The notes below the pieces were generated by a model that saw only the letters and a list, made by a program, of their open reading frames with translations, was not told the DNA's origin and did not search any database. This document shows, in pieces, positions 1-64,000 of a stretch of DNA of 64,000 nt. The number at the start of each line of letters is the position of its first letter. Position 1 is the stretch's first letter. The position numbers and the translations under genes are program-made. This DNA is from Moritella sp. 24 (GTDB taxonomy: Bacteria > Pseudomonadota > Gammaproteobacteria > Enterobacterales > Moritellaceae). The stretch covers positions 2,675,505 through 2,739,504 of the forward strand of contig NZ_CP056123.1 in NCBI RefSeq assembly GCF_018219155.1. Direction: 5' to 3'.

Positions 1-424
1 CGACTACACGTTCAGGATCACGTTTTATCGCAGCACGAACAAAAATAACACTAATGTTAGTACGTGCAGATAACAAGTCACTCACCAATTCAGGTAAACG
101 TTCAGGATCTAATCTAACCAAGTCTTCTAAAATAGAAAGACTTGATGTTTCCCAAAAATTATTCACCTGTGTTGGTTTCCCATGGCGAATAGTTAACCAA
201 CCATCACGCGCCAAACGTTGTAATACTTCACGCAATGTAGTTCGAGTAACACCAATAAGCTCAGAAAGTTCTCTTTCTGCAGGAAGAATTGAACCCGGAG
301 GAAAACGATTTTTCCAAATCGATTCGATCAGATACTCTTCGGCAAAGCCCGCTGGGCTCTTCGCCTTAATAATACCGTCGCTCTGACGTTTTTTATTTGT
401 CATTTTATTATCAGTAATATCCAT
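1..424 (-). CDS. fadR: Fatty acid metabolism regulator FadR (5' part only)
   Basis: This is the N-terminal ~141 residues of FadR, the GntR-family regulator that binds acyl-CoA, represses beta-oxidation genes and activates unsaturated fatty acid synthesis. The minus strand encodes the GntR winged helix with near-identity to E. coli FadR, for example [20 protein letters not shown], then [20 protein letters not shown] and [14 protein letters not shown]. The gene runs off the left edge, so the acyl-CoA-binding domain is not visible. ATG at 424 is the first start; ATG at 403 is an in-frame alternative seven codons later. It is divergent from nhaB, a conserved arrangement in gammaproteobacteria. 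Family identification is very secure; which start is used is not. Confidence 0.95.
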
Positions 425-481
425 TTAACTTCTCATTTGGAAATATAACAGGTTGTGTCTTTTCAAATCTTAGCATCCGGA

Positions 482-498
482 AGCAACTCCGACCAGAT
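482..498. promoter_or_regulatory. Possible FadR operator half-palindrome in the fadR-nhaB gap
   Basis: The sequence here contains CCGACCAGAT, a perfect right half of the FadR consensus (CTGGTCNGACCAG). The left half is poor, with about 3 of 6 positions matching. It lies some 60 bp upstream of the fadR start, where autoregulation could act. It could be a chance half-site. Confidence 0.3.
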
Positions 499-677
499 TT
501 AAATTAGATACTACCATCTGAATAGTTGCTATCCGATTAAAATATTAAAACAAGTTTAATTGCAATAACAATAATCTGTATCAATAAAAAGAATGGCGAA
601 CCTCACAAAATACGCTTAGAATACAGAAAATTTCAAATTCATTAACTTCATTTAAACAAAATATTGGACAACCTCAC

Positions 678-2264
678 ATGGATATAAGCCTTAGTACGGC
701 GGCCAAATTGAACTTCTTAGGTAATTCACCTCAGTGGTACAAAATTGCAATTATTGCCTTCCTTATTATTAACCCGATTATTTTTTCAATTGACCCATTC
801 ATTGCAGGTTGGTTATTAGTTATCGAATTTATTTTCACCTTGGCAATGGCATTAAAATGCTATCCTCTTCAGCCAGGTGGTTTACTTGCAATTGAAGCAG
901 TTGCGATAGGCATGACCTCCGCAGAGCAAGTTCAGCACGAACTTGTCAGTAACATTGAAGTATTATTATTATTAATCTTCATGGTTGCCGGTATCTATTT
1001 CATGAAGTCTTTATTACTTTATGTATTTACTAAATTACTTATTAACATCCGTTCTAAAGCACTACTCGCTTTATCTTTCTCGGTTGTTTCAGCTTTCTTA
1101 TCTGCATTCCTTGATGCGTTAACAGTGATTGCAGTTGTAATCAGTGTGGCAATTGGTTTCTATAGCATTTACCACAAAGTTGCATCGGGCCGTGATTTTA
1201 AACATGATCACGACCATACAGATGACGCATCAGTAAATGAACTTAAACGCCAAGATCTTGATGATTACCGTGCATTTTTACGTAGCTTAATGATGCACGC
1301 TGGTGTCGGTACTGCACTTGGTGGTGTATGTACTATGGTTGGTGAACCACAAAATTTAATCATTGCAGAACAAGCAGGCTGGGATTTCCTTGAGTTTGCA
1401 TTACGCATGTCTCCAATTACAGTACCGGTATTTTTCTTTGGTCTACTAACGTGTTTCCTCGTAGAGAAGTTCAAAGTATTTGGTTACGGGGCTGAATTAC
1501 CACCAGCAGTACGTACTATCTTGGTTGATTTTGATAAGTTTGAAGATGCAAACCGTAGCCAACGTGAGCGTGTTAAACTTTATACACAAGCAGCAATTGG
1601 TGTTTGGTTAATCATTGGTCTAGCAATGCATTTAGCTGCTGTAGGTCTGATCGGTTTATCTGTGATTATTCTAGCGACTGCATTTAACGGTATCACTGAA
1701 GAACACGCCTTAGGTAAAGCATTTGAAGAAGCACTGCCCTTCACTGCATTACTGGCGGTATTCTTCACTATTGTTGCCGTGATCATTGATCAGCAACTCT
1801 TCATCCCACTGATTAGTGCAGTACTTGCAGCTGACCCACATCAGCAACTACCGTTATTCTATTTAGCTAATGGTATCTTATCGATGGTGAGTGATAACGT
1901 ATTTGTTGGTACTGTTTATATTACAGAAGTAAAAGCAGCACTCGTTAACGGCACAATTACACGTGAGCAGTTCGACTTACTTGCTGTAGCAATTAATACC
2001 GGTACTAATTTACCCTCAGTTGCAACGCCAAACGGACAAGCGGCATTCTTATTCTTATTAACATCAGCCGTTGCACCATTACTACGTTTATCATATGGCC
2101 GTATGGTTATCATGGCATTACCGTATACGATTGTAATGACGTTAATTGGTCTTGGTTCACTGATGTATTTCTTAGAGCCAGCAACAGCAATGATGCTGGA
2201 TATGGGCTTAATTACAGCGCATGTAGACAGTGCAGCAGATGTTGTTAAATCAGCAGGTCACTAG
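678..2264 (+). CDS. nhaB: Na+/H+ antiporter NhaB
   Basis: Inner-membrane electrogenic sodium/proton antiporter that exports Na+ and helps keep internal pH and sodium low. The 528-aa product (E. coli NhaB is ~513) begins with the family-typical stretch around [11 protein letters not shown] and carries [39 protein letters not shown] and [16 protein letters not shown]. It is hydrophobic throughout, with a short acidic/His-rich loop near residue 175. It is divergent from fadR and followed by a strong hairpin terminator, so it is probably monocistronic. A sodium antiporter suits a marine bacterium. No anomalies seen. Confidence 0.97.
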
Positions 2265-2298
2265 CTACACAGAATACCGATAATTAATTGTTCGGTTT

Positions 2299-2328
2299 AA
2301 AAAACGTCGCTATATGCGACGTTTTTTT
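2299..2328 (+). terminator. Rho-independent terminator of nhaB
   Basis: The hairpin AACGTCGC-tata-GCGACGTT is flanked by an A-run upstream and a T7 run downstream, 35 bp after the nhaB stop. Confidence 0.9.
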
Positions 2329-2453
2329 ATGTTTGATGTCAATTAACACTAACATAAGTTTTATTCTTACATAGTTTTACACTCGTTCGACAATATTAAA
2401 ACTAACAATATGATATAACAGCGAGTAATCATTAAATTCACTTGAGATAATAT

Positions 2454-2978
2454 ATGTATCAGTTTATTTCTAACCTACCGAAACAGCGCCTGCCTTGGGT
2501 TTTACTCGCACTTACCGGCATAGGATTAGAAGCATCAGCCCTTTTCTTTCAATATGTAATGGAACTCAGTCCGTGCGTTTTATGCGTTTATGAACGTGTT
2601 ACGATTATGGGAATTATTTTAGCCGGTTTAGTCGGTGCGATAGCCCCTGCCAATCCGTTCATACGTTTTAGTGGTTTTGCATTATGGTTTATCAGTGCAA
2701 TCTACAGTTTACGTATTTCGATGGAACACGTAGACATTCAGCTTAATCCATCACCGTTTTCGACGTGTGACTTCTTCCCTAACTTCCCAAGCTGGGCACC
2801 GATACATGAATGGGCACCGTGGATGTTCAATCCAACTGGATTTTGTGATGAAATCAGCTGGCAGTTCTTATCATATACAATGCCACAATGGTTAATTGTA
2901 ACCTCTGTGATTTATTTAACAGTTGCAGTGATTGTATTTAGTTGCCATATTATCGGCCTAATCAAGCCAACTAAATAA
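2454..2978 (+). CDS. dsbB: Disulfide bond formation protein DsbB
   Basis: Inner-membrane quinone reductase that reoxidises periplasmic DsbA. The product has 174 aa (E. coli 176) and four predicted membrane helices. Residues 41-44 form the first redox pair, CVLC, followed by the conserved YERV segment. The second periplasmic cysteine pair is in STCDFFPNFPSW and the following NPTGFCDE. It follows nhaB, as in many gammaproteobacteria, and precedes a small DUF1244 gene by 13 bp, so the two are probably co-transcribed. Confidence 0.96.
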   Translation: MYQFISNLPKQRLPWVLLALTGIGLEASALFFQYVMELSPCVLCVYERVTIMGIILAGLVGAIAPANPFIRFSGFALWFISAIYSLRISMEHVDIQLNPSPFSTCDFFPNFPSWAPIHEWAPWMFNPTGFCDEISWQFLSYTMPQWLIVTSVIYLTVAVIVFSCHIIGLIKPTK

Positions 2979-2991
2979 CAAGGGTAGAATA

Positions 2992-3300
2992 ATGAGTAAA
3001 GCAGAATTAACTCAAGCGCAACAAGATCAGTTAGACGCAAAGGTATTACAACGTTTATTGACACATTTAGATGATAACAAACAAGTTCAAAACATTGATT
3101 TAATGATTTTAGCTGATTTTTGCCGAAACTGTTTAGGGAAATGGTACAAATCAGCAGCTGATGAACTTGAATTAGATGTCACAGCAGACCAAGCAAGAGA
3201 GCGTATCTACGGTATGACTTATGCTGAGTGGAAAGAAAACCATCAGCTGCCTGCAACTGAAGAGCAGCTTGCTGCATTTAATGCAAAACAGAATAAGTAG
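2992..3300 (+). CDS. DUF1244 family small protein
   Basis: A 102-aa soluble protein that I recognise as DUF1244 from the block LMILADFCRNCLGKWYK and the tail YGMTYAEWKENHQ. The family is widespread in proteobacteria and I know of no established function. It contains a conserved cysteine pair (CRNC, residues ~43-46). It is preceded by an AGGGTAGA-type ribosome binding site, lies 13 bp behind dsbB, and is closed by a long perfect hairpin. A redox link through the neighbour dsbB is only speculation. Confidence 0.85.
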   Translation: MSKAELTQAQQDQLDAKVLQRLLTHLDDNKQVQNIDLMILADFCRNCLGKWYKSAADELELDVTADQARERIYGMTYAEWKENHQLPATEEQLAAFNAKQNK

Positions 3301-3315
3301 TATTTGATTAAATGT

Positions 3316-3355
3316 AAAAAGGGAGAGTAAACATGATGTTTACTCTCCCTTTTTT
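3316..3355. terminator. Strong terminator between DUF1244 gene and ppnP
   Basis: A perfect 12-bp stem (GGGAGAGTAAAC with its complement, 5-nt loop) is followed by a T6 run on the plus strand. An A-run precedes the stem, so it can also end the convergent ppnP transcript. Confidence 0.9.
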
Positions 3356-3378
3356 ATATTCGTTCGTTATTTTGTCGA

Positions 3379-3660
3379 TTAACCATATTGACAAAGATAA
3401 GCTGTTTCTTGAGCGACTTTAACTTGAAACTTACTGTCTCCAGGGACACTAAACTGCTCGCCTGCACTGAATGTTTGCCAATCAGATTGACCCGGTAGTA
3501 ATACCGTTAACGCACCAGTAATCACGATCATGACCTCGGCTAACGCAGTACCAAATTCATACTCACCCACTGCCATCACACCAACACTTGCTTCTTTATC
3601 CGCTTCTTTAAAACCAATCGAAGCAACTTGACCATCAAAATACTGATTTATCTTAAACAT
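3379..3660 (-). CDS. ppnP: Pyrimidine/purine nucleoside phosphorylase PpnP
   Basis: Small cupin-fold enzyme of the YaiE/PpnP family that splits nucleosides with phosphate into base plus ribose 1-phosphate. It has 93 aa (E. coli 94). Conserved segments are [28 protein letters not shown] and [13 protein letters not shown]. An AGGAT ribosome binding site lies just upstream of the ATG. It stands alone between the convergent terminator and the outer-membrane gene behind it. Confidence 0.93.
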
Positions 3661-3830
3661 CTAAAATCCTTTTATACGATTAACTAATCTACAACTAAGT
3701 CATCAGAGTAACTGAAAAAATGCCTGATTAACAGTACCCGCTGATTCAATCATTAACAGCACCAACGATCTATTGCTCACGAATTAATGGTTCAATATCA
3801 AATAGCCTAAAGATAAATAGTGAATGACAA

Positions 3831-5033
3831 TTAAAAATTATAATAACCCGTTAACTGTACCATGTTGTCGTCATTGTAATTTTTATTCGCATAATCATCA
3901 TCACTGACATTAAACCACCAGCCCTCTAAGCCAACAGTGAGCGCCTTGGTAATATTTACTTTTGCCTGAACAAAGCCATGCTGTGAGCTAAAATCTAAAT
4001 CATAGTTATGTCCGATCAGTAGCTCACTGTCATTTAAACCATTCAACGTGACTCTTACTCCAGTAAACACATCATTCTGAAAGCTATTATCAAACGCTTC
4101 TTCACCGTGTTCATCCCAGCTGTATTCAGCAAGTAGATTAACATCGATATTTTGCGTTTGTATCAACTTGAACTCTGAACCTAATACTGCCGCACGAGTT
4201 GATTTATCATCAATGATTTTATAAAGCACTTCCGCTTTAAGCTCAATGCGATTCAAATCAGCGTTAACATCAACAGATATTTGGTCGACTAAATTAACAT
4301 ACCAAACAGGCTCACCGACAGATTGATTTCTCAGTTCAGGCGTACGAGAGTGACCACCAAAATAACTCACGCCAACATCAATATTTTTAATGCTTTTACT
4401 GTAACGTAAAGCAAGATCAGGATGATACTCTTCTCCCCATCCTTCATATTCATAACTGTAATCATTTTCAAAACTAAAACGAGCACCCGGTGTCGGCATC
4501 GTAGGTTCACGATAATCAATCAATACCATCGCCTCTAATAACGCTCCTTTTAGATCAATGCCCAATCTAAACATCGGCTGGCCAAGTTTATCTTCGCCAT
4601 TAGGTGATTCGAGATAATCAGTTTGATTAACAATATCAACTAAATGGTGATTTTCCATCACCCCCCAATGCACCTGATCAAAGCCAATTGATGCCTGCCA
4701 TTTTTTTGTCACTAGGGCAGCTTTAAATTCTCTCAGATCAATATGTGTTCTTTCATCATCACGTTCATCAATTCGAATAAAAGGATGTACGGTATATACC
4801 ATATTATTTTTTTCTGACGACGCTTCAACATGTGGTGATAATGCGGCAGAGATCTGGTGATAAACAGGATAAGGGTAGCTATCATCGACTTGATGAACAA
4901 GTTGTTCTGGGTTATCAAGAAATATGCGTTGCTCTAAGCTAGCGCTACCTTTTACTTTTATTTCTGCGTTAACATTTGTTATGACGCCTAAGGTTATTAA
5001 CCCACAGCATTTTATTAGTGATTTCAATTTCAT
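3831..5033 (-). CDS. Putative outer-membrane beta-barrel protein
   Basis: A 400-aa protein with a signal peptide (lysine-rich start, hydrophobic core, predicted cleavage after VNA near residue 23). The rest is alternating polar/aromatic beta-strand sequence, and it ends in YYNF, a C-terminal aromatic signal typical of BAM-assembled barrels. The pattern (for example QVHWGVMENHHLVDIVNQTD) recalls the DUF1302-like porin group, but I cannot assign a substrate. It is divergent from the lpxR-like gene. Class is likely, function unknown. Confidence 0.7.
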   Translation of the reverse strand: MKLKSLIKCCGLITLGVITNVNAEIKVKGSASLEQRIFLDNPEQLVHQVDDSYPYPVYHQISAALSPHVEASSEKNNMVYTVHPFIRIDERDDERTHIDLREFKAALVTKKWQASIGFDQVHWGVMENHHLVDIVNQTDYLESPNGEDKLGQPMFRLGIDLKGALLEAMVLIDYREPTMPTPGARFSFENDYSYEYEGWGEEYHPDLALRYSKSIKNIDVGVSYFGGHSRTPELRNQSVGEPVWYVNLVDQISVDVNADLNRIELKAEVLYKIIDDKSTRAAVLGSEFKLIQTQNIDVNLLAEYSWDEHGEEAFDNSFQNDVFTGVRVTLNGLNDSELLIGHNYDLDFSSQHGFVQAKVNITKALTVGLEGWWFNVSDDDYANKNYNDDNMVQLTGYYNF

Positions 5034-5319
5034 TCCCCATCAAAGAAACCAGTAACTAGGGCGAAGTAATAAACAACGATCCTTGTTGTCTCATTTATTT
5101 ATGCATATACATTTCTTATTAGTATGTCTTTGTATGCTTATACGAAGCAATTTTTTTATATAAAACCATACCTATCAAGTACGAACATCTCATACTTATT
5201 AACCATAAAGTACGATCTAAAAATTAACGCTAGCATTAAGTTAACCTTAAACTGGAAACCTTGGTATAATTCATGCTTAATATTGCTTATTAGCATCTTC
5301 AACGAATAACGACATAATA

Positions 5320-6297
5320 ATGACAAGAACACTATCAATACCTTTTAAGCTATTTAGCATCATTTTACTGGCCTTAAGTCACACCAACTCTAGCTTTGCC
5401 AGCGGCTGGTTGTTTGGTATGCATAATGATGCGATCTCCGATGAAGATGGTAACTACACTAACGCGGTGTTTATTAATTACACATCTGAAGCGCCCGCAT
5501 TAAATAATCCATTCTGGCAAACATTAACGGCCTTTGATCCAAATCCACTTCGTTATGCCGTAAATTATCAATTTGGCCAACAAATGTGGACACCCAGTGA
5601 CATTTCAATTGCCACACCGCAACCTGACGAACGCCCATACGCAGGGCTGCTATTTGGTGAAGCAAGTGTATTAGGCTACAGCAAGGTAAGTTCATATCGC
5701 CTTTCATTATTGGTCGGTGCGGTAGGTGAACAATCAAAAGCCGGTGATACGCAGACACTACTGCATGAATTAATTGGCGCAACAACACCTGAAGGTTGGG
5801 ATAATCAAATTGAAGACGACATCGTTTATCAAGTCACAGCAGAAGCAGACCAACTGATTGCTCGCCCAGCGATGCTTATTGGTGAATCTGATTTATCAAT
5901 TTATCAACGCGTCGCTGCCGGTAACTACCAAAGCGAGGTGGCATTTGGCTCTACGGTACGTTGGGGGGTTGATTTAGGGGCAAATTATAATAATCTCAGC
6001 CTACATCCTTATCGATTACAAGGCATGCTATTAGCACCAAATAGTTCTGGTATTATGCTTTATGCCACTGCAGAAATTCGCTATCGCTTTAATGACATCA
6101 CCATTGAAGGTGATACACCTGAGACTGTGCCCGACATAACCTTAAACAATGTACAAGCGACCGCAGCGGCTGGGTTACTCGCTTATTATCAAAATGTAGG
6201 TATCAAATTTAGCGTTGTAGCAATGTCGCCTGATTATGAAGAAGATAGCCATGAAGAATATATAGTAGGTAGTCTCGGATTATTTTGGCAATTTTAG
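5320..6297 (+). CDS. lpxR: LpxR family lipid A 3'-O-deacylase
   Basis: Outer-membrane beta-barrel enzyme that removes the 3'-acyloxyacyl chain of lipid A. The 325-aa precursor has a signal peptide ending ...SSFA at residue 27. With that cleavage, Asn36-Asp37 become mature N9-D10 and His149 becomes mature H122, the same numbers as the catalytic residues described for Salmonella LpxR. Around them are HNDAISDEDGNYTN and LLHELIGATTPEGWDNQ, and the protein ends in LFWQF as barrels do. It is probably a single-gene unit, with likely roles in membrane adaptation or immune evasion by lipid A remodelling. Confidence 0.88.
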   Translation: MTRTLSIPFKLFSIILLALSHTNSSFASGWLFGMHNDAISDEDGNYTNAVFINYTSEAPALNNPFWQTLTAFDPNPLRYAVNYQFGQQMWTPSDISIATPQPDERPYAGLLFGEASVLGYSKVSSYRLSLLVGAVGEQSKAGDTQTLLHELIGATTPEGWDNQIEDDIVYQVTAEADQLIARPAMLIGESDLSIYQRVAAGNYQSEVAFGSTVRWGVDLGANYNNLSLHPYRLQGMLLAPNSSGIMLYATAEIRYRFNDITIEGDTPETVPDITLNNVQATAAAGLLAYYQNVGIKFSVVAMSPDYEEDSHEEYIVGSLGLFWQF

Positions 6298-6426
6298 TAG
6301 AATATCCTCATAAAATGGTTGAAATGTGCCCGTTTCTTTAAATCGCCAAAAGTAGTTATCTGTTACTAATTAGCCGTGTTAATATGCCCGCAATTTAGTC
6401 ACCTTTGCTTTAAAGATACATTACCC

Positions 6427-7470
6427 ATGCATGATTCTTCATTACCATACACACGTCGTCCAAAAGGCACTCTTGCCATGGTCAGCTTGTATGCCTTTAC
6501 TGGCGCAGCTATTGCTGCATCGGTAATATTCTCACTTCTGCTGTTTTTATCTATTCACGATAAATTACTCATGCAAGTTTTATTCGGTAGTTTAGCGGTT
6601 ATTTTCGAACTGGGTAAATTCTTTGCTTGGTACGAATTTGGAGAGCGTGTTGCACGTCGCGCATTCCATGCTGCGCTTATCGCACTTGGTTTCTACTGTA
6701 TCCTTGCCATTATCTCTATCGGTGGCAGTATCGGTGGTATTAATAGTGCAACCAATGTCGCACAACAATACGTTGACCAACGCGATAATCAGGTTAATGC
6801 GATTAACCAACAGATTTTAGCAATCGATGCTGAAATAGCACTCAATAATAAAGCTGCAGATAAATATCTAGAATTAGAAATGATCTCGATTGGGGTTAAA
6901 CGGATCCAAAAAGAGAACCAAATTCTACGTGAAAAGCAAACACAGCTTAGAATTGAGCGTGATAGCATGCCCGTTGCTGAAAAAGGATCTGTCATTAGTT
7001 TAATTGCAAGTCTTGCTAAGATCCTGAATACCACAACTGCTAATGCACAATCATGGTTAGTTATCTTCTTATCTGTATTACTTGATATTTTTGCCGCTTT
7101 CTTTGTTGGCTTAATTGGTGAAGAACTTCGTTTCCGCCATTCAATTAGCCGTAAGAAAGATCAAGAAAAAGCGGATAAAGCAGAGCACTTACGCTTGTTA
7201 GCAACGCAAAGCTATATTGAGATAGAAGCACCTGCACAGCTAGAAGACAAATCGGTATTAGTTGAAAAGCAAATGTCAGTCGGCTCTTCTTTTATTTTGC
7301 AAGCAGCGCAAGAGCAAGGTTTAAAATGTTCTAAAAAACATATCGCTGAGACTCTAAAATTAAGCATTGAGGAAATTGATCATGCGTTTGAAGAGTTTTT
7401 ATCATTTGGTATCGTTGAAAGAAAACGTAATAATCATTTACGTTGGATAAGACAAGAAGACATCGCTTAA
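6427..7470 (+). CDS. Membrane protein with coiled coil and winged-helix-like C-terminus
   Basis: I do not recognise this 347-aa protein. It has three N-terminal membrane helices (~18-45, 50-72, 82-105), a ~85-residue charged coiled coil rich in Q/E/K/N, a fourth helix (SWLVIFLSVLLDIFAAFFVG) and a basic cytoplasmic tail. The last ~60 residues (AAQEQGLKCSKKHIAETLKL...) look like a winged helix ending in a basic beta wing (ERKRNNHLRW). ATG at 6427 was chosen; a GTG at 6376 in the same frame would add 17 residues unlike a membrane-protein start. It may be a membrane-tethered DNA-binding protein. A long perfect hairpin follows. Confidence 0.75.
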   Translation: MHDSSLPYTRRPKGTLAMVSLYAFTGAAIAASVIFSLLLFLSIHDKLLMQVLFGSLAVIFELGKFFAWYEFGERVARRAFHAALIALGFYCILAIISIGGSIGGINSATNVAQQYVDQRDNQVNAINQQILAIDAEIALNNKAADKYLELEMISIGVKRIQKENQILREKQTQLRIERDSMPVAEKGSVISLIASLAKILNTTTANAQSWLVIFLSVLLDIFAAFFVGLIGEELRFRHSISRKKDQEKADKAEHLRLLATQSYIEIEAPAQLEDKSVLVEKQMSVGSSFILQAAQEQGLKCSKKHIAETLKLSIEEIDHAFEEFLSFGIVERKRNNHLRWIRQEDIA

Positions 7471-7490
7471 GCCCCCTACTCTTAAGCTCA

Positions 7491-7528
7491 AACCTACACT
7501 GTGAATGACAAGTTTCACAGTGTAGGTT
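7491..7528. terminator. Perfect 14-bp inverted repeat, possible terminator
   Basis: AACCTACACTGTGA pairs with TCACAGTGTAGGTT across a 10-nt loop, 20 bp after the preceding stop codon. There is no real T-run on either side, so it may be a transcript-stabilising hairpin or a protein site instead of an intrinsic terminator. Confidence 0.55.
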
Positions 7529-7732
7529 ACAATTTCAAATATCTGCAATAGAACAATAAATACTTCTTTTTACATCATAAAGTCACTCTCAATAAAACGA
7601 CGCCGATCACAATTGCTAATTTAAATATTCGTATGCTCGCAGGACTATATACTTACTCATCAATATATAACACTGTGTACTCACTTATAGGCATTACACA
7701 CAATAAATTGATTATTTGATAGGATATCGGGA

Positions 7733-8398
7733 ATGAAATACTACATATTACTACTGGTTAGCATATTACTGAGTACAACAAGCGTTTCTGCATCAGAATG
7801 GGAATTAGAAAAACATGATGAAGACAATGATATTAAAGTGTACACACGACTAAAACCAAATAGTGATAGTGACTTTAAAGAGTTTAAAGGTACAACACAT
7901 GTGAAGTCTCGAATCAGCGCGCTTGTTACCTTGCTCGATACTGAAAATTTAGCGTGCGAATGGATGCATAACTGCGTTGATTTCAAATTTATTAGTGAAG
8001 TATCTGATACTCAAAAATATTCTTATAGTATCAATAATGCTCCTTGGCCTGTCACAGATCGCGACCTTGTTGTTTATAGTGTTACCGAACAAAACAGCAG
8101 TGATTATTCAGTGACGATATCATTATCATCAGCGTTTGAAAAAGTCGAAGAAGATAATGATTACGTGCGCGTAAAAGAGCTTAACGGCACGTGGACATTC
8201 ACGCCGATGGATGATGGTATTGTTGAAGTAACCTACCAGTTATTCTTAGATCCTGCGGGCAACCTTCCTAGTATGATTGCAGCAACGACTGTTGTTGATA
8301 CACCTTACTATACGCTACTTAATCTACGTGAGATTATTAGTAAGCCTGAACTGCAATCAAGTCAACTTTCATTCATTAGCGAGCCACCAGCTAAGTAA
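7733..8398 (+). CDS. Secreted START-domain lipid-binding-like protein
   Basis: A 221-aa protein with a signal peptide cleaved after VSA (~residue 20) and a START-like domain over nearly all the rest: CEWMHNCVDFKFI, then INNAPWPVTDRDLVVYS and FTPMDDGIVEVTYQLFLDPAG. Such periplasmic START proteins occur widely in marine gammaproteobacteria and are presumed to bind hydrophobic ligands; the ligand is unknown. An AGGATATCGGG segment supplies the ribosome binding site. It is a single gene ended by a hairpin with a T-run. Confidence 0.82.
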   Translation: MKYYILLLVSILLSTTSVSASEWELEKHDEDNDIKVYTRLKPNSDSDFKEFKGTTHVKSRISALVTLLDTENLACEWMHNCVDFKFISEVSDTQKYSYSINNAPWPVTDRDLVVYSVTEQNSSDYSVTISLSSAFEKVEEDNDYVRVKELNGTWTFTPMDDGIVEVTYQLFLDPAGNLPSMIAATTVVDTPYYTLLNLREIISKPELQSSQLSFISEPPAK

Positions 8399-8416
8399 TA
8401 AAAATTCATACGAGTG

Positions 8417-8458
8417 ATATTAATACAGCCTTTCTAATAAGCTGTATTAATATTTTTA
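8417..8458 (+). terminator. Terminator after START-domain gene
   Basis: The perfect 13-bp stem ATATTAATACAGC / GCTGTATTAATAT has an 11-nt loop and is followed by a T-rich run. Confidence 0.85.
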
Positions 8459-8518
8459 TCCTTGATAACATAGCACTTCATGTGCATCCCCTTGTTATCG
8501 ATTGATGAGTCCGTCCGA

Positions 8519-9223
8519 ATGATAAAACAACAATTACACATTGCCCTCGTAGAAGATGAAATCAATATTGCTGAAAACTACCGTGATGCACTACAACGGA
8601 TCGGTTATCGCGTTTCACTCTTTCATAATCGCCAAGATGCACTCGCAGCTTTTACAATCTCATTACCTGATATGGCCATTATCGATGTTGGTTTACAAGA
8701 TGAGTACGAAGGTGGCTTTGATTTATGTCGCACCTTACGTCAACTTTCAGAAACACTACCCATTATATTTTTAACGGCTCGAAGCAGTGAATTAGACGAA
8801 ATATCAGCACTACGCCTAGGGGCTGATGATTATTTAACGAAAGATGTGAGCATCCACCAAGTATTAGCCCGTGTGTCTGCTCTTTTCCGTCGTATTCAAG
8901 CATTAAAAAAACCACAATCGGCAGATGAACAAGTTCTGACACGCGGTGCATTACGTATCAATATAGAACGTATTGAAACATATTGGCAAGATCAACCCGT
9001 CATATTAACCCTCACCGAGTTTTGGATTGTGCATACCCTTGCCAAACACCCCGGTCAGGTAAAAAATCGAGATCAACTGATGGATGCCGCCCATGTCGTA
9101 TTAGATAACAATACAATCACGACACATATTAAACGTATCCGTAAGAAATTTAATCTTATCGACGCTGAATTTAACGCGATTAAAACAGCCTACGGAATGG
9201 GTTATCGCTGGACTGTCGAGTGA
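8519..9223 (+). CDS. Response regulator, OmpR-like (PdsR-like)
   Basis: A 234-aa response regulator with an N-terminal receiver domain (acidic pocket VEDE, phospho-acceptor Asp56 in IIDVGLQ, conserved Lys in DDYLTKD) and a C-terminal winged helix ending TAYGMGYRW. Wording such as ENYRDALQRIGY and the whole layout resemble the regulator of the 'proteobacterial dedicated sortase' system as I remember it. ATG at 8519 is preferred over the upstream in-frame codon at 8480, because the receiver domain starts directly after it. It overlaps the kinase gene by 4 bp (GTGA), so the two are translationally coupled. Confidence 0.88.
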   Translation: MIKQQLHIALVEDEINIAENYRDALQRIGYRVSLFHNRQDALAAFTISLPDMAIIDVGLQDEYEGGFDLCRTLRQLSETLPIIFLTARSSELDEISALRLGADDYLTKDVSIHQVLARVSALFRRIQALKKPQSADEQVLTRGALRINIERIETYWQDQPVILTLTEFWIVHTLAKHPGQVKNRDQLMDAAHVVLDNNTITTHIKRIRKKFNLIDAEFNAIKTAYGMGYRWTVE

Positions 9224-11283
9224 TAACGCGCTTTAGCCTAAAAACACAACTGCTACTTGTTGCCAGCTTAATGTTATTACTGCCATGGGCTGGTTGCCAA
9301 AGTGTGAGCATCTTAGAAACGAGTTTACGTGAAAGTCACAGCAAATTACTTGATGTTCAACTCAATGCTGCCGCACAACAAATTGAACAAAAACTTAGCC
9401 AATCACATTATGCCAGCTTAAATACCAGTCAAGGTAACTATTACGCTCCACTCACTGATAGTAAAATGCTACTAGATGGATTCGATGGAGAAGAAAGTGA
9501 TTGGGAAAATATTGCAACACCTTGGTTTCAGCTCAACAATTATAACTATGATAATACAAATAATAGCTCGGGTAATGAAACCCTATTACGAACTGAAGAA
9601 CCAGCGCTGACAGCTGTTAAATTTAAGTTAGCGGCAAATAATAAACTACTCTATATCTTTATTCAGACCTCTGCATTAGAACCCCATTACTACAACCCCA
9701 TGCAACCACACCAAACTGCAGATCAGCTTAATATTCGCAGTATCAATAATACCGGTCTGATTTCACAATGGCAGATCAATCCGCAAGGTTCCGGTCGCGT
9801 AGAGATGCACAATATAAGCCAAGACATAAGACGAGATGCAGGCACTTGGTTATGGCGAGATGGTCACTATAATATTGAAATCGCCATACCGATTAATTTA
9901 GCGAATAACGCCATTGGTTTTGATCTCATCCTTAATGATCAAAAAGAAAATCAACATTTCAAATCAAAGCCAAGTACCACTTACGAACGTAGTTTAGTAC
10001 GTGAAAAATCCAATTTAAATCAGCAATTCACAGACTATATACAACCCGGTCTTAGCCTTTATTTACTGAACAGCCAATATTGGCTGATCGGACAGCTAAA
10101 TGCAGACCTCGATGATATTCAAGAAGATAAATCTTGGCTAAGCAATATGCTTTACAATAAATTATTTACTTCTAACGCATTACCTTATTGGCAAGAACCA
10201 ACAAATCTTGGCCGCTGGCTATCACCACAACAGCTGGAACAAACAACCTGGTATCAAGATTCTCCCATTAATAAACAACTACACAGTAAAACGATTACCG
10301 TGAATAGCCAACCCTATTACTTTGTGGCCGTCCAAGACTCAAGAAAAAGCCTGCTGTCTGCAAGTGAAGCGTTAAATCAATTACTGATTCTACTCTTTAC
10401 AATCATCGGAATCATTGTTTCAGCTTTATTCGCCTTTGCGTCGTTATTATCGTGGCGCATTGTTAAAATGAAGCAAAGCTATCGTGCTGCAATTGATAAT
10501 GACGGTAAGATAATTGCTGTACCAGAGGCCAGTACCCTACCAGATGAGTTAGGCGATCTATCCCGCGCAATGCAGCAACTCACGGTGAATCAGGGTAATT
10601 ACACCGATTATCTTGCTTCATTAGCAGATAAACTTTCCCATGAACTTAAAACTCCAATAGCCGTTATTCGCACCTCGTTAGAAAACTTAGAGTTATCAAA
10701 TTTAGATCCTGAAGCCAGTAAATACCTTACACGTGCGATGCAAGGAACAAATCGTTTAAGCCAAACACTAAATGCACTCAGTGAAGCGAACAAACTAGAG
10801 CAAAGTTTAGAATACGCTCAATTTCAAACCGTGCCATTTGAAGACATGTTAGAAGAACTAACCGAGGCCTATCGCCAAATTTATAATAGCCATCAGTTTA
10901 CACTCGCATATGAAAAAAACGTCGATTATACTATCAATCTAGCCCCCGAATTAATTGTGCAGCTCCTTGATAAATTAATCAGTAACGCTGTCGACTATTC
11001 CCCTACAAAAGATGCTATTTTGTTTAAATTAAGCAAACAAGGTAAACAATTACAACTCACAATTGAAAATCAAGGGCCGCACTTTAGTAGTCAAAATGTC
11101 ATGCAGCTATTTGATTCAATGGTATCAATACGTCAACAATCCGACACGCCCCACCTTGGTTTAGGGTTGCATATAGTGAAACTCATTAGTGATTTCCATC
11201 ATGCGAAAATAACAGCAAAGAACTTACCCGGTGATAAAGGGGTCATATTTGAACTATTATTACCAATAGAAAAGAGACAATGA
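9220..11283 (+). CDS. Sensor histidine kinase (PdsS-like)
   Basis: A 687-aa membrane histidine kinase that starts at GTG inside the regulator's stop codon. It has one N-terminal membrane helix (~residues 8-28), a ~350-residue periplasmic region, a second helix (~385-412), a HAMP-like linker, an H-box with His474 (DKLSHELKTPIAVIRTS), an N-box (LISNAVDYSP) and a G-box (LGLGLHIVKLISD). The periplasmic part carries a beta-rich block near residues 120-240 (FKLAANNKLLYIFIQTS) that may be a carbohydrate-binding-like sensor; this is inferred. The size and ...LLLPWAGCQ... start resemble the dedicated-sortase kinase. No sortase gene lies nearby. Confidence 0.88.
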   Translation: MITRFSLKTQLLLVASLMLLLPWAGCQSVSILETSLRESHSKLLDVQLNAAAQQIEQKLSQSHYASLNTSQGNYYAPLTDSKMLLDGFDGEESDWENIATPWFQLNNYNYDNTNNSSGNETLLRTEEPALTAVKFKLAANNKLLYIFIQTSALEPHYYNPMQPHQTADQLNIRSINNTGLISQWQINPQGSGRVEMHNISQDIRRDAGTWLWRDGHYNIEIAIPINLANNAIGFDLILNDQKENQHFKSKPSTTYERSLVREKSNLNQQFTDYIQPGLSLYLLNSQYWLIGQLNADLDDIQEDKSWLSNMLYNKLFTSNALPYWQEPTNLGRWLSPQQLEQTTWYQDSPINKQLHSKTITVNSQPYYFVAVQDSRKSLLSASEALNQLLILLFTIIGIIVSALFAFASLLSWRIVKMKQSYRAAIDNDGKIIAVPEASTLPDELGDLSRAMQQLTVNQGNYTDYLASLADKLSHELKTPIAVIRTSLENLELSNLDPEASKYLTRAMQGTNRLSQTLNALSEANKLEQSLEYAQFQTVPFEDMLEELTEAYRQIYNSHQFTLAYEKNVDYTINLAPELIVQLLDKLISNAVDYSPTKDAILFKLSKQGKQLQLTIENQGPHFSSQNVMQLFDSMVSIRQQSDTPHLGLGLHIVKLISDFHHAKITAKNLPGDKGVIFELLLPIEKRQ

Positions 11284-11332
11284 TGGTGACGTAACAACAT
11301 CCCCCTCACTCTCATCATCGAGGAGGAATGCT

Positions 11333-11998
11333 ATGCTAATACGCCCTATTGCAAAACGTAATGGTGTGACGGTTACGATCGTTGCAGTGCTGTTTATTTT
11401 CAGTAGTATCATCGCACTACTAACAACCTCCACGGATAACGGTTACTACCTCTACTTCCCCCTGTTAGCAGGCTCGCTTATTATTGGCATTTGTTTACTC
11501 ATCATTGGTATCGTTAAAATCAATGACATGTATTACCGGTTTTCACTGACTAAAGAAGGACTGCATTATTTCACTTCGCGAGGGGGTTTTACTATCCTCT
11601 GGCAAGATATTCAACGCATCGATATCCCCAAGATAAATGATGGCTTAGCGTTAAAAGAATTACCTTATATCGGTATTCGACTTAATCAACGGGAGCATCT
11701 TATTAATAGCGCATCATTGCCCACTTTATCGCATATGCTGCTAGAACAAAGAGCCCTTATTATGCTCACAGATCCAAACTCAAGCCTCTACGGTAATGCC
11801 GATAACATGCTCTATCCTGATATAAAAGTAACCCATAAATATCAAGGATTACAGGCCATGTTTATCAACCGAATGCAGTATCTTCACAATACGCTTGGCT
11901 ATGATATTTACTTTCCCAACGACGATCTTGACCGCCCTCCTGCAGAATTTGTTCAACTATTACGCGAGTTTAAAACAGATTGTTCTAGATCATTATAA
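11333..11998 (+). CDS. DUF2982 family membrane protein
   Basis: A 221-aa protein with two N-terminal membrane helices and a cytoplasmic domain. I recognise DUF2982 from ILWQDIQRIDIPK, LKELPYIGIRLNQ and MFINRMQYLHNTLGYDIYFP. The family is found in Vibrio, Shewanella and relatives, and its function is unknown to me. It has a textbook AGGAGG ribosome binding site and follows the kinase gene by 49 bp, so it likely belongs to the same operon and may modulate or accompany the two-component system. Confidence 0.8.
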   Translation: MLIRPIAKRNGVTVTIVAVLFIFSSIIALLTTSTDNGYYLYFPLLAGSLIIGICLLIIGIVKINDMYYRFSLTKEGLHYFTSRGGFTILWQDIQRIDIPKINDGLALKELPYIGIRLNQREHLINSASLPTLSHMLLEQRALIMLTDPNSSLYGNADNMLYPDIKVTHKYQGLQAMFINRMQYLHNTLGYDIYFPNDDLDRPPAEFVQLLREFKTDCSRSL

Positions 11999-12046
11999 AT
12001 AGTAATAATTATCAATTAGAGTTGCATTAAACATTTTTATATGGAT

Positions 12047-12065
12047 AATACGAACTATTCTCATT
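12047..12065. promoter_or_regulatory. Fur-like box upstream of the FTR1 locus
   Basis: The 19-mer AATACGAACTATTCTCATT matches the Fur-type palindrome well in its right half (ATTCTCA against ATTATCA) and weakly in its left half. It is 40 bp upstream of the GTG start of the first gene of the locus. A second, better box precedes the last gene, which raises the credibility of both. Confidence 0.45.
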
Positions 12066-12104
12066 AAGACATAGTCTATTATAATAAAATAAAAAGGATT
12101 TGCT

Positions 12105-14126
12105 GTGAAAAAATCTGCCCTCTGCTTCGCTATCTCTTCTGCGTTACTTTCTGCTGCATTTACAACTCAAGCTGCAAACGTAAAAGTTCTTGATAAAACA
12201 CTTTCTCCTGCTGCAAACTTTCTTGCATACACAGAATTTGAATTATCAGGCGAACCTCTTGCTGAATCTCTAGGTCTAGACCTTGACGTTTTAGACCCAA
12301 ACCAAGTAGACCAACCAACTGCATTCGATTATGCAGCAGGTATTGAAAGCTACGAGTACTCAGAAGAAGCGATGTACGCGTTAAACTACCAGTCTACTAT
12401 GGGTCCACACCTAGTAAACGGTCCAGTTAACCAAGCGCGCGGCGGTTCTCTTGCTGACTTAGGTAAACGTTTCATCTCTCTTGCGGGTGCTGTAGGCTTC
12501 CCAAGTGAAGAGATTCCACTAAACATGTACCCTATCTCTGTACCATACGTATCAGGTAACCCTGAGTTCGTAGGTAAAGTAGATACTACTAAAGTGAATG
12601 GCGAAGCGTTAGAAGTATTATCTGCAACAGGTAAAGCAGCAGTTCACAACACAGTGATTCCAGCTTACTTCCGTGACTACAAAACACTAGCATGGGACAG
12701 CGCAAGTTTCGATAAAGCATTAAACCCAGGCGCAATCGGCAGCATCTTCCTTAAAGAAGTTATGTGGTCACAAGATTTCCTAGGTGGCATGCACGTTACA
12801 ACAACAGATGAAGAAGTTGAAGCCACATCAAGCACTATGGATCAAAATGGCGTACACAGTCTTGGTGTATCTGCTGCCGATGGTTTCAACGGTATGATCT
12901 TAACTGAAATGTCACTAGACAAACTACTTATCCTGCAACAGCAACTTGGCTTTGACGGTAAGAACCTAGGTGTTAAGTTCGGTCCTGACTACGATGCATC
13001 TAAAAACCCAATCTGGTTTGCACACAAAGTAGCAGTGAAAGAAACACAGAAAAACAACGTAAATAACATCGGCAAACTATCTGTAACTGATGGTTCATCA
13101 TCACTACGTGATACGTGGATGCTATTATGGCCAGTAAGTGAATTCTATGCATTCACTGATCAACGTACTGCGAACACTGCACAAAACCCAGCGTTTAAAG
13201 CTGTATTTGACGGCAAACCATTTGCTGCTGCACCAAAACAAAACATCGATAACAAAACAAGTAACAATATCATTGCTGACGATGCATTCTCTGTTGCAAG
13301 CAACGTTGCTAACCTATCGTTCCAAAACTTAGCAAACCTACATTTCAACAAGAAAGCAGGTACTTTTGTTACTAAGTTCGACGGTAAGCAAAACGCACAA
13401 GTTGATACATTTGACGCTGCATACAGCATCGTAGCACTATCAATTTACCAACGTTCACAAGATGCACTACCTGTTGGTTATGCTGCGGCAGACGGCGGTG
13501 ATGTTGACCTAGCTACTCCTCAAGGTAAACAAGCACTTGGTCTAATCAAAGCACAAGCAGATTACATCGTTAATACGTTAGTAGCTAAAAACGGCCTAGT
13601 ATACGATGGCGCGACGATTGGTAAATCAGTAGATAAAAACCAATCACTTGACGCACAGTTTGCTGCTATTCGTGGTTTAGTTTCTGCTTACCTTGCAACT
13701 CAAGATGATTCTTACAAGCAAGCGGCACGTTCTATCTTCCTAGCTGTAGAGAAAAACATGTTCGATGCTAAATTAGGTACTTGGGCACAAACCCCAGGTA
13801 AAGCAACAATTCACACACCGTTAACTGCTGCAGCAATTTCTGGTGGTTTACGTGAAACAATGCTTCACCTAGCTAACGAAGAAGGCGAACACGTACCAGC
13901 GCTAGAACTACAACACTTAACAGAGCGTTACACAGCTTGGTTCAAGAAAGTAGTTAACGGTGGCCAACAGTTATCAGAATGGGTTGGTGATTCAGGTGAA
14001 AACTTACTGAAAAACAGCTCAACTACCGATTCAGATAATGATGGTGTACAACAAGTAACAGCGGCTGGCGGTAAATACGGTACAGCACAAACAATGGCAG
14101 CAAAAGTGTCGGTTAGTGCAAACTAG
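12105..14126 (+). CDS. Large secreted protein of unknown function (673 aa)
   Basis: I do not recognise this protein. It has a clear signal peptide cleaved after TQA (~residue 23). The mature ~650 residues have an N-terminal half with DPNQVDQPTAFDYAAG and VNQARGGSLADLGKR, and an alanine-rich helical C-terminal half (~430-620) that could form an alpha/alpha barrel (QFAAIRGLVSAYLATQDDSY). Unlike its neighbours it uses almost only the preferred codons (GGT, CGT, AAC, CTA, GTA), suggesting very high expression. It starts at GTG after an AAAAGGA ribosome binding site, has a Fur-like box upstream, and heads the FTR1/cytochrome locus. A role in iron or copper handling, or in glycan binding, is only inference. 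Confidence 0.8.
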   Translation: MKKSALCFAISSALLSAAFTTQAANVKVLDKTLSPAANFLAYTEFELSGEPLAESLGLDLDVLDPNQVDQPTAFDYAAGIESYEYSEEAMYALNYQSTMGPHLVNGPVNQARGGSLADLGKRFISLAGAVGFPSEEIPLNMYPISVPYVSGNPEFVGKVDTTKVNGEALEVLSATGKAAVHNTVIPAYFRDYKTLAWDSASFDKALNPGAIGSIFLKEVMWSQDFLGGMHVTTTDEEVEATSSTMDQNGVHSLGVSAADGFNGMILTEMSLDKLLILQQQLGFDGKNLGVKFGPDYDASKNPIWFAHKVAVKETQKNNVNNIGKLSVTDGSSSLRDTWMLLWPVSEFYAFTDQRTANTAQNPAFKAVFDGKPFAAAPKQNIDNKTSNNIIADDAFSVASNVANLSFQNLANLHFNKKAGTFVTKFDGKQNAQVDTFDAAYSIVALSIYQRSQDALPVGYAAADGGDVDLATPQGKQALGLIKAQADYIVNTLVAKNGLVYDGATIGKSVDKNQSLDAQFAAIRGLVSAYLATQDDSYKQAARSIFLAVEKNMFDAKLGTWAQTPGKATIHTPLTAAAISGGLRETMLHLANEEGEHVPALELQHLTERYTAWFKKVVNGGQQLSEWVGDSGENLLKNSSTTDSDNDGVQQVTAAGGKYGTAQTMAAKVSVSAN

Positions 14127-14156
14127 TCTCACCCTTTTGGCAATAGATAGCCATCT

Positions 14157-14203
14157 CGTAACACTTAGTTAATCTCGATGTATTAATTAATGAAAGTGTT
14201 ACG
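14157..14203. repeat. Inverted repeat CGTAACACTT / AAGTGTTACG
   Basis: Two perfect 10-bp arms flank 27 bp of AT-rich sequence just upstream of the terminator that follows the 673-aa gene. It could stabilise the mRNA 3' end or be an operator for the next genes. Confidence 0.5.
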
Positions 14204-14220
14204 AAATTAAAATAAAAGTT

Positions 14221-14262
14221 GCAAAAAAGGGATGAGATTTTACTCAGCCCTTTTTGCGTTTT
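14221..14262 (+). terminator. Terminator after the 673-aa secreted-protein gene
   Basis: GCAAAAAAGGG pairs with CCCTTTTTGC around an AT-rich loop, followed by GTTTTC. It probably gives partial termination, separating the highly expressed first gene from the following FTR1 genes. Confidence 0.7.
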
Positions 14263-14291
14263 CATTCCGTCGATATGAATAAGGTTTTATC

Positions 14292-14774
14292 ATGTCAGTT
14301 CAAGTTGCAACCCCAACCGGTGATAACATCTGGTCACGTTTACAGAATCATTTTAAACGTCTCGCTTTTCATCATAAAAAAGCCGAAGCTATATTATATG
14401 TGATGTTCCTGTCAGGACTTTTACTGTGGCCATTTATTACTATTCCATGGCAAATAGAGCGCACCGTATTACTGATGCACATGCTTGCTGGTATTAGTAT
14501 ATTTCCTGTTTTCGTGGGTAGTTTCTGGCTGTCGCATCGTAACCTTATTCAAAACAGTAAAAAGAAATTCTTGCGCCAAACCGGTACCATTATAGAATAC
14601 TTACTCGTTGCCTGTACCCTTACGGGTGTTTACCTTACTTTTTGGGGAAACACAGGTAATAACTTCAGTATTTTAATGCAAGATATTCATTTTTACAGCT
14701 CGTGGCTACTTGCCCCTCTCGTTCTTCGTCATGCATGGCGCTGGACAGTGATCAAATTTTTTAGGAAGTCTTAA
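14292..14774 (+). CDS. Four-helix membrane protein, cytochrome b561-like
   Basis: A 160-aa integral membrane protein with four predicted helices (~34-52, 66-88, 105-125, 135-155). Histidines sit inside helices two (LLMHMLAG) and four (QDIHFYSSWLL, VLRHAWRW), the arrangement expected for b-heme ligation in small b561/DUF4405-type cytochromes. It ends 1 bp before the FTR1 gene, so the two are one translational unit. I infer that it passes electrons across the membrane for iron redox chemistry; heme binding is not proven by sequence alone. Confidence 0.72.
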   Translation: MSVQVATPTGDNIWSRLQNHFKRLAFHHKKAEAILYVMFLSGLLLWPFITIPWQIERTVLLMHMLAGISIFPVFVGSFWLSHRNLIQNSKKKFLRQTGTIIEYLLVACTLTGVYLTFWGNTGNNFSILMQDIHFYSSWLLAPLVLRHAWRWTVIKFFRKS

Positions 14775-14775
14775 T

Positions 14776-15612
14776 ATGTTTGCCAGTTTTTTAATTACCT
14801 TTCGTGAAGGACTTGAAGCCTTCCTACTTGTTGGCATTATACTTTCTTACCTTGCCAAGCTTGGTGAATCAAAACACAACAAACTCATCTACATTGGTGT
14901 AGCCCTGGGCTTAGTGGCTTCATTAATTGTCGCTTTCATTTTTCAGTTTGTAGTCGACCAATTTGATTCTCATGAATACCGTAACTTATTAATGGCGGGT
15001 ATCTTAGGCTTTGCGACCTTGGTGCTGACTTATATGGCGATTTGGATGCAACGCCAAGCGAAAAGCCAAGTATCAAACATGCAGAACAACATCCGTGAAA
15101 TATTAACCACAGGCAACGTTTTTGGCTTAATCTTTTTAGCCTTCCTTGCGGTTATGCGCGAAGGATTTGAAACCGTATTATTCTTCTCTGCCTTAATGTA
15201 CTCAGGACAAGGTGACTTTTCACTACAGGATGGTTTGATTGGTGCTGGTGCAGGTCTTATTGCATCACTTGTACTCGTTATCGTACTAATGCGCGGCACA
15301 CGTAAAGTACCGCTACAAGCATTCTTTAAGTGGACAAGCTTGTTAATTATCATTATTGCCGCAGGTCTATTATCATCTGCGAGTAACATGTTACAAAGTG
15401 CAGACATACTACCAGTATTCCAAACAGCCGTATTTGATATCAGCCATATCCTTGATGACCAAGGTGTATTCGGCACTTTCTTACGTGCTTTATTTGGTTA
15501 TAATTCATCACCAAATTTATTACCACTTGTGGTTTGGTTCGTTTATTTAGCAATATTCTCTGTACTTTGGCATCGTGGATATCAAGTACCAGCTAAAACA
15601 GCCGAAGCTTAA
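14776..15612 (+). CDS. FTR1 family high-affinity iron permease
   Basis: A 278-aa, seven-helix membrane protein of the FTR1/EfeU family that imports iron coupled to ferrous oxidation. Both REXXE motifs are present: REGLE at residues 10-14 and REGFE at 128-132; these bind ferric iron in the yeast and bacterial homologues. The gene follows the b561-like gene immediately. There is no EfeO or EfeB partner nearby; the redox partners here would instead be the b561-like protein and the multiheme cytochrome of the same locus. Family assignment is secure, the electron path is inference. Confidence 0.92.
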   Translation: MFASFLITFREGLEAFLLVGIILSYLAKLGESKHNKLIYIGVALGLVASLIVAFIFQFVVDQFDSHEYRNLLMAGILGFATLVLTYMAIWMQRQAKSQVSNMQNNIREILTTGNVFGLIFLAFLAVMREGFETVLFFSALMYSGQGDFSLQDGLIGAGAGLIASLVLVIVLMRGTRKVPLQAFFKWTSLLIIIIAAGLLSSASNMLQSADILPVFQTAVFDISHILDDQGVFGTFLRALFGYNSSPNLLPLVVWFVYLAIFSVLWHRGYQVPAKTAEA

Positions 15613-15696
15613 CTTAAAAATAAAAGAGTGTCGGATCTGAATAGTACTAACCTAGTTAGATCCCGCATATGAAAAATATTAATCATTGAGTAGATA

Positions 15697-17139
15697 ATGT
15701 CGAAACAAATTGTAATTTTAGGCGCAGGTCCTGCTGGACTAATGGCCGCATGGGAATTTAATCAAGCCGGTTACCAAGTAACTATCCTAGAACGTGAAGA
15801 GTTTGTTGGTGGCATGTGCGCAACGCAAACTTTCCAAGGTGAAAAAGGTGAGTACCGCTTTGATTACGGTGGTCATCGCTTTATTACTAAAAACCCGAAA
15901 TTATTACAGTTTATCGATGAATTAATGACTGATGATCTGCTCTATGCAGAACGTACTAGTGTGATCCGTTTTAAAGGGCGTACCTACAACTATCCACTTG
16001 CGATTGGTAATTTATTACGTAATGCACCGCTCAGTTTATTAGCTGGCGCAGCTGTCGATTTGGTATTCAAACTACCCTTCCAAAAACGCCCAAGTGAGCA
16101 AAGTACCAGTAACTTTGCAGAATGGATTGAAACACGTTTTGGTACAACCTTATACAAAAATTTCTTCGAAGGCTATACAGGTAAACTTTGGGGGATCGAC
16201 CCACGTCAACTATCTGCTGATTGGGCATCGCAACGCATCAGCTTATTAGATCTAAAAGATGTGGCACGACGCTTAATTCCAACTCGCGGTGCAACACCAC
16301 GTACCTATGCGAAGAAATATCGTTACCCTAAGCTCGGCTTTGGCCAGATGTACACCAAACTTGCTGAAAAACTGCAAGCGCAAGGTGTAACGATTGTGCA
16401 AGGCGCCAACATTACTGCGTTGCAACGTAGTGAACACAACATTGATGCCGTCACCTATGAACTTAATGGAGAAACGCTGTCAATTAAATGTGATCACGTC
16501 GTCGGTACGATTCCTTTACCTGTTGTTTGTACATTAACAGGCTTCGATTCAGGTCTAACTTACCGTTCTCTTCGTTTCTTCAACATGCCAATGGCGACCG
16601 AAAACGTATCGCAGAACACGTGGCAATACCTGTCTGATCCCGAATTACTTGGTACTCGCTTGCAAGAGCCTCGCCGTCGTTCACCATTCATGGCACCAAA
16701 AGGTCAAACATCAGTCATGATCGAGATCCCGTGCGACAAGGGCGATGACGTCTGGAACATGGATAACAACAAACTATTAAAACGCGTAAAAGAAGATCTA
16801 AACCATCTTGATGTGCCAGATGTAAGTACGGGTGAATTCTTTACCACATATACCGAATACGCTTATCCGATGATGGACGTAAGCTATAACGCTAAACGTG
16901 AACGTGCAATCACTCATCTTAACCAATTTGACAACTTAGTGATGACAGGTCGCCAAGGTACTTTCCGTTACATCTTTACTGATACTGCGATGGAAATGGG
17001 CTTGATGGCGGCAGAAGGGATTATTAAGGGTGAAGATAACCGCCGCCAGATCTTCGATCACCGTAACGAAAAAACAGTGATTGAAGTACAAAGCATTATG
17101 GATGATAAAAAAACACCAGAGGGAAAAAATGTCGCTTAA
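15697..17139 (+). CDS. FAD-dependent amine-oxidase-like oxidoreductase
   Basis: A 480-aa flavoprotein with an N-terminal dinucleotide-binding GAGPAGLMAAWEF motif (residues ~8-20) and the second conserved block YGGHRFITKNPKL. The region FFEGYTGKLWGIDPRQLSAD is typical of the UDP-galactopyranose mutase/protoporphyrinogen oxidase-like branch often found near glycosyltransferases. No signal peptide is visible, so it is cytoplasmic. It overlaps the next gene by 11 bp. The neighbour two genes on is a GT-C-like protein, so it may act on a lipid-linked sugar; a redox role tied to FTR1 is the alternative. Confidence 0.82.
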   Translation: MSKQIVILGAGPAGLMAAWEFNQAGYQVTILEREEFVGGMCATQTFQGEKGEYRFDYGGHRFITKNPKLLQFIDELMTDDLLYAERTSVIRFKGRTYNYPLAIGNLLRNAPLSLLAGAAVDLVFKLPFQKRPSEQSTSNFAEWIETRFGTTLYKNFFEGYTGKLWGIDPRQLSADWASQRISLLDLKDVARRLIPTRGATPRTYAKKYRYPKLGFGQMYTKLAEKLQAQGVTIVQGANITALQRSEHNIDAVTYELNGETLSIKCDHVVGTIPLPVVCTLTGFDSGLTYRSLRFFNMPMATENVSQNTWQYLSDPELLGTRLQEPRRRSPFMAPKGQTSVMIEIPCDKGDDVWNMDNNKLLKRVKEDLNHLDVPDVSTGEFFTTYTEYAYPMMDVSYNAKRERAITHLNQFDNLVMTGRQGTFRYIFTDTAMEMGLMAAEGIIKGEDNRRQIFDHRNEKTVIEVQSIMDDKKTPEGKNVA

Positions 17140-17737
17140 ACAACTAACCAGAACCAATCTAACCGCATTTATCTTAAGCTTTTTTGTCTTGTTATTTAGT
17201 GCGCAAAGTTTTGCTTATTCTTATGCCGCGGCGGGTAAAGAGCCATTAATTGAGGGTCGAGAAGCCTTATTAAAAGCCTTATCGGCAAATGATTATAGTG
17301 CTGTACAAACTGCCTATGATTCGATGCAGAAAGAGTTCGTTTATTTTAACGAGCACCATGGGCTTGCTGTCGATGAACAAATGCAAACAGCAATCACCAA
17401 CAAAGACCAACAAGGTGTCGCCACCGCACTCATCACCACGATAAAAGCAGAAGTAATGCGTCGTCTTGAAGGTGCAGAACAAAACATCAATGACTATCAA
17501 GTGGCGAAAGTATTAGTAGTCAAAAGTAAATTGTTTATTGATTTACTTGCCGCAGATCTAACGGCTGACAATCGTAAAAAGGCTGATACCGCTATTCGAG
17601 GCGCACTTGCGTCTATCGGTAATCCTGGTGTATTTGGTGTAGGTCAAAAGCCAGCAGACGTAACACGCTTTATTGCATTCCGCACCGATTTACAAACTGC
17701 ATTACAATTTATATTGCCAGATGCGCCAACTCAGTAA
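17129..17737 (+). CDS. Periplasmic helical protein of unknown function
   Basis: A 202-aa protein with a signal peptide cleaved after SFA (~residue 28), then an almost wholly alpha-helical mature part with EGREALLKALSANDYSAVQT, FNEHHGL and EVMRRLEGAEQ. I do not recognise a family. ATG at 17129 was chosen: it has a GAGGG ribosome binding site and directly precedes the signal peptide, and it overlaps the 3' end of the oxidoreductase gene. Its gene also overlaps the next gene by 17 bp, so the three are a coupled set. The size and helicity resemble periplasmic accessory domains attached to some FTR1 proteins, which is inference. Confidence 0.75.
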   Translation: MSLKQLTRTNLTAFILSFFVLLFSAQSFAYSYAAAGKEPLIEGREALLKALSANDYSAVQTAYDSMQKEFVYFNEHHGLAVDEQMQTAITNKDQQGVATALITTIKAEVMRRLEGAEQNINDYQVAKVLVVKSKLFIDLLAADLTADNRKKADTAIRGALASIGNPGVFGVGQKPADVTRFIAFRTDLQTALQFILPDAPTQ

Positions 17738-19121
17738 GCCTTGGTATTCTGATTTAATAGCCTGCATTAGCTTAATCGCTTGTATTGCAGGCTATTTTGG
17801 TTTACTTAATTATTATAGTTTTGATATTAGCAGTGATGATGCGCTCTATTTTCAGCGTGCATTAACTTACTTTTCCGTATTAGAATTCAGCCCACACTTC
17901 CCGGGCTACCCCGGTTTTGTTTGGTTTGAACGTATCATTGCTGCAATAAGTTCACACCCCAATAGCAATGTCTTATTAAGCTTTCTATCTGCTATCGCTT
18001 TAACCGTGAGCGTCTTTGTTTATTGCCATCGATGCATGCACATAAAAGGATTTGCACTCTTTGCTGTCTTGCTTTTTCTACTGCAAGGCAATATTGCTGA
18101 GTTAGCCTTTAATGGCTTGTCTGATGCAACTGCGCTGTGGTTCTTTAGCTTGTATTTATTGCAAACACACCTTTACACACACCCTATTTCTCAGTCCGCA
18201 TCCAAACATACATGCTCAGCGTTAATGAGTGGTTTATTATTGGCTGCATGCCTCGCTACTCGCCCCTCTTATTTACCTTTAGTGGCCAGTGCAATGGTTT
18301 TAGAACTAGCTTTTCACGCTAAACGGCAACGATACAAGCGACTAGGATGGCAATTATTAAGCATCTCTGTCGTCGGGTTATTCTGTGCCGGATACGTTTT
18401 TATGCAAGATGGTTGGGCATATATTGAAGAAGGTCAACGTTTTACCCAAGGTCACTTTGCTATTTGGGGAAATACCACAAGTTCACCTGACTCCCTATTG
18501 CAACAATGGCTAACAACCTTAACGGATACCTACTCAAGCTTAGGGCTCATATTATTAACCACGAGTTTACTAATAGGGCTATACGTACCAAAAACGCGTG
18601 GACTCAGTATACTAGCCTGCTGCTGGTTTGCATGGATCATCCGTGGACAAAATCCAGAAAACATTCGTCATTTAGCTGTTTTCAGTTTGTTATTACCCAT
18701 TATTACGGCTCAACTAGTCGAACACTTTTATCAACAACAACGCATTCGCCCAATGCTATACACGATCAGTATTATATTATTTATCACTCTGGGTTATCAC
18801 AGCCTCAATCAATTCACCGTTCAAAAAAATGCGCCAGTATCACAAGCGAGTCATTTTTTTAATACGATGGATGAGCAACAAATTATTATCAGTAATTATA
18901 ATATTGATAATTTGCGTCATACTTTACCGCAGCACGTAATTTTAGATCGCCATTATCAAAGCAGCAGTAACTACCAAGCCCAACAGCAAGGCTACTGGCG
19001 ACTGAGTAGTAATAAGCTGAATAACGAAAAGACAGTTAAGCAATTTAAAGGACGATTTCTTGGCGAAAGAGATTTATACCTCTATTATTTTGATCTTAAT
19101 CATTTTAGCCGTCAAACATAA
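17721..19121 (+). CDS. GT-C type membrane glycosyltransferase-like protein
   Basis: A 466-aa multi-spanning protein starting at the ATG at 17721 inside the preceding gene. The first extracytoplasmic loop has an acidic pair, Asp39-Asp40 in SSDDALYF, followed by HFPGYPGFVWF. This is the layout of polyprenyl-phosphate-sugar dependent GT-C enzymes (ArnT/PMT-like). About ten hydrophobic helices follow, then a C-terminal soluble tail. It would transfer a sugar to a lipid or protein in the periplasm. Substrate unknown; the secreted 673-aa protein or the cytochrome are possible targets only by proximity. Confidence 0.7.
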   Translation: MRQLSKPWYSDLIACISLIACIAGYFGLLNYYSFDISSDDALYFQRALTYFSVLEFSPHFPGYPGFVWFERIIAAISSHPNSNVLLSFLSAIALTVSVFVYCHRCMHIKGFALFAVLLFLLQGNIAELAFNGLSDATALWFFSLYLLQTHLYTHPISQSASKHTCSALMSGLLLAACLATRPSYLPLVASAMVLELAFHAKRQRYKRLGWQLLSISVVGLFCAGYVFMQDGWAYIEEGQRFTQGHFAIWGNTTSSPDSLLQQWLTTLTDTYSSLGLILLTTSLLIGLYVPKTRGLSILACCWFAWIIRGQNPENIRHLAVFSLLLPIITAQLVEHFYQQQRIRPMLYTISIILFITLGYHSLNQFTVQKNAPVSQASHFFNTMDEQQIIISNYNIDNLRHTLPQHVILDRHYQSSSNYQAQQQGYWRLSSNKLNNEKTVKQFKGRFLGERDLYLYYFDLNHFSRQT

Positions 19122-19155
19122 CCGCAAATATTGCACTCTTATCTCAAACAGATAT

Positions 19156-19174
19156 AATGATAACAATTCTTAAT
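19156..19174. promoter_or_regulatory. Fur-like box upstream of the multiheme cytochrome gene
   Basis: AATGATAACAATTCTTAAT agrees with the 19-bp Fur consensus at about 15 positions, and with 11 of 14 arm positions of the 7-1-7 form. It lies 37 bp before the ATG. This is the better of the two Fur-like boxes in the locus. Confidence 0.55.
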
Positions 19175-19210
19175 CGTAATACCCTTCCCCCTATCAAGAT
19201 GCTGTAATCT

Positions 19211-22147
19211 ATGAACATAAATTTTTTGCCTAAATTAATATGCGCGTTGCTATTGTTAGCAAGCCACTCCCTTTATGCCAATACAAAAAGTAACAGTTTA
19301 CTGCTGTCTGTAGATAAAACGCAGTTTATCAGTGCTAATATGGATGCGGGTAGCGTCAGTATTCTCAACGCAGAAAGTGGCGAGTTATTAAAAGAACAAA
19401 CATTAGGGAAAGACTTACGCCGTCTTGCATTAGATCCGATTAACAACCAACTGCTCGTCAGCGATTATCTTGCGAATCAACTTTACTTAATTGATGCTAA
19501 AAGCCTTAAATTAATCAAAACAATTAAAACGGGCGATCGCCCTTTCGGCATTGTCTATGACGAATATAATAAGCAATATTACGTTACATTATTTGAAGAA
19601 AAAGCATTATTAACGCTTTCGACCGATGGTGAAATTACAGCAACGACTCAAACGGCTGATACGCCCCGTGGCCTAGCCCTCGCTGATGATGGACGCTTAT
19701 TCGTTACGCACAGCATGACGGGACAAGTGTCTATTTATAATACCCGTTCAGCTAATTCACAATTAAACACGCTACAATTAAAAAAAGTCATTCAACTTGC
19801 CGATACAGCACAACATGCATCCCGTGCAACACCGCAGGGTAAACCACGTGTTTTAGATAACATTGCAATATCACCCGACGGTACGCAAGCTTGGCTCCCC
19901 CATGTATTATGGTCGTTTTCGCAAGATTTTCATTTTCAATCGACTGTATTTCCAACAATATCTTTACTTGACCTAACGCCGGGTAAAGAAAAAGAATTAG
20001 TTGATAAACGTAAGCAACTATTCAAACAAATTAACATCATCGAGAACAATAACACCACACGTATTATCTCCAACCCACATGATGTGGCTTTCCGAGAAGA
20101 CGGTAAAAAAGTATTTATTACTCTCTCGGGTTCAGAAGATTTATTAGTGTTTGATCTATCACGCCAAGGTAAAATTGGTAAAAAGTCTAAACGTCACCGC
20201 CGTACTAAATTGCAAGGTGGTGTTAAAGCGACACAAATTTATCGTCATATTCCGGGAACAAACCCACGCAGCATGATCGCAAAAGATGGCACGCTATATG
20301 TTCAAAATGCCATGTCTCACGACTTAGTTAGTTTTGATATTAGTGGGCAAGGTCCTTTTGCTAAAGTTAAACTGGCTAACGCACAATTTGCGAAATTAAT
20401 TAGCAAGGACCCTATCGCACCAGAGTTACGCTTAGGTAAAACATTGTTTAACCTTGCTAATAGCGATAAGTTTGAAAACAGCGCCATGTCAGGTGATTTC
20501 TGGATGAGCTGTAACTCTTGCCATGTTGACGGCTTTAACTTTACTAACAAATACTTATTAGCTGACGGTACTAAAGACGTTAAAGTAAATGCAATGACTG
20601 GTCACATTGGCTTATCCTCTATGATTGCGGGTGATCCTATCGAGGCTTATATTGATATGATCCAAAAAACCCAAGGTGGCATGGGCACAGATCCGAAAAA
20701 ACCAGAATTACCAAAAATAGATCCAAAATCCCCACCTGCCGATGTTGTGCGCTTAATGTCAGCGTTGAATTTGTACGTGACAACGAAAGAAAACTTACCG
20801 TATTTGTCAACCTGGTTACGCTTCGATGATGACCGTAAGTTCACTCACAAATCGGAATGGTTGAACTCTGCAAGTTGTGAATCATGCCATAGCACCCTTT
20901 ACAAGCAATGGTCTAATTCTAACCACGGGATGCACATGGATAGTCCTTACTATCGCTTCCAAGAGAATCTTGCAGCAGAAGCTGAAGGTGAACCGTTTAG
21001 AAATCTATGCCGAGGCTGCCATGCACCGCAAACGATTCTAAACAACAATACCGCACCACTGACTCACCTTAGTAATATGTATGAGAAAGAAGGTCAATCA
21101 CTGCGTGATGCGCTTAAAGAAGGCTTGCCAGTTGATGAGACAGGAACAAGTTGCGTGTTCTGTCACCGTATCACCAAGGCAGAAGATGCTGGCGGTAATA
21201 CCGACCTGACAGTTAACTTAAAGGATCGTGCTGAGTACTTGTTTGAATTTTCGAGTAATCCAGCATTAAAATTCATCGCAGAAGCACAAATAAATGCTTC
21301 ACCACAGCAGCACAAAGACAGCTATTCAAAGCCAGATCTGTACAAGAGCTCATTATACTGTGCGACCTGCCATAATGAATTCACCCCAGGCCAAGGTGCT
21401 AATGTAAATAATAACTACGGTGAATGGCAAGCATCTAAGTTTAATGCGCCAGACAATCCTGAACAGAACAAAACCTGTATCGATTGCCACATGCGTATGG
21501 AAATGACTGATTTTGATAAGAAAACACCAGGTCAAGCAACTGATAATGGTCCTATTAAACCGAACTTAATCGCGCATAACTTTATTGGTGGTAATTACTA
21601 CTTCTCTGATATGCGCTCTAAAGAACACGGTAAACTCAGTCGTGATATTTTACGTAACGCCCTGCTACTTGATGTTGAAGCGAGCGAAGATGGTCGTAGT
21701 ATCGACGTTAAAGTAACGAATCACAATACCGGTCATAAAATGCCAGGTGGTGCTCGCCGTCAAGTTTGGGTTGATTTAGTCGTTACTGACAGTAAAGGTG
21801 TTGAACGTCTAGTCAGTGGTCAGCTTAATGATGGTTACTTACCAAAAGACAGTCGTGTATTCGCTAAAAAATCCGGTTACATGCACGGTGAACCTGTGGG
21901 CCTTAAATTCTGGCGCGTAGAAAAAATTCTAGCTGATACTCGTATTTCTCCCGATGAAACACGCGTAGAATCATTTGAGCTACCTGAGGATATAAGTTAT
22001 CCAATCACAGTTGTCGCTAAAATTAACTACCGCTCGTTCTCGAAGCCATTAACGAGTAAAGTGCAAGCAGCCTTCCCAGATCAGAATATTCCATTTGCGG
22101 ATGTTGTAGAGCTGAATAAAATAACGAAAGTATTTAATCAAAAATAG
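19211..22147 (+). CDS. Beta-propeller multiheme c-type cytochrome (six CXXCH)
   Basis: A 978-aa exported protein with a signal peptide (~1-23), an N-terminal YVTN/lactonase-like beta-propeller (~30-410, for example GDRPFGIVYDEYNKQYYV and DTPRGLALADDGRLFVT) and a C-terminal cytochrome region. CXXCH heme sites begin at Cys434, 556, 600, 648, 717 and 756. The last ~200 residues (EVKVTNHNTGHKMPGG-like block near 840) look like a beta-sandwich seen in some cytochrome c552/c554-type proteins. It is probably periplasmic or surface-exposed and takes or supplies electrons. A Fur-like box lies upstream, and the FTR1 locus precedes it on the same strand. Confidence 0.88.
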   Translation: MNINFLPKLICALLLLASHSLYANTKSNSLLLSVDKTQFISANMDAGSVSILNAESGELLKEQTLGKDLRRLALDPINNQLLVSDYLANQLYLIDAKSLKLIKTIKTGDRPFGIVYDEYNKQYYVTLFEEKALLTLSTDGEITATTQTADTPRGLALADDGRLFVTHSMTGQVSIYNTRSANSQLNTLQLKKVIQLADTAQHASRATPQGKPRVLDNIAISPDGTQAWLPHVLWSFSQDFHFQSTVFPTISLLDLTPGKEKELVDKRKQLFKQINIIENNNTTRIISNPHDVAFREDGKKVFITLSGSEDLLVFDLSRQGKIGKKSKRHRRTKLQGGVKATQIYRHIPGTNPRSMIAKDGTLYVQNAMSHDLVSFDISGQGPFAKVKLANAQFAKLISKDPIAPELRLGKTLFNLANSDKFENSAMSGDFWMSCNSCHVDGFNFTNKYLLADGTKDVKVNAMTGHIGLSSMIAGDPIEAYIDMIQKTQGGMGTDPKKPELPKIDPKSPPADVVRLMSALNLYVTTKENLPYLSTWLRFDDDRKFTHKSEWLNSASCESCHSTLYKQWSNSNHGMHMDSPYYRFQENLAAEAEGEPFRNLCRGCHAPQTILNNNTAPLTHLSNMYEKEGQSLRDALKEGLPVDETGTSCVFCHRITKAEDAGGNTDLTVNLKDRAEYLFEFSSNPALKFIAEAQINASPQQHKDSYSKPDLYKSSLYCATCHNEFTPGQGANVNNNYGEWQASKFNAPDNPEQNKTCIDCHMRMEMTDFDKKTPGQATDNGPIKPNLIAHNFIGGNYYFSDMRSKEHGKLSRDILRNALLLDVEASEDGRSIDVKVTNHNTGHKMPGGARRQVWVDLVVTDSKGVERLVSGQLNDGYLPKDSRVFAKKSGYMHGEPVGLKFWRVEKILADTRISPDETRVESFELPEDISYPITVVAKINYRSFSKPLTSKVQAAFPDQNIPFADVVELNKITKVFNQK

Positions 22148-22225
22148 AAACAACATACCGCCATAGATTATCAGAGTATGACGGTATTGCTTGCTTCATT
22201 GGTTTAAACTTTCAACATGAGTATG

Positions 22226-22261
22226 AGGTAAAACATCATAAACAACCCTGATGTTTTACCT
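22226..22261. terminator. Perfect 13-bp stem-loop after the cytochrome gene
   Basis: AGGTAAAACATCA pairs exactly with TGATGTTTTACCT around a 10-nt loop. A weaker hairpin (ATACCGCCATA with TATGACGGTAT) lies just upstream. Neither has a clear T-run, so transcript-end stabilisation is as likely as intrinsic termination. Confidence 0.5.
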
Positions 22262-22337
22262 ATAATTCCCTAAACAGTTAGCCTTTTTGATATTTAGGCA
22301 TAAGCTTATAGATGTCTTGATCCATAAAGTAGTCTCT

Positions 22338-22964
22338 ATGCGCGCATATATAGCCAAACAACCTATCCTAAATAGTGCACGCCATGTGGTCGCTTATGAG
22401 CTTTTATATCGTGATAGTTTAGAAAATACATTTCCCGTTATCAATGCCGAAATAGCCACAGAACGATTAGTCCACGAACACTTATTAAACTCAAACATTG
22501 ATAGACTCGTTAATAACAAGCCCTACTTTATTAACTTTACCGAAAAATCAATTCTAAATGGTTTACCCAATAAATTAATAAATAAACCTATTGTAATTGA
22601 GGTACTTGAGGATGTTCCGCCGACTCCGGCAATATTAAAGGCATTACAGAAATTAAAAGATGTGGGATTTACGATAGCACTTGATGACTTTATTTATTCT
22701 GAAGATTGGCTGCCATTTTTTAGCATTGTAGATATCATCAAGTTTGATATTACCCTCACCTCTTTTAAAGAGATTAAAGTGTTAACACCGCTATTAGAGA
22801 AACATAATATTAGTATATTAGTAGAAAAAATCGAAACAGAGGAGCAGTTTAAACAAGCTAAAAAGCTCCAAAGTAAATATTTTCAGGGATATCTATTTGC
22901 AGAACCCGAAATTGTACTAAACGATATTAACCAACCTGATTTAGAAATACTAAATCTTCGCTAG
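22338..22964 (+). CDS. EAL-domain protein lacking the HDOD half (YuxH-like)
   Basis: A 208-aa protein matching the N-terminal EAL-like half of the EAL-HDOD (YuxH) family: VAYELLYRDS, IALDDFIY, DIIKFD and KYFQGYLFAEPE. Family members are usually ~400 aa with a C-terminal HDOD domain, which is absent here; the frame stops 5 bp before the end of the convergent tdk gene. The metal- and c-di-GMP-binding signature residues look degenerate, as usual in this family, so it is more likely a signalling or binding protein than a phosphodiesterase. The ATG at 22338 was chosen because homology begins there. Confidence 0.75.
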   Translation: MRAYIAKQPILNSARHVVAYELLYRDSLENTFPVINAEIATERLVHEHLLNSNIDRLVNNKPYFINFTEKSILNGLPNKLINKPIVIEVLEDVPPTPAILKALQKLKDVGFTIALDDFIYSEDWLPFFSIVDIIKFDITLTSFKEIKVLTPLLEKHNISILVEKIETEEQFKQAKKLQSKYFQGYLFAEPEIVLNDINQPDLEILNLR

Positions 22965-22969
22965 TTTGT

Positions 22970-23551
22970 TCAGGCGCTCGCTTTACCATTCATGAAATGC
23001 TTACGGCATAGTGATACATAGAGTTCATTACCACCAATAGCAACTTGCTCGCCTTCTCTCAATACAACGCCACTATCACTCACTCTCGCATTCATGTGGG
23101 CTTTATTACCACACCAGCAAATCGTTTTAAGTTCTTCGACTTTATCTGCAAGGCACATCAAGTGATATGAACCTTCAAACATTTCTAATTTAAAGTCTGT
23201 TTTTAGCCCATAAACAATAACAGGTATATTTAACAGATCGACAACACTCGCTAATTGATAGACTTGATCTCGAGATAAGAACTGCCCTTCATCAACAATG
23301 AATACGTCAATTTTTTGCTCTTTCGATCGTGTTTCTAGGGTAGTAAATAAATTGGTATCGTTATCAAATACATCAACTTCTAATTTTAATCCTACACGCG
23401 CACCTATAATACCTTTACCATAACGACTATCACACTCAGGTGTCATCGCTAATGGGAACATTCCACGTTCAATATAGTTAAAGTGAGCTTGGATTAATTG
23501 TGTTGATTTACCCGAATTCATTGCTGCAAATTTGAAATGCAAAGATGCCAT
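22970..23551 (-). CDS. tdk: Thymidine kinase
   Basis: Type II thymidine kinase that phosphorylates thymidine to dTMP in the salvage pathway. It has 193 aa. The P-loop is AAMNSGKSTQLIQ (~residues 9-21), the catalytic/DE region is FIVDEGQFL, and two zinc-binding cysteine pairs are in ICWCGNKAHMNAR and SLCRKHF. It is convergent with the EAL gene, and a terminator for the gene behind it lies just upstream of its start. Confidence 0.96.
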   Translation of the reverse strand: MASLHFKFAAMNSGKSTQLIQAHFNYIERGMFPLAMTPECDSRYGKGIIGARVGLKLEVDVFDNDTNLFTTLETRSKEQKIDVFIVDEGQFLSRDQVYQLASVVDLLNIPVIVYGLKTDFKLEMFEGSYHLMCLADKVEELKTICWCGNKAHMNARVSDSGVVLREGEQVAIGGNELYVSLCRKHFMNGKASA

Positions 23552-23562
23552 TTTATACCCTC

Positions 23563-23590
23563 AAAAAAAACGCCTGTATAAACAGGCGTA
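23563..23590 (-). terminator. Terminator of the lysine transporter gene
   Basis: On the minus strand ACGCCTGT-ttat-ACAGGCGT is followed by a T8 run. It lies between the transporter stop and the tdk start. Confidence 0.9.
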
Positions 23591-23653
23591 TATTATTATT
23601 GAACATAAATATCATTCACTGTTTATTATAAACAGCATGTTATTCATGTTTTG

Positions 23654-25249
23654 TTATACGTTACGACTTAATCGAGACATGATAACAACCACAACTGTAA
23701 ATGCAATTGTTGACGCGATAAAGCCAGAAAGTACAGAACTTGTCACACCTAACACTAAATAACCAATCGCACTTACTAGCGCAATTGATAATGCATATGG
23801 AAGCTGTGTAAGCACGTGATCCATATGATGACAGTTTGCACCTGTTGACGATAGAATTGTTGTATCAGAGATAGGTGAACAATGGTCACCAAATACTGAA
23901 CCCGCTAATACTGACGCTAACATAGGTAGCATCAACGCCATCTCAGTACCCGCAGCCATATCGCCTGCAATAGGTAACATGATACCAAATGTACCCCAAC
24001 TTGTACCTGTTGCAAATGCCATGAAGCCAGCTAATACAAACATGATAACAGGCAATAAACTTGTCGGAATTGCATCACCTACCGTCGAAGCAAGATATTT
24101 ACCCGTTTCAATAGAGCCAATCGTTGAACCAATTGCCCATGCAAAGAATAAAATATAAACAGCTGGTAACATTGACTTAGCACCGTGGAAGCTTGCTTGT
24201 GCTAATAGTGAGATAGAAACACCTGAAATAAGGCTTAACACAAGTGATACAGCAAGACCCGATAACGCACCGAATACGAGAGAACTACCTACATCTGTAT
24301 TTTCAAACGCACCTAGAATATCAAACGCTTTACCATCGGCTGCAAGCGATGATGCACCAGAGTTAATCATAAAGAAGATAGTCGCAAAGATTAATACTAG
24401 AATCGGTAAGATAAGACCTGAAATGTGGCCACCTTCCGCTTCAGGTAGTTCAACCGTAGCACCCGCTGGACGGCCTTTACTTGCATCAAACAGTTCACCA
24501 TTTTTTGCAGCTTCTTCTTCTTTCGCCATTAAACCAAGGTCAAGGTTAAAGAATACAACAGCCAATACCATCGCGATTGCAAAAATAGCGTAGAAGTTCA
24601 TTGGGATCATTTGTACGAAAGCAGCAAGTGGGCTGATATCCGTAATAGCGTGACTTGCTAAAATACCACCGATAACAGCAATGATATAAGCACCCCAGCT
24701 AGACACAGGCATAAGTACACACATTGGCGCTGCTGTTGAATCAAGCAAATACGCTAATTTAGCACGTGATACTTTATAACGATCTGTCAATGGGCGGCTT
24801 ACACTACCTACTGCAAGGCTATTAAAGTAGTCATCAACAAAGATGAAAATACCAAGGAATGCAGTCAATAATGTACTACCACGACGTGTAGTAATACGTT
24901 TTTTAGCCCAATCAGCAAACGCACTTGTTGCGCCACTAACCATCATAATGCTCGTTAGCATACCGAGTATAAACAAGAATACGATGATTGATAAATTCCA
25001 AGTATTAAGTGAACCCACTTCCCAGAATGAACCTTTGCTCGTATCACCTGATTCCCAGACCAAACTTAATGCGAGGTCTGAAAGGTGTTTGGCTGTATTG
25101 ATAACATTAAAATCTGTTAAAAATAGTGCGCCAAGTAAAATACCACAACCCAGTGATAATAATACTTTGCGTGTAAAGATTGCTAATGTAAGAGCAACTA
25201 GTGGTACAACTAGCGATAACGCTGAGTCTGAGTAATTAATGAGTTCCAT
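23654..25249 (-). CDS. lysW: NhaC-family transporter, predicted lysine transporter LysW
   Basis: A 531-aa inner-membrane transporter of the NhaC superfamily with many membrane helices and conserved stretches FVDDYFNSLAVGSVSRPL, SWGTFGIMLPIAGDMA and FGDHCSPISDTTILSST. The family contains Na+/H+ antiporters. Here the mRNA leader holds a lysine riboswitch, and riboswitch-linked NhaC homologues in Vibrio and Shewanella have been predicted to be lysine transporters (LysW). Lysine import, perhaps sodium-coupled, is therefore the best guess. It is a single-gene unit with its own terminator. Confidence 0.88.
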   Translation of the reverse strand: MELINYSDSALSLVVPLVALTLAIFTRKVLLSLGCGILLGALFLTDFNVINTAKHLSDLALSLVWESGDTSKGSFWEVGSLNTWNLSIIVFLFILGMLTSIMMVSGATSAFADWAKKRITTRRGSTLLTAFLGIFIFVDDYFNSLAVGSVSRPLTDRYKVSRAKLAYLLDSTAAPMCVLMPVSSWGAYIIAVIGGILASHAITDISPLAAFVQMIPMNFYAIFAIAMVLAVVFFNLDLGLMAKEEEAAKNGELFDASKGRPAGATVELPEAEGGHISGLILPILVLIFATIFFMINSGASSLAADGKAFDILGAFENTDVGSSLVFGALSGLAVSLVLSLISGVSISLLAQASFHGAKSMLPAVYILFFAWAIGSTIGSIETGKYLASTVGDAIPTSLLPVIMFVLAGFMAFATGTSWGTFGIMLPIAGDMAAGTEMALMLPMLASVLAGSVFGDHCSPISDTTILSSTGANCHHMDHVLTQLPYALSIALVSAIGYLVLGVTSSVLSGFIASTIAFTVVVVIMSRLSRNV

Positions 25250-25364
25250 GATCCCTTTGACCTAATAATTTTTATAGGGAGATACTGAACAAGAATATGA
25301 GGTGTGACATAAGGATATTTACAAATGAATAATGTAAAGATTTTCCCTATAACTCTTCTATTTC
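25250..25364 (-). promoter_or_regulatory. Expression platform of the lysine riboswitch
   Basis: On the minus strand the segment at 25344-25352 (TTATAGGGA) is perfectly complementary to 25272-25280 (TCCCTATAA). Part of the latter (TCCCT) can instead pair with the Shine-Dalgarno AGGGA at 25252-25256. The two pairings exclude each other, which suggests control of translation initiation instead of a terminator. No intrinsic terminator hairpin is visible here. Confidence 0.5.
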
Positions 25365-25538
25365 AGTAGCGCCCCATAGTTAATATAAAATTGACTATGA
25401 CAGTGATGTCTCTATTCGAACACATCCCCAGAATGAATATCTTTAGCGTCGATATTCGTTCTTCGGCGCAATTTCCTTTCGTATCATCATCATAGGAACT
25501 ACCTAAACAATACTAGTAATAAATTGCGCACCTCTACT
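25365..25538 (-). ncRNA. Lysine riboswitch (L box) aptamer
   Basis: On the minus strand the P1 arms are AGTAG at 25534-25538 and CTACT at 25365-25369. Between them come the hallmark segments AGAGGTGCG (25527-25535), GCGCCGAAG (25461-25469), CTGGGGATGTG (25421-25431), ACTGTCATAGTCA (25392-25404) and the closing GGGGCGC next to P1. Order and spacing fit the five-helix L-box aptamer that binds lysine. It lies in the leader of the NhaC-family gene, 115 bp before its start. Confidence 0.92.
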
Positions 25539-25892
25539 TAGGAGGAAGCTCGATAATAGCAGAAAATTTCACCACCACAAGACAGAATTAGCGTTAATGT
25601 TCACAAATCATACAAAGAGCGACATAAAAAACCGCGCTAAAAATCTCGTTATTTTTTAAATAAAATAAATTATTTTTAATAGAATAGACCATTAAATATA
25701 TTAAGATAATAAAGTGTAATTAAAATTTAAAGACGTGATATCGACCAATGTTTTTTAGTTAATTAATCCTTATTCACTAAGCTTCAATAAATAAATGTAA
25801 ATAAATTACTGATATTTATTTAGCTATAGTATATTAGATGTATTAGCACTATTAATGTTTACTCTTTTCCCTACTATATCTAGGTATTAATT
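25539..25892. promoter_or_regulatory. Divergent AT-rich promoter region (lysine transporter / hns)
   Basis: There is no gene in these 354 bp. The left part must hold the promoter for the riboswitch transcript. The right 200 bp are extremely AT-rich, with A/T tracts and a small inverted repeat (AAATAAAT ... ATTTATTT), as expected for an H-NS gene that binds its own curved promoter. I cannot fix -35/-10 elements confidently. Confidence 0.5.
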
Positions 25893-26294
25893 ATGAATGA
25901 TTTTATTAAAATATTTTTAAACGCTCGTAGTCTACGAGCTGCAACAAAAGAATTAACGATTGAACAACTTGATGATGTTTTAATTAAATTCACAAAAATA
26001 GTTGAAGATAGAAAAGAAGTTGAAGCCGCTGATTTAGAAAAGCAGCAAGAAAAACAAGCTAAGATGAATGAAATATTATTACAGCTTAAAGAGAATGGTA
26101 TTAGTCCTGAAGAGTTAATGAACTTAACAGATACAAGTGTAGAAAAAACGAAAACTAAGCGCGGCCCTCGCCCAGCAAAATATGCTTACGATTTAAACGG
26201 TGAAACTAAAACATGGACAGGCCAAGGTCGTATGCCATTACCGCTTCAAGAAATTATGAACGAGAAAGGTTCAATTGAAGAATTCTTAATATAA
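25893..26294 (+). CDS. hns: H-NS family nucleoid-associated protein
   Basis: A 133-aa H-NS-like DNA-binding protein that silences AT-rich DNA. It has an N-terminal helical oligomerisation region (~1-65, coiled coil with EAADLEKQQEKQAKM), a basic linker (KTKRGPRP) and the C-terminal H-NS core with TWTGQGRMP, the AT-hook-like loop. The length matches E. coli H-NS (137). It is followed by the HIT gene after 10 bp. The very AT-rich promoter suggests autoregulation. Confidence 0.93.
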   Translation: MNDFIKIFLNARSLRAATKELTIEQLDDVLIKFTKIVEDRKEVEAADLEKQQEKQAKMNEILLQLKENGISPEELMNLTDTSVEKTKTKRGPRPAKYAYDLNGETKTWTGQGRMPLPLQEIMNEKGSIEEFLI

Positions 26295-26304
26295 AGGCGT
26301 TCTG

Positions 26305-26736
26305 ATGACTCAGTTTTTATTACATCAACAACTTGCAGCGGATACGATTGTGCTTGGAGAGTTCCCCCTTTGCCAAGTGCTATTAGCGAAAGATGGTAAT
26401 TTCCCATGGTTAATTTTAGTGCCTAAAATTAATGATGTGACCGAGTTTCATCAATTAAATGGTGATCAGCAAGCTCAATTTTTAATTGAATCTAACGCAG
26501 TAAGTCGATTATTAAAAGATAGATTAAGCGCAGATAAAATTAATATTGCAGCACTCGGTAATATGGTACCGCAATTACATATTCATCATGTTGCTCGATT
26601 TAAAGAAGACGTGTGCTGGCCAAAACCAATCTGGGGTCAAGTGCCTGCGATCGAGAGAACAGAGCAACAAACAGCGGTGTTGATAGAAATAATATCAACC
26701 ACGCTGCAAGCTGGCTTTATTTCAGCATCAAACTAA
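26305..26736 (+). CDS. HIT-family nucleotide hydrolase/transferase
   Basis: A 143-aa histidine triad protein. The signature is [11 protein letters not shown] (H-x-H-H, with one of the usual histidines shifted), preceded by ALGNMV, and FPWLILVPK matches the family's N-terminal strand. Such enzymes cleave nucleoside phosphoramidates or dinucleotides. It is co-transcribed with hns by spacing. Its TAA overlaps the TAG of the convergent galE gene by two bases. Confidence 0.87.
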
Positions 26737-27749
26737 CTTTCGGTATAACCATTCGGGTTATTTGATTGCCAACGCCAAGTATCAACTGTCATGTCTGATA
26801 CTTGGCGTGTTGCTTTCCAGCCAAGTTCACGCTCAGCTAAATCCGTAGCGGCATAACATTGTGCAATATCACCCTCACGTCTCGGTGCCACTTTATAAGC
26901 AACCGTTTTTCCAGACGCTTTTTCAAACGCTTTAACCATATCAAGCACGCTATAACCTTGGCCTGTACCTAAGTTATATGTCACTAAACCTGGATTAGTA
27001 TTTAATTTTTCTAACGCTTTTAAATGCCCTAGCGCTAAATCAACCACATGAATGTAATCACGAACGCCTGTACCATCGGGTGTTGCATAATCATCACCAA
27101 ATACATTAAGTTCCGCTAATTTACCGACAGCGACTTGCGAAATATATGGCATTAAATTATTTGGAATATCATTTGGATCCTCACCGATTAACCCACTTTC
27201 GTGCGAACCAACGGGGTTAAAATAACGTAGGCGAGCAATGTTCCAACTATTATCTGATTTATATAAATCAGCAAGGATCTCTTCCACCATTAATTTTGAA
27301 CGACCGTACGGATTCGTTGCAGAAGTAGGAAAACTTTCATCAATAGGTACTGATGCGGGATCACCATACACTGTAGCAGAAGAACTAAATACAAAGTTTT
27401 TCACATTATTAGCGGCCATTACTTCGCACAAATTAATTGTTGCAGCAATATTATTACGGTAATACGTTAATGGAATCTGGTTTGATTCACCCACCGCTTT
27501 TAATCCAGCGAAATGAATAACAGATGAGATTGAATGCTGAGTAAATATTTTCGTTAGCAAGTCTGAATCTAATACATCACCACAATAGAAAGTAATCTCT
27601 TTATCGGTAATCGCTCTAACGCGATGTAATGACTCTTCGCTCGAATTAGATAAGTTATCGATAACGACAACCTCTTGCCCTGCCGTTAATAATTCTAAAA
27701 CAGTGTGGCTACCAATATAACCAGCGCCACCAGTGACTAAAATTGTCAT
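26733..27749 (-). CDS. galE: UDP-glucose 4-epimerase
   Basis: NAD-dependent short-chain dehydrogenase interconverting UDP-glucose and UDP-galactose for the Leloir pathway and surface glycans. It has 338 aa, the same as E. coli. The NAD motif is [10 protein letters not shown] at the N-terminus; the catalytic SSSATVYG serine and YGRSK tyrosine/lysine are present, and [12 protein letters not shown] matches. The ATG at 27749 was chosen, with an AAGGAAATCG ribosome binding site; an upstream in-frame start would add seven residues. It is not in a gal operon here. Confidence 0.95.
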
Positions 27750-27789
27750 TCGATTTCCTTTTAAAAACATAACATAAAATACAAAACGC

Positions 27790-28032
27790 TTATTTACCTT
27801 CGTTATTTAAATATACCGACGGGCGCTTCAATAATGGCGCGAGCATAGACTCAAGCCCATTTAACTTAACTTCATACATTAACGCGAGTTGTCGTCCTAA
27901 CTTAGAGTCTGGGAATCCATTACTGTGAAACCAAACCAAGTACGGTTCTGGTAATTCAAGTAACAACCGACCTCGGTATTTACCAAATGGCATCACGGTG
28001 TTAATCGCTTCAATTAATTGTTGCTGTGACAT
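27790..28032 (-). CDS. DUF3820 family protein
   Basis: An 80-aa cytoplasmic protein of the DUF3820 family, with [35 protein letters not shown] and a [12 protein letters not shown] tail. A homologue in Pseudomonas has been called a quorum-sensing-regulated factor; the function is unclear. It lies 40 bp upstream of galE on the same strand and may share its transcript. Confidence 0.85.
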
Positions 28033-28152
28033 ATAAAACCCAATATTAACTAATTATTTAGTGTCATCCAACTAACTTCGCAACAATATAATGCGAGTCA
28101 TCACGTAATACTCTTATTTATCTGGCATTACGCACTTTAGCTCGTTTTAAGA

Positions 28153-28794
28153 CTACTTATAATTCTTATTAAATAAACCAGCGGGCATTTTAGCTATTTG
28201 AAAATTAATCATATACTCGAATGCACTTAACAAAGGCTGATATTTTGTTTTATTTTTTTCTAACGTTGACAGTAATAAATACCCTGCCTCCACTGTAGAT
28301 AGTCCACCTTCAATAGACGTTTGCCTAATTGTGTATTGGCTTTCATTTTCAGCATTTAAACGTACCGCAGGTATTCCCTGTACGTTCACTGATGATTGAA
28401 ACATTTTAAATGCTTTGCGCCATGTTCCATCAAGTAAAATAAAGGTGCGCTTAATAGCATGCTTTCCTTCGCAAGGTTCTACCTGAGAAGTACTGCTGTA
28501 GGCTAAATCTTCCGCAGCAATACTGTGTTCGCTAGGATAAAGTAAATAACATTCTCGCATTGGGTCATTTAATATATCGTTTAACTGCGTATTATCAGTA
28601 AAGTTCTCGCCAATTATTATTTGACATTGTGGTAACGAAAGATCGAGAATACGGGCTGTTCCGATTGCATTTTTAACTTCACCAGGGTGTTGTAATATAA
28701 CTAATTCAATCTCAGAATCAATTACCGCTATATGTTGGCATATACATGCTGCTAATGCTTTATCACATACTGTACACTTTTTTCTTTTACTCAC
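28153..28794 (-). CDS. tapT: tRNA-uridine aminocarboxypropyltransferase (DTW domain)
   Basis: A 213-aa DTW-domain enzyme of the YfiP/TapT family, which makes acp3U in the variable loop of tRNAs from S-adenosylmethionine. The zinc-type motif CTVCDKALAACICQ is at the N-terminus, and the signature is LDGTWRKAFKM. The C-terminal TIRQTSIEGGLSTVEAG block is also conserved. It is divergent from the rhombosortase gene, with starts ~30 bp apart. Confidence 0.88.
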   Translation of the reverse strand: MSKRKKCTVCDKALAACICQHIAVIDSEIELVILQHPGEVKNAIGTARILDLSLPQCQIIIGENFTDNTQLNDILNDPMRECYLLYPSEHSIAAEDLAYSSTSQVEPCEGKHAIKRTFILLDGTWRKAFKMFQSSVNVQGIPAVRLNAENESQYTIRQTSIEGGLSTVEAGYLLLSTLEKNKTKYQPLLSAFEYMINFQIAKMPAGLFNKNYK

Positions 28795-28825
28795 GACAAA
28801 CCTAAATATTATGGATTAATAAGAT

Positions 28826-29404
28826 ATGCTAATTCAACACCGATGGTTAAGCTGGCTTACACTGGGGTTATTATGCCTCATTGTTTATGCTTTTTCTGCC
28901 AACAATATAACCGTCTTGGATTATAACAGGGAATTAATAATCAATGGTCAATTCTGGCGCTTAATCAGTGGCAATTTAAACCACACAAATATCTATCATT
29001 TATTGCTTAATATATCTGCGCTTGCGGTTATTGCAGGGCTACATTATCGCTATTATAGCGCACGTGCTTACGTGAGTTTGATTGTTACATTATCAGTCGG
29101 TGTTGGCGTTGGTATATTTATATTATCGCCAAGCACACATTTGTATGTGGGATTATCAGGGATTTTACATGGCATTATTATTGTCGGGGCGATTATTGAT
29201 GTGACGAAAGGCTATTATACTGGCTACGCATTATTCATCGGAACAATAATTAAAGTCATTCATGAACAACTTTTTAATAGCCCAATTGAAATGAGCCAGT
29301 TGATCGAAGCAAAAGTACTCACAGAGGCGCACCTATATGGCCTTGTAACAGGATTAATGATTGCCCCGCTATTCGTTTATCTAAACAAAAAAAAGAGCGC
29401 CTAA
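28826..29404 (+). CDS. rrtA: Rhombosortase
   Basis: A 192-aa rhomboid-like intramembrane serine protease with six predicted helices. The catalytic serine is in GLSGILHG and the partner histidine in EAHLYGLVTG; QFWRLISGNLNHTNIYHLLLN is typical of the rhombosortase branch. These enzymes cleave the C-terminal GlyGly-CTERM tails of exported proteins before surface attachment or type II secretion. No protein in this window ends in a GlyGly-CTERM, so its substrates must lie elsewhere. Its 3' end overlaps the hairpin that terminates pyrF. Confidence 0.87.
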   Translation: MLIQHRWLSWLTLGLLCLIVYAFSANNITVLDYNRELIINGQFWRLISGNLNHTNIYHLLLNISALAVIAGLHYRYYSARAYVSLIVTLSVGVGVGIFILSPSTHLYVGLSGILHGIIIVGAIIDVTKGYYTGYALFIGTIIKVIHEQLFNSPIEMSQLIEAKVLTEAHLYGLVTGLMIAPLFVYLNKKKSA

Positions 29405-29412
29405 GCGCTCTT
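29388..29412 (-). terminator. Terminator of pyrF, overlapping the rrtA 3' end
   Basis: On the minus strand AAGAGCGC-ttag-GCGCTCTT is followed by a T8 run. The hairpin includes the last codons and stop of the convergent rrtA gene. Confidence 0.88.
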
Positions 29413-29442
29413 ATCAACATTAATCTGTATACAATACGTAGT

Positions 29443-30171
29443 TTAGCTCTCTAAACTTGTATTGATTGCAGTTAATACTTCCATTGGCGATTCCGCTTGC
29501 GTGATCGGACGGCCAATGACGAGATAATCAGAACCCGCAGCAACCGCTTCAACTGGCGTCATAATTCGACGTTGGTCTCCAGCTGCACTACCTGCAGGAC
29601 GAATCCCAGGTGTGATTAGTTGGAAGTCTGAACCCAACTCTTTTTTCAACATTGATGCTTCTTGTGAAGAACAAACAACGCCGTCTAATCCACTTTCTTT
29701 CGTTAGTTTAGCTAAACGGATAACTTGTTCTGCTGGTGTGATATTCACGCCCATTTGAGCAAGGTCTTCTTGTTCCATGCTTGTTAATACCGTAACAGCA
29801 ATAAGAATCGGTGCTTTATCACCATATGGAACTAATGCCGCTTTTGCAGCTTCCATCATACGCTTGCCACCACAAGCATGCACGTTAACCATCCATACAC
29901 CTAACTCAGCTGCAGCTGCAACCGCTTTTGCTACTGTGTTTGGAATATCATGAAATTTAAGGTCTAAGAACACATCAAAGTCACGTGCAACAAGTTTACG
30001 AACAAACTCAGGTCCAAATAATGTGAACATTTCTTTGCCGACTTTTAAGCGACATTGGCTAGGATTGATCTTATCAACAAAATTCAATGCACTTGCTTCA
30101 TCAGCATAATCCAGTGCGACAACAACTTTACTATCTTGCAACATATTAATTCCTAGGTCCGGGTTACTCAT
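29443..30171 (-). CDS. pyrF: Orotidine 5'-phosphate decarboxylase
   Basis: Last enzyme of UMP synthesis, converting OMP to UMP. The product has 242 aa (E. coli 245). The catalytic signature is [15 protein letters not shown]; the phosphate-binding end is TPGIRPAG ... YLVIGRPIT. It is downstream of lapA-lapB, the standard gammaproteobacterial order. An in-frame ATG nine codons later is an alternative start. Confidence 0.96.
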
Positions 30172-30200
30172 TATCTTCTTATAAATACTTTATATCTAAG

Positions 30201-31370
30201 CTATTCGCCATCTAAGCCGCGGATAGGTTTAACACTACCCCAACGTTTACATGATGGACAATGCCAGTAAATACGTTTGGTACTAAAGCCACATTTACAA
30301 CATCTATAAATAGGTTTTAACTTCAGCTGCTCACCGACAAGATTACGCAACATGGTTAAACTTTCTTTTGCTTTCCCCTCTTCTGCAGCTTGTTCTTGAT
30401 ACTGCATTAGGTGGTAAAAACCTTTCATTGTCGGCGTTCGAACAATTTGATTTAAAATTAACTTTTCTGCTGGCGCTAACCCAACACTGTCGACGGTAAA
30501 ATCAGCCAATGCAATTGCGACACTAATGCCCGCTTTATTATTTTGGGCATCATTAAGAAATTGAATAAAACCGCCTTCATCGTTTATTTCAACGTAGCAA
30601 TCTTTTAATTTTTGTAATATTTCGGTGACAAAGTCAACGTCTTGAGTCATAACATGCTCAAGCCAGACTATCGCCTTCTTGAATTCACCTTGTTCAATGT
30701 GTAAGTCTGCAAGCATAATACTGGCTCTAACACATTGCTTATCATACTGCAGCGCTTTCTTAAGACTAGCCAACCGCTTTTTAGGTTCACTTACAAGTAC
30801 AGCTGAACCCGCTAACGCACAATAAAAATGGGCAATTTTACGCTCTACTTTAGTATCACCAAGTTTCTTTAACTTAGTGCCAATCGCAATCGCTTGTTCC
30901 CATTCTTTCGTCTGCTCATAAATAATGATGAGCTGAGATAATGCCGTTTCACGATGGTCTGGTTCATCAATGAGCTTTAGAAATAATTCTTCAGCGCGAT
31001 CAACCAAGCCCGCTGCAAGATAATCCCGCGCGAGTTGTAGTAATGCAAGATTGCGCTGTTCGTGAGTTAATGAAGGTCGTGCAATTAGATTTTGGTGGAT
31101 CTTAATTGCACGTTGTACTTCACCACGTTGACGAAATAGATTTCCTAGCGCCAAGTGCGTATCAATAGTTTCACTATCTACATCAAGTAAATCGATAAAT
31201 AAATCTACCGCTTTATCAGGTTGGTCTGATAATAGAAAGTTAAGCCCTGTCACATACTCTCGAGAGATTGCATGCTGCTTATCTTGTTGTAAATAGCGGC
31301 CATTCCTTTTACCCATATACCAGCCATACGCAGCGGCAACAGGAAGTAAAAGAAATAAAAGTTCAAACAT
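30201..31370 (-). CDS. lapB: Lipopolysaccharide assembly protein B
   Basis: Inner-membrane anchored TPR protein that controls LPS synthesis by presenting LpxC to FtsH. It has 389 aa, as in E. coli. There is one N-terminal membrane helix, then ~9 TPR units from residue ~35, and a C-terminal rubredoxin-like metal site CCKCGFSTKRIYWHCPSCKR. It lies 8 bp downstream of lapA. Confidence 0.95.
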   Translation of the reverse strand: MFELLFLLLPVAAAYGWYMGKRNGRYLQQDKQHAISREYVTGLNFLLSDQPDKAVDLFIDLLDVDSETIDTHLALGNLFRQRGEVQRAIKIHQNLIARPSLTHEQRNLALLQLARDYLAAGLVDRAEELFLKLIDEPDHRETALSQLIIIYEQTKEWEQAIAIGTKLKKLGDTKVERKIAHFYCALAGSAVLVSEPKKRLASLKKALQYDKQCVRASIMLADLHIEQGEFKKAIVWLEHVMTQDVDFVTEILQKLKDCYVEINDEGGFIQFLNDAQNNKAGISVAIALADFTVDSVGLAPAEKLILNQIVRTPTMKGFYHLMQYQEQAAEEGKAKESLTMLRNLVGEQLKLKPIYRCCKCGFSTKRIYWHCPSCKRWGSVKPIRGLDGE

Positions 31371-31378
31371 ACGGTAAA

Positions 31379-31666
31379 TTAACCTTTAATTTCAGTAGTG
31401 CGTAAACGTTCAAGTTCTGTTACTTGACGTTTTGACTTTCGCTTTAATTTTGAAATAGATAATTTTAATTTCATCATTAACATACCCATGCATACACCAG
31501 CAACAACTAAACCAGAAACGAATGCACCAATAAGCAGGGAAGATAATTTATATGAATCGAGTGCAATTAGATAATTAAAATCAACTAGCTGATTGTTACT
31601 TGCAGCAAATGCAGCAGCAAGCGCCAGCGTACAAGCTATTATAATAAAAAAGATAAATGATTTCAT
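31379..31666 (-). CDS. lapA: Lipopolysaccharide assembly protein A
   Basis: A 95-aa inner-membrane protein of the LapA/YciS family with two membrane helices and a basic, coiled-coil C-terminus (KLKLSISKLKRKSKRQVTE). The conserved NNQLVDFNYL block follows helix one. ATG at 31666 was chosen because a GAGG ribosome binding site precedes it; an upstream in-frame codon would add nine residues. Confidence 0.9.
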   Translation of the reverse strand: MKSFIFFIIIACTLALAAAFAASNNQLVDFNYLIALDSYKLSSLLIGAFVSGLVVAGVCMGMLMMKLKLSISKLKRKSKRQVTELERLRTTEIKG

Positions 31667-31844
31667 CGACGTCCTCTGTGATATAAATGGCAATACAAGG
31701 GATTATCGCCAATTAATGAGTTAAGCGCTAGTAATATATAGTCGATTACATAAACTACTGGCTTATTCTAAAATTTTGGCCGCGAAAAAATCCAATAAAT
31801 AGTAATTTATTGAACTCATATAATTAACTATGACATAAAAAAAG

Positions 31845-31880
31845 CAAAAAAAAACGACATACCGAAGTATGTCGTTTTTG
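31845..31880 (-). terminator. Terminator of ihfB
   Basis: On the minus strand AACGACATAC-ttcg-GTATGTCGTT, a UUCG tetraloop hairpin, runs into a T-rich tail. A T-run on the plus side makes it potentially bidirectional. Confidence 0.9.
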
Positions 31881-31897
31881 CAATAATCAATCGCTAT

Positions 31898-32182
31898 CTA
31901 TAAAGAAGCGTTAACACGATCTCTAAGTTCTTTACCTGGTTTGAAATGAGGAACATATTTGCCCTCTAATTCAACCTTTTCACCTGACTTAGGATTACGC
32001 CCAACTCGAGGTTCACGGTAATGTAGAGAAAAGCTTCCAAAACCGCGAATTTCAATTCGATCACCAGTAGCTAAAGTATCTACCATCTGGTCAAGTATAG
32101 CTTTCACAGATAATTCAACATCTTTAGTCGCCAGCTGTGAATTTGCAGTGCAAAGACGTTCGATCAGTTCTGATTTTGTCAT
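31898..32182 (-). CDS. ihfB: Integration host factor subunit beta
   Basis: HU-family DNA-bending protein, the beta half of IHF. It has 94 aa, as in E. coli. Signature segments are [20 protein letters not shown] and [13 protein letters not shown]. It lies directly downstream of rpsA, its conserved position. Confidence 0.97.
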
Positions 32183-32249
32183 ATAATCTCCATTAAGAAT
32201 ATTGTCGACATCGTATTAATAAGAGGTGAATAATCACCTCTCAAGCTGA

Positions 32250-33917
32250 TTATTCGCCTTTAGCAGCTTTAAATGCTTCTGCCATAGCAGAAAGACCAGA
32301 ATCTTGCGGTTGGCTGTTTACACTAGCCATTGCTTCTTTCTCGTCAGCTTCATCTTTAGCTTTGATTGAAAGGCTAATTACGCGGTTTTTACGATCAACA
32401 CCAACATATTTAGCTTCAACTGATTCGCCTTCAGATAATACTAGGCTTGCATCTTCGATACGGTCACGTGAGATATCGCCAACACGGATGTAACCTTCAA
32501 CACCTTTAGCAAGTTCAATTGTTGCGCCTTTAGCGTCAACAGAAGAAACTGTACCATTAACAATAGCATTCTTCTTGTTATTAGCTAGGTATTCGTTGAA
32601 CGGGTCTTCATCAATTTGCTTGATACCTAAAGAAATACGTTCACGCTCTGGGTCTACTTGTAGAACTACAGCAGTGATTTCGTCGCCTTTCTTATAGTCA
32701 CGAACGGCTTCTTCACCAGTAGCATCCCAAGAGATGTCTGATAAGTGAACTAGACCGTCGATGCCGCCGTCAAGACCGATGAAGATACCGAAATCTGTAA
32801 TAGATTTGATCTTACCAGTAACTTGCTCGCCTTTAATGCGTGAAGTTGAGAAGTTTTCCCAAGGATTAGCAATACATTGCTTAAGACCTAGAGAGATACG
32901 ACGACGTTCTTCGTCGATATCAAGAACCATAACTTCAACAGAATCGCCAACATTAACCACTTTAGAAGGGTGAATGTTTTTGTTAGTCCAATCCATTTCA
33001 GAAACGTGAACTAGACCTTCAACGCCTTCTTCAATTTCAACGAAACAACCGTAGTCAGTTAGGTTCGTAACTTTACCCGTAAGCTTAGTGCTTTCTGGGT
33101 AACGTTTCGCGATAGCTACCCATGGATCTTCGCCTAATTGCTTAAGACCTAGAGATACACGTGTACGTTCACGATCGAATTTAAGAACTTTAACGTTGAT
33201 TTCATCGCCAACATTAACGATTTCACTTGGGTGTTTAACACGTTTCCAAGCCATATCAGTAATGTGTAGAAGACCATCAACACCACCAAGATCAACGAAT
33301 GCGCCGTAGTCAGTAAGGTTCTTAACGATACCTTTAACTTCTTGACCTTCTTGAAGGTTAGCAAGAAGTTCTTCACGTTCTGCACTGTTTTCAGTTTCGA
33401 TAACTGCGCGACGAGAAACAACTACGTTGTTACGTTTTTGGTCAAGTTTGATTACTTTGAACTCTAACTCTTTGCCTTCAAGGTGAGTAGTGTCACGTAC
33501 AGGACGAACGTCTACTAAAGAACCTGGTAAGAATGCGCGAATAGTGTTCACTTCAACCGTGAAACCGCCTTTAACTTTACCGTTGATAACACCGATAACA
33601 GTTTCTTGGTCTTCGTATGCTTTTTCAAGCTGAATCCAAGACTCATGACGTTTAGCTTTTTCACGAGAAAGTTGAGTTTCACCGAAACCATCTTCAATTG
33701 ATTCTAGTGCTACATCAACTTCTTGACCAACTTCAACTTCAAGTTCGCCAGCAGCGTTCTTGAATTCTTCAGCAGGAATAGAAGATTCTGATTTAAGACC
33801 AGCGTCAACTAAAACGTAACCGTTTTCGATTGCAACAACAGTTGCTTTGATGATGCTACCAGGAGCAGCAAGTTCTTGTAGTGACTCTTCAAAGAGTAAA
33901 GCGAAAGATTCATTCAT
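32250..33917 (-). CDS. rpsA: 30S ribosomal protein S1
   Basis: Ribosomal mRNA-binding protein with six S1 (OB-fold) repeats in 555 aa (E. coli 557). The repeats are seen as recurring blocks such as [41 protein letters not shown] and [20 protein letters not shown]. The first two domains bind the ribosome, the others mRNA. It lies between cmk and ihfB as usual. Codon use is strongly biased to preferred codons. Confidence 0.98.
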
Positions 33918-34039
33918 AATGAGTTATTTGTACTTATAAAACGTTCACATAAGCAATCCGGCTAGTGTGGGTTGTTAATCAAAAGTCATCATCATCCTTG
34001 ATGCTTGACCGCTAAGTAATCGATAGAATACCGACTACC

Positions 34040-34714
34040 CTAAATTTTACCTTCTGCAAAAGCTAACACACTTGCAACCACATCATCGATTGACATAGAT
34101 GTCGAATCAATAACAAGCGCATCGTCTGCTGGCTTTAATGGAGCGACCAATCGGTTGCGATCTTGATGATCTCGCTTCTCGATCTCTTCCAGAAGGGCTG
34201 ACATGCTAACATCGAAGCCTTTGTCTTGCAACTGATTAAAGCGGCGAATAGCTCTTTCTTCAGCAGAAGCGTCTAAAAATACTTTTACGCCAGCATCAGT
34301 GAAGACAACAGTACCCATATCACGGCCATCAGCGATTAAGCCTGGCGCTACACGGAAATCACGTTGGCGCTGTAACAATGCAGCACGCACAGTTGGAAAA
34401 ACAGCTGTTCGAGAGGCTGCAAAGCCCGCTTCTTCGGTACGAATTTCACGCGATACGTTTTCGCCTTCAAGGATCACTTGCAAGCCGTCTTTCGTCGGTT
34501 CAAAACGTACATCTAAGTTAGCAGCGAGCACTGTTAACGCAGGCTCGTTGTCTAAATCAACATTGTGATGCATTGCAGCTAATGCTAGAACACGATATAT
34601 CGCGCCACTATCTAGTATATGCCACCCCAGTTTGGCTGCAAGTAATTGGCATAAAGTACCTTTACCAGAACCACTTGGTCCATCAACCGTAATAATTGGT
34701 GCTACTGCTGTCAT
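34040..34714 (-). CDS. cmk: Cytidylate kinase
   Basis: Phosphorylates CMP and dCMP. It has 224 aa (E. coli 227). The P-loop is [14 protein letters not shown]; also [12 protein letters not shown] and the LID region RDHQDRNR. It lies between aroA and rpsA, the conserved order. Confidence 0.97.
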
Positions 34715-34942
34715 AATTTCTCCAAATTCGACATTCTGTATACAACTTGAAATGACGCTGTATAGCTTTGGGCGCGATTATAACGGATCTTCATCAAAAT
34801 AATACGCTATAACGGTTATTTCACTTAGATTTATGTAATTAAGTACGATTAGTATGAAATCTAATACACAGCAGAATAAGATCATTAACAAGAAGGGTTA
34901 ACAGTAAAAAGCATTAGTGCAAAAATATAATATAGAAGAAAT

Positions 34943-34977
34943 AAAAAAGCCAAGTGTCATATCAAATAACACTTGGC
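34943..34977 (-). terminator. Terminator of aroA
   Basis: On the minus strand GCCAAGTGT pairs with ACACTTGGC and is followed by a T6 tail. The rest of the 316-bp aroA-cmk gap holds the cmk promoter region, and I see nothing else in it. Confidence 0.88.
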
Positions 34978-35030
34978 CAATTGCTTTAAGTCCGTACAGT
35001 CAGGTTAACTATACAGCATAGCTAAAAATA

Positions 35031-36314
35031 CTATGCCTGAACTAAACCCGTAAATTGTTCAAAATAGTCAGGAAAAGTCTTTGATGTACAACCAGGATCG
35101 TTAATCGTCACAGGCGTATCACTAAGCGCAACAAGTGAAAAGCACATTGCCATACGGTGATCATTATAAGTATCGATAGCCGCATGTGTTAATTGTGCAG
35201 GCGGAGTAATTTTAATGTAATCATTCCCCTCTTCCACTTCAGCACCCACTTTACGTAACTCAGTCGCCATCGCCGCTAAACGATCGGTTTCTTTCACACG
35301 CCAGTTGTATACGTTACGAATAACTGTTGTTCCTTTTGCAAACAATGCTGTGGTCGCAATTGTCATTGCCGCATCAGGAATATGGTTCATATCTAAATCA
35401 ACCGCATTTAATTCACCAACTTCAGATTCAATGTAGCTATCGCCCCATGTAATTTTACCGCCCATTGCAGAAATAACATCAGCAAACTGGATATCACCTT
35501 GAATCGATTTTTTGCCAATACCCGTCACACGGATTTTACCGCCTTTAATTGCCGCAGCAGCAAGGAAGTAAGAAGCTGAAGATGCATCGCCTTCAACAAG
35601 GAAGTCTCCTGCAGCTTGATACGTTTGCTTACCTTTAATGGTAAAGGTCTGATAGTTATCATGGCTCACCGAAATGCCAAACTGTTGCATAATATGCAGA
35701 GTAATTTCAATATACGGCTTAGACACTAACTCACCGATGATCTCAATTGTTGTGTCATTTTCAGCAAGTGGCGCAGCCATCAAGAACGCAGTTAAAAACT
35801 GACTTGATACACTACCATCAATTTTAATATTACCGCCTTTTAAGCCAGTGCCTTTAATAAGCACAGGTGGGTAATCTTCATTTTTTAGATAAGTCACATC
35901 TGCGCCAGCTTGACGTAGACTATCTACTAAGCTACCAATTGGTCGCTCTTCCATACGTGGCTCGCCTGTTAATTCAAACTCACCTTCGCTTAAGCATAAT
36001 GCCGCACATAACGGGCGCATTGCCGTACCTGCATTACCTAAAAATAACTCAAGTTTTTCTTTTACAGAAAATGCACGACCTAAACCCGTTACTGTACAAA
36101 TTGTTTTGCATGCAGACAGATCATATTGCACACCTAATTTTGTCAGTGCGTTTAACATATGACGAATATCATCACTGTCTAATAAATTCGTTAAGCGTGT
36201 TGTACCCTCTGCCAATGCAGCCAGTAATAAAGCACGATTAGAAACACTTTTAGAGCCTGGTAAGTTCACTGTACCCGACACTTGGTTAATAGGTTGTAAT
36301 GTTAATTTTTCCAT
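35031..36314 (-). CDS. aroA: 3-phosphoshikimate 1-carboxyvinyltransferase (EPSP synthase)
   Basis: Sixth step of the shikimate pathway, joining PEP and shikimate 3-phosphate. It has 427 aa from the ATG at 36314, exactly the E. coli length; an upstream ATG at 36326 would add four residues. Signatures are [29 protein letters not shown], and DYIKITP ... [14 protein letters not shown]. It lies 84 bp downstream of hisC. Confidence 0.97.
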
Positions 36315-36398
36315 AAATTCATTCACTTAATTTTTAATATTTGATTCTCTTAAACTCTGTCTTCATCATTCAAGGCAAAGTCAGGACTACATACTTAC

Positions 36399-37502
36399 TT
36401 ATTCGCCTAGCACACTGATTAACGCTTCCATAAATACAGCGTTTTCATTTTCGGTGCCAATACTGACACGTAAATGCTTCGTTAAACCATAACCAGCAAC
36501 AGGACGCACAATCACACCTTTATGTAATAACTTTTGATACACAACAGCAGGATCTTGCACTAGCTCTATTGTGATGAAGTTACCTTTAGATGGAATGTAA
36601 CCAATGCCCTGCTCATCAAAGAATGTTTCTAATACATCACGTTGTTGATTGTTCAATGCAACACTTGCAGTAAGAAAGTCATGATCAGCCAATGCCGCTT
36701 TCGCACCTGCAAGTGCAAAACTATTACAGTTAAATGGTTGACGAACACGATTTAAAATATCAGCGATATCGGGATGTGACATACTATAACCAACACGTAG
36801 ACCGGCAAGGCCATACGCTTTAGAGAAAGTACGTGTGATAATCAGGTTTGAAAACTTGTTTAACCAAGTAATAGACGGGGCTTGTAACTCTTTGTCTACA
36901 TATTCAAAATACGCTTCGTCCAATACCACAATAACATCTTCCGGTACTTGGGTTAAAAACGAATATAGCGCTTCAGCCGTCAGAAATGTACCTGTTGGAT
37001 TATTTGGATTCGCAATGAAGATAAGGCGAGTACGCGGTGTAATTGCCGCTAACATAGCCGGTAAATCATGGCCCCAATCTTTTGCTGGTACAGCAACACC
37101 TGTAGCGCCAATAGCTTGAGTAACTAATGGATAAACCACAAACGCATGTTGTGCAAAAATAACTTCGTGCTCAGGCGTGACAAAACTACGTGCTATCAAT
37201 TCAAGCACATCATTTGAGCCATTACCCAAAGTAAATTGTGCTGGCGCGAGGTCATATTTTTTCGCGAGCGCTTGTTTTAGATAGAAACCGTTCGCATCCG
37301 GATAACGAGTGATGCCCGATAGCTCTTGTGCTAACGCTTCTTTCACTAATTCACCAACGCCCAATGGATTTTCATTCGACGCTAATTTTACAATATCAGT
37401 TAACCCTAATTCACGTTCTAATTCATCAGTCGGTTTTCCCGCTTGATAAGGGTGTAAGCCTTGTACACCTGTATTTGCTAAAGCAAAAAAATCGCAACTC
37501 AT
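36399..37502 (-). CDS. hisC: Histidinol-phosphate aminotransferase
   Basis: PLP-dependent class II aminotransferase of the HisC family: LASNENPLG at the N-terminus, LGNGSNDVLELI, ANPNNPTGTF, DEAYFEY and the PLP-lysine region TRTFSKAYGLAGLRVGY. ATG at 37502 has an AAGGAT ribosome binding site. It sits between serC and aroA. The second HisC-like enzyme of Pseudomonas (HisC2) occupies a related place and can also act on aromatic amino acid precursors, so the in vivo substrate may be wider than histidine synthesis. Confidence 0.92.
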   Translation of the reverse strand: MSCDFFALANTGVQGLHPYQAGKPTDELERELGLTDIVKLASNENPLGVGELVKEALAQELSGITRYPDANGFYLKQALAKKYDLAPAQFTLGNGSNDVLELIARSFVTPEHEVIFAQHAFVVYPLVTQAIGATGVAVPAKDWGHDLPAMLAAITPRTRLIFIANPNNPTGTFLTAEALYSFLTQVPEDVIVVLDEAYFEYVDKELQAPSITWLNKFSNLIITRTFSKAYGLAGLRVGYSMSHPDIADILNRVRQPFNCNSFALAGAKAALADHDFLTASVALNNQQRDVLETFFDEQGIGYIPSKGNFITIELVQDPAVVYQKLLHKGVIVRPVAGYGLTKHLRVSIGTENENAVFMEALISVLGE

Positions 37503-37654
37503 AATAAATCCTTGTAGACGGCACTTTATTCGTTGACACATGATGCGTGTACTTATCACCGACATCATGTGTCCAACTCATTTTATCCATTGCCTTAATG
37601 CGTATTAACTGTTCTCTTTTTAAGAACTACTTCTTATTCATTTATATCGCACAT

Positions 37655-38746
37655 TTAGCGCTGCTGACGTTCAAAGCTTTCCATAAAGCCAATAAGTGCT
37701 TTTACACCTTCAATTGGCATCGCGTTATAAATACTTGCGCGCATACCACCGACAATGCGGTGCCCTTTCAATGCCATTAAATTAGCGTCTTGAGACTGTT
37801 GTAAAAACGCAGCATCGAAATCACTTGATGCTAAAGTAAACGGCACGTTCATTTTTGAACGGTTACCTGTCGCGACGTTATTACCATAAAAATCACTGCT
37901 ATCAATATAGTCATAAAGCAGCTTAGCTTTTTCTGTATTAATCTCTTCGATTGCAGACAGACCACCTTGTGCTTTTAACCACTTGAACACAAGTCCCGCT
38001 AAATACCAAGAATAAGTTGGTGGCGTATTAAACATTGAGTCATTTTCAGCCATCAATTTATAGTTAAAGATGGATGGGGTTTCTTGTCTCGCTGTATCAA
38101 GCAGATCATCACGCACAATAACCACACCTAAACCAGATGGGCCGATGTTCTTTTGCGCCCCCGCATACACGATACCGAATTTACTAATATCTAACGGTTT
38201 AGATAGGATGTTTGAAGACATATCTGCAACCAAAGGAATATCACCTGTGTCAGGGATATCATTAATTTCGATACCTTCAATCGTTTCATTTGGGCAGTAA
38301 TGTACATAAGCAGTATCTTTACTTGATACTTGCCATTGTGAAGCTGGCTTAACAGCAACAATACCATCTGAACTTGGCATTAGAATATTTGATTCGTTAA
38401 CTTGGCAGTATTTCTTGCCTTCAACAACAGCCGATTTAGACCACTGGCCCGTTAATAAATAATCAGCTTCTGTCTTCTCGCCAAGGATATTTAATGGCAC
38501 AGCTGCAAATTGACCACGACCACCACCTTGAGAAAAGATAACTTTATAATTATCTGGAATCGATAATAGATCACGTAAGTCTTGCTCTGCAGTCGAAGCA
38601 ACGGCCATGTAGTCTTTACTACGATGACTCAATTCCATGACTGATACGCCAGTATTGTTCCAATTAATAAATTCTTTCTGGGCTTGTTCCATCACTGCAT
38701 GTGGCAACATTGCGGGACCAGCGCAAAAATTATAAGTCTGACTCAT
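37655..38746 (-). CDS. serC: Phosphoserine aminotransferase
   Basis: PLP enzyme for serine and pyridoxal phosphate synthesis. It has 363 aa (E. coli 362). The start [19 protein letters not shown] is typical; [16 protein letters not shown] and [13 protein letters not shown] hold the PLP lysine. ATG at 38746 was chosen for spacing from the AAGGAT ribosome binding site and family length. Confidence 0.97.
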
Positions 38747-38901
38747 ATCCATAATCCTTGTTAACAAAGCAGCTTAAACGTTCTAAACCCTTATTGAATG
38801 ACTATCTAATGTAAGCGATTAAACTTAATTTTTAAAGAATTTATTATAACTATCTAAATAGCTTGATTTGTCGTGTTATCAACATTGCAATTCGTCGCAA
38901 T

Positions 38902-39801
38902 TTACTTGGATTTTAATGACCTTAGATTACGGCTGCCAAGTACATTAATTAAAGCGCCTGCAATAATCAAACTGCCACCAGCCCACGTCCATAATGACGG
39001 GACTTCACTAAACAATATCCAGCCAAAGATAATTGAAAAAACAACTTGTACATAAGAATATGCCGTTGCTTTACTCGCTACTTCAGTTTGCATCGCTTTC
39101 GTTAACCCGACCTGCCCTATTTGCGTAAAAATACCAATTAAAATAAGTAATATGACGCCCTCTATGTCAGGCATCACAAAGCCGTCTCCTAATAGAAACA
39201 CCGATAAAGGTAACGCGATAAGCGGAAAATAAAAGATAATCACAGAGCTATCTTCAGTGCTACTAAGACGCTTAACGATAACATAAGCAACAGCACTACC
39301 AAACGCGCCCAACAAAGCGACTGCAACACTAAATAAAGGTAATTCAGCTGTTGATGACAGCGTTAGACTTGGGCTAACGATAAATACTAATCCCACGATA
39401 CAACACAGAATGCAGATAATAGTCGAACGCTGAATACGTTCTTTAAGGAATATTAATGCCAGTAGCGCTGTAAAGACAGGATGTAGATATTGCAGAATTG
39501 TCGCCTCAGCTAAAGGCAACGTTATCACCGCATAATATACACATATTAGGGCTAATGAACCGACAACACCCCGTGCCATTAGTAGCTTTTTATTATGTCC
39601 CCAAATCGAAATACGCTTTCGACGCACATCCCCATAACTAATCAGTAATGAAACAATAGCCCTTGCCGCCACTATCTCAAAAACAGGAATACCATCAGTG
39701 CTGACTAATTTAACGCAACTCGTCATCAGGGCAAAAGCCAATGCGGACATCAGCATGTACCTTACACCAACAGGGATATCATTTATAAATTGAACAGGCA
39801 T
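38902..39801 (-). CDS. DMT-family (EamA) transporter
   Basis: A 299-aa inner-membrane protein with ten predicted helices in two EamA repeats: an N-terminal repeat ending LQYLHPVFTALLALIFLKE, and a C-terminal one with YSYVQVVFSIIFGWILFSE. Such carriers export metabolites or amino acids; the substrate cannot be told. It is a stand-alone gene. Confidence 0.88.
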   Translation of the reverse strand: MPVQFINDIPVGVRYMLMSALAFALMTSCVKLVSTDGIPVFEIVAARAIVSLLISYGDVRRKRISIWGHNKKLLMARGVVGSLALICVYYAVITLPLAEATILQYLHPVFTALLALIFLKERIQRSTIICILCCIVGLVFIVSPSLTLSSTAELPLFSVAVALLGAFGSAVAYVIVKRLSSTEDSSVIIFYFPLIALPLSVFLLGDGFVMPDIEGVILLILIGIFTQIGQVGLTKAMQTEVASKATAYSYVQVVFSIIFGWILFSEVPSLWTWAGGSLIIAGALINVLGSRNLRSLKSK

Positions 39802-39893
39802 GGATAATTATTTGCTTCAAGTGATTAGAAACTAGAATATTATAAAACAAATACCTTAAATGAAAGTGATTTTGAATCATTCGTCATGCCATT

Positions 39894-40220
39894 TTATTTA
39901 ATATAATTTTTATCAATATAGTCACACCATTGCGCCGAGTTTCGTGCAGGTAGCTCCGTTCTTCCTCGAATACCCAATCTAAATTCAATTACAGACCGCC
40001 ATTCAGATGAGCCAAGATCAGGTCCGTGTCCATGCCCATCATCTGTCATTATTTTATCCTCAACTATCGAGAACCATTCACTTGAACAGGGTTGCAGCTT
40101 AACAACATCCTCCAATACAGGGGCAGCACTGTTCTCTTCGATACTGCTTTCATCAACACTGCAAGCAACAGCAACCACTGACATTGAGACTATCGCAATT
40201 AACTTTATGGCTTTTATCAT
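39894..40220 (-). CDS. Small lipoprotein of unknown function
   Basis: A 108-aa precursor with a signal sequence and lipobox VVAVAC, giving a lipid-modified Cys near residue 20. The mature part has two cysteines (LQPCSSEW, AQWCDYID) and repeated SSEWxSxxE-like segments at ~50 and ~75. I do not recognise a family. ATG at 40220 has a GGAGT ribosome binding site. It is divergent from ppiB. Confidence 0.72.
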   Translation of the reverse strand: MIKAIKLIAIVSMSVVAVACSVDESSIEENSAAPVLEDVVKLQPCSSEWFSIVEDKIMTDDGHGHGPDLGSSEWRSVIEFRLGIRGRTELPARNSAQWCDYIDKNYIK

Positions 40221-40319
40221 TACAAACTCCTTTATCACTACTACAGTTTGTCGCTATGTTTGCGTATACTGCAGCGATTAAACTAATACCAACATTTATA
40301 TTAATATGGTGCAACGAAT

Positions 40320-40811
40320 ATGATTATTTTTACGACTAACCTAGGCGATATCGAAATTGAACTGGACATGGAACGAGCACCAGTATCTTCAAAAAATTTC
40401 CTACGATATTGTAAAGAAGGCTTTTACAACGGCACTATTTTCCACCGTGTGATTCAAGACTTCATGATACAAGGTGGTGGTTTTACTGAAAAAATGCAAG
40501 AAAAACCAACACGCCCTGCGATTGCAAACGAAGCAAATCGTGGTCTTAAGAATGTCATAGGTAGTATTGCAATGGCGCGTACCGACTCGCCACACTCTGC
40601 AACAGCGCAATTTTTCATTAATTTAGATGACAATGACTTTCTTGATCATACAGCGACAACAAATGCAGGTTGGGGTTACGCTGTGTTTGGTAAAGTGACG
40701 GCAGGTATGGATGTTGTGAACATGATTGCATATTCAAGAACGGCTACAGTGAAAGGTCATGAAGATGTACCGAGTGAAGCTATTATCGTGAAAAATGTCA
40801 CGATTAAGTAA
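40320..40811 (+). CDS. ppiB: Cytoplasmic peptidyl-prolyl cis-trans isomerase B
   Basis: Cyclophilin of 163 aa with no signal peptide (E. coli PpiB 164). The catalytic region is FHRVIQDFMIQGGGFT; also SATAQFFINLDDNDFLDH and VFGKVTAGMDVVN. It catalyses proline isomerisation in protein folding. It is a single gene facing a block of minus-strand accessory genes. Confidence 0.95.
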   Translation: MIIFTTNLGDIEIELDMERAPVSSKNFLRYCKEGFYNGTIFHRVIQDFMIQGGGFTEKMQEKPTRPAIANEANRGLKNVIGSIAMARTDSPHSATAQFFINLDDNDFLDHTATTNAGWGYAVFGKVTAGMDVVNMIAYSRTATVKGHEDVPSEAIIVKNVTIK

Positions 40812-40862
40812 GCCCATCACACTATGAAGAATGCGATAAGACGTTATCGCAATCTTCATCGA

Positions 40863-41111
40863 TTACCTCGAACCAAGACACCCCTCTTTTTTCAGTACAC
40901 GAGTCGTTGATGCAGGGTTATTTTTTAGCGCTTCAGCAGGTCGAATCGGCCGCGATACTAAATTACCGGCACAATTGGGGCAAATGAAATTCAATACCTT
41001 ATCGGCACAATCCAGACAAAATGTGCACTCAAAAGTACAAATAAACGCATCCTGTGTTGATGCTGGTAAGTCTTTATCACAACATTCACAATTCGGTCTA
41101 AGTTCGAGCAT
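40863..41111 (-). CDS. DUF1272 zinc-finger-like protein
   Basis: An 82-aa protein of the DUF1272 family with paired cysteines (CECCDKDL, CTFECTFCLDCAD, FICPNCAGNL) that look like a zinc-binding fold. Its role is unknown. It is followed upstream by the GFA gene with a 21-bp gap, so co-transcription is likely. Confidence 0.85.
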   Translation of the reverse strand: MLELRPNCECCDKDLPASTQDAFICTFECTFCLDCADKVLNFICPNCAGNLVSRPIRPAEALKNNPASTTRVLKKEGCLGSR

Positions 41112-41132
41112 ATAAGCCTCCTGTCATGCGTA

Positions 41133-41531
41133 TCAATCGAATGTTTGCTGTTGGGGCAGATCATCAGTGATATCGTGCCAAGCAGCCTTACTGCCAACAT
41201 AAACATGGCGAGTGGCTTTTACCTGAGGGTCGGTATCGAGGGTACCAAACGGAAAACCGAGGATATCAGGATAAGCATCAAACTTAGTATATAAACTCGA
41301 ACCACATTCAGAACAGAAGCCTTTGTGTTCACCCACTGATGATTCATAAAACTTAATGTATTCCTCACCTTGCAGTGTTTTCCAGCTCTGCGTTTTTATC
41401 TTTGCTCTAGTTCTAAATGCAGATGCATGTAATTTCCGACACATGCCACAATGACAATTAAGAACATCGTCGAATTCACCATCAATTTCATATTTCACTT
41501 TGTTGCACAAACAACTTCCTTTGTTGATCAT
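41133..41531 (-). CDS. GFA family protein (glutathione-dependent formaldehyde-activating-like)
   Basis: A 132-aa zinc-fold protein with GSCLCNKVKYEI, the CHCGMCRKLHASAF core and FCSECGSSLYT. Members bind zinc and sometimes glutathione adducts; the actual reaction is usually unknown. A decayed relative lies at the right end of this window. Confidence 0.87.
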   Translation of the reverse strand: MINKGSCLCNKVKYEIDGEFDDVLNCHCGMCRKLHASAFRTRAKIKTQSWKTLQGEEYIKFYESSVGEHKGFCSECGSSLYTKFDAYPDILGFPFGTLDTDPQVKATRHVYVGSKAAWHDITDDLPQQQTFD

Positions 41532-41589
41532 TTTCTCTCCTTGAATTTATATGTACATAACATCTTTAATGCTGCGACTGCATTACCAA

Positions 41590-42087
41590 TTAATCAAATG
41601 GACGATCTATAACACACAGTTCACTAAGGCTTAGGATCTGTTGATAGTCATCCCTCATTTCTCGCGTCGATAAATGAGGCGTAAACCAAATGGCATTCAA
41701 GCCTGCTTCAATCGCAGGAAGGATGTCTCGATGCATCAAATCACCAACCATCGTCACCTCACTCGCTTTTGTGTCGAGTTTTTCGATAATAGCTTGATAA
41801 TAAGCCGCCGTCCCTTTACCAATACCTAAGTTTGCTTGGCAAAAATAACCTGATATAAAGGTGTCTAGCCCAACTCGTTCAAATGCAATTCGAATATCTT
41901 CCATACTGGAGTCTCCAGCACCAGTCGCCACATACAGTTTACAACCCTGTTGTGATAACGTCGTTAACATCTCAAGTGCACCACTGATAGCTTCAACATG
42001 TTCCCATAGACACATTTTACCTTTCATTTCTGGCGGGTTGACCATCAAAGTATCACCCCAATCAAACAAATAAATCTTAGTCATCAC
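41590..42087 (-). CDS. HAD-superfamily hydrolase
   Basis: A 165-aa HAD phosphatase-like protein. Motif I is LFDWGDTL (nucleophile Asp near residue 9), motif II is VATGAG, and motif III/IV is MVGDLMHRDI. The cap is small. The substrate is unknown. It is a single gene in the accessory run. Confidence 0.83.
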   Translation of the reverse strand: MMTKIYLFDWGDTLMVNPPEMKGKMCLWEHVEAISGALEMLTTLSQQGCKLYVATGAGDSSMEDIRIAFERVGLDTFISGYFCQANLGIGKGTAAYYQAIIEKLDTKASEVTMVGDLMHRDILPAIEAGLNAIWFTPHLSTREMRDDYQQILSLSELCVIDRPFD

Positions 42088-42162
42088 GCGATCCTTTTAT
42101 ATTCAAGCCAACCAATACTTATTTACTACACCTACGATTCCAATCATGCGTTAAAGCGCTAT

Positions 42163-42663
42163 TCACGTCAGAATATTAAGTCGCGCCATATGATAAACAT
42201 TAACATATTGGCCATTTCTGAATGCAAATGCCTTAGACTCACCTTCAATAACAAAACCAAACTTTTCATACAATGCGATTGCAGAATGGTTGTCTGTGTA
42301 TACGGTTAATTCCAATCGCATGATATTAAGCCAGTTATCAGTCAGATCAATAAGGCTAGTAAGTAATGCGCTACCAACTCCCTTACCTTGGTAATCGTCT
42401 TTAACGCCCATACCAAATGAACCAGCATGACGCCTGCGTGCATTACTACACACTTCAAAGCCTAAGTTACCTACAACTTCACCATTCATTTCTGCGACAA
42501 AGGAATAGACATTAGCAGGTACGTTCGCCATGCGGTCTGCCCAGCCTTTACCCGATGGATTTGGTAATTGTAGCGTGCCGCTATACGCATTTTTACAGGC
42601 ATAAATATCACGAATAGCCGAGGCATCATCGGGTTCTGAATGTCGTACTTGTATTTTATCCAT
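42163..42663 (-). CDS. GNAT-family N-acetyltransferase
   Basis: A 166-aa acetyltransferase with the acetyl-CoA motif GVKDDYQGKGVGSALL (~90-105) and the C-terminal ALYEKFGFVIEGE. The N-terminus (VRHSEPDDASAIRDIY) is typical. The substrate is unknown. Confidence 0.88.
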   Translation of the reverse strand: MDKIQVRHSEPDDASAIRDIYACKNAYSGTLQLPNPSGKGWADRMANVPANVYSFVAEMNGEVVGNLGFEVCSNARRRHAGSFGMGVKDDYQGKGVGSALLTSLIDLTDNWLNIMRLELTVYTDNHSAIALYEKFGFVIEGESKAFAFRNGQYVNVYHMARLNILT

Positions 42664-42759
42664 AAATATCTCTGTATTTCATCAAACCGGAATCTATACC
42701 ATAATATGTGCAGATTCATAAGTACATGGTAATTAACGTATTAATAAAATAATTCATCT

Positions 42760-43515
42760 CTATATTTTCAGTACTTCACCTTGAATCTCTCTGTTACTAA
42801 CAACACACAGAATAAGTGATGCACTATCATCATGAGATGCAATAGAAAGCCTTCCTCTACGATCCCAAGCACGACTCTTTCCACAACCTTTCCAACTCCC
42901 CGTACGGCCATTATGATTTGACATAAGCACAGCAAGATTATGCTCAGACGCGTAATGCTGCAACAAAGTACAATCAACATCAAACCCATTATCTGACACT
43001 AATACACTTGAAAGATAAACGCTGGCGCCAGCGGCCTTTGCTTTAGCGGGGTGATTTGAGTTACTGAAGTCAGCGCAAATAGCCAATGCGATAACCTGTG
43101 ATTGATAATGGATAAAATAATGAGCAGTACCAACATCAAAAAACTCAGCTTCACCAGTATGAAGATGCTGCTTACGGTAGAAATCAGTATGTCCCGTAGG
43201 ATATGAAATAATAGAACCAATGAAGGGGCGAGAGTGAGAATTTTGAATCGGACAACCGCTTACAATAAGGATATCATTTTTTTTCGCGACTGCCGAAAGC
43301 AACTTAACAACTGGCGAATCAATATTCACAGCAAGTTTACTGGCCAATTGCGGCTCATAACCTGTTAATGATAGTTCAGGGAATACCACTATATCAGCAC
43401 CGTTCTGAGCGGCTAACTCAATATATTTTTGATGTGTTTTAAAGTTTTGTTCAATCGAGCCTTTAACAACGGGTAATTGCACTAAACCAAACGTTATATC
43501 CTTGTTATTCACCAT
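42760..43515 (-). CDS. Carbon-nitrogen hydrolase (nitrilase superfamily)
   Basis: A 251-aa amidase-like enzyme. The catalytic triad is visible: Glu in VVFPELSLTGYEP, Lys in YRKQHLHTGE and Cys in LAICADFSN. The superfamily hydrolyses amides or nitriles; the substrate is unknown. An AGGAGGG ribosome binding site precedes the ATG closely. Confidence 0.88.
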   Translation of the reverse strand: MVNNKDITFGLVQLPVVKGSIEQNFKTHQKYIELAAQNGADIVVFPELSLTGYEPQLASKLAVNIDSPVVKLLSAVAKKNDILIVSGCPIQNSHSRPFIGSIISYPTGHTDFYRKQHLHTGEAEFFDVGTAHYFIHYQSQVIALAICADFSNSNHPAKAKAAGASVYLSSVLVSDNGFDVDCTLLQHYASEHNLAVLMSNHNGRTGSWKGCGKSRAWDRRGRLSIASHDDSASLILCVVSNREIQGEVLKI

Positions 43516-43584
43516 ACCCTCCTCATAAAATACGACAACATGTTGCCTGCTACGCTAAGTCATCACGATTTACTTACCTCTAGT

Positions 43585-43956
43585 TTATCGTTCAATCGAT
43601 TGACTTGGATATGAAATTTCTAACACTAAGCATTCTTGCTCACAAATAAACGGACCATGTACTTCACCCGGCGGACGACTTGCATAATCTCCCGCCTCTA
43701 ACCACACATCAAATGCCACATCGAAAAGACGCCCTGATATGATGAAAATCTCTTCTGGATAGTCATGATATTTCCCACCAAACGCCGATGTATCAGCTCC
43801 CGCTTTAAAACGCGTTAACCGCGTGTAATCACCTGTAATGTCATCCATAGATAACGTTAATTGTTCAAGCTCACCATTCGTATCAGCAATGGTACTCCAC
43901 TGACCTTTATTGACAGCAGCTAACGTATTCCAATACTGAATTGTACTTTTAGTCAT
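43585..43956 (-). CDS. Cupin-domain protein
   Basis: A 123-aa single-domain cupin (ChrR-like) with motifs HDYPEEIFIISG and GDYASRPPGEVHGPF supplying likely metal ligands. The function is unknown. An AGGGAAG ribosome binding site is present. A decayed FMN-reductase gene lies just upstream. Confidence 0.82.
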   Translation of the reverse strand: MTKSTIQYWNTLAAVNKGQWSTIADTNGELEQLTLSMDDITGDYTRLTRFKAGADTSAFGGKYHDYPEEIFIISGRLFDVAFDVWLEAGDYASRPPGEVHGPFICEQECLVLEISYPSQSIER

Positions 43957-44010
43957 ATATACTTCCCTGTAGTAAAATGAAAAACGATAATATTTATTAT
44001 AATCAACTTA

Positions 44011-44255
44011 TTAAACAATGCCGTATACGTTCGTGACACCTGCAGAGAATACATCAATTGCTGATTTAATTGACTGAGACATAGCCTGATCTGCCATTAT
44101 GTCCTCTGCAGATAAATCACTACCAAGTAAGGGGATAGTAATACATGCGCCCTCTATAATATGCCCAGACATGGTGCTAATTCTTTCATTGCAGTGAGTA
44201 ATGCTGTGTTATAGGAGCCTACTCTTAGACTTCCCGATATCGCTAATATTTTCAA
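44011..44255 (-). pseudogene. Decayed NADPH-dependent FMN reductase gene
   Basis: On the minus strand one frame encodes LKILAISGSLRVGSYNTALL and ends MKELAP before a stop. A second frame continues with a segment like IPLLGSDLSAEDIM and then SQSIKSAIDVFSAGV before its own stop. Together they follow the start of the NAD(P)H-dependent FMN reductase family (ISGSLR...SYN motif), but the reading frame shifts near 44165 and the catalytic TPEYN region and C-terminus are missing. The candidate start is TTG at 44255 after GAGAGGTG. No intact copy is in the window. Confidence 0.72.
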
Positions 44256-44339
44256 TTCACCTCTCCGTTTCCGCTTCATATCCGTTAAGTTTAAATTAAG
44301 ACAGAAGTACTCGCTCGTAACACGACAACCCACAGCCAG

Positions 44340-44819
44340 TTAGTCATTATCGGCCATGATAATTTCAGTCACAATTTCAGTTTTAACAGAGTTGGCGATG
44401 AAGCATTGTTGGTGTGATTGATGATGCATTTTTTCAAGTTGTGCCATTGTCGGTTGCTTAGCGCCAGAGAACTCAACGCAGGGCCTAAGCGTTACCTTCG
44501 TCATTGAAATATTGCCATCATTATCTTGTTCCATAATACCAACAGCATCATCTAAATATGAATCAACCACATATTTTCTTTTTACTGCGATAGATAAAAA
44601 GAACAACATATGGCAACTAGACAGAGACGCAACAAACGCTTCTTCAGGATCAACATTTGCTTCGACAGAATAAGGTAAAGGTACTACATGAGGCGAAGAT
44701 GACGCTGGAACTATGACTCCCCCATCAAAAATCCATTCATGCTCTCGACTATATTTATTATCAATATAGTTTTCATTAATATCTCTAATCCAATTAATTT
44801 TGGCAAAATACTCAGACAT
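44340..44819 (-). CDS. OsmC/Ohr-like peroxidase family protein
   Basis: A 159-aa OsmC-family protein with the conserved cysteine in LSSCHMLFFLSIA (~residue 68) and the second in HQQCFIANSVKT. Such proteins reduce organic peroxides using these two cysteines. ANVDPEEAFVASLSSCH is characteristic. Confidence 0.87.
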   Translation of the reverse strand: MSEYFAKINWIRDINENYIDNKYSREHEWIFDGGVIVPASSSPHVVPLPYSVEANVDPEEAFVASLSSCHMLFFLSIAVKRKYVVDSYLDDAVGIMEQDNDGNISMTKVTLRPCVEFSGAKQPTMAQLEKMHHQSHQQCFIANSVKTEIVTEIIMADND

Positions 44820-44868
44820 TTAAACTCCTTTTAAAATGATCCTATGCAGCTATATTCCAATAATCCTA

Positions 44869-45405
44869 TTATGTGAATTCAATGAGTGCTGATTTGTAAG
44901 CCTCTTTAGCCTCAAGACTTAAATATCTATCCATACACTCAAATAGTGCTAATAACTCTAAGCCATGCTTATTTTTAAATTCATCACTGGCATGTACAAG
45001 TTCTAATTCATTTGCGACAGTTAACGCACAAAAACGATTAGCTTGCTCTTTAGATAAAACAAATAAGGAACCGGAGAATCTATCTAAAAACTGAATAGTT
45101 TCCGCGTTACCAAATTGAGGAAATACATAATCACGGTCGCACGAACAATATAGATACACCAAAGCCTCAGCGTCACCACCGATGATCGCTGAGATACTCT
45201 CTCGTTGTAATAAGGAAACCATTTGTTCGTCAAAACCAGCAGTGCCATATGCTGCATGGAATAATCCTGCTAGCCTCAATATTTCATCACTCCCCCATGC
45301 AGCAAGGATTGACTCAGTTCCTTTTAAATGAGCCTCTAGCGAGCCATTTAGATGCTGAAAGTCTCCCGCGCCTAACGCTCTTAATGCTTCAAATTGTTTA
45401 TCCAT
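44869..45405 (-). CDS. DUF6817-like protein
   Basis: A 178-aa soluble protein with an N-terminal HLNGSLEAHLKGTESIL and LAGLFHAAYGTAGF, matching the HD-like DUF6817 family as I remember it. The histidines could bind a metal. The function is unknown. It is in the same run as the OsmC gene, 49 bp away. Confidence 0.7.
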   Translation of the reverse strand: MDKQFEALRALGAGDFQHLNGSLEAHLKGTESILAAWGSDEILRLAGLFHAAYGTAGFDEQMVSLLQRESISAIIGGDAEALVYLYCSCDRDYVFPQFGNAETIQFLDRFSGSLFVLSKEQANRFCALTVANELELVHASDEFKNKHGLELLALFECMDRYLSLEAKEAYKSALIEFT

Positions 45406-45453
45406 TATCGACCTTTTTAATCTAACATCAAAAATAAAGTCATTCGTGATTTA

Positions 45454-45873
45454 TTATTTCGATTTTTCACCCAGATGCTGTGTAAAGCGTAGCAAATATC
45501 CATCAGGATCTTGGACTAAAAATTCACGTTCACCAGATAATTTATCGCCAATGTCATACCATGTTTCTTTCACATCACGATAAAGTGAAACTTGATTACC
45601 ACTCAGGCGAGTTAATAATGGGTCAATATCAGGAAGCTCTATTTGAAAGTTGATACCTCTGCCGAACGGTGTGTTTAAGTCACCCGTTAACCAAGCACTC
45701 TCTGTCACTTGCTCCAACATTAACTGGACTTGCCCCTGCTCAAGATAAACAAAATCAGGGTTATCACGCCTAATTCTTATCGAGAACCCTAATAATCGAG
45801 TATAAAAATCAAGTGAATGCTCAAAGTCACTTACCATTAGTTCGGGGACCATTGGATTCCAATATTCAGTCAT
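45454..45873 (-). CDS. VOC-family (glyoxalase/bleomycin resistance-like) protein
   Basis: A 139-aa vicinal oxygen chelate protein: ELMVSDFEHSLDFYTRLLGF at the start and EREFLVQDPDGYLLRFTQ at the end, giving the two beta-alpha-beta-beta-beta units with Glu/Asp ligands. The substrate is unknown. It is 25 bp from the next gene upstream, so probably co-transcribed. Confidence 0.87.
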   Translation of the reverse strand: MTEYWNPMVPELMVSDFEHSLDFYTRLLGFSIRIRRDNPDFVYLEQGQVQLMLEQVTESAWLTGDLNTPFGRGINFQIELPDIDPLLTRLSGNQVSLYRDVKETWYDIGDKLSGEREFLVQDPDGYLLRFTQHLGEKSK

Positions 45874-45898
45874 ACTACAAAGCTCCTTTTAGTAATAA

Positions 45899-46342
45899 CT
45901 AGGTGCTATATTGTTGATAAACACACCCCGTAAAGCCCATCTGCATATACGCAGCAGTTAATTCAAATTGTTGCACAAAACAAGTCGGTAACTCATCGTT
46001 AAAACCAGTGGAAAGAACAGAACATGTCTTTCCTTTCAATTGTCGACCAAGTTCTTTTTCAATCGTCAATAAATCAGAAAAACGATCGAAGAATACTTTT
46101 AACTGCGCGGACATTGAGTACCAATAAACGGGCGTAGCAAAAACGATATGTTCGAAATCAATCAGCTCTTTAATAAGAGGAAGGAAATCATCATCTCTGT
46201 TGGTGTGCTCGTAGTCATAAAACGACAATTGATAATGTGTAAGTTCAAAGAGTGTCGCGCCTGATTTTTTAACAAAGGCATCCACCAGCGCTTTTGTATT
46301 ACCGTCAGACCTAGACGTACCTAAAACGACTGCAATTTTCAT
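45899..46342 (-). CDS. Flavodoxin-like NAD(P)H-dependent oxidoreductase
   Basis: A 147-aa flavodoxin-fold protein with an FMN-phosphate loop (GTSRSDGNTKAL) and FATPVYWYSMSAQLKVFFDR, typical of the NADPH-dependent FMN reductase/NQO-like group. ATG at 46342 was chosen because the fold starts there; an upstream in-frame start would add ten residues. Confidence 0.83.
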   Translation of the reverse strand: MKIAVVLGTSRSDGNTKALVDAFVKKSGATLFELTHYQLSFYDYEHTNRDDDFLPLIKELIDFEHIVFATPVYWYSMSAQLKVFFDRFSDLLTIEKELGRQLKGKTCSVLSTGFNDELPTCFVQQFELTAAYMQMGFTGCVYQQYST

Positions 46343-46377
46343 AAACAATCCCTGCTCCTTAATATCACACATGCCTT

Positions 46378-46864
46378 CTAGTTGATCCGTAAATTCGAAT
46401 CGAGTACAAAAGCCATTTCTATTTCATCGTTTTGACTATTCACTATATCGAACCCTGCATTTTCATATGTTTTTATCGCGCTTAAATTCGTTTGATACAC
46501 AGTTAAATTCAGTGAATGACTATTACCGCTTTCAAGATGCTCTTTTACTAAGTTCAGTAATTTCAGAGCAACCCCCTTTCCCTCTCGCCTTTTTCGCTAC
46601 ATACATTTGTATAATTTCGATTGCTGTCGAGGTTGAGGGGATTAGCCCACACAAACCAATCAATTCTCGGCCATTAAATGCCCCTAACATTATTCCCTTT
46701 GTACTTTTTTGCTCAATGAGTTTTTCAAAGTACAATTGAGATAACTGAGATTGCTCTTCGTATCCAGAACCAAAGCATTCGGGATGAAGTTTCAAGCTTT
46801 CTAGTCTCAAGGCTCGATAGGCAATGCTATCTCCACCCTTTAACATTTTATAATAAACGTTCAT
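46378..46864 (-). pseudogene. GNAT acetyltransferase gene broken by a +1 frameshift
   Basis: The first frame encodes an acetyltransferase up to the acetyl-CoA loop (MYVAKKARGKG) and then reads nonsense to a stop. Removing one C from the C5 run at about 46570-46574 restores the frame, which continues VALKLLNLVKEHLES and KTYENAGFDIV and ends at 46378, giving a complete 161-aa protein. This is either a real loss-of-function or phase-variable frameshift, or a sequencing error in the homopolymer. Confidence 0.85.
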
Positions 46865-46984
46865 ATCACCTCATTGATATCCATTCAACAAAATTGAAAT
46901 TAAACATTTAAACCATTGTTATAAATAAAAAACATTAACAACACTACCGTTTCATTTTGTGTAATTCAAGTCGCTAAACTAAGA

Positions 46985-47024
46985 TGTCGTAAAAAGATAA
47001 GCCAATAGGCATAAAAAGCTATTC
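46985..47024. promoter_or_regulatory. 40-bp direct-repeat operator upstream of the CoA-transferase gene
   Basis: The half-sites GTCGTAAAAAGATA and GGCATAAAAAGCTA lie 22 bp apart, two helical turns, in direct orientation. The same 40-bp element with 5 differences precedes the acyl-CoA dehydrogenase gene. The AraC-family gene between the two targets is the probable binding partner. Confidence 0.75.
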
Positions 47025-47089
47025 CTCCGTGATACCTCGCTCATTAAGATAAATACAAGCAACCCTCAATGCACCACAGGAGTGTTAAT

Positions 47090-48751
47090 ATGAATTTACT
47101 GTCTAGTGCTCGTATCATGAAACATATTTTCCAATATCGCTTACACTGGAATGAAAGAGACACCCACTATCGTTATCAGATTCCAGGTTCACCCCAATTT
47201 ATGGGGCCACGAGATGCAGTCAGGCTAATTAAAGACAAAGACACCGTTATTGTGTGCGGGATCGGTGGCAACCAACGTATTTCAATCCTGTCTTGGGCTC
47301 TCAAAGAAGTATTTGAAGAAACACACCATCCACAAAATCTAACATTAATTACCGCAGCAGGACTTGGTGGTCGAGGTAAAGTGCCCGGCACACTTGAAGA
47401 ATGGGCCGTGACGGGTTTAGTCAGTGAAGTCATATGCTCTCACTTTGAAACCTACAGAGCCATAATGAAGCTAGCTGAAAAAGGTGAACTTGCCGTACAT
47501 TGTATTCCATTAGGCGTTATGGCCGCATTAGTCAAAGCAGGCGTAGAAGGCAAACAAAGTGTAAGTACAACAACTGGCGTTGGTACCTTTTGCGACCCAC
47601 GAGTAGACTGTGGTTCAGAAGTTTTTATACCGAAACATTATGCCGCTAAAGTCGGTAATCGATTCTCAAAAGGATTGATCACTGTTGAGGGCGACAAATT
47701 ACGTTATCAAATGCCTAAAATTGATGTAGCAATGATTAACGCCCCAGCCGCTGACGCTGAAGGTAATATCTATATTGAAAACTGTTCAACGATCTGCGAA
47801 TCAAAAGAGGCCGCATTAGCCGCAAAAAGAAACGGCGGTAAAGTGATTGTTAACATAGGTAAACTCATCGAGAAAAAACCTGACCAAATATTCCTCACTG
47901 CCGATCAAGTCGATGCCATCGTTTACTATCCTGAAACAGAGCAAACTTGTTCAAGGCGTCATGACGATCCAATGATGTGTTTGACTGACCACTTCGAAGG
48001 AGATATAGAAAGTGGATTAGAAACCGTGCGGTTGATGAATAAACTCGGTGGTATTACACCGAAACGTAGTAAATCACAAATGTGTATTGCTGAGGAATGT
48101 GCCGACTTGATGCAGCAGCACGTAGCAGCAAAAAGTTATGTCAATATTGGTATTGGATTACCAGAATTGATTTGCGATACCCTACAGAAAAAAGGTCTTT
48201 TATCTAACTACACATTGTTTACCGAAGGTGGTGTTATCGGAGGTGTACCAGCACCAGGTATGTTCTTTGGTGCTGCAGTTAAACCTGAAAAGATAACCTC
48301 TTCACCCGCAGTGTTTGAATTAGCAAATGACCGCTTGGAAGCCACTGTATTAGGTTTCTTACAAATAGACAGTAAAGGCAATGTTAACGCCTCCAAACGT
48401 GGTGAAGGTGCCCTCAATTATGTTGGTCCTGGTGGTTTTATTGATCTTAGCTGTGCAGCCAAAACCATATTCTTTGTTGGAGCTTGGATGGCAAAAGGTG
48501 AAGTGACAACCAGTAAAGGCGTAACCAAGATTAAAAAGCACGGAACACCGAAATTCGTCGATAGTGTTGAGCAAATCACTTTTAGTGGTCAGCAAGCACT
48601 AAAGGCAGATCAGAATGTGTTCTATATTACCGATGTGGGTACATTCAAACTAACCAAAGAAGGAATGATGCTAATAAAAATACGTGACGGCATTAATTTA
48701 CAAAAAGATATTTTAGACTATTCACCGATGAAAATTATTTTGCCACATTAA
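47090..48751 (+). CDS. Fused family I acyl-CoA:carboxylate CoA-transferase (Pct/YdiF-like)
   Basis: A 553-aa protein with both CoA-transferase halves fused. The N-terminal half has RDAVRLIKDKDTVIVCGIGG and the C-terminal half the active-site loop FTEGGVIGGVPAPGMFFGAA, with probable catalytic Glu379, as in propionate/acetate CoA-transferases. It moves CoA between an acyl-CoA and a carboxylate. ATG at 47090 has an AGGAG ribosome binding site; the upstream in-frame start at 47069 is less likely. It shares an operator with the acyl-CoA dehydrogenase gene, so it probably activates imported short- or medium-chain acids. Confidence 0.9.
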   Translation: MNLLSSARIMKHIFQYRLHWNERDTHYRYQIPGSPQFMGPRDAVRLIKDKDTVIVCGIGGNQRISILSWALKEVFEETHHPQNLTLITAAGLGGRGKVPGTLEEWAVTGLVSEVICSHFETYRAIMKLAEKGELAVHCIPLGVMAALVKAGVEGKQSVSTTTGVGTFCDPRVDCGSEVFIPKHYAAKVGNRFSKGLITVEGDKLRYQMPKIDVAMINAPAADAEGNIYIENCSTICESKEAALAAKRNGGKVIVNIGKLIEKKPDQIFLTADQVDAIVYYPETEQTCSRRHDDPMMCLTDHFEGDIESGLETVRLMNKLGGITPKRSKSQMCIAEECADLMQQHVAAKSYVNIGIGLPELICDTLQKKGLLSNYTLFTEGGVIGGVPAPGMFFGAAVKPEKITSSPAVFELANDRLEATVLGFLQIDSKGNVNASKRGEGALNYVGPGGFIDLSCAAKTIFFVGAWMAKGEVTTSKGVTKIKKHGTPKFVDSVEQITFSGQQALKADQNVFYITDVGTFKLTKEGMMLIKIRDGINLQKDILDYSPMKIILPH

Positions 48752-48760
48752 TGAACCACG

Positions 48761-48794
48761 GTCCCTTCCCACTGCTCCTTCGTGTGGAAGGGTC
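48761..48794. terminator. Hairpin between the convergent CoA-transferase and araC-type genes
   Basis: CCCTTCCCAC pairs with GTGGAAGGG with one bulged C. It sits in the 41-bp gap and may stop both transcripts, but there is no long T-run. Confidence 0.5.
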
Positions 48795-49821
48795 AACTTG
48801 ATTGATTTCGATAATGCAGTGGGCAACACCCAAACCATTGCTTAAATGCACGAGTAAAATTAGGGGGATCTCGATAGCCTAATTCAAGTGCAATCTCCAC
48901 AATCGTCATGCTCGTTTTCAATAAAAGATGCTGTGCTCTTTCTTTTCTAATATCTTCAATTAATAGCCGAAAGCTGTATCCTTCCGCTTTTAATGCTCGC
49001 TGAAGACTTCGCGTTGATTGATTATAAGACCCAGCGACGTCTTCTAAACTGGGCATTTGTTCAGAGGCTTGCCTTAATGAATCTTTGATCCTATCGACAG
49101 TATTAATTGATTGCTCAGCTCGAATAAGATTTTTATTACAAATATCAATTAAAGATTCATCACAATCAACCACATACTCAGTCACCATAGGCCGGTCTAA
49201 CCAAGCCTTAGGAAAGTGTACTTCATGATATTCGGCGTTAAATTTAACGCTACTGGTTAGCAAGGTAATATAATCGTCAAAGTAATCAGGCTTTGGTTTT
49301 GCCAGTGATAGTTTGATTAATGATGTAGGGAAATTAAACATATTCAACTCTGCAATAAATCCACTGATCACCAAATCAATAATGAAGCTCTCTGCATCAC
49401 CGAGATACACCAAAGGCTTAATACGAAAGACCGCAAAACCGCCCTGCTCTGTCAGTGAAATATCCGTTAAATAAGCCGTTGTTTTATAATAAAGAATGAT
49501 CAATCGCAGGCTATCACGCAAATTAGCCTGAGAAATGGCTGCATGTCCCATAATTTGAAATGAATTAGGCCCAAGGCTTTGACCAAGTGAAATGCCTAAG
49601 CCATTATTCTTGGTAATCCGCAGTGCATACTGAATGATCTTAATAAACTTACTCGCCGGTATTCGAGTGGATGGCGTCATAACCTCTTGTGCTGTCAGAC
49701 CACTTTCACTAAGAAGAAGAGATAACGGAATAGTATGTTTCTCCACAAGGTAGTCAATCAGTAACGCCGGACCAAGTACCGGAATTAAGCGTGCATTAAG
49801 TACTTCATCAACTTTTAGCAT
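48793..49821 (-). CDS. AraC-family transcriptional regulator
   Basis: A 342-aa regulator with an N-terminal arabinose-binding-domain-like region of the OruR type (HAAISQANLRDSLRLIILYY) and a C-terminal double helix-turn-helix (SYNQSTRSLQRALKAEGYSF; VEIALELGYRDPPNFTRAFKQ). It sits between the CoA-transferase and acyl-CoA dehydrogenase genes, pointing to the former. The direct repeats before those two genes have the geometry of AraC-type sites, so it probably activates both in response to a fatty acid or related ligand. Confidence 0.9.
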   Translation of the reverse strand: MLKVDEVLNARLIPVLGPALLIDYLVEKHTIPLSLLLSESGLTAQEVMTPSTRIPASKFIKIIQYALRITKNNGLGISLGQSLGPNSFQIMGHAAISQANLRDSLRLIILYYKTTAYLTDISLTEQGGFAVFRIKPLVYLGDAESFIIDLVISGFIAELNMFNFPTSLIKLSLAKPKPDYFDDYITLLTSSVKFNAEYHEVHFPKAWLDRPMVTEYVVDCDESLIDICNKNLIRAEQSINTVDRIKDSLRQASEQMPSLEDVAGSYNQSTRSLQRALKAEGYSFRLLIEDIRKERAQHLLLKTSMTIVEIALELGYRDPPNFTRAFKQWFGCCPLHYRNQSS

Positions 49822-50128
49822 CTTCTTATTGACTCCTATGGTAAATATTCCGGTTATTCAGCCAGAAAATACATCACAATAAATCGTTATTAATAACCTA
49901 AATTATTTACTCCACAATGTCGATGTGACTGACGTAAACTTACAGTCCACTCTCAAAAACATCTCATTTTACGCGCCTCATCACCAAACCTATTCACATT
50001 TTGAGAACTCACAGCGACACACTTTTAAAAACCACGAAAACGATTCTGAACCTATATATCCAACCTTATCTGACCTCAGTCACTCAGTAAAAATTCCACG
50101 TTATCAAATTTAAACGCCCATTTAAGCG
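49822..50128. other. Gene-free divergent promoter region (araC-type gene / acyl-CoA dehydrogenase)
   Basis: There are 307 bp before the direct-repeat operator. I see no credible gene; a 62-codon frame at 49925-50113 lacks a ribosome binding site and family resemblance. It must hold the regulator's promoter. Confidence 0.5.
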
Positions 50129-50168
50129 TGTCGTAAAAAGATACGTTTATAGGCACAAAAAGCTATTC
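50129..50168. promoter_or_regulatory. 40-bp direct-repeat operator upstream of the acyl-CoA dehydrogenase gene
   Basis: It is identical at 35 of 40 positions to the element at 46985-47024, with the half-sites TGTCGTAAAAAGATA and ATAGGCACAAAAAGCTATTC preserved and the spacer between them divergent, the pattern expected of a conserved protein site. It lies 113 bp before the start codon. Confidence 0.75.
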
Positions 50169-50281
50169 TGCAACAACTCTCAGTCCGTTAAAGTAAAGTC
50201 ATGAGTTAGGATTTGAACTCGCACTAACATTACTATTTAACATGGAAAATACTTTTAAAATGGTATCAGGGAGAACTACTT

Positions 50282-52054
50282 ATGAAATTACCAGATCTAC
50301 CCAAAGAGATTATTTTTAAGAAAAAAGTGGCAGCGACACCTTCCGCTATACGACGGAATATTTTAGTCAACCCGAAACTAGATAACTACGATCATCTTGA
50401 TGAAAAGTCGCGGGAACTCGTTAAAAAAACGATCGCGTTTTTCGAAGCACGCGGCAAAGCAAAGATTAAAGAAGATGAACGTGCATACACTTGGTATGCA
50501 GATTATTTAGATTTCGTGAAACAGGAGAAACTCTTTTCAACGTTTTTAACACCTGCTGGCTACGGTGATCAAGATTGCCGTTGGGATACTTATAGAAACT
50601 GTGCACTTAACGAAATTTTTAGCTTTTATGGGCTATCGCACTGGTACTCTTGGCAAGTCACTATATTAGGCTTATTACCAATCTGGATCAGTCATAACGA
50701 AGTAGCGAAAACACGCGCAACCAAGCTTCTAAAAGAAGGCGGTATCTTCGCATTTGGCCTCTCTGAAAAAGAACATGGCGCCGATATTTACTCAAGTGAC
50801 ATGTACTTGACTCGTCAAGAAGACGGAACATATCTCGCCAATGGCAGTAAGTACTATATTGGTAACGGCAACAAAGCCGCATTAGTATCGACCTTTGGTA
50901 AAATAACCGGCACCGATGAGTATGTGTTCTTCGTCGTAGAATCACAGCACAAAAACTATGAACTCGTCAAAAATATCATTAACTCTCAAAATTATGTCGC
51001 GGAATACAAACTAAACGATTATCCAATTCGTGAAGAAGATATTTTGGCTAAAGGCCGTGAAGCATGGGATATGGCACTTAACACGATTAACGTGGGTAAA
51101 TTTAATTTAGGCTGGGGGTCAATTGGCACCAGTACGCATGCCTTTTACGAAGCAATTAACCACGCCTCACATCGTCGCCTGTTTGATCATTACGTGACTG
51201 ATTTTGTACATATCAAACAACTCTTTAATGAGTCTTACGCGCGATTAACAGCAATGAAACTATTTACCCAACGTGGTGTTGACTACGTACGTTGTGCCAG
51301 CGCTGACGATCGCCGTTATTTATTATTTACACCTATGGTTAAAATGAAAGTAACCACTCAAGGCGAAGCGGTAGTAGACCTACTATGGAATGTGATCGCA
51401 GCCAAAGGCGTTGAAAAAGACATGTTCTTCGAAACTGCGCTGAAAGAAATAAGAACACTACCAAAGCTTGAAGGAACAGTGCATATCAACATGGCGCTTA
51501 TTCTCAAATTTATGGGGAATTATTTCTTCAAACCAGCGGAGTACCCTGTCATTCCAACAATGAGTGCACAGGCAAATGACACGTTCTTATTTAATCAAGG
51601 TCAAACAAGAGGATTAAGCAAAACGCGTTTCCATGATTATCGTGAGACATACAACAAGTTTGATCTCCCGAACGTGAATATCTTTAAGAGACAGATCCGT
51701 TTACTGAAGGTACTACTCCTTGTCGCGAAACCAGACAAAGAGCAAGCCAAAGATTTTGACTTCTTATTAAATCTTGGTGAACTGTTTACCTTAGTCGTAT
51801 ACGGACATCTAATTTTAGAGAATGCCGAAATTAAAGGTATTGAGAATGACATGATTGAGCAAATCTTCGATTTCATGGTTCGTGATTTTTCTAAATTCGC
51901 ATTACAGCTCAGTCACAAAAGTTGTACAACTCTGGTTCAACAGACGATTTGTGATCGTATGATCAAACGTCCGACCGTTGACGAAGAACGCTACAATCGA
52001 GTCTGGGAGAATTACACTTATAAAATGAAAGACCAGTACGAAATGAATCCATAA
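50282..52054 (+). CDS. Acyl-CoA dehydrogenase
   Basis: A 590-aa flavoprotein of the acyl-CoA dehydrogenase superfamily, first oxidation step of beta-oxidation. Seen are the helical N-terminus, GIFAFGLSEKEHGADIYSSD and NGSKYYIGNGNKAAL in the beta domain (FAD/substrate), and HRRLFDHYVTDFVHIKQLF in the C-terminal helical domain. It is larger than short-chain enzymes (~380 aa) and has an extended C-terminus. The direct-repeat operator and AraC-type gene upstream tie it to the CoA-transferase. A GGGAGAAC ribosome binding site precedes the ATG. Confidence 0.9.
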   Translation: MKLPDLPKEIIFKKKVAATPSAIRRNILVNPKLDNYDHLDEKSRELVKKTIAFFEARGKAKIKEDERAYTWYADYLDFVKQEKLFSTFLTPAGYGDQDCRWDTYRNCALNEIFSFYGLSHWYSWQVTILGLLPIWISHNEVAKTRATKLLKEGGIFAFGLSEKEHGADIYSSDMYLTRQEDGTYLANGSKYYIGNGNKAALVSTFGKITGTDEYVFFVVESQHKNYELVKNIINSQNYVAEYKLNDYPIREEDILAKGREAWDMALNTINVGKFNLGWGSIGTSTHAFYEAINHASHRRLFDHYVTDFVHIKQLFNESYARLTAMKLFTQRGVDYVRCASADDRRYLLFTPMVKMKVTTQGEAVVDLLWNVIAAKGVEKDMFFETALKEIRTLPKLEGTVHINMALILKFMGNYFFKPAEYPVIPTMSAQANDTFLFNQGQTRGLSKTRFHDYRETYNKFDLPNVNIFKRQIRLLKVLLLVAKPDKEQAKDFDFLLNLGELFTLVVYGHLILENAEIKGIENDMIEQIFDFMVRDFSKFALQLSHKSCTTLVQQTICDRMIKRPTVDEERYNRVWENYTYKMKDQYEMNP

Positions 52055-52201
52055 ATAAAGGGGGTATCACTTTCCTTCGGACAGGCCATAACAGTGCCAG
52101 TTCGAAGGAGCCTATATCATGATCCATTTGATTCAATAAAGTCGTTACTTGTCCACGATGGATAGCAGTAAGAAGTAGTTTTGTATATTCATCGTTCCTC
52201 A

Positions 52202-52972
52202 TTACTTTATGGAGATAAGTTCAGTTCGTTCTTTTACATAGGCTGATATTAAAATTGATTCTTGAGAATATACTTCAAGCCTAAAATAACCACCAGCGCG
52301 TGATAATTGGCGCACATTGAGCTTAGTTACACCCATTTTATCAAACCAATACGGCGCTAAAGAGCACTGAGCAGTGCCCGTAGCTATATCTTCCGGAATG
52401 CCAACTTTAGGAACAAAATATCTTAATACATATTCACCAGGATTTCCCTGAGCCGTAATGATAAAGCCATGATAATCTTCAATTTCACTGATAAGATCAA
52501 AATCTGGCTTAAAGTGAGAAACAGCCTCTTCTGAATCAAGGACAGCAACAAGGTCGCGAGTCCCAAACACATCTATAGGTGATAACCCTAACGCATTAAT
52601 AATTGAATTTGATTTAACAGGTTTAGCTTTCCAACTTGGCAGTTCCATTTGATAAAGATCACCTTGCTGTGAAACTGTAATATTTCCATACTCACTTTCC
52701 AGCAATATTTCACGCTTGCCTAACCTATCAATGAGTGCAGCACCAGCACCTAAACTGCCGTGTCCACAAAGATTTATTTCACTCGTCATTGAAAACCAAC
52801 GTATATGATGACGCTCATTATCTTCGACAATAAATGAGGTCACAGGCTGGGCAATCTCCTTCGCCAGTGTGAGTAACGCTTGGTCACTGAGCCATTGATC
52901 GAGTAACACAACACCACAAGGATTACCTAAAGCGGAATCATCACAAAATACATCATATCTATAGACGTTAAT
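52202..52972 (-). CDS. PhzF-family isomerase-like protein with no standard start codon
   Basis: A PhzF/diaminopimelate-epimerase-fold protein: INVYRYDVFCDDSALGNPCG at the N-terminus, INLCGHGSLGAGAAL and EDIATGTAQCSLAPYW. Homology begins at an ATT codon (52972) preceded by AAGGA with 9-nt spacing; in this frame a TGA lies two codons upstream, so there is no ATG. A shifted ATG at 52976 would fit perfectly if one T were removed. GTG at 52909 would delete the conserved first 21 residues. The catalytic Glu of the family (SETAF) is replaced (QPVTSF). The product is 256 aa if ATT is used. Confidence 0.72.
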   Translation of the reverse strand: MNVYRYDVFCDDSALGNPCGVVLLDQWLSDQALLTLAKEIAQPVTSFIVEDNERHHIRWFSMTSEINLCGHGSLGAGAALIDRLGKREILLESEYGNITVSQQGDLYQMELPSWKAKPVKSNSIINALGLSPIDVFGTRDLVAVLDSEEAVSHFKPDFDLISEIEDYHGFIITAQGNPGEYVLRYFVPKVGIPEDIATGTAQCSLAPYWFDKMGVTKLNVRQLSRAGGYFRLEVYSQESILISAYVKERTELISIK

Positions 52973-53166
52973 ACATCACCTTCCTTGACTGAACATTCAC
53001 GCGACAAAACAAGATCTGAGTGGCACTCATCGAGTACTTAAAATACCTTACCAACTAAATACCATAAGGTAAATGCTTGTCTAGTATTAGTTTGTTGTCA
53101 TGTGTATGAAGGGAAGCGACTGACAGTGACCCATATGTTATGAATGACGAGACATACTGTATTCAT

Positions 53167-53198
53167 GAAAAAAGCCAGAGTATCTACAACTCTGGCTT
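53167..53198 (-). terminator. Terminator of the protease operon
   Basis: On the minus strand GCCAGAG-loop-CTCTGGC is followed by a T6 run, about 35 bp after the protease stop. Confidence 0.88.
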
Positions 53199-53231
53199 CT
53201 GCTTTATTAAAATCGAGATTAAAAATCTAAT

Positions 53232-54473
53232 TTAGTTAATTTGCTTTACCGCGACATAGTCAAAGACAATGCGTTCGCCTTTAAAGTCAGGATCATTACG
53301 CTCTGCTTCTGTCAGCACAGGTATAACCTTAATATCAACCTCATCATCAGGTGCAGTAAAAGTATTCACCACGATCTTCACACTATCACTATCACTATCA
53401 ACTTGGTTAACATCAATTGATTTTGCTACTTTATATCCTTCAACGACCAGGTCAAATGAACGTGTTGTCGCCGTTTTTGGTAGTAACATTTCAATTTGAT
53501 ATTGCGTGCCCGCATTCACATGGAAAACACTTTCACTCCCACCATCTTCGGTGAAAAATGTTTTTTCAAAATTAGCATTATCGGCATGATGATATGAATA
53601 ACTTGCAGCATAATCAGCTCTATCTTCTAACTTGAACTTGGCATCTTCAAATCGAGTCTCAATAAGATTGACATAATTGTTCTCACGAATGGTTTTGTTA
53701 ACCCAGTCATTGTAAACCGCTATCGATGGATAACCCGTACATGCGCCACTTGCTCCGCTTGCAACACCTAAAATAGTTAACTCTTTTTTCTCTTTATCAT
53801 AGGTATAAACACCGCCACCTGAGTCCCCCATAACTGGACTGGTTTCAAGCGGTGTCTCGGTTAGCAACGATACTTCACCATCCGGAGTCTGGCTTACATC
53901 GCGATCCATACAAATCGTCACGCTGGTATCATTATAACTGCTCAGTTTATTTGTCCCACAAACCTCACCATTCCAACCACCGTAGCCACACTGCACAACG
54001 TCCATACCATCTTTAAGATCAGCGGTTGTACCGCTAAAAATCTTCGCAGGAACAACGCCTTCAAAAGGTTCAGGTAAACGCATCAGTACAATATCAACAT
54101 TATCGTCTTCAATGTACCAAGTGTTTTTAACACCCCAAGGCGTTTCTTTGATCATATTTTCTTGTTTCATCGACGTTTCAAAACGAGTAAAACCTTTTTC
54201 AGTAACGGCTGTAAATTCCTCCACTTGTGCGCCTGCTGTAGGGCAATGCGCGGCAGTGATAACCCAATGGTCTGCAACAACAGTACCCGAGCAACCGCCC
54301 CAACCAAACACTCTAACACTGGCACTAAATTCATTATCTGCAATAAATTGTTTATAAGATTGAATATCTGCCGTTTTGATACTCTCTTCACCTTGTCCTG
54401 CAACAGCAAAAACAAGTGCATTGGCATTAAAAGAAGCAACGACTGCGAGACTTAATATGATTGAATACTTCAT
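53232..54473 (-). CDS. Secreted trypsin-like serine protease
   Basis: A 413-aa protease with a signal peptide (~1-19) and an S1 domain. The catalytic triad is His76 (VITAAHC), Asp127 (NVDIVLM) and Ser218 (GDSGGGVY). Six or more cysteines can form disulfides. A C-terminal beta-rich domain (~280-413) follows and ends FDYVAVKQIN. The partner gene lies 2 bp upstream with a similar C-terminal ending, suggesting a related domain. There is no GlyGly-CTERM tail, so rhombosortase is not involved. Confidence 0.9.
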   Translation of the reverse strand: MKYSIILSLAVVASFNANALVFAVAGQGEESIKTADIQSYKQFIADNEFSASVRVFGWGGCSGTVVADHWVITAAHCPTAGAQVEEFTAVTEKGFTRFETSMKQENMIKETPWGVKNTWYIEDDNVDIVLMRLPEPFEGVVPAKIFSGTTADLKDGMDVVQCGYGGWNGEVCGTNKLSSYNDTSVTICMDRDVSQTPDGEVSLLTETPLETSPVMGDSGGGVYTYDKEKKELTILGVASGASGACTGYPSIAVYNDWVNKTIRENNYVNLIETRFEDAKFKLEDRADYAASYSYHHADNANFEKTFFTEDGGSESVFHVNAGTQYQIEMLLPKTATTRSFDLVVEGYKVAKSIDVNQVDSDSDSVKIVVNTFTAPDDEVDIKVIPVLTEAERNDPDFKGERIVFDYVAVKQIN

Positions 54474-54475
54474 GA

Positions 54476-55120
54476 CTAATTCACCTTATATAAAACAACA
54501 GCATCTAAATATATTTCTTTGCGGGCGTCATTACCTGAGCCAACACGTCTAAATACATTCACATTCACTGGCTCTGATTCATAATTAAAATCAATCAGTG
54601 TTCGCTGTGCAGTATAAGGAGAACTACCTTGGGCCAATTGTAGATTTTTACACTCGCCACTTTGACAAACTTCAACACCAAAACCACCGAGGTTGGTATG
54701 CGTGAATAAGCGAGCTTGGTAATCTCCTTCCTCTGCCGGATTAATCGAAAAGCGAATAACGCCACTTTCTAATTCATCACTTACCGCGCGATAACCAGCG
54801 CTGTATTCAGAACCCTCGGTGTTAAGTTGAGTTGTCGTATCTTGAAAATGATATGCATTGGTTTTTTTTACTTTATCGCCTTCCGCAATAACCTGTAAAC
54901 CAGACATCGTCCATCCAGAGAATGCCTGACCTTTGAGATGGACATCGCTCGGTGTATTGCCATTTGAGATCATGTAAGAGTTTGAGCTAGAAACATCACG
55001 ATTCCAATGCCCTAACGATGACCAACTTGCTGGATGACTATATGTTTGCTCTGTTGTTAATTCTGCAGAAAAAGCAGAAAAAGAGCTTACAATAGACATT
55101 ATTAATATACATTTTTTCAT
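54476..55120 (-). CDS. Secreted partner of the trypsin-like protease, unknown function
   Basis: A 214-aa protein with a signal peptide (MKKCILIMSIVSSFSAFSA). The mature part is beta-rich, with TYSHPASWSSLGHW and GLQVIAEGDKVKKTNAY. It ends IYLDAVVLYKVN, resembling the IVFDYVAVKQIN end of the adjacent protease. ATG at 55120 has an AAAGGAT ribosome binding site. It is translationally coupled to the protease (2-bp gap), so the two probably work together, as substrate-binding partner, inhibitor or chaperone. No family recognised. Confidence 0.78.
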   Translation of the reverse strand: MKKCILIMSIVSSFSAFSAELTTEQTYSHPASWSSLGHWNRDVSSSNSYMISNGNTPSDVHLKGQAFSGWTMSGLQVIAEGDKVKKTNAYHFQDTTTQLNTEGSEYSAGYRAVSDELESGVIRFSINPAEEGDYQARLFTHTNLGGFGVEVCQSGECKNLQLAQGSSPYTAQRTLIDFNYESEPVNVNVFRRVGSGNDARKEIYLDAVVLYKVN

Positions 55121-55303
55121 TGTTAAATCCTTTTTAAAGTCCCTATAGAACGAGTGGATAATAGCAAAAAGAAACATAATAATGACAATGTCTGACAGGA
55201 GCTTACAAATGTAGGCACTTTTTTGGAAGTGACTGATAATACTTACAATAGCGACTTAACAGGGTCGTTTTTTATTTCACCTTTCTTTGTTATTACACGA
55301 TAA

Positions 55304-56296
55304 TTAAACAGACTGATTAATCCCTATCAACCAATTTTTAACCACTAATTGAACATCAGTACCAACAACGACCCCCATGTGGGTGACATCAGGTAACAGC
55401 GAGATCTCGGCAAGCGTATATGCAGATATAACAGGTTCAAATTGCTCAGCAATAAAAGCTTCATCAGCGGTTCCTGCGACAACTAATACTGGCTGCGTAA
55501 TAGTACTGAGATCTCTTTTATAATCCCGTGGAGCATAAGCCGTGTTAAGTCGATGAGAATATAGCAATGTTTCAGTACCATCTCGCGCTTCTTTTGGCAT
55601 GTTAAAAGAAATTGCCGCCAAGAAATCGAAACGATGAATCCCCATCATATTGAGCATACTTAGTCCAATAATACGACCAGTATAAGGATTCGCCCAACCA
55701 CCAGAATTGGCACGTGTCGTGGGGGCATTATATTTTAGGAAGGGAGATAATAAAAGATACCCATCTGCTTGCTGTGCATATCGACTTCCAGCAAAGCGTA
55801 TGGCAAGGCCGCCTCCAGATGAATGTCCGCCGATAACGATCTTCGCATTGGGGTGAATCTTTCGTATGTGCAGAATTAAATCAGCTAAATCATCTTCCAA
55901 CTGATCAATGTAATCCACATCGCCTCTTCGCTCCGGTGTTGCACCATGCCCTCGTAAGTCAGGTGTATAGACTTCAGCCAAGCCTTCGGTACTGATAAAC
56001 CTAGCCAAAGAGAAGAAGTATTGGCTATGCCAACCAGAGCCATGCAGTAAAATAAGTACTGTATTAGATCGCGCGGAATAGTGCCGATAATGAATATTTT
56101 GACCATCTCTAGCCGTTACAGTTTGCAGACGTGGTAGGCTTGTGTAATCAAAGAATAGTTCGTTGAAATCCAAACTATGTTTGTCCTGACGGCTTTGCTT
56201 CCCCTTGCCAAAAATGATGAGCATAACGGCAATACTAAATTGAATCACCACAGAGATGACTAGCAAATAAAGAATTGTTAACAATATACCCATCAA
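55304..56296 (-). CDS. Membrane-anchored alpha/beta hydrolase (lysophospholipase-like)
   Basis: A 330-aa protein with an N-terminal membrane helix (~5-28) and an alpha/beta-hydrolase fold: LILLHGSGWHS near the N-terminus, nucleophile elbow GGHSSGGGLA, acid region VVAGTADEAFI and terminal His in DVTHMG. It probably hydrolyses lipids or esters at the inner membrane. Substrate unknown. Confidence 0.86.
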   Translation of the reverse strand: MMGILLTILYLLVISVVIQFSIAVMLIIFGKGKQSRQDKHSLDFNELFFDYTSLPRLQTVTARDGQNIHYRHYSARSNTVLILLHGSGWHSQYFFSLARFISTEGLAEVYTPDLRGHGATPERRGDVDYIDQLEDDLADLILHIRKIHPNAKIVIGGHSSGGGLAIRFAGSRYAQQADGYLLLSPFLKYNAPTTRANSGGWANPYTGRIIGLSMLNMMGIHRFDFLAAISFNMPKEARDGTETLLYSHRLNTAYAPRDYKRDLSTITQPVLVVAGTADEAFIAEQFEPVISAYTLAEISLLPDVTHMGVVVGTDVQLVVKNWLIGINQSV

Positions 56297-56358
56297 TGTC
56301 TCATCCTAATCCCTATAAATAACGATATGTGCCGTGATGCATTACCTTTGCTGTATTG

Positions 56359-57156
56359 TTAACAGGTCTTTCTCGCAATCACTAAACCATGATTACTTGA
56401 ACCTAATAGCGATGGGTCATCACACGTTTTTAAATGATAGCGCAACCATGTTTGATATTGTGATGGCGTGAAACTATTAACACCAGATGCGATGTATCGG
56501 TTAAAACCATCAGTAGCAACATGACGTAATGTGCTAAATCCATGTTCAGTGACAAGGTGCTCAATTTCGGCTGGCATTGCAAAATAGCCGACATTAAAAA
56601 AGCTATCCGCTAATGGATTTGGAACCAGTCCCGTTTCTAACAGAGTTGATAACACATCTGGAGTCACGAGTTCAGGAAAGTGTTGAGCAAACATACCAGC
56701 GACAAAATAACGAGAGATGTAAGCAACAGCTAAAACACCATCAGGTTTTAAGATACGATAAGCCTCTTCGATTGCTTGGTCACGTTCTTCTTGGGTTTGT
56801 AAATGATATAGCGGCCCAAGAATAACGCAAAGATCATGTGAATTACTGTCGATAAATGGAACTGAACAAGCATTACCTTCATGTATTGCGAGTGTTAAAC
56901 CTTGGTCTGCCGCATTACGCGTTAAAATATTTACTTGTTCAGGCGCAAGTTCGACAGCGGTGGTATCACAGCCCATTTTTGCAAAGGTAAGTGCGTATTT
57001 TCCTGTTGCAGCACCTTGCTCTATCACTTTAGCTTTAGGTGTCAGATACTCTGCCAATACATGCATTGTGGTATCAAATTCAATTTGGGTAATGAACTGC
57101 CGCGTAAGGCGACTATCTTCATCAACACCCGTATATTGGTCGATTAATTCTTGCAT
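56359..57156 (-). CDS. Class I SAM-dependent methyltransferase
   Basis: A 265-aa methyltransferase with SAM-binding EQGAATGKYALTFAKMG (motif I), ELAPEQVN, the acidic IHEGNA and CVILGPLYHLQ. The substrate is unknown. ATG at 57156 was chosen over an upstream TTG because homology begins there and an AAAGGA site precedes it. Confidence 0.83.
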   Translation of the reverse strand: MQELIDQYTGVDEDSRLTRQFITQIEFDTTMHVLAEYLTPKAKVIEQGAATGKYALTFAKMGCDTTAVELAPEQVNILTRNAADQGLTLAIHEGNACSVPFIDSNSHDLCVILGPLYHLQTQEERDQAIEEAYRILKPDGVLAVAYISRYFVAGMFAQHFPELVTPDVLSTLLETGLVPNPLADSFFNVGYFAMPAEIEHLVTEHGFSTLRHVATDGFNRYIASGVNSFTPSQYQTWLRYHLKTCDDPSLLGSSNHGLVIARKTC

Positions 57157-57284
57157 TGAAATTCCTTTTAAAGACGATAACAAAGACCATACGTAGTACT
57201 CATGGATTTATTAACTGAGACACCAACTTAAAAACGTCTTTATTAATGTGGGCTAATGTGACGTTCATATCTCTCCTCATTTAT

Positions 57285-57710
57285 CTACAACCCCATTATA
57301 TCAATGTTCAAAGCACTCCGAATAACCATCACCCACAGTGCGATTGATGAAAGCATATAGAGCGGAAACCTTATTGAAACCTGATTTCCAGTACACTGCA
57401 CAGCACTGTGTAGTGTACGTAAAATAAGAAATCCATATGCGCAATATACATACGTATTATCCACTTGATTTGTCGACACTAAAAACAAGCAAAGCGCATA
57501 AAAAATGACAGGTAATTCAAAAAGGTTCTTCAGATTATTAGATGCATGATTAACGGATTCAGGTATTGCTGACGTTAACTTTTCTGGCGTTGCAATGGTA
57601 TCCGGGTCAATCGAATTCTGAGTAATCCAAGTTAACCGCTTTGCATACATCACGAGCCATACAATGAGTGTAAGTAGCATCATGCCTATAAATGGTATAA
57701 AAATATTCAT
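57285..57710 (-). CDS. MAPEG family membrane protein
   Basis: A 141-aa protein with four hydrophobic helices and the MAPEG-type block NNLKNLFELPVIFYALCLFL and LRTLHSAVQC. Eukaryotic members are glutathione or eicosanoid enzymes; the bacterial role is unknown. It is in the accessory run. Confidence 0.83.
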   Translation of the reverse strand: MNIFIPFIGMMLLTLIVWLVMYAKRLTWITQNSIDPDTIATPEKLTSAIPESVNHASNNLKNLFELPVIFYALCLFLVSTNQVDNTYVYCAYGFLILRTLHSAVQCTGNQVSIRFPLYMLSSIALWVMVIRSALNIDIMGL

Positions 57711-57798
57711 TAAAAATCCTTTTTATTAAATTAACGTCCTGTTAATTACGGTTTAAAATTCGCTATATATTGAAGAAACTAAAGCCGTGGGAAAAATT

Positions 57799-58260
57799 CT
57801 AAAAGTAAGACGGTATGCCACCTAAATCAACGTCTATTGATTTCTGTTTGTACATACATTGATTCTCATTAGGAATACGCTGAAAACCCAATTTTTCATA
57901 AAATGGATATCCAATATCACTATGAAGAAATATCATATTAATGTCTGTCGAAGTAAACAGCTGAGTCACAATTGAATTAATTAATTCTTTTGCGTAGCCC
58001 CTTTTTCGACACTCAATACCAGTAGAAATAGAGCCAATACCGCAATTATATTCATCGAGTTTAAATTGATCGTGATATACAATTAAAGCACTAACAGGTA
58101 GCCCATCCACAGTTAAAACATACCACTGTCCCTGAGCATATTTTTTACTATTCCTGCACCCATTAAGATAATCGGCAATATTAGAATCATCACCCCAAAC
58201 GTCATAACCCATAAGATAAATACTATCCATGTCAGACTTATTTGCTTTTCGTACGAACAT
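57799..58260 (-). CDS. GNAT-family N-acetyltransferase
   Basis: A 153-aa acetyltransferase with RKRGYAKELINSIV as acetyl-CoA motif (~90-104) and FYEKLGFQRIP near the end. ATG at 58260 was chosen. The substrate is unknown. Confidence 0.82.
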   Translation of the reverse strand: MFVRKANKSDMDSIYLMGYDVWGDDSNIADYLNGCRNSKKYAQGQWYVLTVDGLPVSALIVYHDQFKLDEYNCGIGSISTGIECRKRGYAKELINSIVTQLFTSTDINMIFLHSDIGYPFYEKLGFQRIPNENQCMYKQKSIDVDLGGIPSYF

Positions 58261-58320
58261 TTGACAAACCTTATGAAGCAACTCGAACTACCATGAAGGA
58301 TACCGACACACCATGACTGG

Positions 58321-58791
58321 TTAGTCGATGATTGACAGCGACATTATTTTTGACTGCGTGTGAAAGCCTAGGTTTTTATAGAAAGCTTGCGCCTTGTCAT
58401 TAAACGCCATCACCTCAAGTCTTATTTCGTTAGCACCAGAAGATAGCGCCCATTTTTTGCATTCAAGCATCAGGTTTTTACCTAACCCTGAATCTCTATT
58501 TTTTTGGTCAACGACGATAGTACCCACTCGGCATATTGGCGCTTTACTCAAGAATGGTATCGCTTCATTTTGAGATATTGTAGCTGTTAGAAAACCTGCG
58601 ACGTGGTTATCAATCATCGAAACAAGAAATAACCGTTCTGGATTATCTAGAGCCTTAAGCAGAAACTCTTTTTCCTCCTTTGAAGGCTTACAGAAAACTG
58701 TAGGCGCATGCTCAAAATGAAACTCCCCAATCTGCTTGTTTAACTCAACCAATCCATCTATATCATCTACCGTTGCTTTTCTGATATTCAC
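58321..58791 (-). CDS. GNAT-family N-acetyltransferase
   Basis: A 156-aa acetyltransferase: VDQKNRDSGLGKNLMLECKK is the acetyl-CoA-binding motif, and AQAFYKNLGFHTQS follows. It is next to another GNAT gene, but the two are too different to be a recent duplication. Confidence 0.86.
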   Translation of the reverse strand: MNIRKATVDDIDGLVELNKQIGEFHFEHAPTVFCKPSKEEKEFLLKALDNPERLFLVSMIDNHVAGFLTATISQNEAIPFLSKAPICRVGTIVVDQKNRDSGLGKNLMLECKKWALSSGANEIRLEVMAFNDKAQAFYKNLGFHTQSKIMSLSIID

Positions 58792-58822
58792 TCATATTCC
58801 CTTATATGTTGATTGCTACAAA

Positions 58823-59050
58823 TCAGAATTGATCTTTCTTTTTTACCTGTCGGATTAACCATTCCTGCGCAGCATCCTCCATAGTAGAACCTTCCGCGTT
58901 CTTCATCCACAGCATAAAACCCCGATCAAATTTGAATCCATCACCACATTTAACTTTAAAATACCTACGTACATTTTGAGTATGCTTATAGGTATGATTA
59001 ATCACGGTACAGTCTAAAATATCGCTTTTATGCCAATCAAAGTTATCCAT
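58823..59050 (-). CDS. DUF6434-like small protein
   Basis: A 75-aa protein with NVRRYFKVKCGDGFKFDR and AAQEWLIRQVKK, which I associate with DUF6434. Its function is unknown. Its start codon lies within a GTTATG sequence. Confidence 0.65.
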   Translation of the reverse strand: MDNFDWHKSDILDCTVINHTYKHTQNVRRYFKVKCGDGFKFDRGFMLWMKNAEGSTMEDAAQEWLIRQVKKKDQF

Positions 59051-59093
59051 AACGTCTACCTATTCCCAATTAAAACTTGTTATATGCCACAGT

Positions 59094-59294
59094 TTAAGAC
59101 GCAATAACATAATCAATGATTACACCGTAGCAACTGTAAACAATGACAATCAACCCTATATATCTAATTACCTTCAAGAAGTTAGAACTGAAGTTTAATT
59201 TTGTAGTGACAATCATTTTACCATGAGACATTTGAACAAGAATAACACCGAGAGAAAGTACAAAGATCACATTTATCCAGTACTCTAAATTCAT
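59094..59294 (-). CDS. Small two-helix membrane protein
   Basis: A 66-aa hypothetical with two hydrophobic segments (~7-22 and ~45-62) separated by a basic loop. No family recognised. It fits the strand and spacing of its neighbours. Confidence 0.5.
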   Translation of the reverse strand: MNLEYWINVIFVLSLGVILVQMSHGKMIVTTKLNFSSNFLKVIRYIGLIVIVYSCYGVIIDYVIAS

Positions 59295-59337
59295 AGATTA
59301 ACCCCAAGAAAAGTTTATAACACCATAAACGCAGACA

Positions 59338-59724
59338 CTAAGGTGCATCAGTATTGATAATGTTGAATGGTTCACAAACAGTACCTTGATGGTATTTCAA
59401 TTGCCAATGTGTACCATTTAATACCCAAATGGATGAACGCTTTGCAAAGTGGCTAAGATTACCGGTTTCATCCACTGAAACAGATTGATACAAAAGTAAC
59501 TGAACGGATGATTCTAACGGAATACATTCATAATCTTGAGAATGAATAGATCCATTTGATGGTTTTTCGTTTTCCATCATTTCGATGATAGACAAATAGT
59601 CATAACTTAAGCCTGATTCACCGACCTCTTTAAAGTCACAATGAATTAACCGAGATATTTCAGACTTACATTGTCGGGTTTCATACTGATGTAATGCGAT
59701 TTCTTGTTCGATCAAAATATCCAT
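59338..59724 (-). CDS. DUF4440/NTF2-like protein
   Basis: A 128-aa protein beginning MDILIEQEIALHQYETRQ, then HCDFKEVGESGLSYDYLS and SIWVLNGTHWQLKYHQGT, matching the DUF4440 snoaL-like fold. ATG at 59724 has a GAGGTGG ribosome binding site. The function is unknown. Confidence 0.72.
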   Translation of the reverse strand: MDILIEQEIALHQYETRQCKSEISRLIHCDFKEVGESGLSYDYLSIIEMMENEKPSNGSIHSQDYECIPLESSVQLLLYQSVSVDETGNLSHFAKRSSIWVLNGTHWQLKYHQGTVCEPFNIINTDAP

Positions 59725-60078
59725 TTTCCACCTCGACATATAAAAACAGGAAGTTTCAACATTACTCATAAATAGATACTAAATATTAATAACGTTTAAA
59801 TCAAATAAACGTACGTGAAAAATAAAAACAATATTCATATCACTCGATATAAATAGACAAGTAATACATAACATCACTATATTTGAATAAAGCATATTTT
59901 TATTTATGTAAAATACATTTTCCAGTATCAAACAACTGCCTTTAATAAAAACGGCTCTGATTATTCAGCGACTAAATATACCGCTAACGACATGTGTGTC
60001 GTTGATATTAATATTGATATACGTAAACTACTCGACTTACAGCATTTTAATAGTTTATATCGCAAAGGAACCGACAAA
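59725..60078. other. AT-rich divergent intergenic region
   Basis: These are 354 bp with no supported gene. An in-frame upstream extension of the next gene (from 59992) has no resemblance to a transporter start. The region presumably contains the two divergent promoters; no clear operator seen. Confidence 0.45.
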
Positions 60079-63000
60079 ATGGAAAAGAGTCTTTTTCAGT
60101 TTATCTGGAAATATTCAAAGAAAAATCAGTTGGCTCTATCAGCTCTTACGCTCCTGACGTTCCCAATTTTATACATTTCGCTAGAGTTACCCAAACGTAT
60201 TATTAACGATGCGATTGGCGGCACAGGCGAAGATGTGTCTTTACTGGGCGTAACATTAAGTCAAACTGAATTTTTAATGATTCTTTGTGTTGGTTTTCTA
60301 TTAGCCGTATTAGCTAATGGTCTATTAAAGATGAAGTTAAACACCATGAAAGGTGTATTGGCAGAACGATTGTTACGTCGTTTTCGTTTTCAACTTGTCA
60401 CCCGCATTTTAAGATTTCCACGCTCGTATTTTCGCACGACAAGTCAAGGTGAATTAGTGTCGATGGTGACATCAGAAGCTGAACCGATGGGCTCTCTGAT
60501 GGGGGATATGCTGTCACGCCCTATCCTTCAAGCTGGACAAATGTTAACAATTCTTGCCTTTCTATTTGCACAAAGCTTCTGGTTTGGTCTTGCTTCCATC
60601 ACGTTAATACCTGTGCAGGCATGGATAATTCCCAAATTACAACGTCAAATTAACTTGTTGAATAAAGCCAGAATACAAGAAATTCGCAAACTGGCTGCAG
60701 ATATTGGTGAAACAGCAGCTGGTGTCAGTGATATACGCATGAACGGCGGGATGCGTCACAGGCTGTCTTTGTTTTCTAATCGTTTAGGTAACTTATTCGG
60801 CATTCGTTTCGATATTTATCAAAAGAAATTCTTCATGAAGTTCCTCAACAACTTCATCAATCAATTAACGCCCTTCTTTTTCTACTCTGTTGGTGGTTAT
60901 TTAGCGATTCAGGGTGAGATCACTGTCGGTGCTTTAGTCGCTGCACTTGCTGCTTACAAAGACCTATCATCCCCTTGGAAAGAGTTACTGACGTATTACA
61001 ATCAAACTCAAGATATGGCACTGCGTTGGGAAGTAGTAACCGAACGTTTCTCATCCACAACATTAGTAAAAGACGCTTTATTTGATGGTGAACCCGATAC
61101 ACTCACAAGCCTTAACGGTGACATTGAGTTGAAGGGGATAACGGTACGAGATGAAGATGGCCATACCGTATTAGAAGATATTAATTTAACCATACCTAAA
61201 GGCGCGCGTGTAGGAATTAAGACAAATAACGAGGCTGCCGCGCTCGCGTTTGCAGATGTATTAACACGCGAGGTCATCCCACTGCGAGGGACTGTAAATA
61301 TCGCGGGCCATAAGTTGAATGATTTACATCAAACAGTTGTCGCCAGTCGTATCGGATATGCCAACTCTAAACCGTACCTATTTCAAGGAACGCTTGGTGA
61401 TAACTTATTGATGCCATTTAATTATGAGCCAATTCCGAGCACTGATACACCCATAGATATAGACAGTTGGAGAAAAGAGTCTGCGCGCGCTGGTAACAGT
61501 ATTGACCCATTTGAAACAAACTGGATTGCTCCGGAAATGTCTGGTTTTCAATCCTGCGATGAGATCAAAGACTGGTGGTTCCAATTGGTTGAAGCAATGG
61601 GTACCGACGACACTATGGTTCGTAGGGGCTTAAGATCACGCCTTGATACAAACCTTCAACAAGAACTGGTCGAAGCGATTGTACGTTTGCGCCCTGAAAT
61701 AGCGAAACGATTAGAAAAAGCGGGATTAAATGATATTGTACATGCTTATCATCCTGAAAAATTCAACCCAGTATCTCCTTTAGGTATTAACCTGCTTTAT
61801 GCAATTCCGACAAAGGTACTCACACAGGTCGCGCTGTCGCAAGAGGATAACTTCGTCCAACTACTGCAAGACGAAGGGATTGCAGACTACCTTGCACACA
61901 TGTCAGCCACTCTCATCGAAGGCCTTTCAGAAACATTTGGCACTGATGGTACAGATCACCCCTTATTTCGCCGCTTAAATATGGATGAAGCGCTTTATCA
62001 TCGACTTAGAGTAATCGTAGCGAAAAGACGCTTAGTTGGGGATAGTGGCTTACCAGACGAAGACTTTGCATTAATGCTGACGGTATCTTTTGCGTTCTCC
62101 GCTGAACAGATTGGTCCTGTGTTTACAGACTCGTTCAAAGAGCACATTTTGCAGATCAGAATGAAGAACTCCACTGATATGGTGGAAAAATTCAATGGCC
62201 TGTTTAACTCAATAGACCCACAACAATACTTTCCGGTTATGTCGGTACTTGGCAATGCCATTTATGGTCGTATTTCCAGTTTGGCAGGTGCTCGAGAGAA
62301 GTTAATTGAGGATACCGTTGTCGATGTGTTAACCGAACATGGTCTAAGACGTTTAGTGGCACAATCCATCTATGATGTGACGACAACGCCGGGCGGCGAT
62401 AACCTTGCGGCTGTATTTAAAGAGCGTGTCGCGTTCAGCCGAGCTGGTATCAAAAAACCCGATATTCTTATTCTTCGTAACGCATTGGCGAGTCACGATG
62501 GCGACGCTCGTGCGTTAATGCGTGAGCGCATTAGTACATTGATGCCCGACACCACCAAGATTTTCATTGAGAACCAATTCCACAACCCTGAGAACTATGA
62601 TTTATATGTCGAAATTGTTGATGGACGTATTGACGGTATTGCACGTCAAGATGAGCTTCAAGATGACGATTCACGTCAAGACTTAAGACGTAAACTACGC
62701 GTGGTAGCGGAAACCGAGTTATTTGGTGGCCTTGATCGCAAGCAGCAACGTCTACTGGCATTTAGCGCGCAATGGTACAAAGCAAAATCGGGACAAGTTA
62801 TATTTACAGCAGGAGAAGAAGCTGATGCGTCTTACTTGTGTGTAGAAGGTTCTTCTGGACTATATTGGCCAGAAAGCGCGGGCGAACAACGCTTAGTATC
62901 TGAAATTCTACCTGGACGATTGATTGGCGATTTAGCCGTCATTCATAAACAACCTCGTCTATTAAACTTAATTGCTTTAGAAGACTGTGTATTCTTAAGA

Positions 63001-63177
63001 ATCGGTGCCAGCGAATTGTTAGCCGTTATCGAGAATGATGCCATGGTTGCCGCAAACCTGTTACGTTCCGTATCTGCACACTTGGCAGAAACGGCAACAA
63101 GCATGCGTTCAATGCGCACATTTGCGATGGAGCAAGGTATAGACTTCACTGAATTTGATAAACAAAATCAGGACTAA
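60079..63177 (+). CDS. ABC-transporter-like membrane protein with dead ATPase and C-terminal cNMP-binding-like domain
   Basis: A 1032-aa protein. Residues ~1-330 form a type I ABC exporter membrane domain. An NBD-like core follows, but the Walker A is GIKTNNEAAALA (~379-390; the usual GxGKS/T lysine is missing) and Walker B is ILILRNALA (~796-804; catalytic DE missing). About 410 residues of helical sequence separate them, against roughly 110 normally. A Q-loop-like FQGTLGDNLL remains. Residues ~884-1020 form a cyclic-nucleotide-binding-like beta barrel (IFTAGEEADASYL, GRLIGDLAVIHKQPR). The ATG at 60079 has an AAAGGAA ribosome binding site. It is unlikely to pump ATP-dependently in a normal way, and more likely signals or scaffolds. 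Confidence 0.85.
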   Translation: MEKSLFQFIWKYSKKNQLALSALTLLTFPILYISLELPKRIINDAIGGTGEDVSLLGVTLSQTEFLMILCVGFLLAVLANGLLKMKLNTMKGVLAERLLRRFRFQLVTRILRFPRSYFRTTSQGELVSMVTSEAEPMGSLMGDMLSRPILQAGQMLTILAFLFAQSFWFGLASITLIPVQAWIIPKLQRQINLLNKARIQEIRKLAADIGETAAGVSDIRMNGGMRHRLSLFSNRLGNLFGIRFDIYQKKFFMKFLNNFINQLTPFFFYSVGGYLAIQGEITVGALVAALAAYKDLSSPWKELLTYYNQTQDMALRWEVVTERFSSTTLVKDALFDGEPDTLTSLNGDIELKGITVRDEDGHTVLEDINLTIPKGARVGIKTNNEAAALAFADVLTREVIPLRGTVNIAGHKLNDLHQTVVASRIGYANSKPYLFQGTLGDNLLMPFNYEPIPSTDTPIDIDSWRKESARAGNSIDPFETNWIAPEMSGFQSCDEIKDWWFQLVEAMGTDDTMVRRGLRSRLDTNLQQELVEAIVRLRPEIAKRLEKAGLNDIVHAYHPEKFNPVSPLGINLLYAIPTKVLTQVALSQEDNFVQLLQDEGIADYLAHMSATLIEGLSETFGTDGTDHPLFRRLNMDEALYHRLRVIVAKRRLVGDSGLPDEDFALMLTVSFAFSAEQIGPVFTDSFKEHILQIRMKNSTDMVEKFNGLFNSIDPQQYFPVMSVLGNAIYGRISSLAGAREKLIEDTVVDVLTEHGLRRLVAQSIYDVTTTPGGDNLAAVFKERVAFSRAGIKKPDILILRNALASHDGDARALMRERISTLMPDTTKIFIENQFHNPENYDLYVEIVDGRIDGIARQDELQDDDSRQDLRRKLRVVAETELFGGLDRKQQRLLAFSAQWYKAKSGQVIFTAGEEADASYLCVEGSSGLYWPESAGEQRLVSEILPGRLIGDLAVIHKQPRLLNLIALEDCVFLRIGASELLAVIENDAMVAANLLRSVSAHLAETATSMRSMRTFAMEQGIDFTEFDKQNQD

Positions 63178-63184
63178 GCACGAA

Positions 63185-63224
63185 ATGAATACCTGCTTTC
63201 TCCGCACTGCAGGTGTTCATTTTA
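63185..63224. terminator. Terminator after the ABC-like gene
   Basis: ATGAATACCTGC pairs with GCAGGTGTTCAT (one wobble) and is followed by TTTT on the plus strand. Confidence 0.8.
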
Positions 63225-63527
63225 CTCAAACTCAAGGTACTCGGGTAACTGACTATTCAATGAATACCACGTCGCTTTTTGCGAAACCAAAACATGACTT
63301 ATTTCTTTTGTTTTAGGGTCGTCATCTAATGAACCTAAACGTAAAACGATGTGCTTAGCATCCTCTTTTTTAGCATATATGTGTCTGGCACAATTTGGAC
63401 AAAAATATCTATTTTTACCGGGCGATGATTCATAACATCCTAGTGCAGAATCACTACGTAAAAGAAAATCCTTGTCTCTAACAGCTGCTACACTCGAAAA
63501 TGCAGCCCTGCGATCATGAATGGTTAT
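63222..63527 (-). pseudogene. GFA-family gene lacking its 5' end
   Basis: On the minus strand an open frame encodes RRAAFSSVAAVRDKDFLLRS, then CYESSPGKNRYFCPNC and ARHIYA, ending ...LPEYLEFE. This is the C-terminal ~100 residues of a GFA protein, but the first ~30 residues with the GSCLCG motif and the first zinc ligands are gone, and a TGA precedes the frame without a start codon. It is a truncated relic. Confidence 0.78.
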
Positions 63528-63660
63528 TCACGTAAAATAGACCGAAATAGCTTACCGTTTGTCTCTTTGCTATACTCGGCCATCGACAAACACGCTGTGA
63601 CGACAGTTACTTAAACTCTATTTACTCGGCATAACGACCGCATAAATACAAAGGCTTAAC

Positions 63661-64000
63661 TTGGAATTATTAAACATTGACTGCCTTGGCAAACCGCTAC
63701 GGCTGGAAGGCTCCCTAGCGGGCTGGCAACAAGTATTTTGGGACGACAAACTCGTATCGGTGATCAACGCCTCTAGTGAAAATGAGGGCAGTAAATCCCA
63801 TGAGTTTGAACTCAGCCAGCACAGTGATGATGCACAAACACCAGCCAGCATTATCATCAAACTCACCACTGACCTGCTCTGGCAACCCTTTAAAATAGAC
63901 TATACCTTGTATGTTAATGACCAGCTAATTAACCAAGGTCAACGCGACACAAAAGATATTGAACGACAAACCCCGCAACATCCTGTTGCCGTAAAGCAAA
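63661..64000 (+). CDS. Hypothetical protein, N-terminal part (runs off the window)
   Basis: An open frame starts at TTG (63661) after AAAGGC and continues to the right edge without a stop (113 codons). The start reads LELLNIDCLGKPLRLEGSLA, then WQQVFWDDKLVS and ITDLLWQPFKIDYTLYVN-like beta strands. I do not recognise it. The GC content seems higher than the neighbours. Confidence 0.7.
   Translation, partial: MELLNIDCLGKPLRLEGSLAGWQQVFWDDKLVSVINASSENEGSKSHEFELSQHSDDAQTPASIIIKLTTDLLWQPFKIDYTLYVNDQLINQGQRDTKDIERQTPQHPVAVKQ

Follow-up and report, generated by a model that had tools for sequence, protein, structure and literature searches.

A seven-gene locus of Moritella combining an FTR1-family permease with cytochrome-like and putative glycan-related genes

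FTR1 permeases and the composition of the locus

FTR1 permeases are considered to depend on an oxidising partner; those known to us are copper oxidases, the peroxidase EfeB or P19-type proteins, as in EfeUOB, FtrABCD and yeast Fet3/Ftr1. FtrABCD, FetMP and P19-cFtr1 combine an FTR1 permease with a periplasmic iron protein, and FtrABCD also has an oxidase and a membrane electron carrier. Another arrangement is the cytochrome c-FTR1 fusion, in which a c-type heme is tied to the permease itself. For example, among the sampled genomes of the order, one of family f15 has the open reading frame L077:1360-3327, which encodes an FTR1 permease with REXXE motifs, fused to a cytochrome c-like part with one CXXCH and to a helical part, and plasmid records, such as those of Croceicoccus and Sphingobium, are annotated 'cytochrome c/FTR1 family iron permease'. 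Such fusions are a precedent for heme partners of FTR1. The excerpt of PMC9174327 consulted here describes EfeUOB/EfeUOB-M as consisting of the permease, the peroxidase EfeB and the periplasmic EfeO/M, and it also names FtrABCD, FetMP and P19-cFtr1.

In the present study, we analysed a stretch of 64,000 nucleotides of Moritella sp. 24 (hereafter the window), which contains a locus of seven genes, A-B-C-D-E-F-G, all on the + strand (12105-22147 of the window, Table 1). A previous description made from the letters of the DNA only (the sequence-only reading) reported seven same-strand genes, several of them overlapping, and they were found at the places described: the overlap of D and E is 11 bases, that of E and F is 17 bases if the ATG at 17721 is the start of F, and the gap between B and C is a single base. 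The hairpin between A and B, followed by a T-rich tail, is a likely intrinsic terminator; it was missing from the sites given by a terminator scan. The genes directly 5' of the locus (8480-11998) are those for a response regulator, a histidine kinase and a DUF2982 protein. The kinase resembles that of the 'proteobacterial dedicated sortase system' (432.9 bits, below the cut-off), and the kinase and DUF2982 genes adjoin the locus in all seven other Moritella loci compared (L018-L024), not in L014-L017.

Table 1. Features of the seven-gene locus (positions in the window)
Feature	Position	Strand	Description
Fur-box-like site TAGTAATAATTATCA	12000..12014	+	12 of 14 defined positions of a Fur consensus; 105 bases 5' of gene A
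Gene A	12105..14126	+	Secreted protein, 673 aa, without Pfam family; N-terminal part acidic and conserved
Hairpin, then T-rich tail	14221..14257	+	Likely intrinsic terminator between A and B; -16.6 kcal/mol
Gene B	14292..14774	+	Membrane protein, 160 aa, b-type cytochrome-like; invariant His 63, 82, 133 and 147
Gene C	14776..15612	+	FTR1 permease with two REXXE motifs; separate clade
Gene D	15697..17139	+	FAD protein; NF005547 (PRK07208.1-3) above cut-off; closest solved structures are UDP-galactopyranose mutases
Gene E	17129..17737	+	Periplasmic helical protein, 202 aa, without family
Gene F	17721..19121	+	Polytopic membrane protein, GT-C-like (invariant SDDAL and HFPGYP regions)
Weak Fur-box-like site before G	19158..19172	+	11/14; not evidence alone (7/48 ORF starts of the window reach 11 or more)
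Gene G	19211..22147	+	Secreted beta-propeller protein, 978 aa, six CXXCH

The assignment of C as an FTR1 permease with two REXXE motifs, made in the sequence-only reading, is correct: C matches the FTR1 model PF03239 with an E-value of 2.9e-47 (161.8 bits against a cut-off of 25.3), and the motifs begin at residues 10 and 128. It is the sole FTR1 found in the genome to which the window belongs. With the EfeU equivalog model, C scored 207.4 bits, below the cut-off of 255. In profile scans of the seven locus genes and thirteen other genes of the window, no EfeB, EfeO, M75, P19, cupredoxin or copper oxidase was found. The locus resembles EfeUOB/EfeUOB-M of E. coli and Pseudomonas syringae in having an FTR1-family permease with periplasmic partners; it differs in that EfeB, EfeO and M75 are absent from the 20 scanned genes and in that C lies under the EfeU cut-off and in a separate clade. 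With FtrABCD, FetMP and P19-cFtr1 it shares the pairing of an FTR1 permease with other proteins, whereas it has no match to P19 or cupredoxin, has hemes in the place of copper, and has an additional, putative glycan arm. In contrast to the L077 fusion, with a single heme motif in one polypeptide, the locus encodes a separate six-heme propeller protein. We therefore did not assign the locus to EfeUOB, FtrABCD, FetMP or P19-cFtr1, since the score of C is below the EfeU cut-off and the partners of these systems are absent from the twenty genes scanned. The unfamiliar partners hint at an undescribed route of iron import. No description of this locus was found in an open-access library, outside which most subscription journals lie.

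Distribution and gene order

Each gene was used as a query against the same 119 genomes of the order, representing 59 genera. Whether homologues of the seven genes travel together had been proposed as a check on the sequence-only reading, and they do: A, B, E and F each have matches in 12 genomes, the same 12 in every case, and matching C, D and G are present in all of these. For G, any match was observed in 24/119 genomes, of which 12 were full-length (at least 1780 bits), the next best being 116 bits. D had matches in 104/119 genomes, mostly short and in the nucleotide-binding part, and these are so widespread because the FAD fold is shared; 12 genomes have a protein with 61-100% identity over nearly all of D, and the next has 24%. 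FTR1 was found in 36/119 genomes, 12 of which have an FTR1 of one clade, that of C (support 97/94), in a tree of 26 rows, comprising the window and 25 of 29 loci (four had no suitable ORF, and matches lacking a locus were left out), with a long-branch warning that includes the row nearest to the clade of C. Full-length relatives of all seven genes are thus in the same 12/119 genomes, belonging to 3/59 genera and to three families, which include Moritella and Aeromonas: eight genomes are of genus g1 (Moritella), one is of genus g11 (G036), and three are of genus g35 (the Aeromonas group). The grouping of the seven genes is more than chance. Four named Moritella records were found with gene B, at 91-96% identity.

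The order A-B-C-D-E-F-G is found in the Moritella loci and in G036. The three Aeromonas-group loci all have the order B-G-C-D-E-F. There, A is separate from the cluster, at a distance of about 83 kb in G067 and of 46 kb in G116, and it is on a different contig in G047. The g35 locus L015 matches Aeromonas caviae NZ_AP026896.1, a 4.9-Mb entry of a plasmid collection (89% over 75% of the locus length), and g35 is evidently Aeromonas or very near to it. In the same A. caviae sequence, searched with A, C, D, E and G, relatives of G, C, D and E lie in a row and that of A is about 80 kb off. That A is retained even where it is not linked to the cluster is the strongest indication that all seven genes belong to a single system. 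In genus g11, the full set is present in only one of the six sampled genomes, G036, which suggests transfer. The set is known from only three lineages, and thus from few independent events, which counts against the functional reading that we prefer below. A copy of A was also observed on Aeromonas plasmids, one of which is pMCR5_045096 (L153:9935-13268 and L154:7935-11268), beside glgC and with ISAs12 on both sides; apparently, this is a chromosomal piece that has moved to plasmids.

Features of the encoded proteins

Gene B had been called b561-like. Its four histidines are invariant in all four aligned rows, even in a 25%-identical protein of another family, and on visual inspection they are arranged as two pairs within two hydrophobic segments. 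These pairs fit a two-heme b-type cytochrome, and B may accordingly bind two hemes; no Pfam model passed its cut-off with B (best DUF4405, E-value 0.0076, weakly in 4/7 members). L028:4079-4489, a lone distant relative of B from another family of the class, keeps the four histidines, and no FTR1 was seen on its contig; thus, the small cytochrome-like family of B has other settings.

The description of G as a beta-propeller hexaheme cytochrome agrees with six CXXCH motifs at residues 434, 556, 600, 648, 717 and 756, invariant in 7/7 aligned relatives. Residues 27-564 of G align, with 35% identity, with a 651-aa protein containing two CXXCH encoded on a plasmid of Anoxybacillus amylolyticus. This relative scored 130.9 bits with the hydrazine synthase beta model, 126.8 with the beta-gamma fusion, 62.6 with MbnH and 41.2 with MauG, all below the cut-offs, and its RoxA-like and CCP_MauG Pfam domains are above the cut-offs. 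The five-heme tail of G resembles ExtKL (43.8 bits, below the cut-off). As judged from these similarities, G is a chimera of a hydrazine-synthase-beta/MauG-type front and a five-heme tail. Proteins of the hydrazine synthase beta-gamma/MbnH/MauG superfamily have a propeller followed by a MauG/CCP-type heme site, like the front of G; G keeps this front and one such heme, whereas the five-heme tail replaces the second MauG-type domain. G was also considered as a two-domain di-heme enzyme of the MauG, MbnH or hydrazine synthase gamma type, and this was rejected because only residues 27-564 align with the Anoxybacillus relative. According to the part of PMC12758564 consulted, hydrazine synthase beta-gamma homologues are prevalent in environmental bacteria, including Bacillus.

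On the same Anoxybacillus plasmid (pDSM15939_1, L152:11881-15979), the gene for the propeller-diheme protein directly follows that for a relative of A, which is 42% identical over 95% of A. By eye, both proteins have lipoprotein-like signal ends, and the pair adjoins genes for a zinc ABC substrate-binding protein and a GTP-binding protein. No FTR1 is annotated in 12 kb on either side, and when B, C, D, E and F were compared by BLAST with six proteins of this neighbourhood, the only match was at chance level, that of E to the relative of A (0.035). The association of A with a G-like protein therefore need not concern FTR1. A and the front of G look like an earlier partnership; FTR1, B, D, E and F would either have joined it later or have been lost from it in Bacillota.

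In A itself, 211 of the 673 positions are invariant over nine rows, most densely at residues 51-100, where many are Asp and Glu. The C-terminal part is weakly similar to GlcNAc-2-epimerases (best E-value 0.029, in 3/8 members), and the structure model of A failed (pLDDT 34.5). In codon usage, A is closer to rpsA (0.615) than any of the 24 other genes measured, rpsA being the sole yardstick. Together with the hairpin and T-rich tail that follow the gene, this codon usage indicates that A is probably produced in larger amounts than the rest of the locus.

The closest solved structures of D are UDP-galactopyranose mutases (E-value 2.7e-18, over residues 3-281 of D). D stays under the UDP-GALP_mutase equivalog cut-off (66.6 bits against 303.75) and passed the cut-off of NF005547 instead. 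UDP-galactopyranose-mutase-like is a better reading than the earlier name 'FAD oxidoreductase' in view of the nearest structures. Relatives of D in a plasmid collection, at 1e-40, are in seven records, one from Aeromonas, one unannotated, and five that were examined; all of the five have glycosyltransferase or GtrA genes within 5 kb. For F, neither a family model above its cut-off nor a match among solved structures was found. F, which had been called GT-C-like, is a putative GT-C protein as judged from its topology and from the SDDAL and H-F-P-G-Y-P motifs, invariant in 7/7, which resemble those of GT-C proteins. The resemblance of D to UDP-galactopyranose mutases, the location of its relatives near glycosyltransferases and the GT-C-like nature of F suggest that D and F form a glycan arm. 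E was described as a periplasmic helical protein, consistent with its confident helical model (pLDDT 84.5), for which the structure matches were generic bundles only.

Fur-box-like sites and possible function

Upstream regions were scored against a Fur consensus with 14 defined positions. A Fur-box-like site lies 5' of A at -104 to -115 in 8/8 Moritella genomes (11-13 of 14), and in G036 a differing sequence scoring 12/14 lies 132 bases 5' of A. In the Aeromonas group, 3/3 loci have an 11/14 site 74-78 bases 5' of B. Thus, as far as matches to this consensus go, such a site is upstream of the first gene in all three lineages. With two mismatches or fewer, the genome to which the window belongs has 167 such sites, against 70 for the reversed pattern. 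Among the 160-base regions 5' of ORF starts in the window, 2/48 have 12/14 or more (those of A and of the gene at 41590-42087) and 7/48 have 11/14 or more. In the G036 locus, 12/14 was reached at 1/14 ORF starts, which is A. In the Aeromonas loci, 11/14 was reached at 1/34, an opposite-strand ORF adjacent to the site described above, gene B not being among the scored ORFs. Of 400 random 250-base stretches each, 12 or more was obtained in 3 for the window and in 0 to 16 or 17 for the other Moritella loci. The predicted sites are modest evidence that fits iron regulation. Points against the preferred reading are that single Fur-like sites are weak and that, in 3/3 Aeromonas-group genomes, the 250 bases 5' of A contain no Fur-like site that reaches 11 of 14. 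A perfect 14/14 match was observed approximately 1 kb before A in two of these three genomes (e.g., L047:505-519). The excerpt of PMC9503180 consulted reports two c-type cytochromes, given by accession (A0A6N4CR45 and A0A6N4CND1), that are induced by iron limitation in A. salmonicida.

The reading that we prefer, at somewhat less than an even chance, is that the locus encodes a Fur-regulated FTR1 iron uptake system in which electrons travel through hemes, the multiheme protein G and the b-type-cytochrome-like B replacing the copper oxidase, and which also includes an arm for glycan modification. Periplasmic Fe(II) would be bound by A and/or E and oxidised at the MauG/CCP-type heme of G (the first CXXCH). 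The electron would pass along the five other hemes of G to the two proposed hemes of B and then to quinone, and Fe(III) would be passed to permease C. D and F would supply a sugar decorating an exported component, possibly A. In this scheme, the substrate, the direction of electron flow, the hemes of B and the target of glycosylation are what we infer. The sequence-only reading had offered iron uptake either by a new electron path or linked to a glycoprotein; the co-occurrence of the genes, the Fur-like sites and the absence of known partners from the 20 window genes partly support this proposal, and the locus seems to combine an electron arm (B and G) and a glycan arm (D and F), not one or the other. 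Against the preferred reading, it would be surprising for a cell short of iron to make a protein with six hemes, and in profile scans A and E matched no recognised iron-binding family. A more specific version is doubtful: a copper-free FTR1 importer whose ferroxidase is a chimeric propeller-multiheme cytochrome of hydrazine-synthase-beta/MauG descent, acting with the undescribed family A, also its partner in Gram-positives, and with a dedicated glycan arm required for the exported parts.

Electrons might flow in the opposite direction, from quinol to B and on to G, which would then reduce periplasmic ferric iron or its chelates before uptake by FTR1. Some eukaryotic b561 proteins are ferric reductases, B is a membrane protein with four histidines, and the multiheme tail of G weakly resembles Mtr/ExtKL-type cytochromes. 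However, in the FTR1 systems known to us uptake is linked to oxidation and not to reduction, and G is similar in its front part to MauG/CCP and hydrazine synthase proteins, most clearly in the Anoxybacillus relative; we therefore consider this direction unlikely. It is also unlikely, to a similar degree, that A is the working protein, a metal binder or enzyme, and that G modifies it oxidatively as a maturase of the MauG/MbnH kind, with FTR1 and B supplying iron and electrons and D and F glycosylating A. The adjacent genes on the Anoxybacillus plasmid, the sub-cut-off scores of that diheme protein with the hydrazine synthase beta-gamma, MbnH and MauG models, the top codon similarity of A, and the invariance of 4 Trp, 11 Tyr and 4 His of A in 9/9 rows would all agree with such a role, whereas G is without the second heme domain of MauG type that is present in the Anoxybacillus protein, and it carries five further hemes.

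FTR1 might instead be a passenger in an envelope-glycan or respiratory operon, the co-occurrence reflecting one transferred operon. The glycan genes around the relatives of D and the small number of independent lineages agree with this, and the presence of the set in 1/6 sampled g11 genomes is what a transfer would produce. However, the set persists despite an altered gene order and despite the location of A outside the cluster, and FTR1 is retained in 12/12 genomes, which makes this explanation improbable. That C carries a metal other than iron is more improbable still: membership of the FTR1 family alone is no proof of iron, as a lead-transporting member exists, but Fur-like sites are present in all three lineages.

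If the preferred reading, iron uptake through FTR1 with a heme-based electron path, is true, the coupling of iron import to respiration would be of a different kind, relying on six c-type hemes and a membrane b-type cytochrome, and it would occur in marine psychrophiles and Aeromonas, among other bacteria. Furthermore, the preferred reading would provide the first functional setting for the secreted family A, which is absent from Pfam, and, outside anammox bacteria, for proteins of the propeller-MauG-like type.
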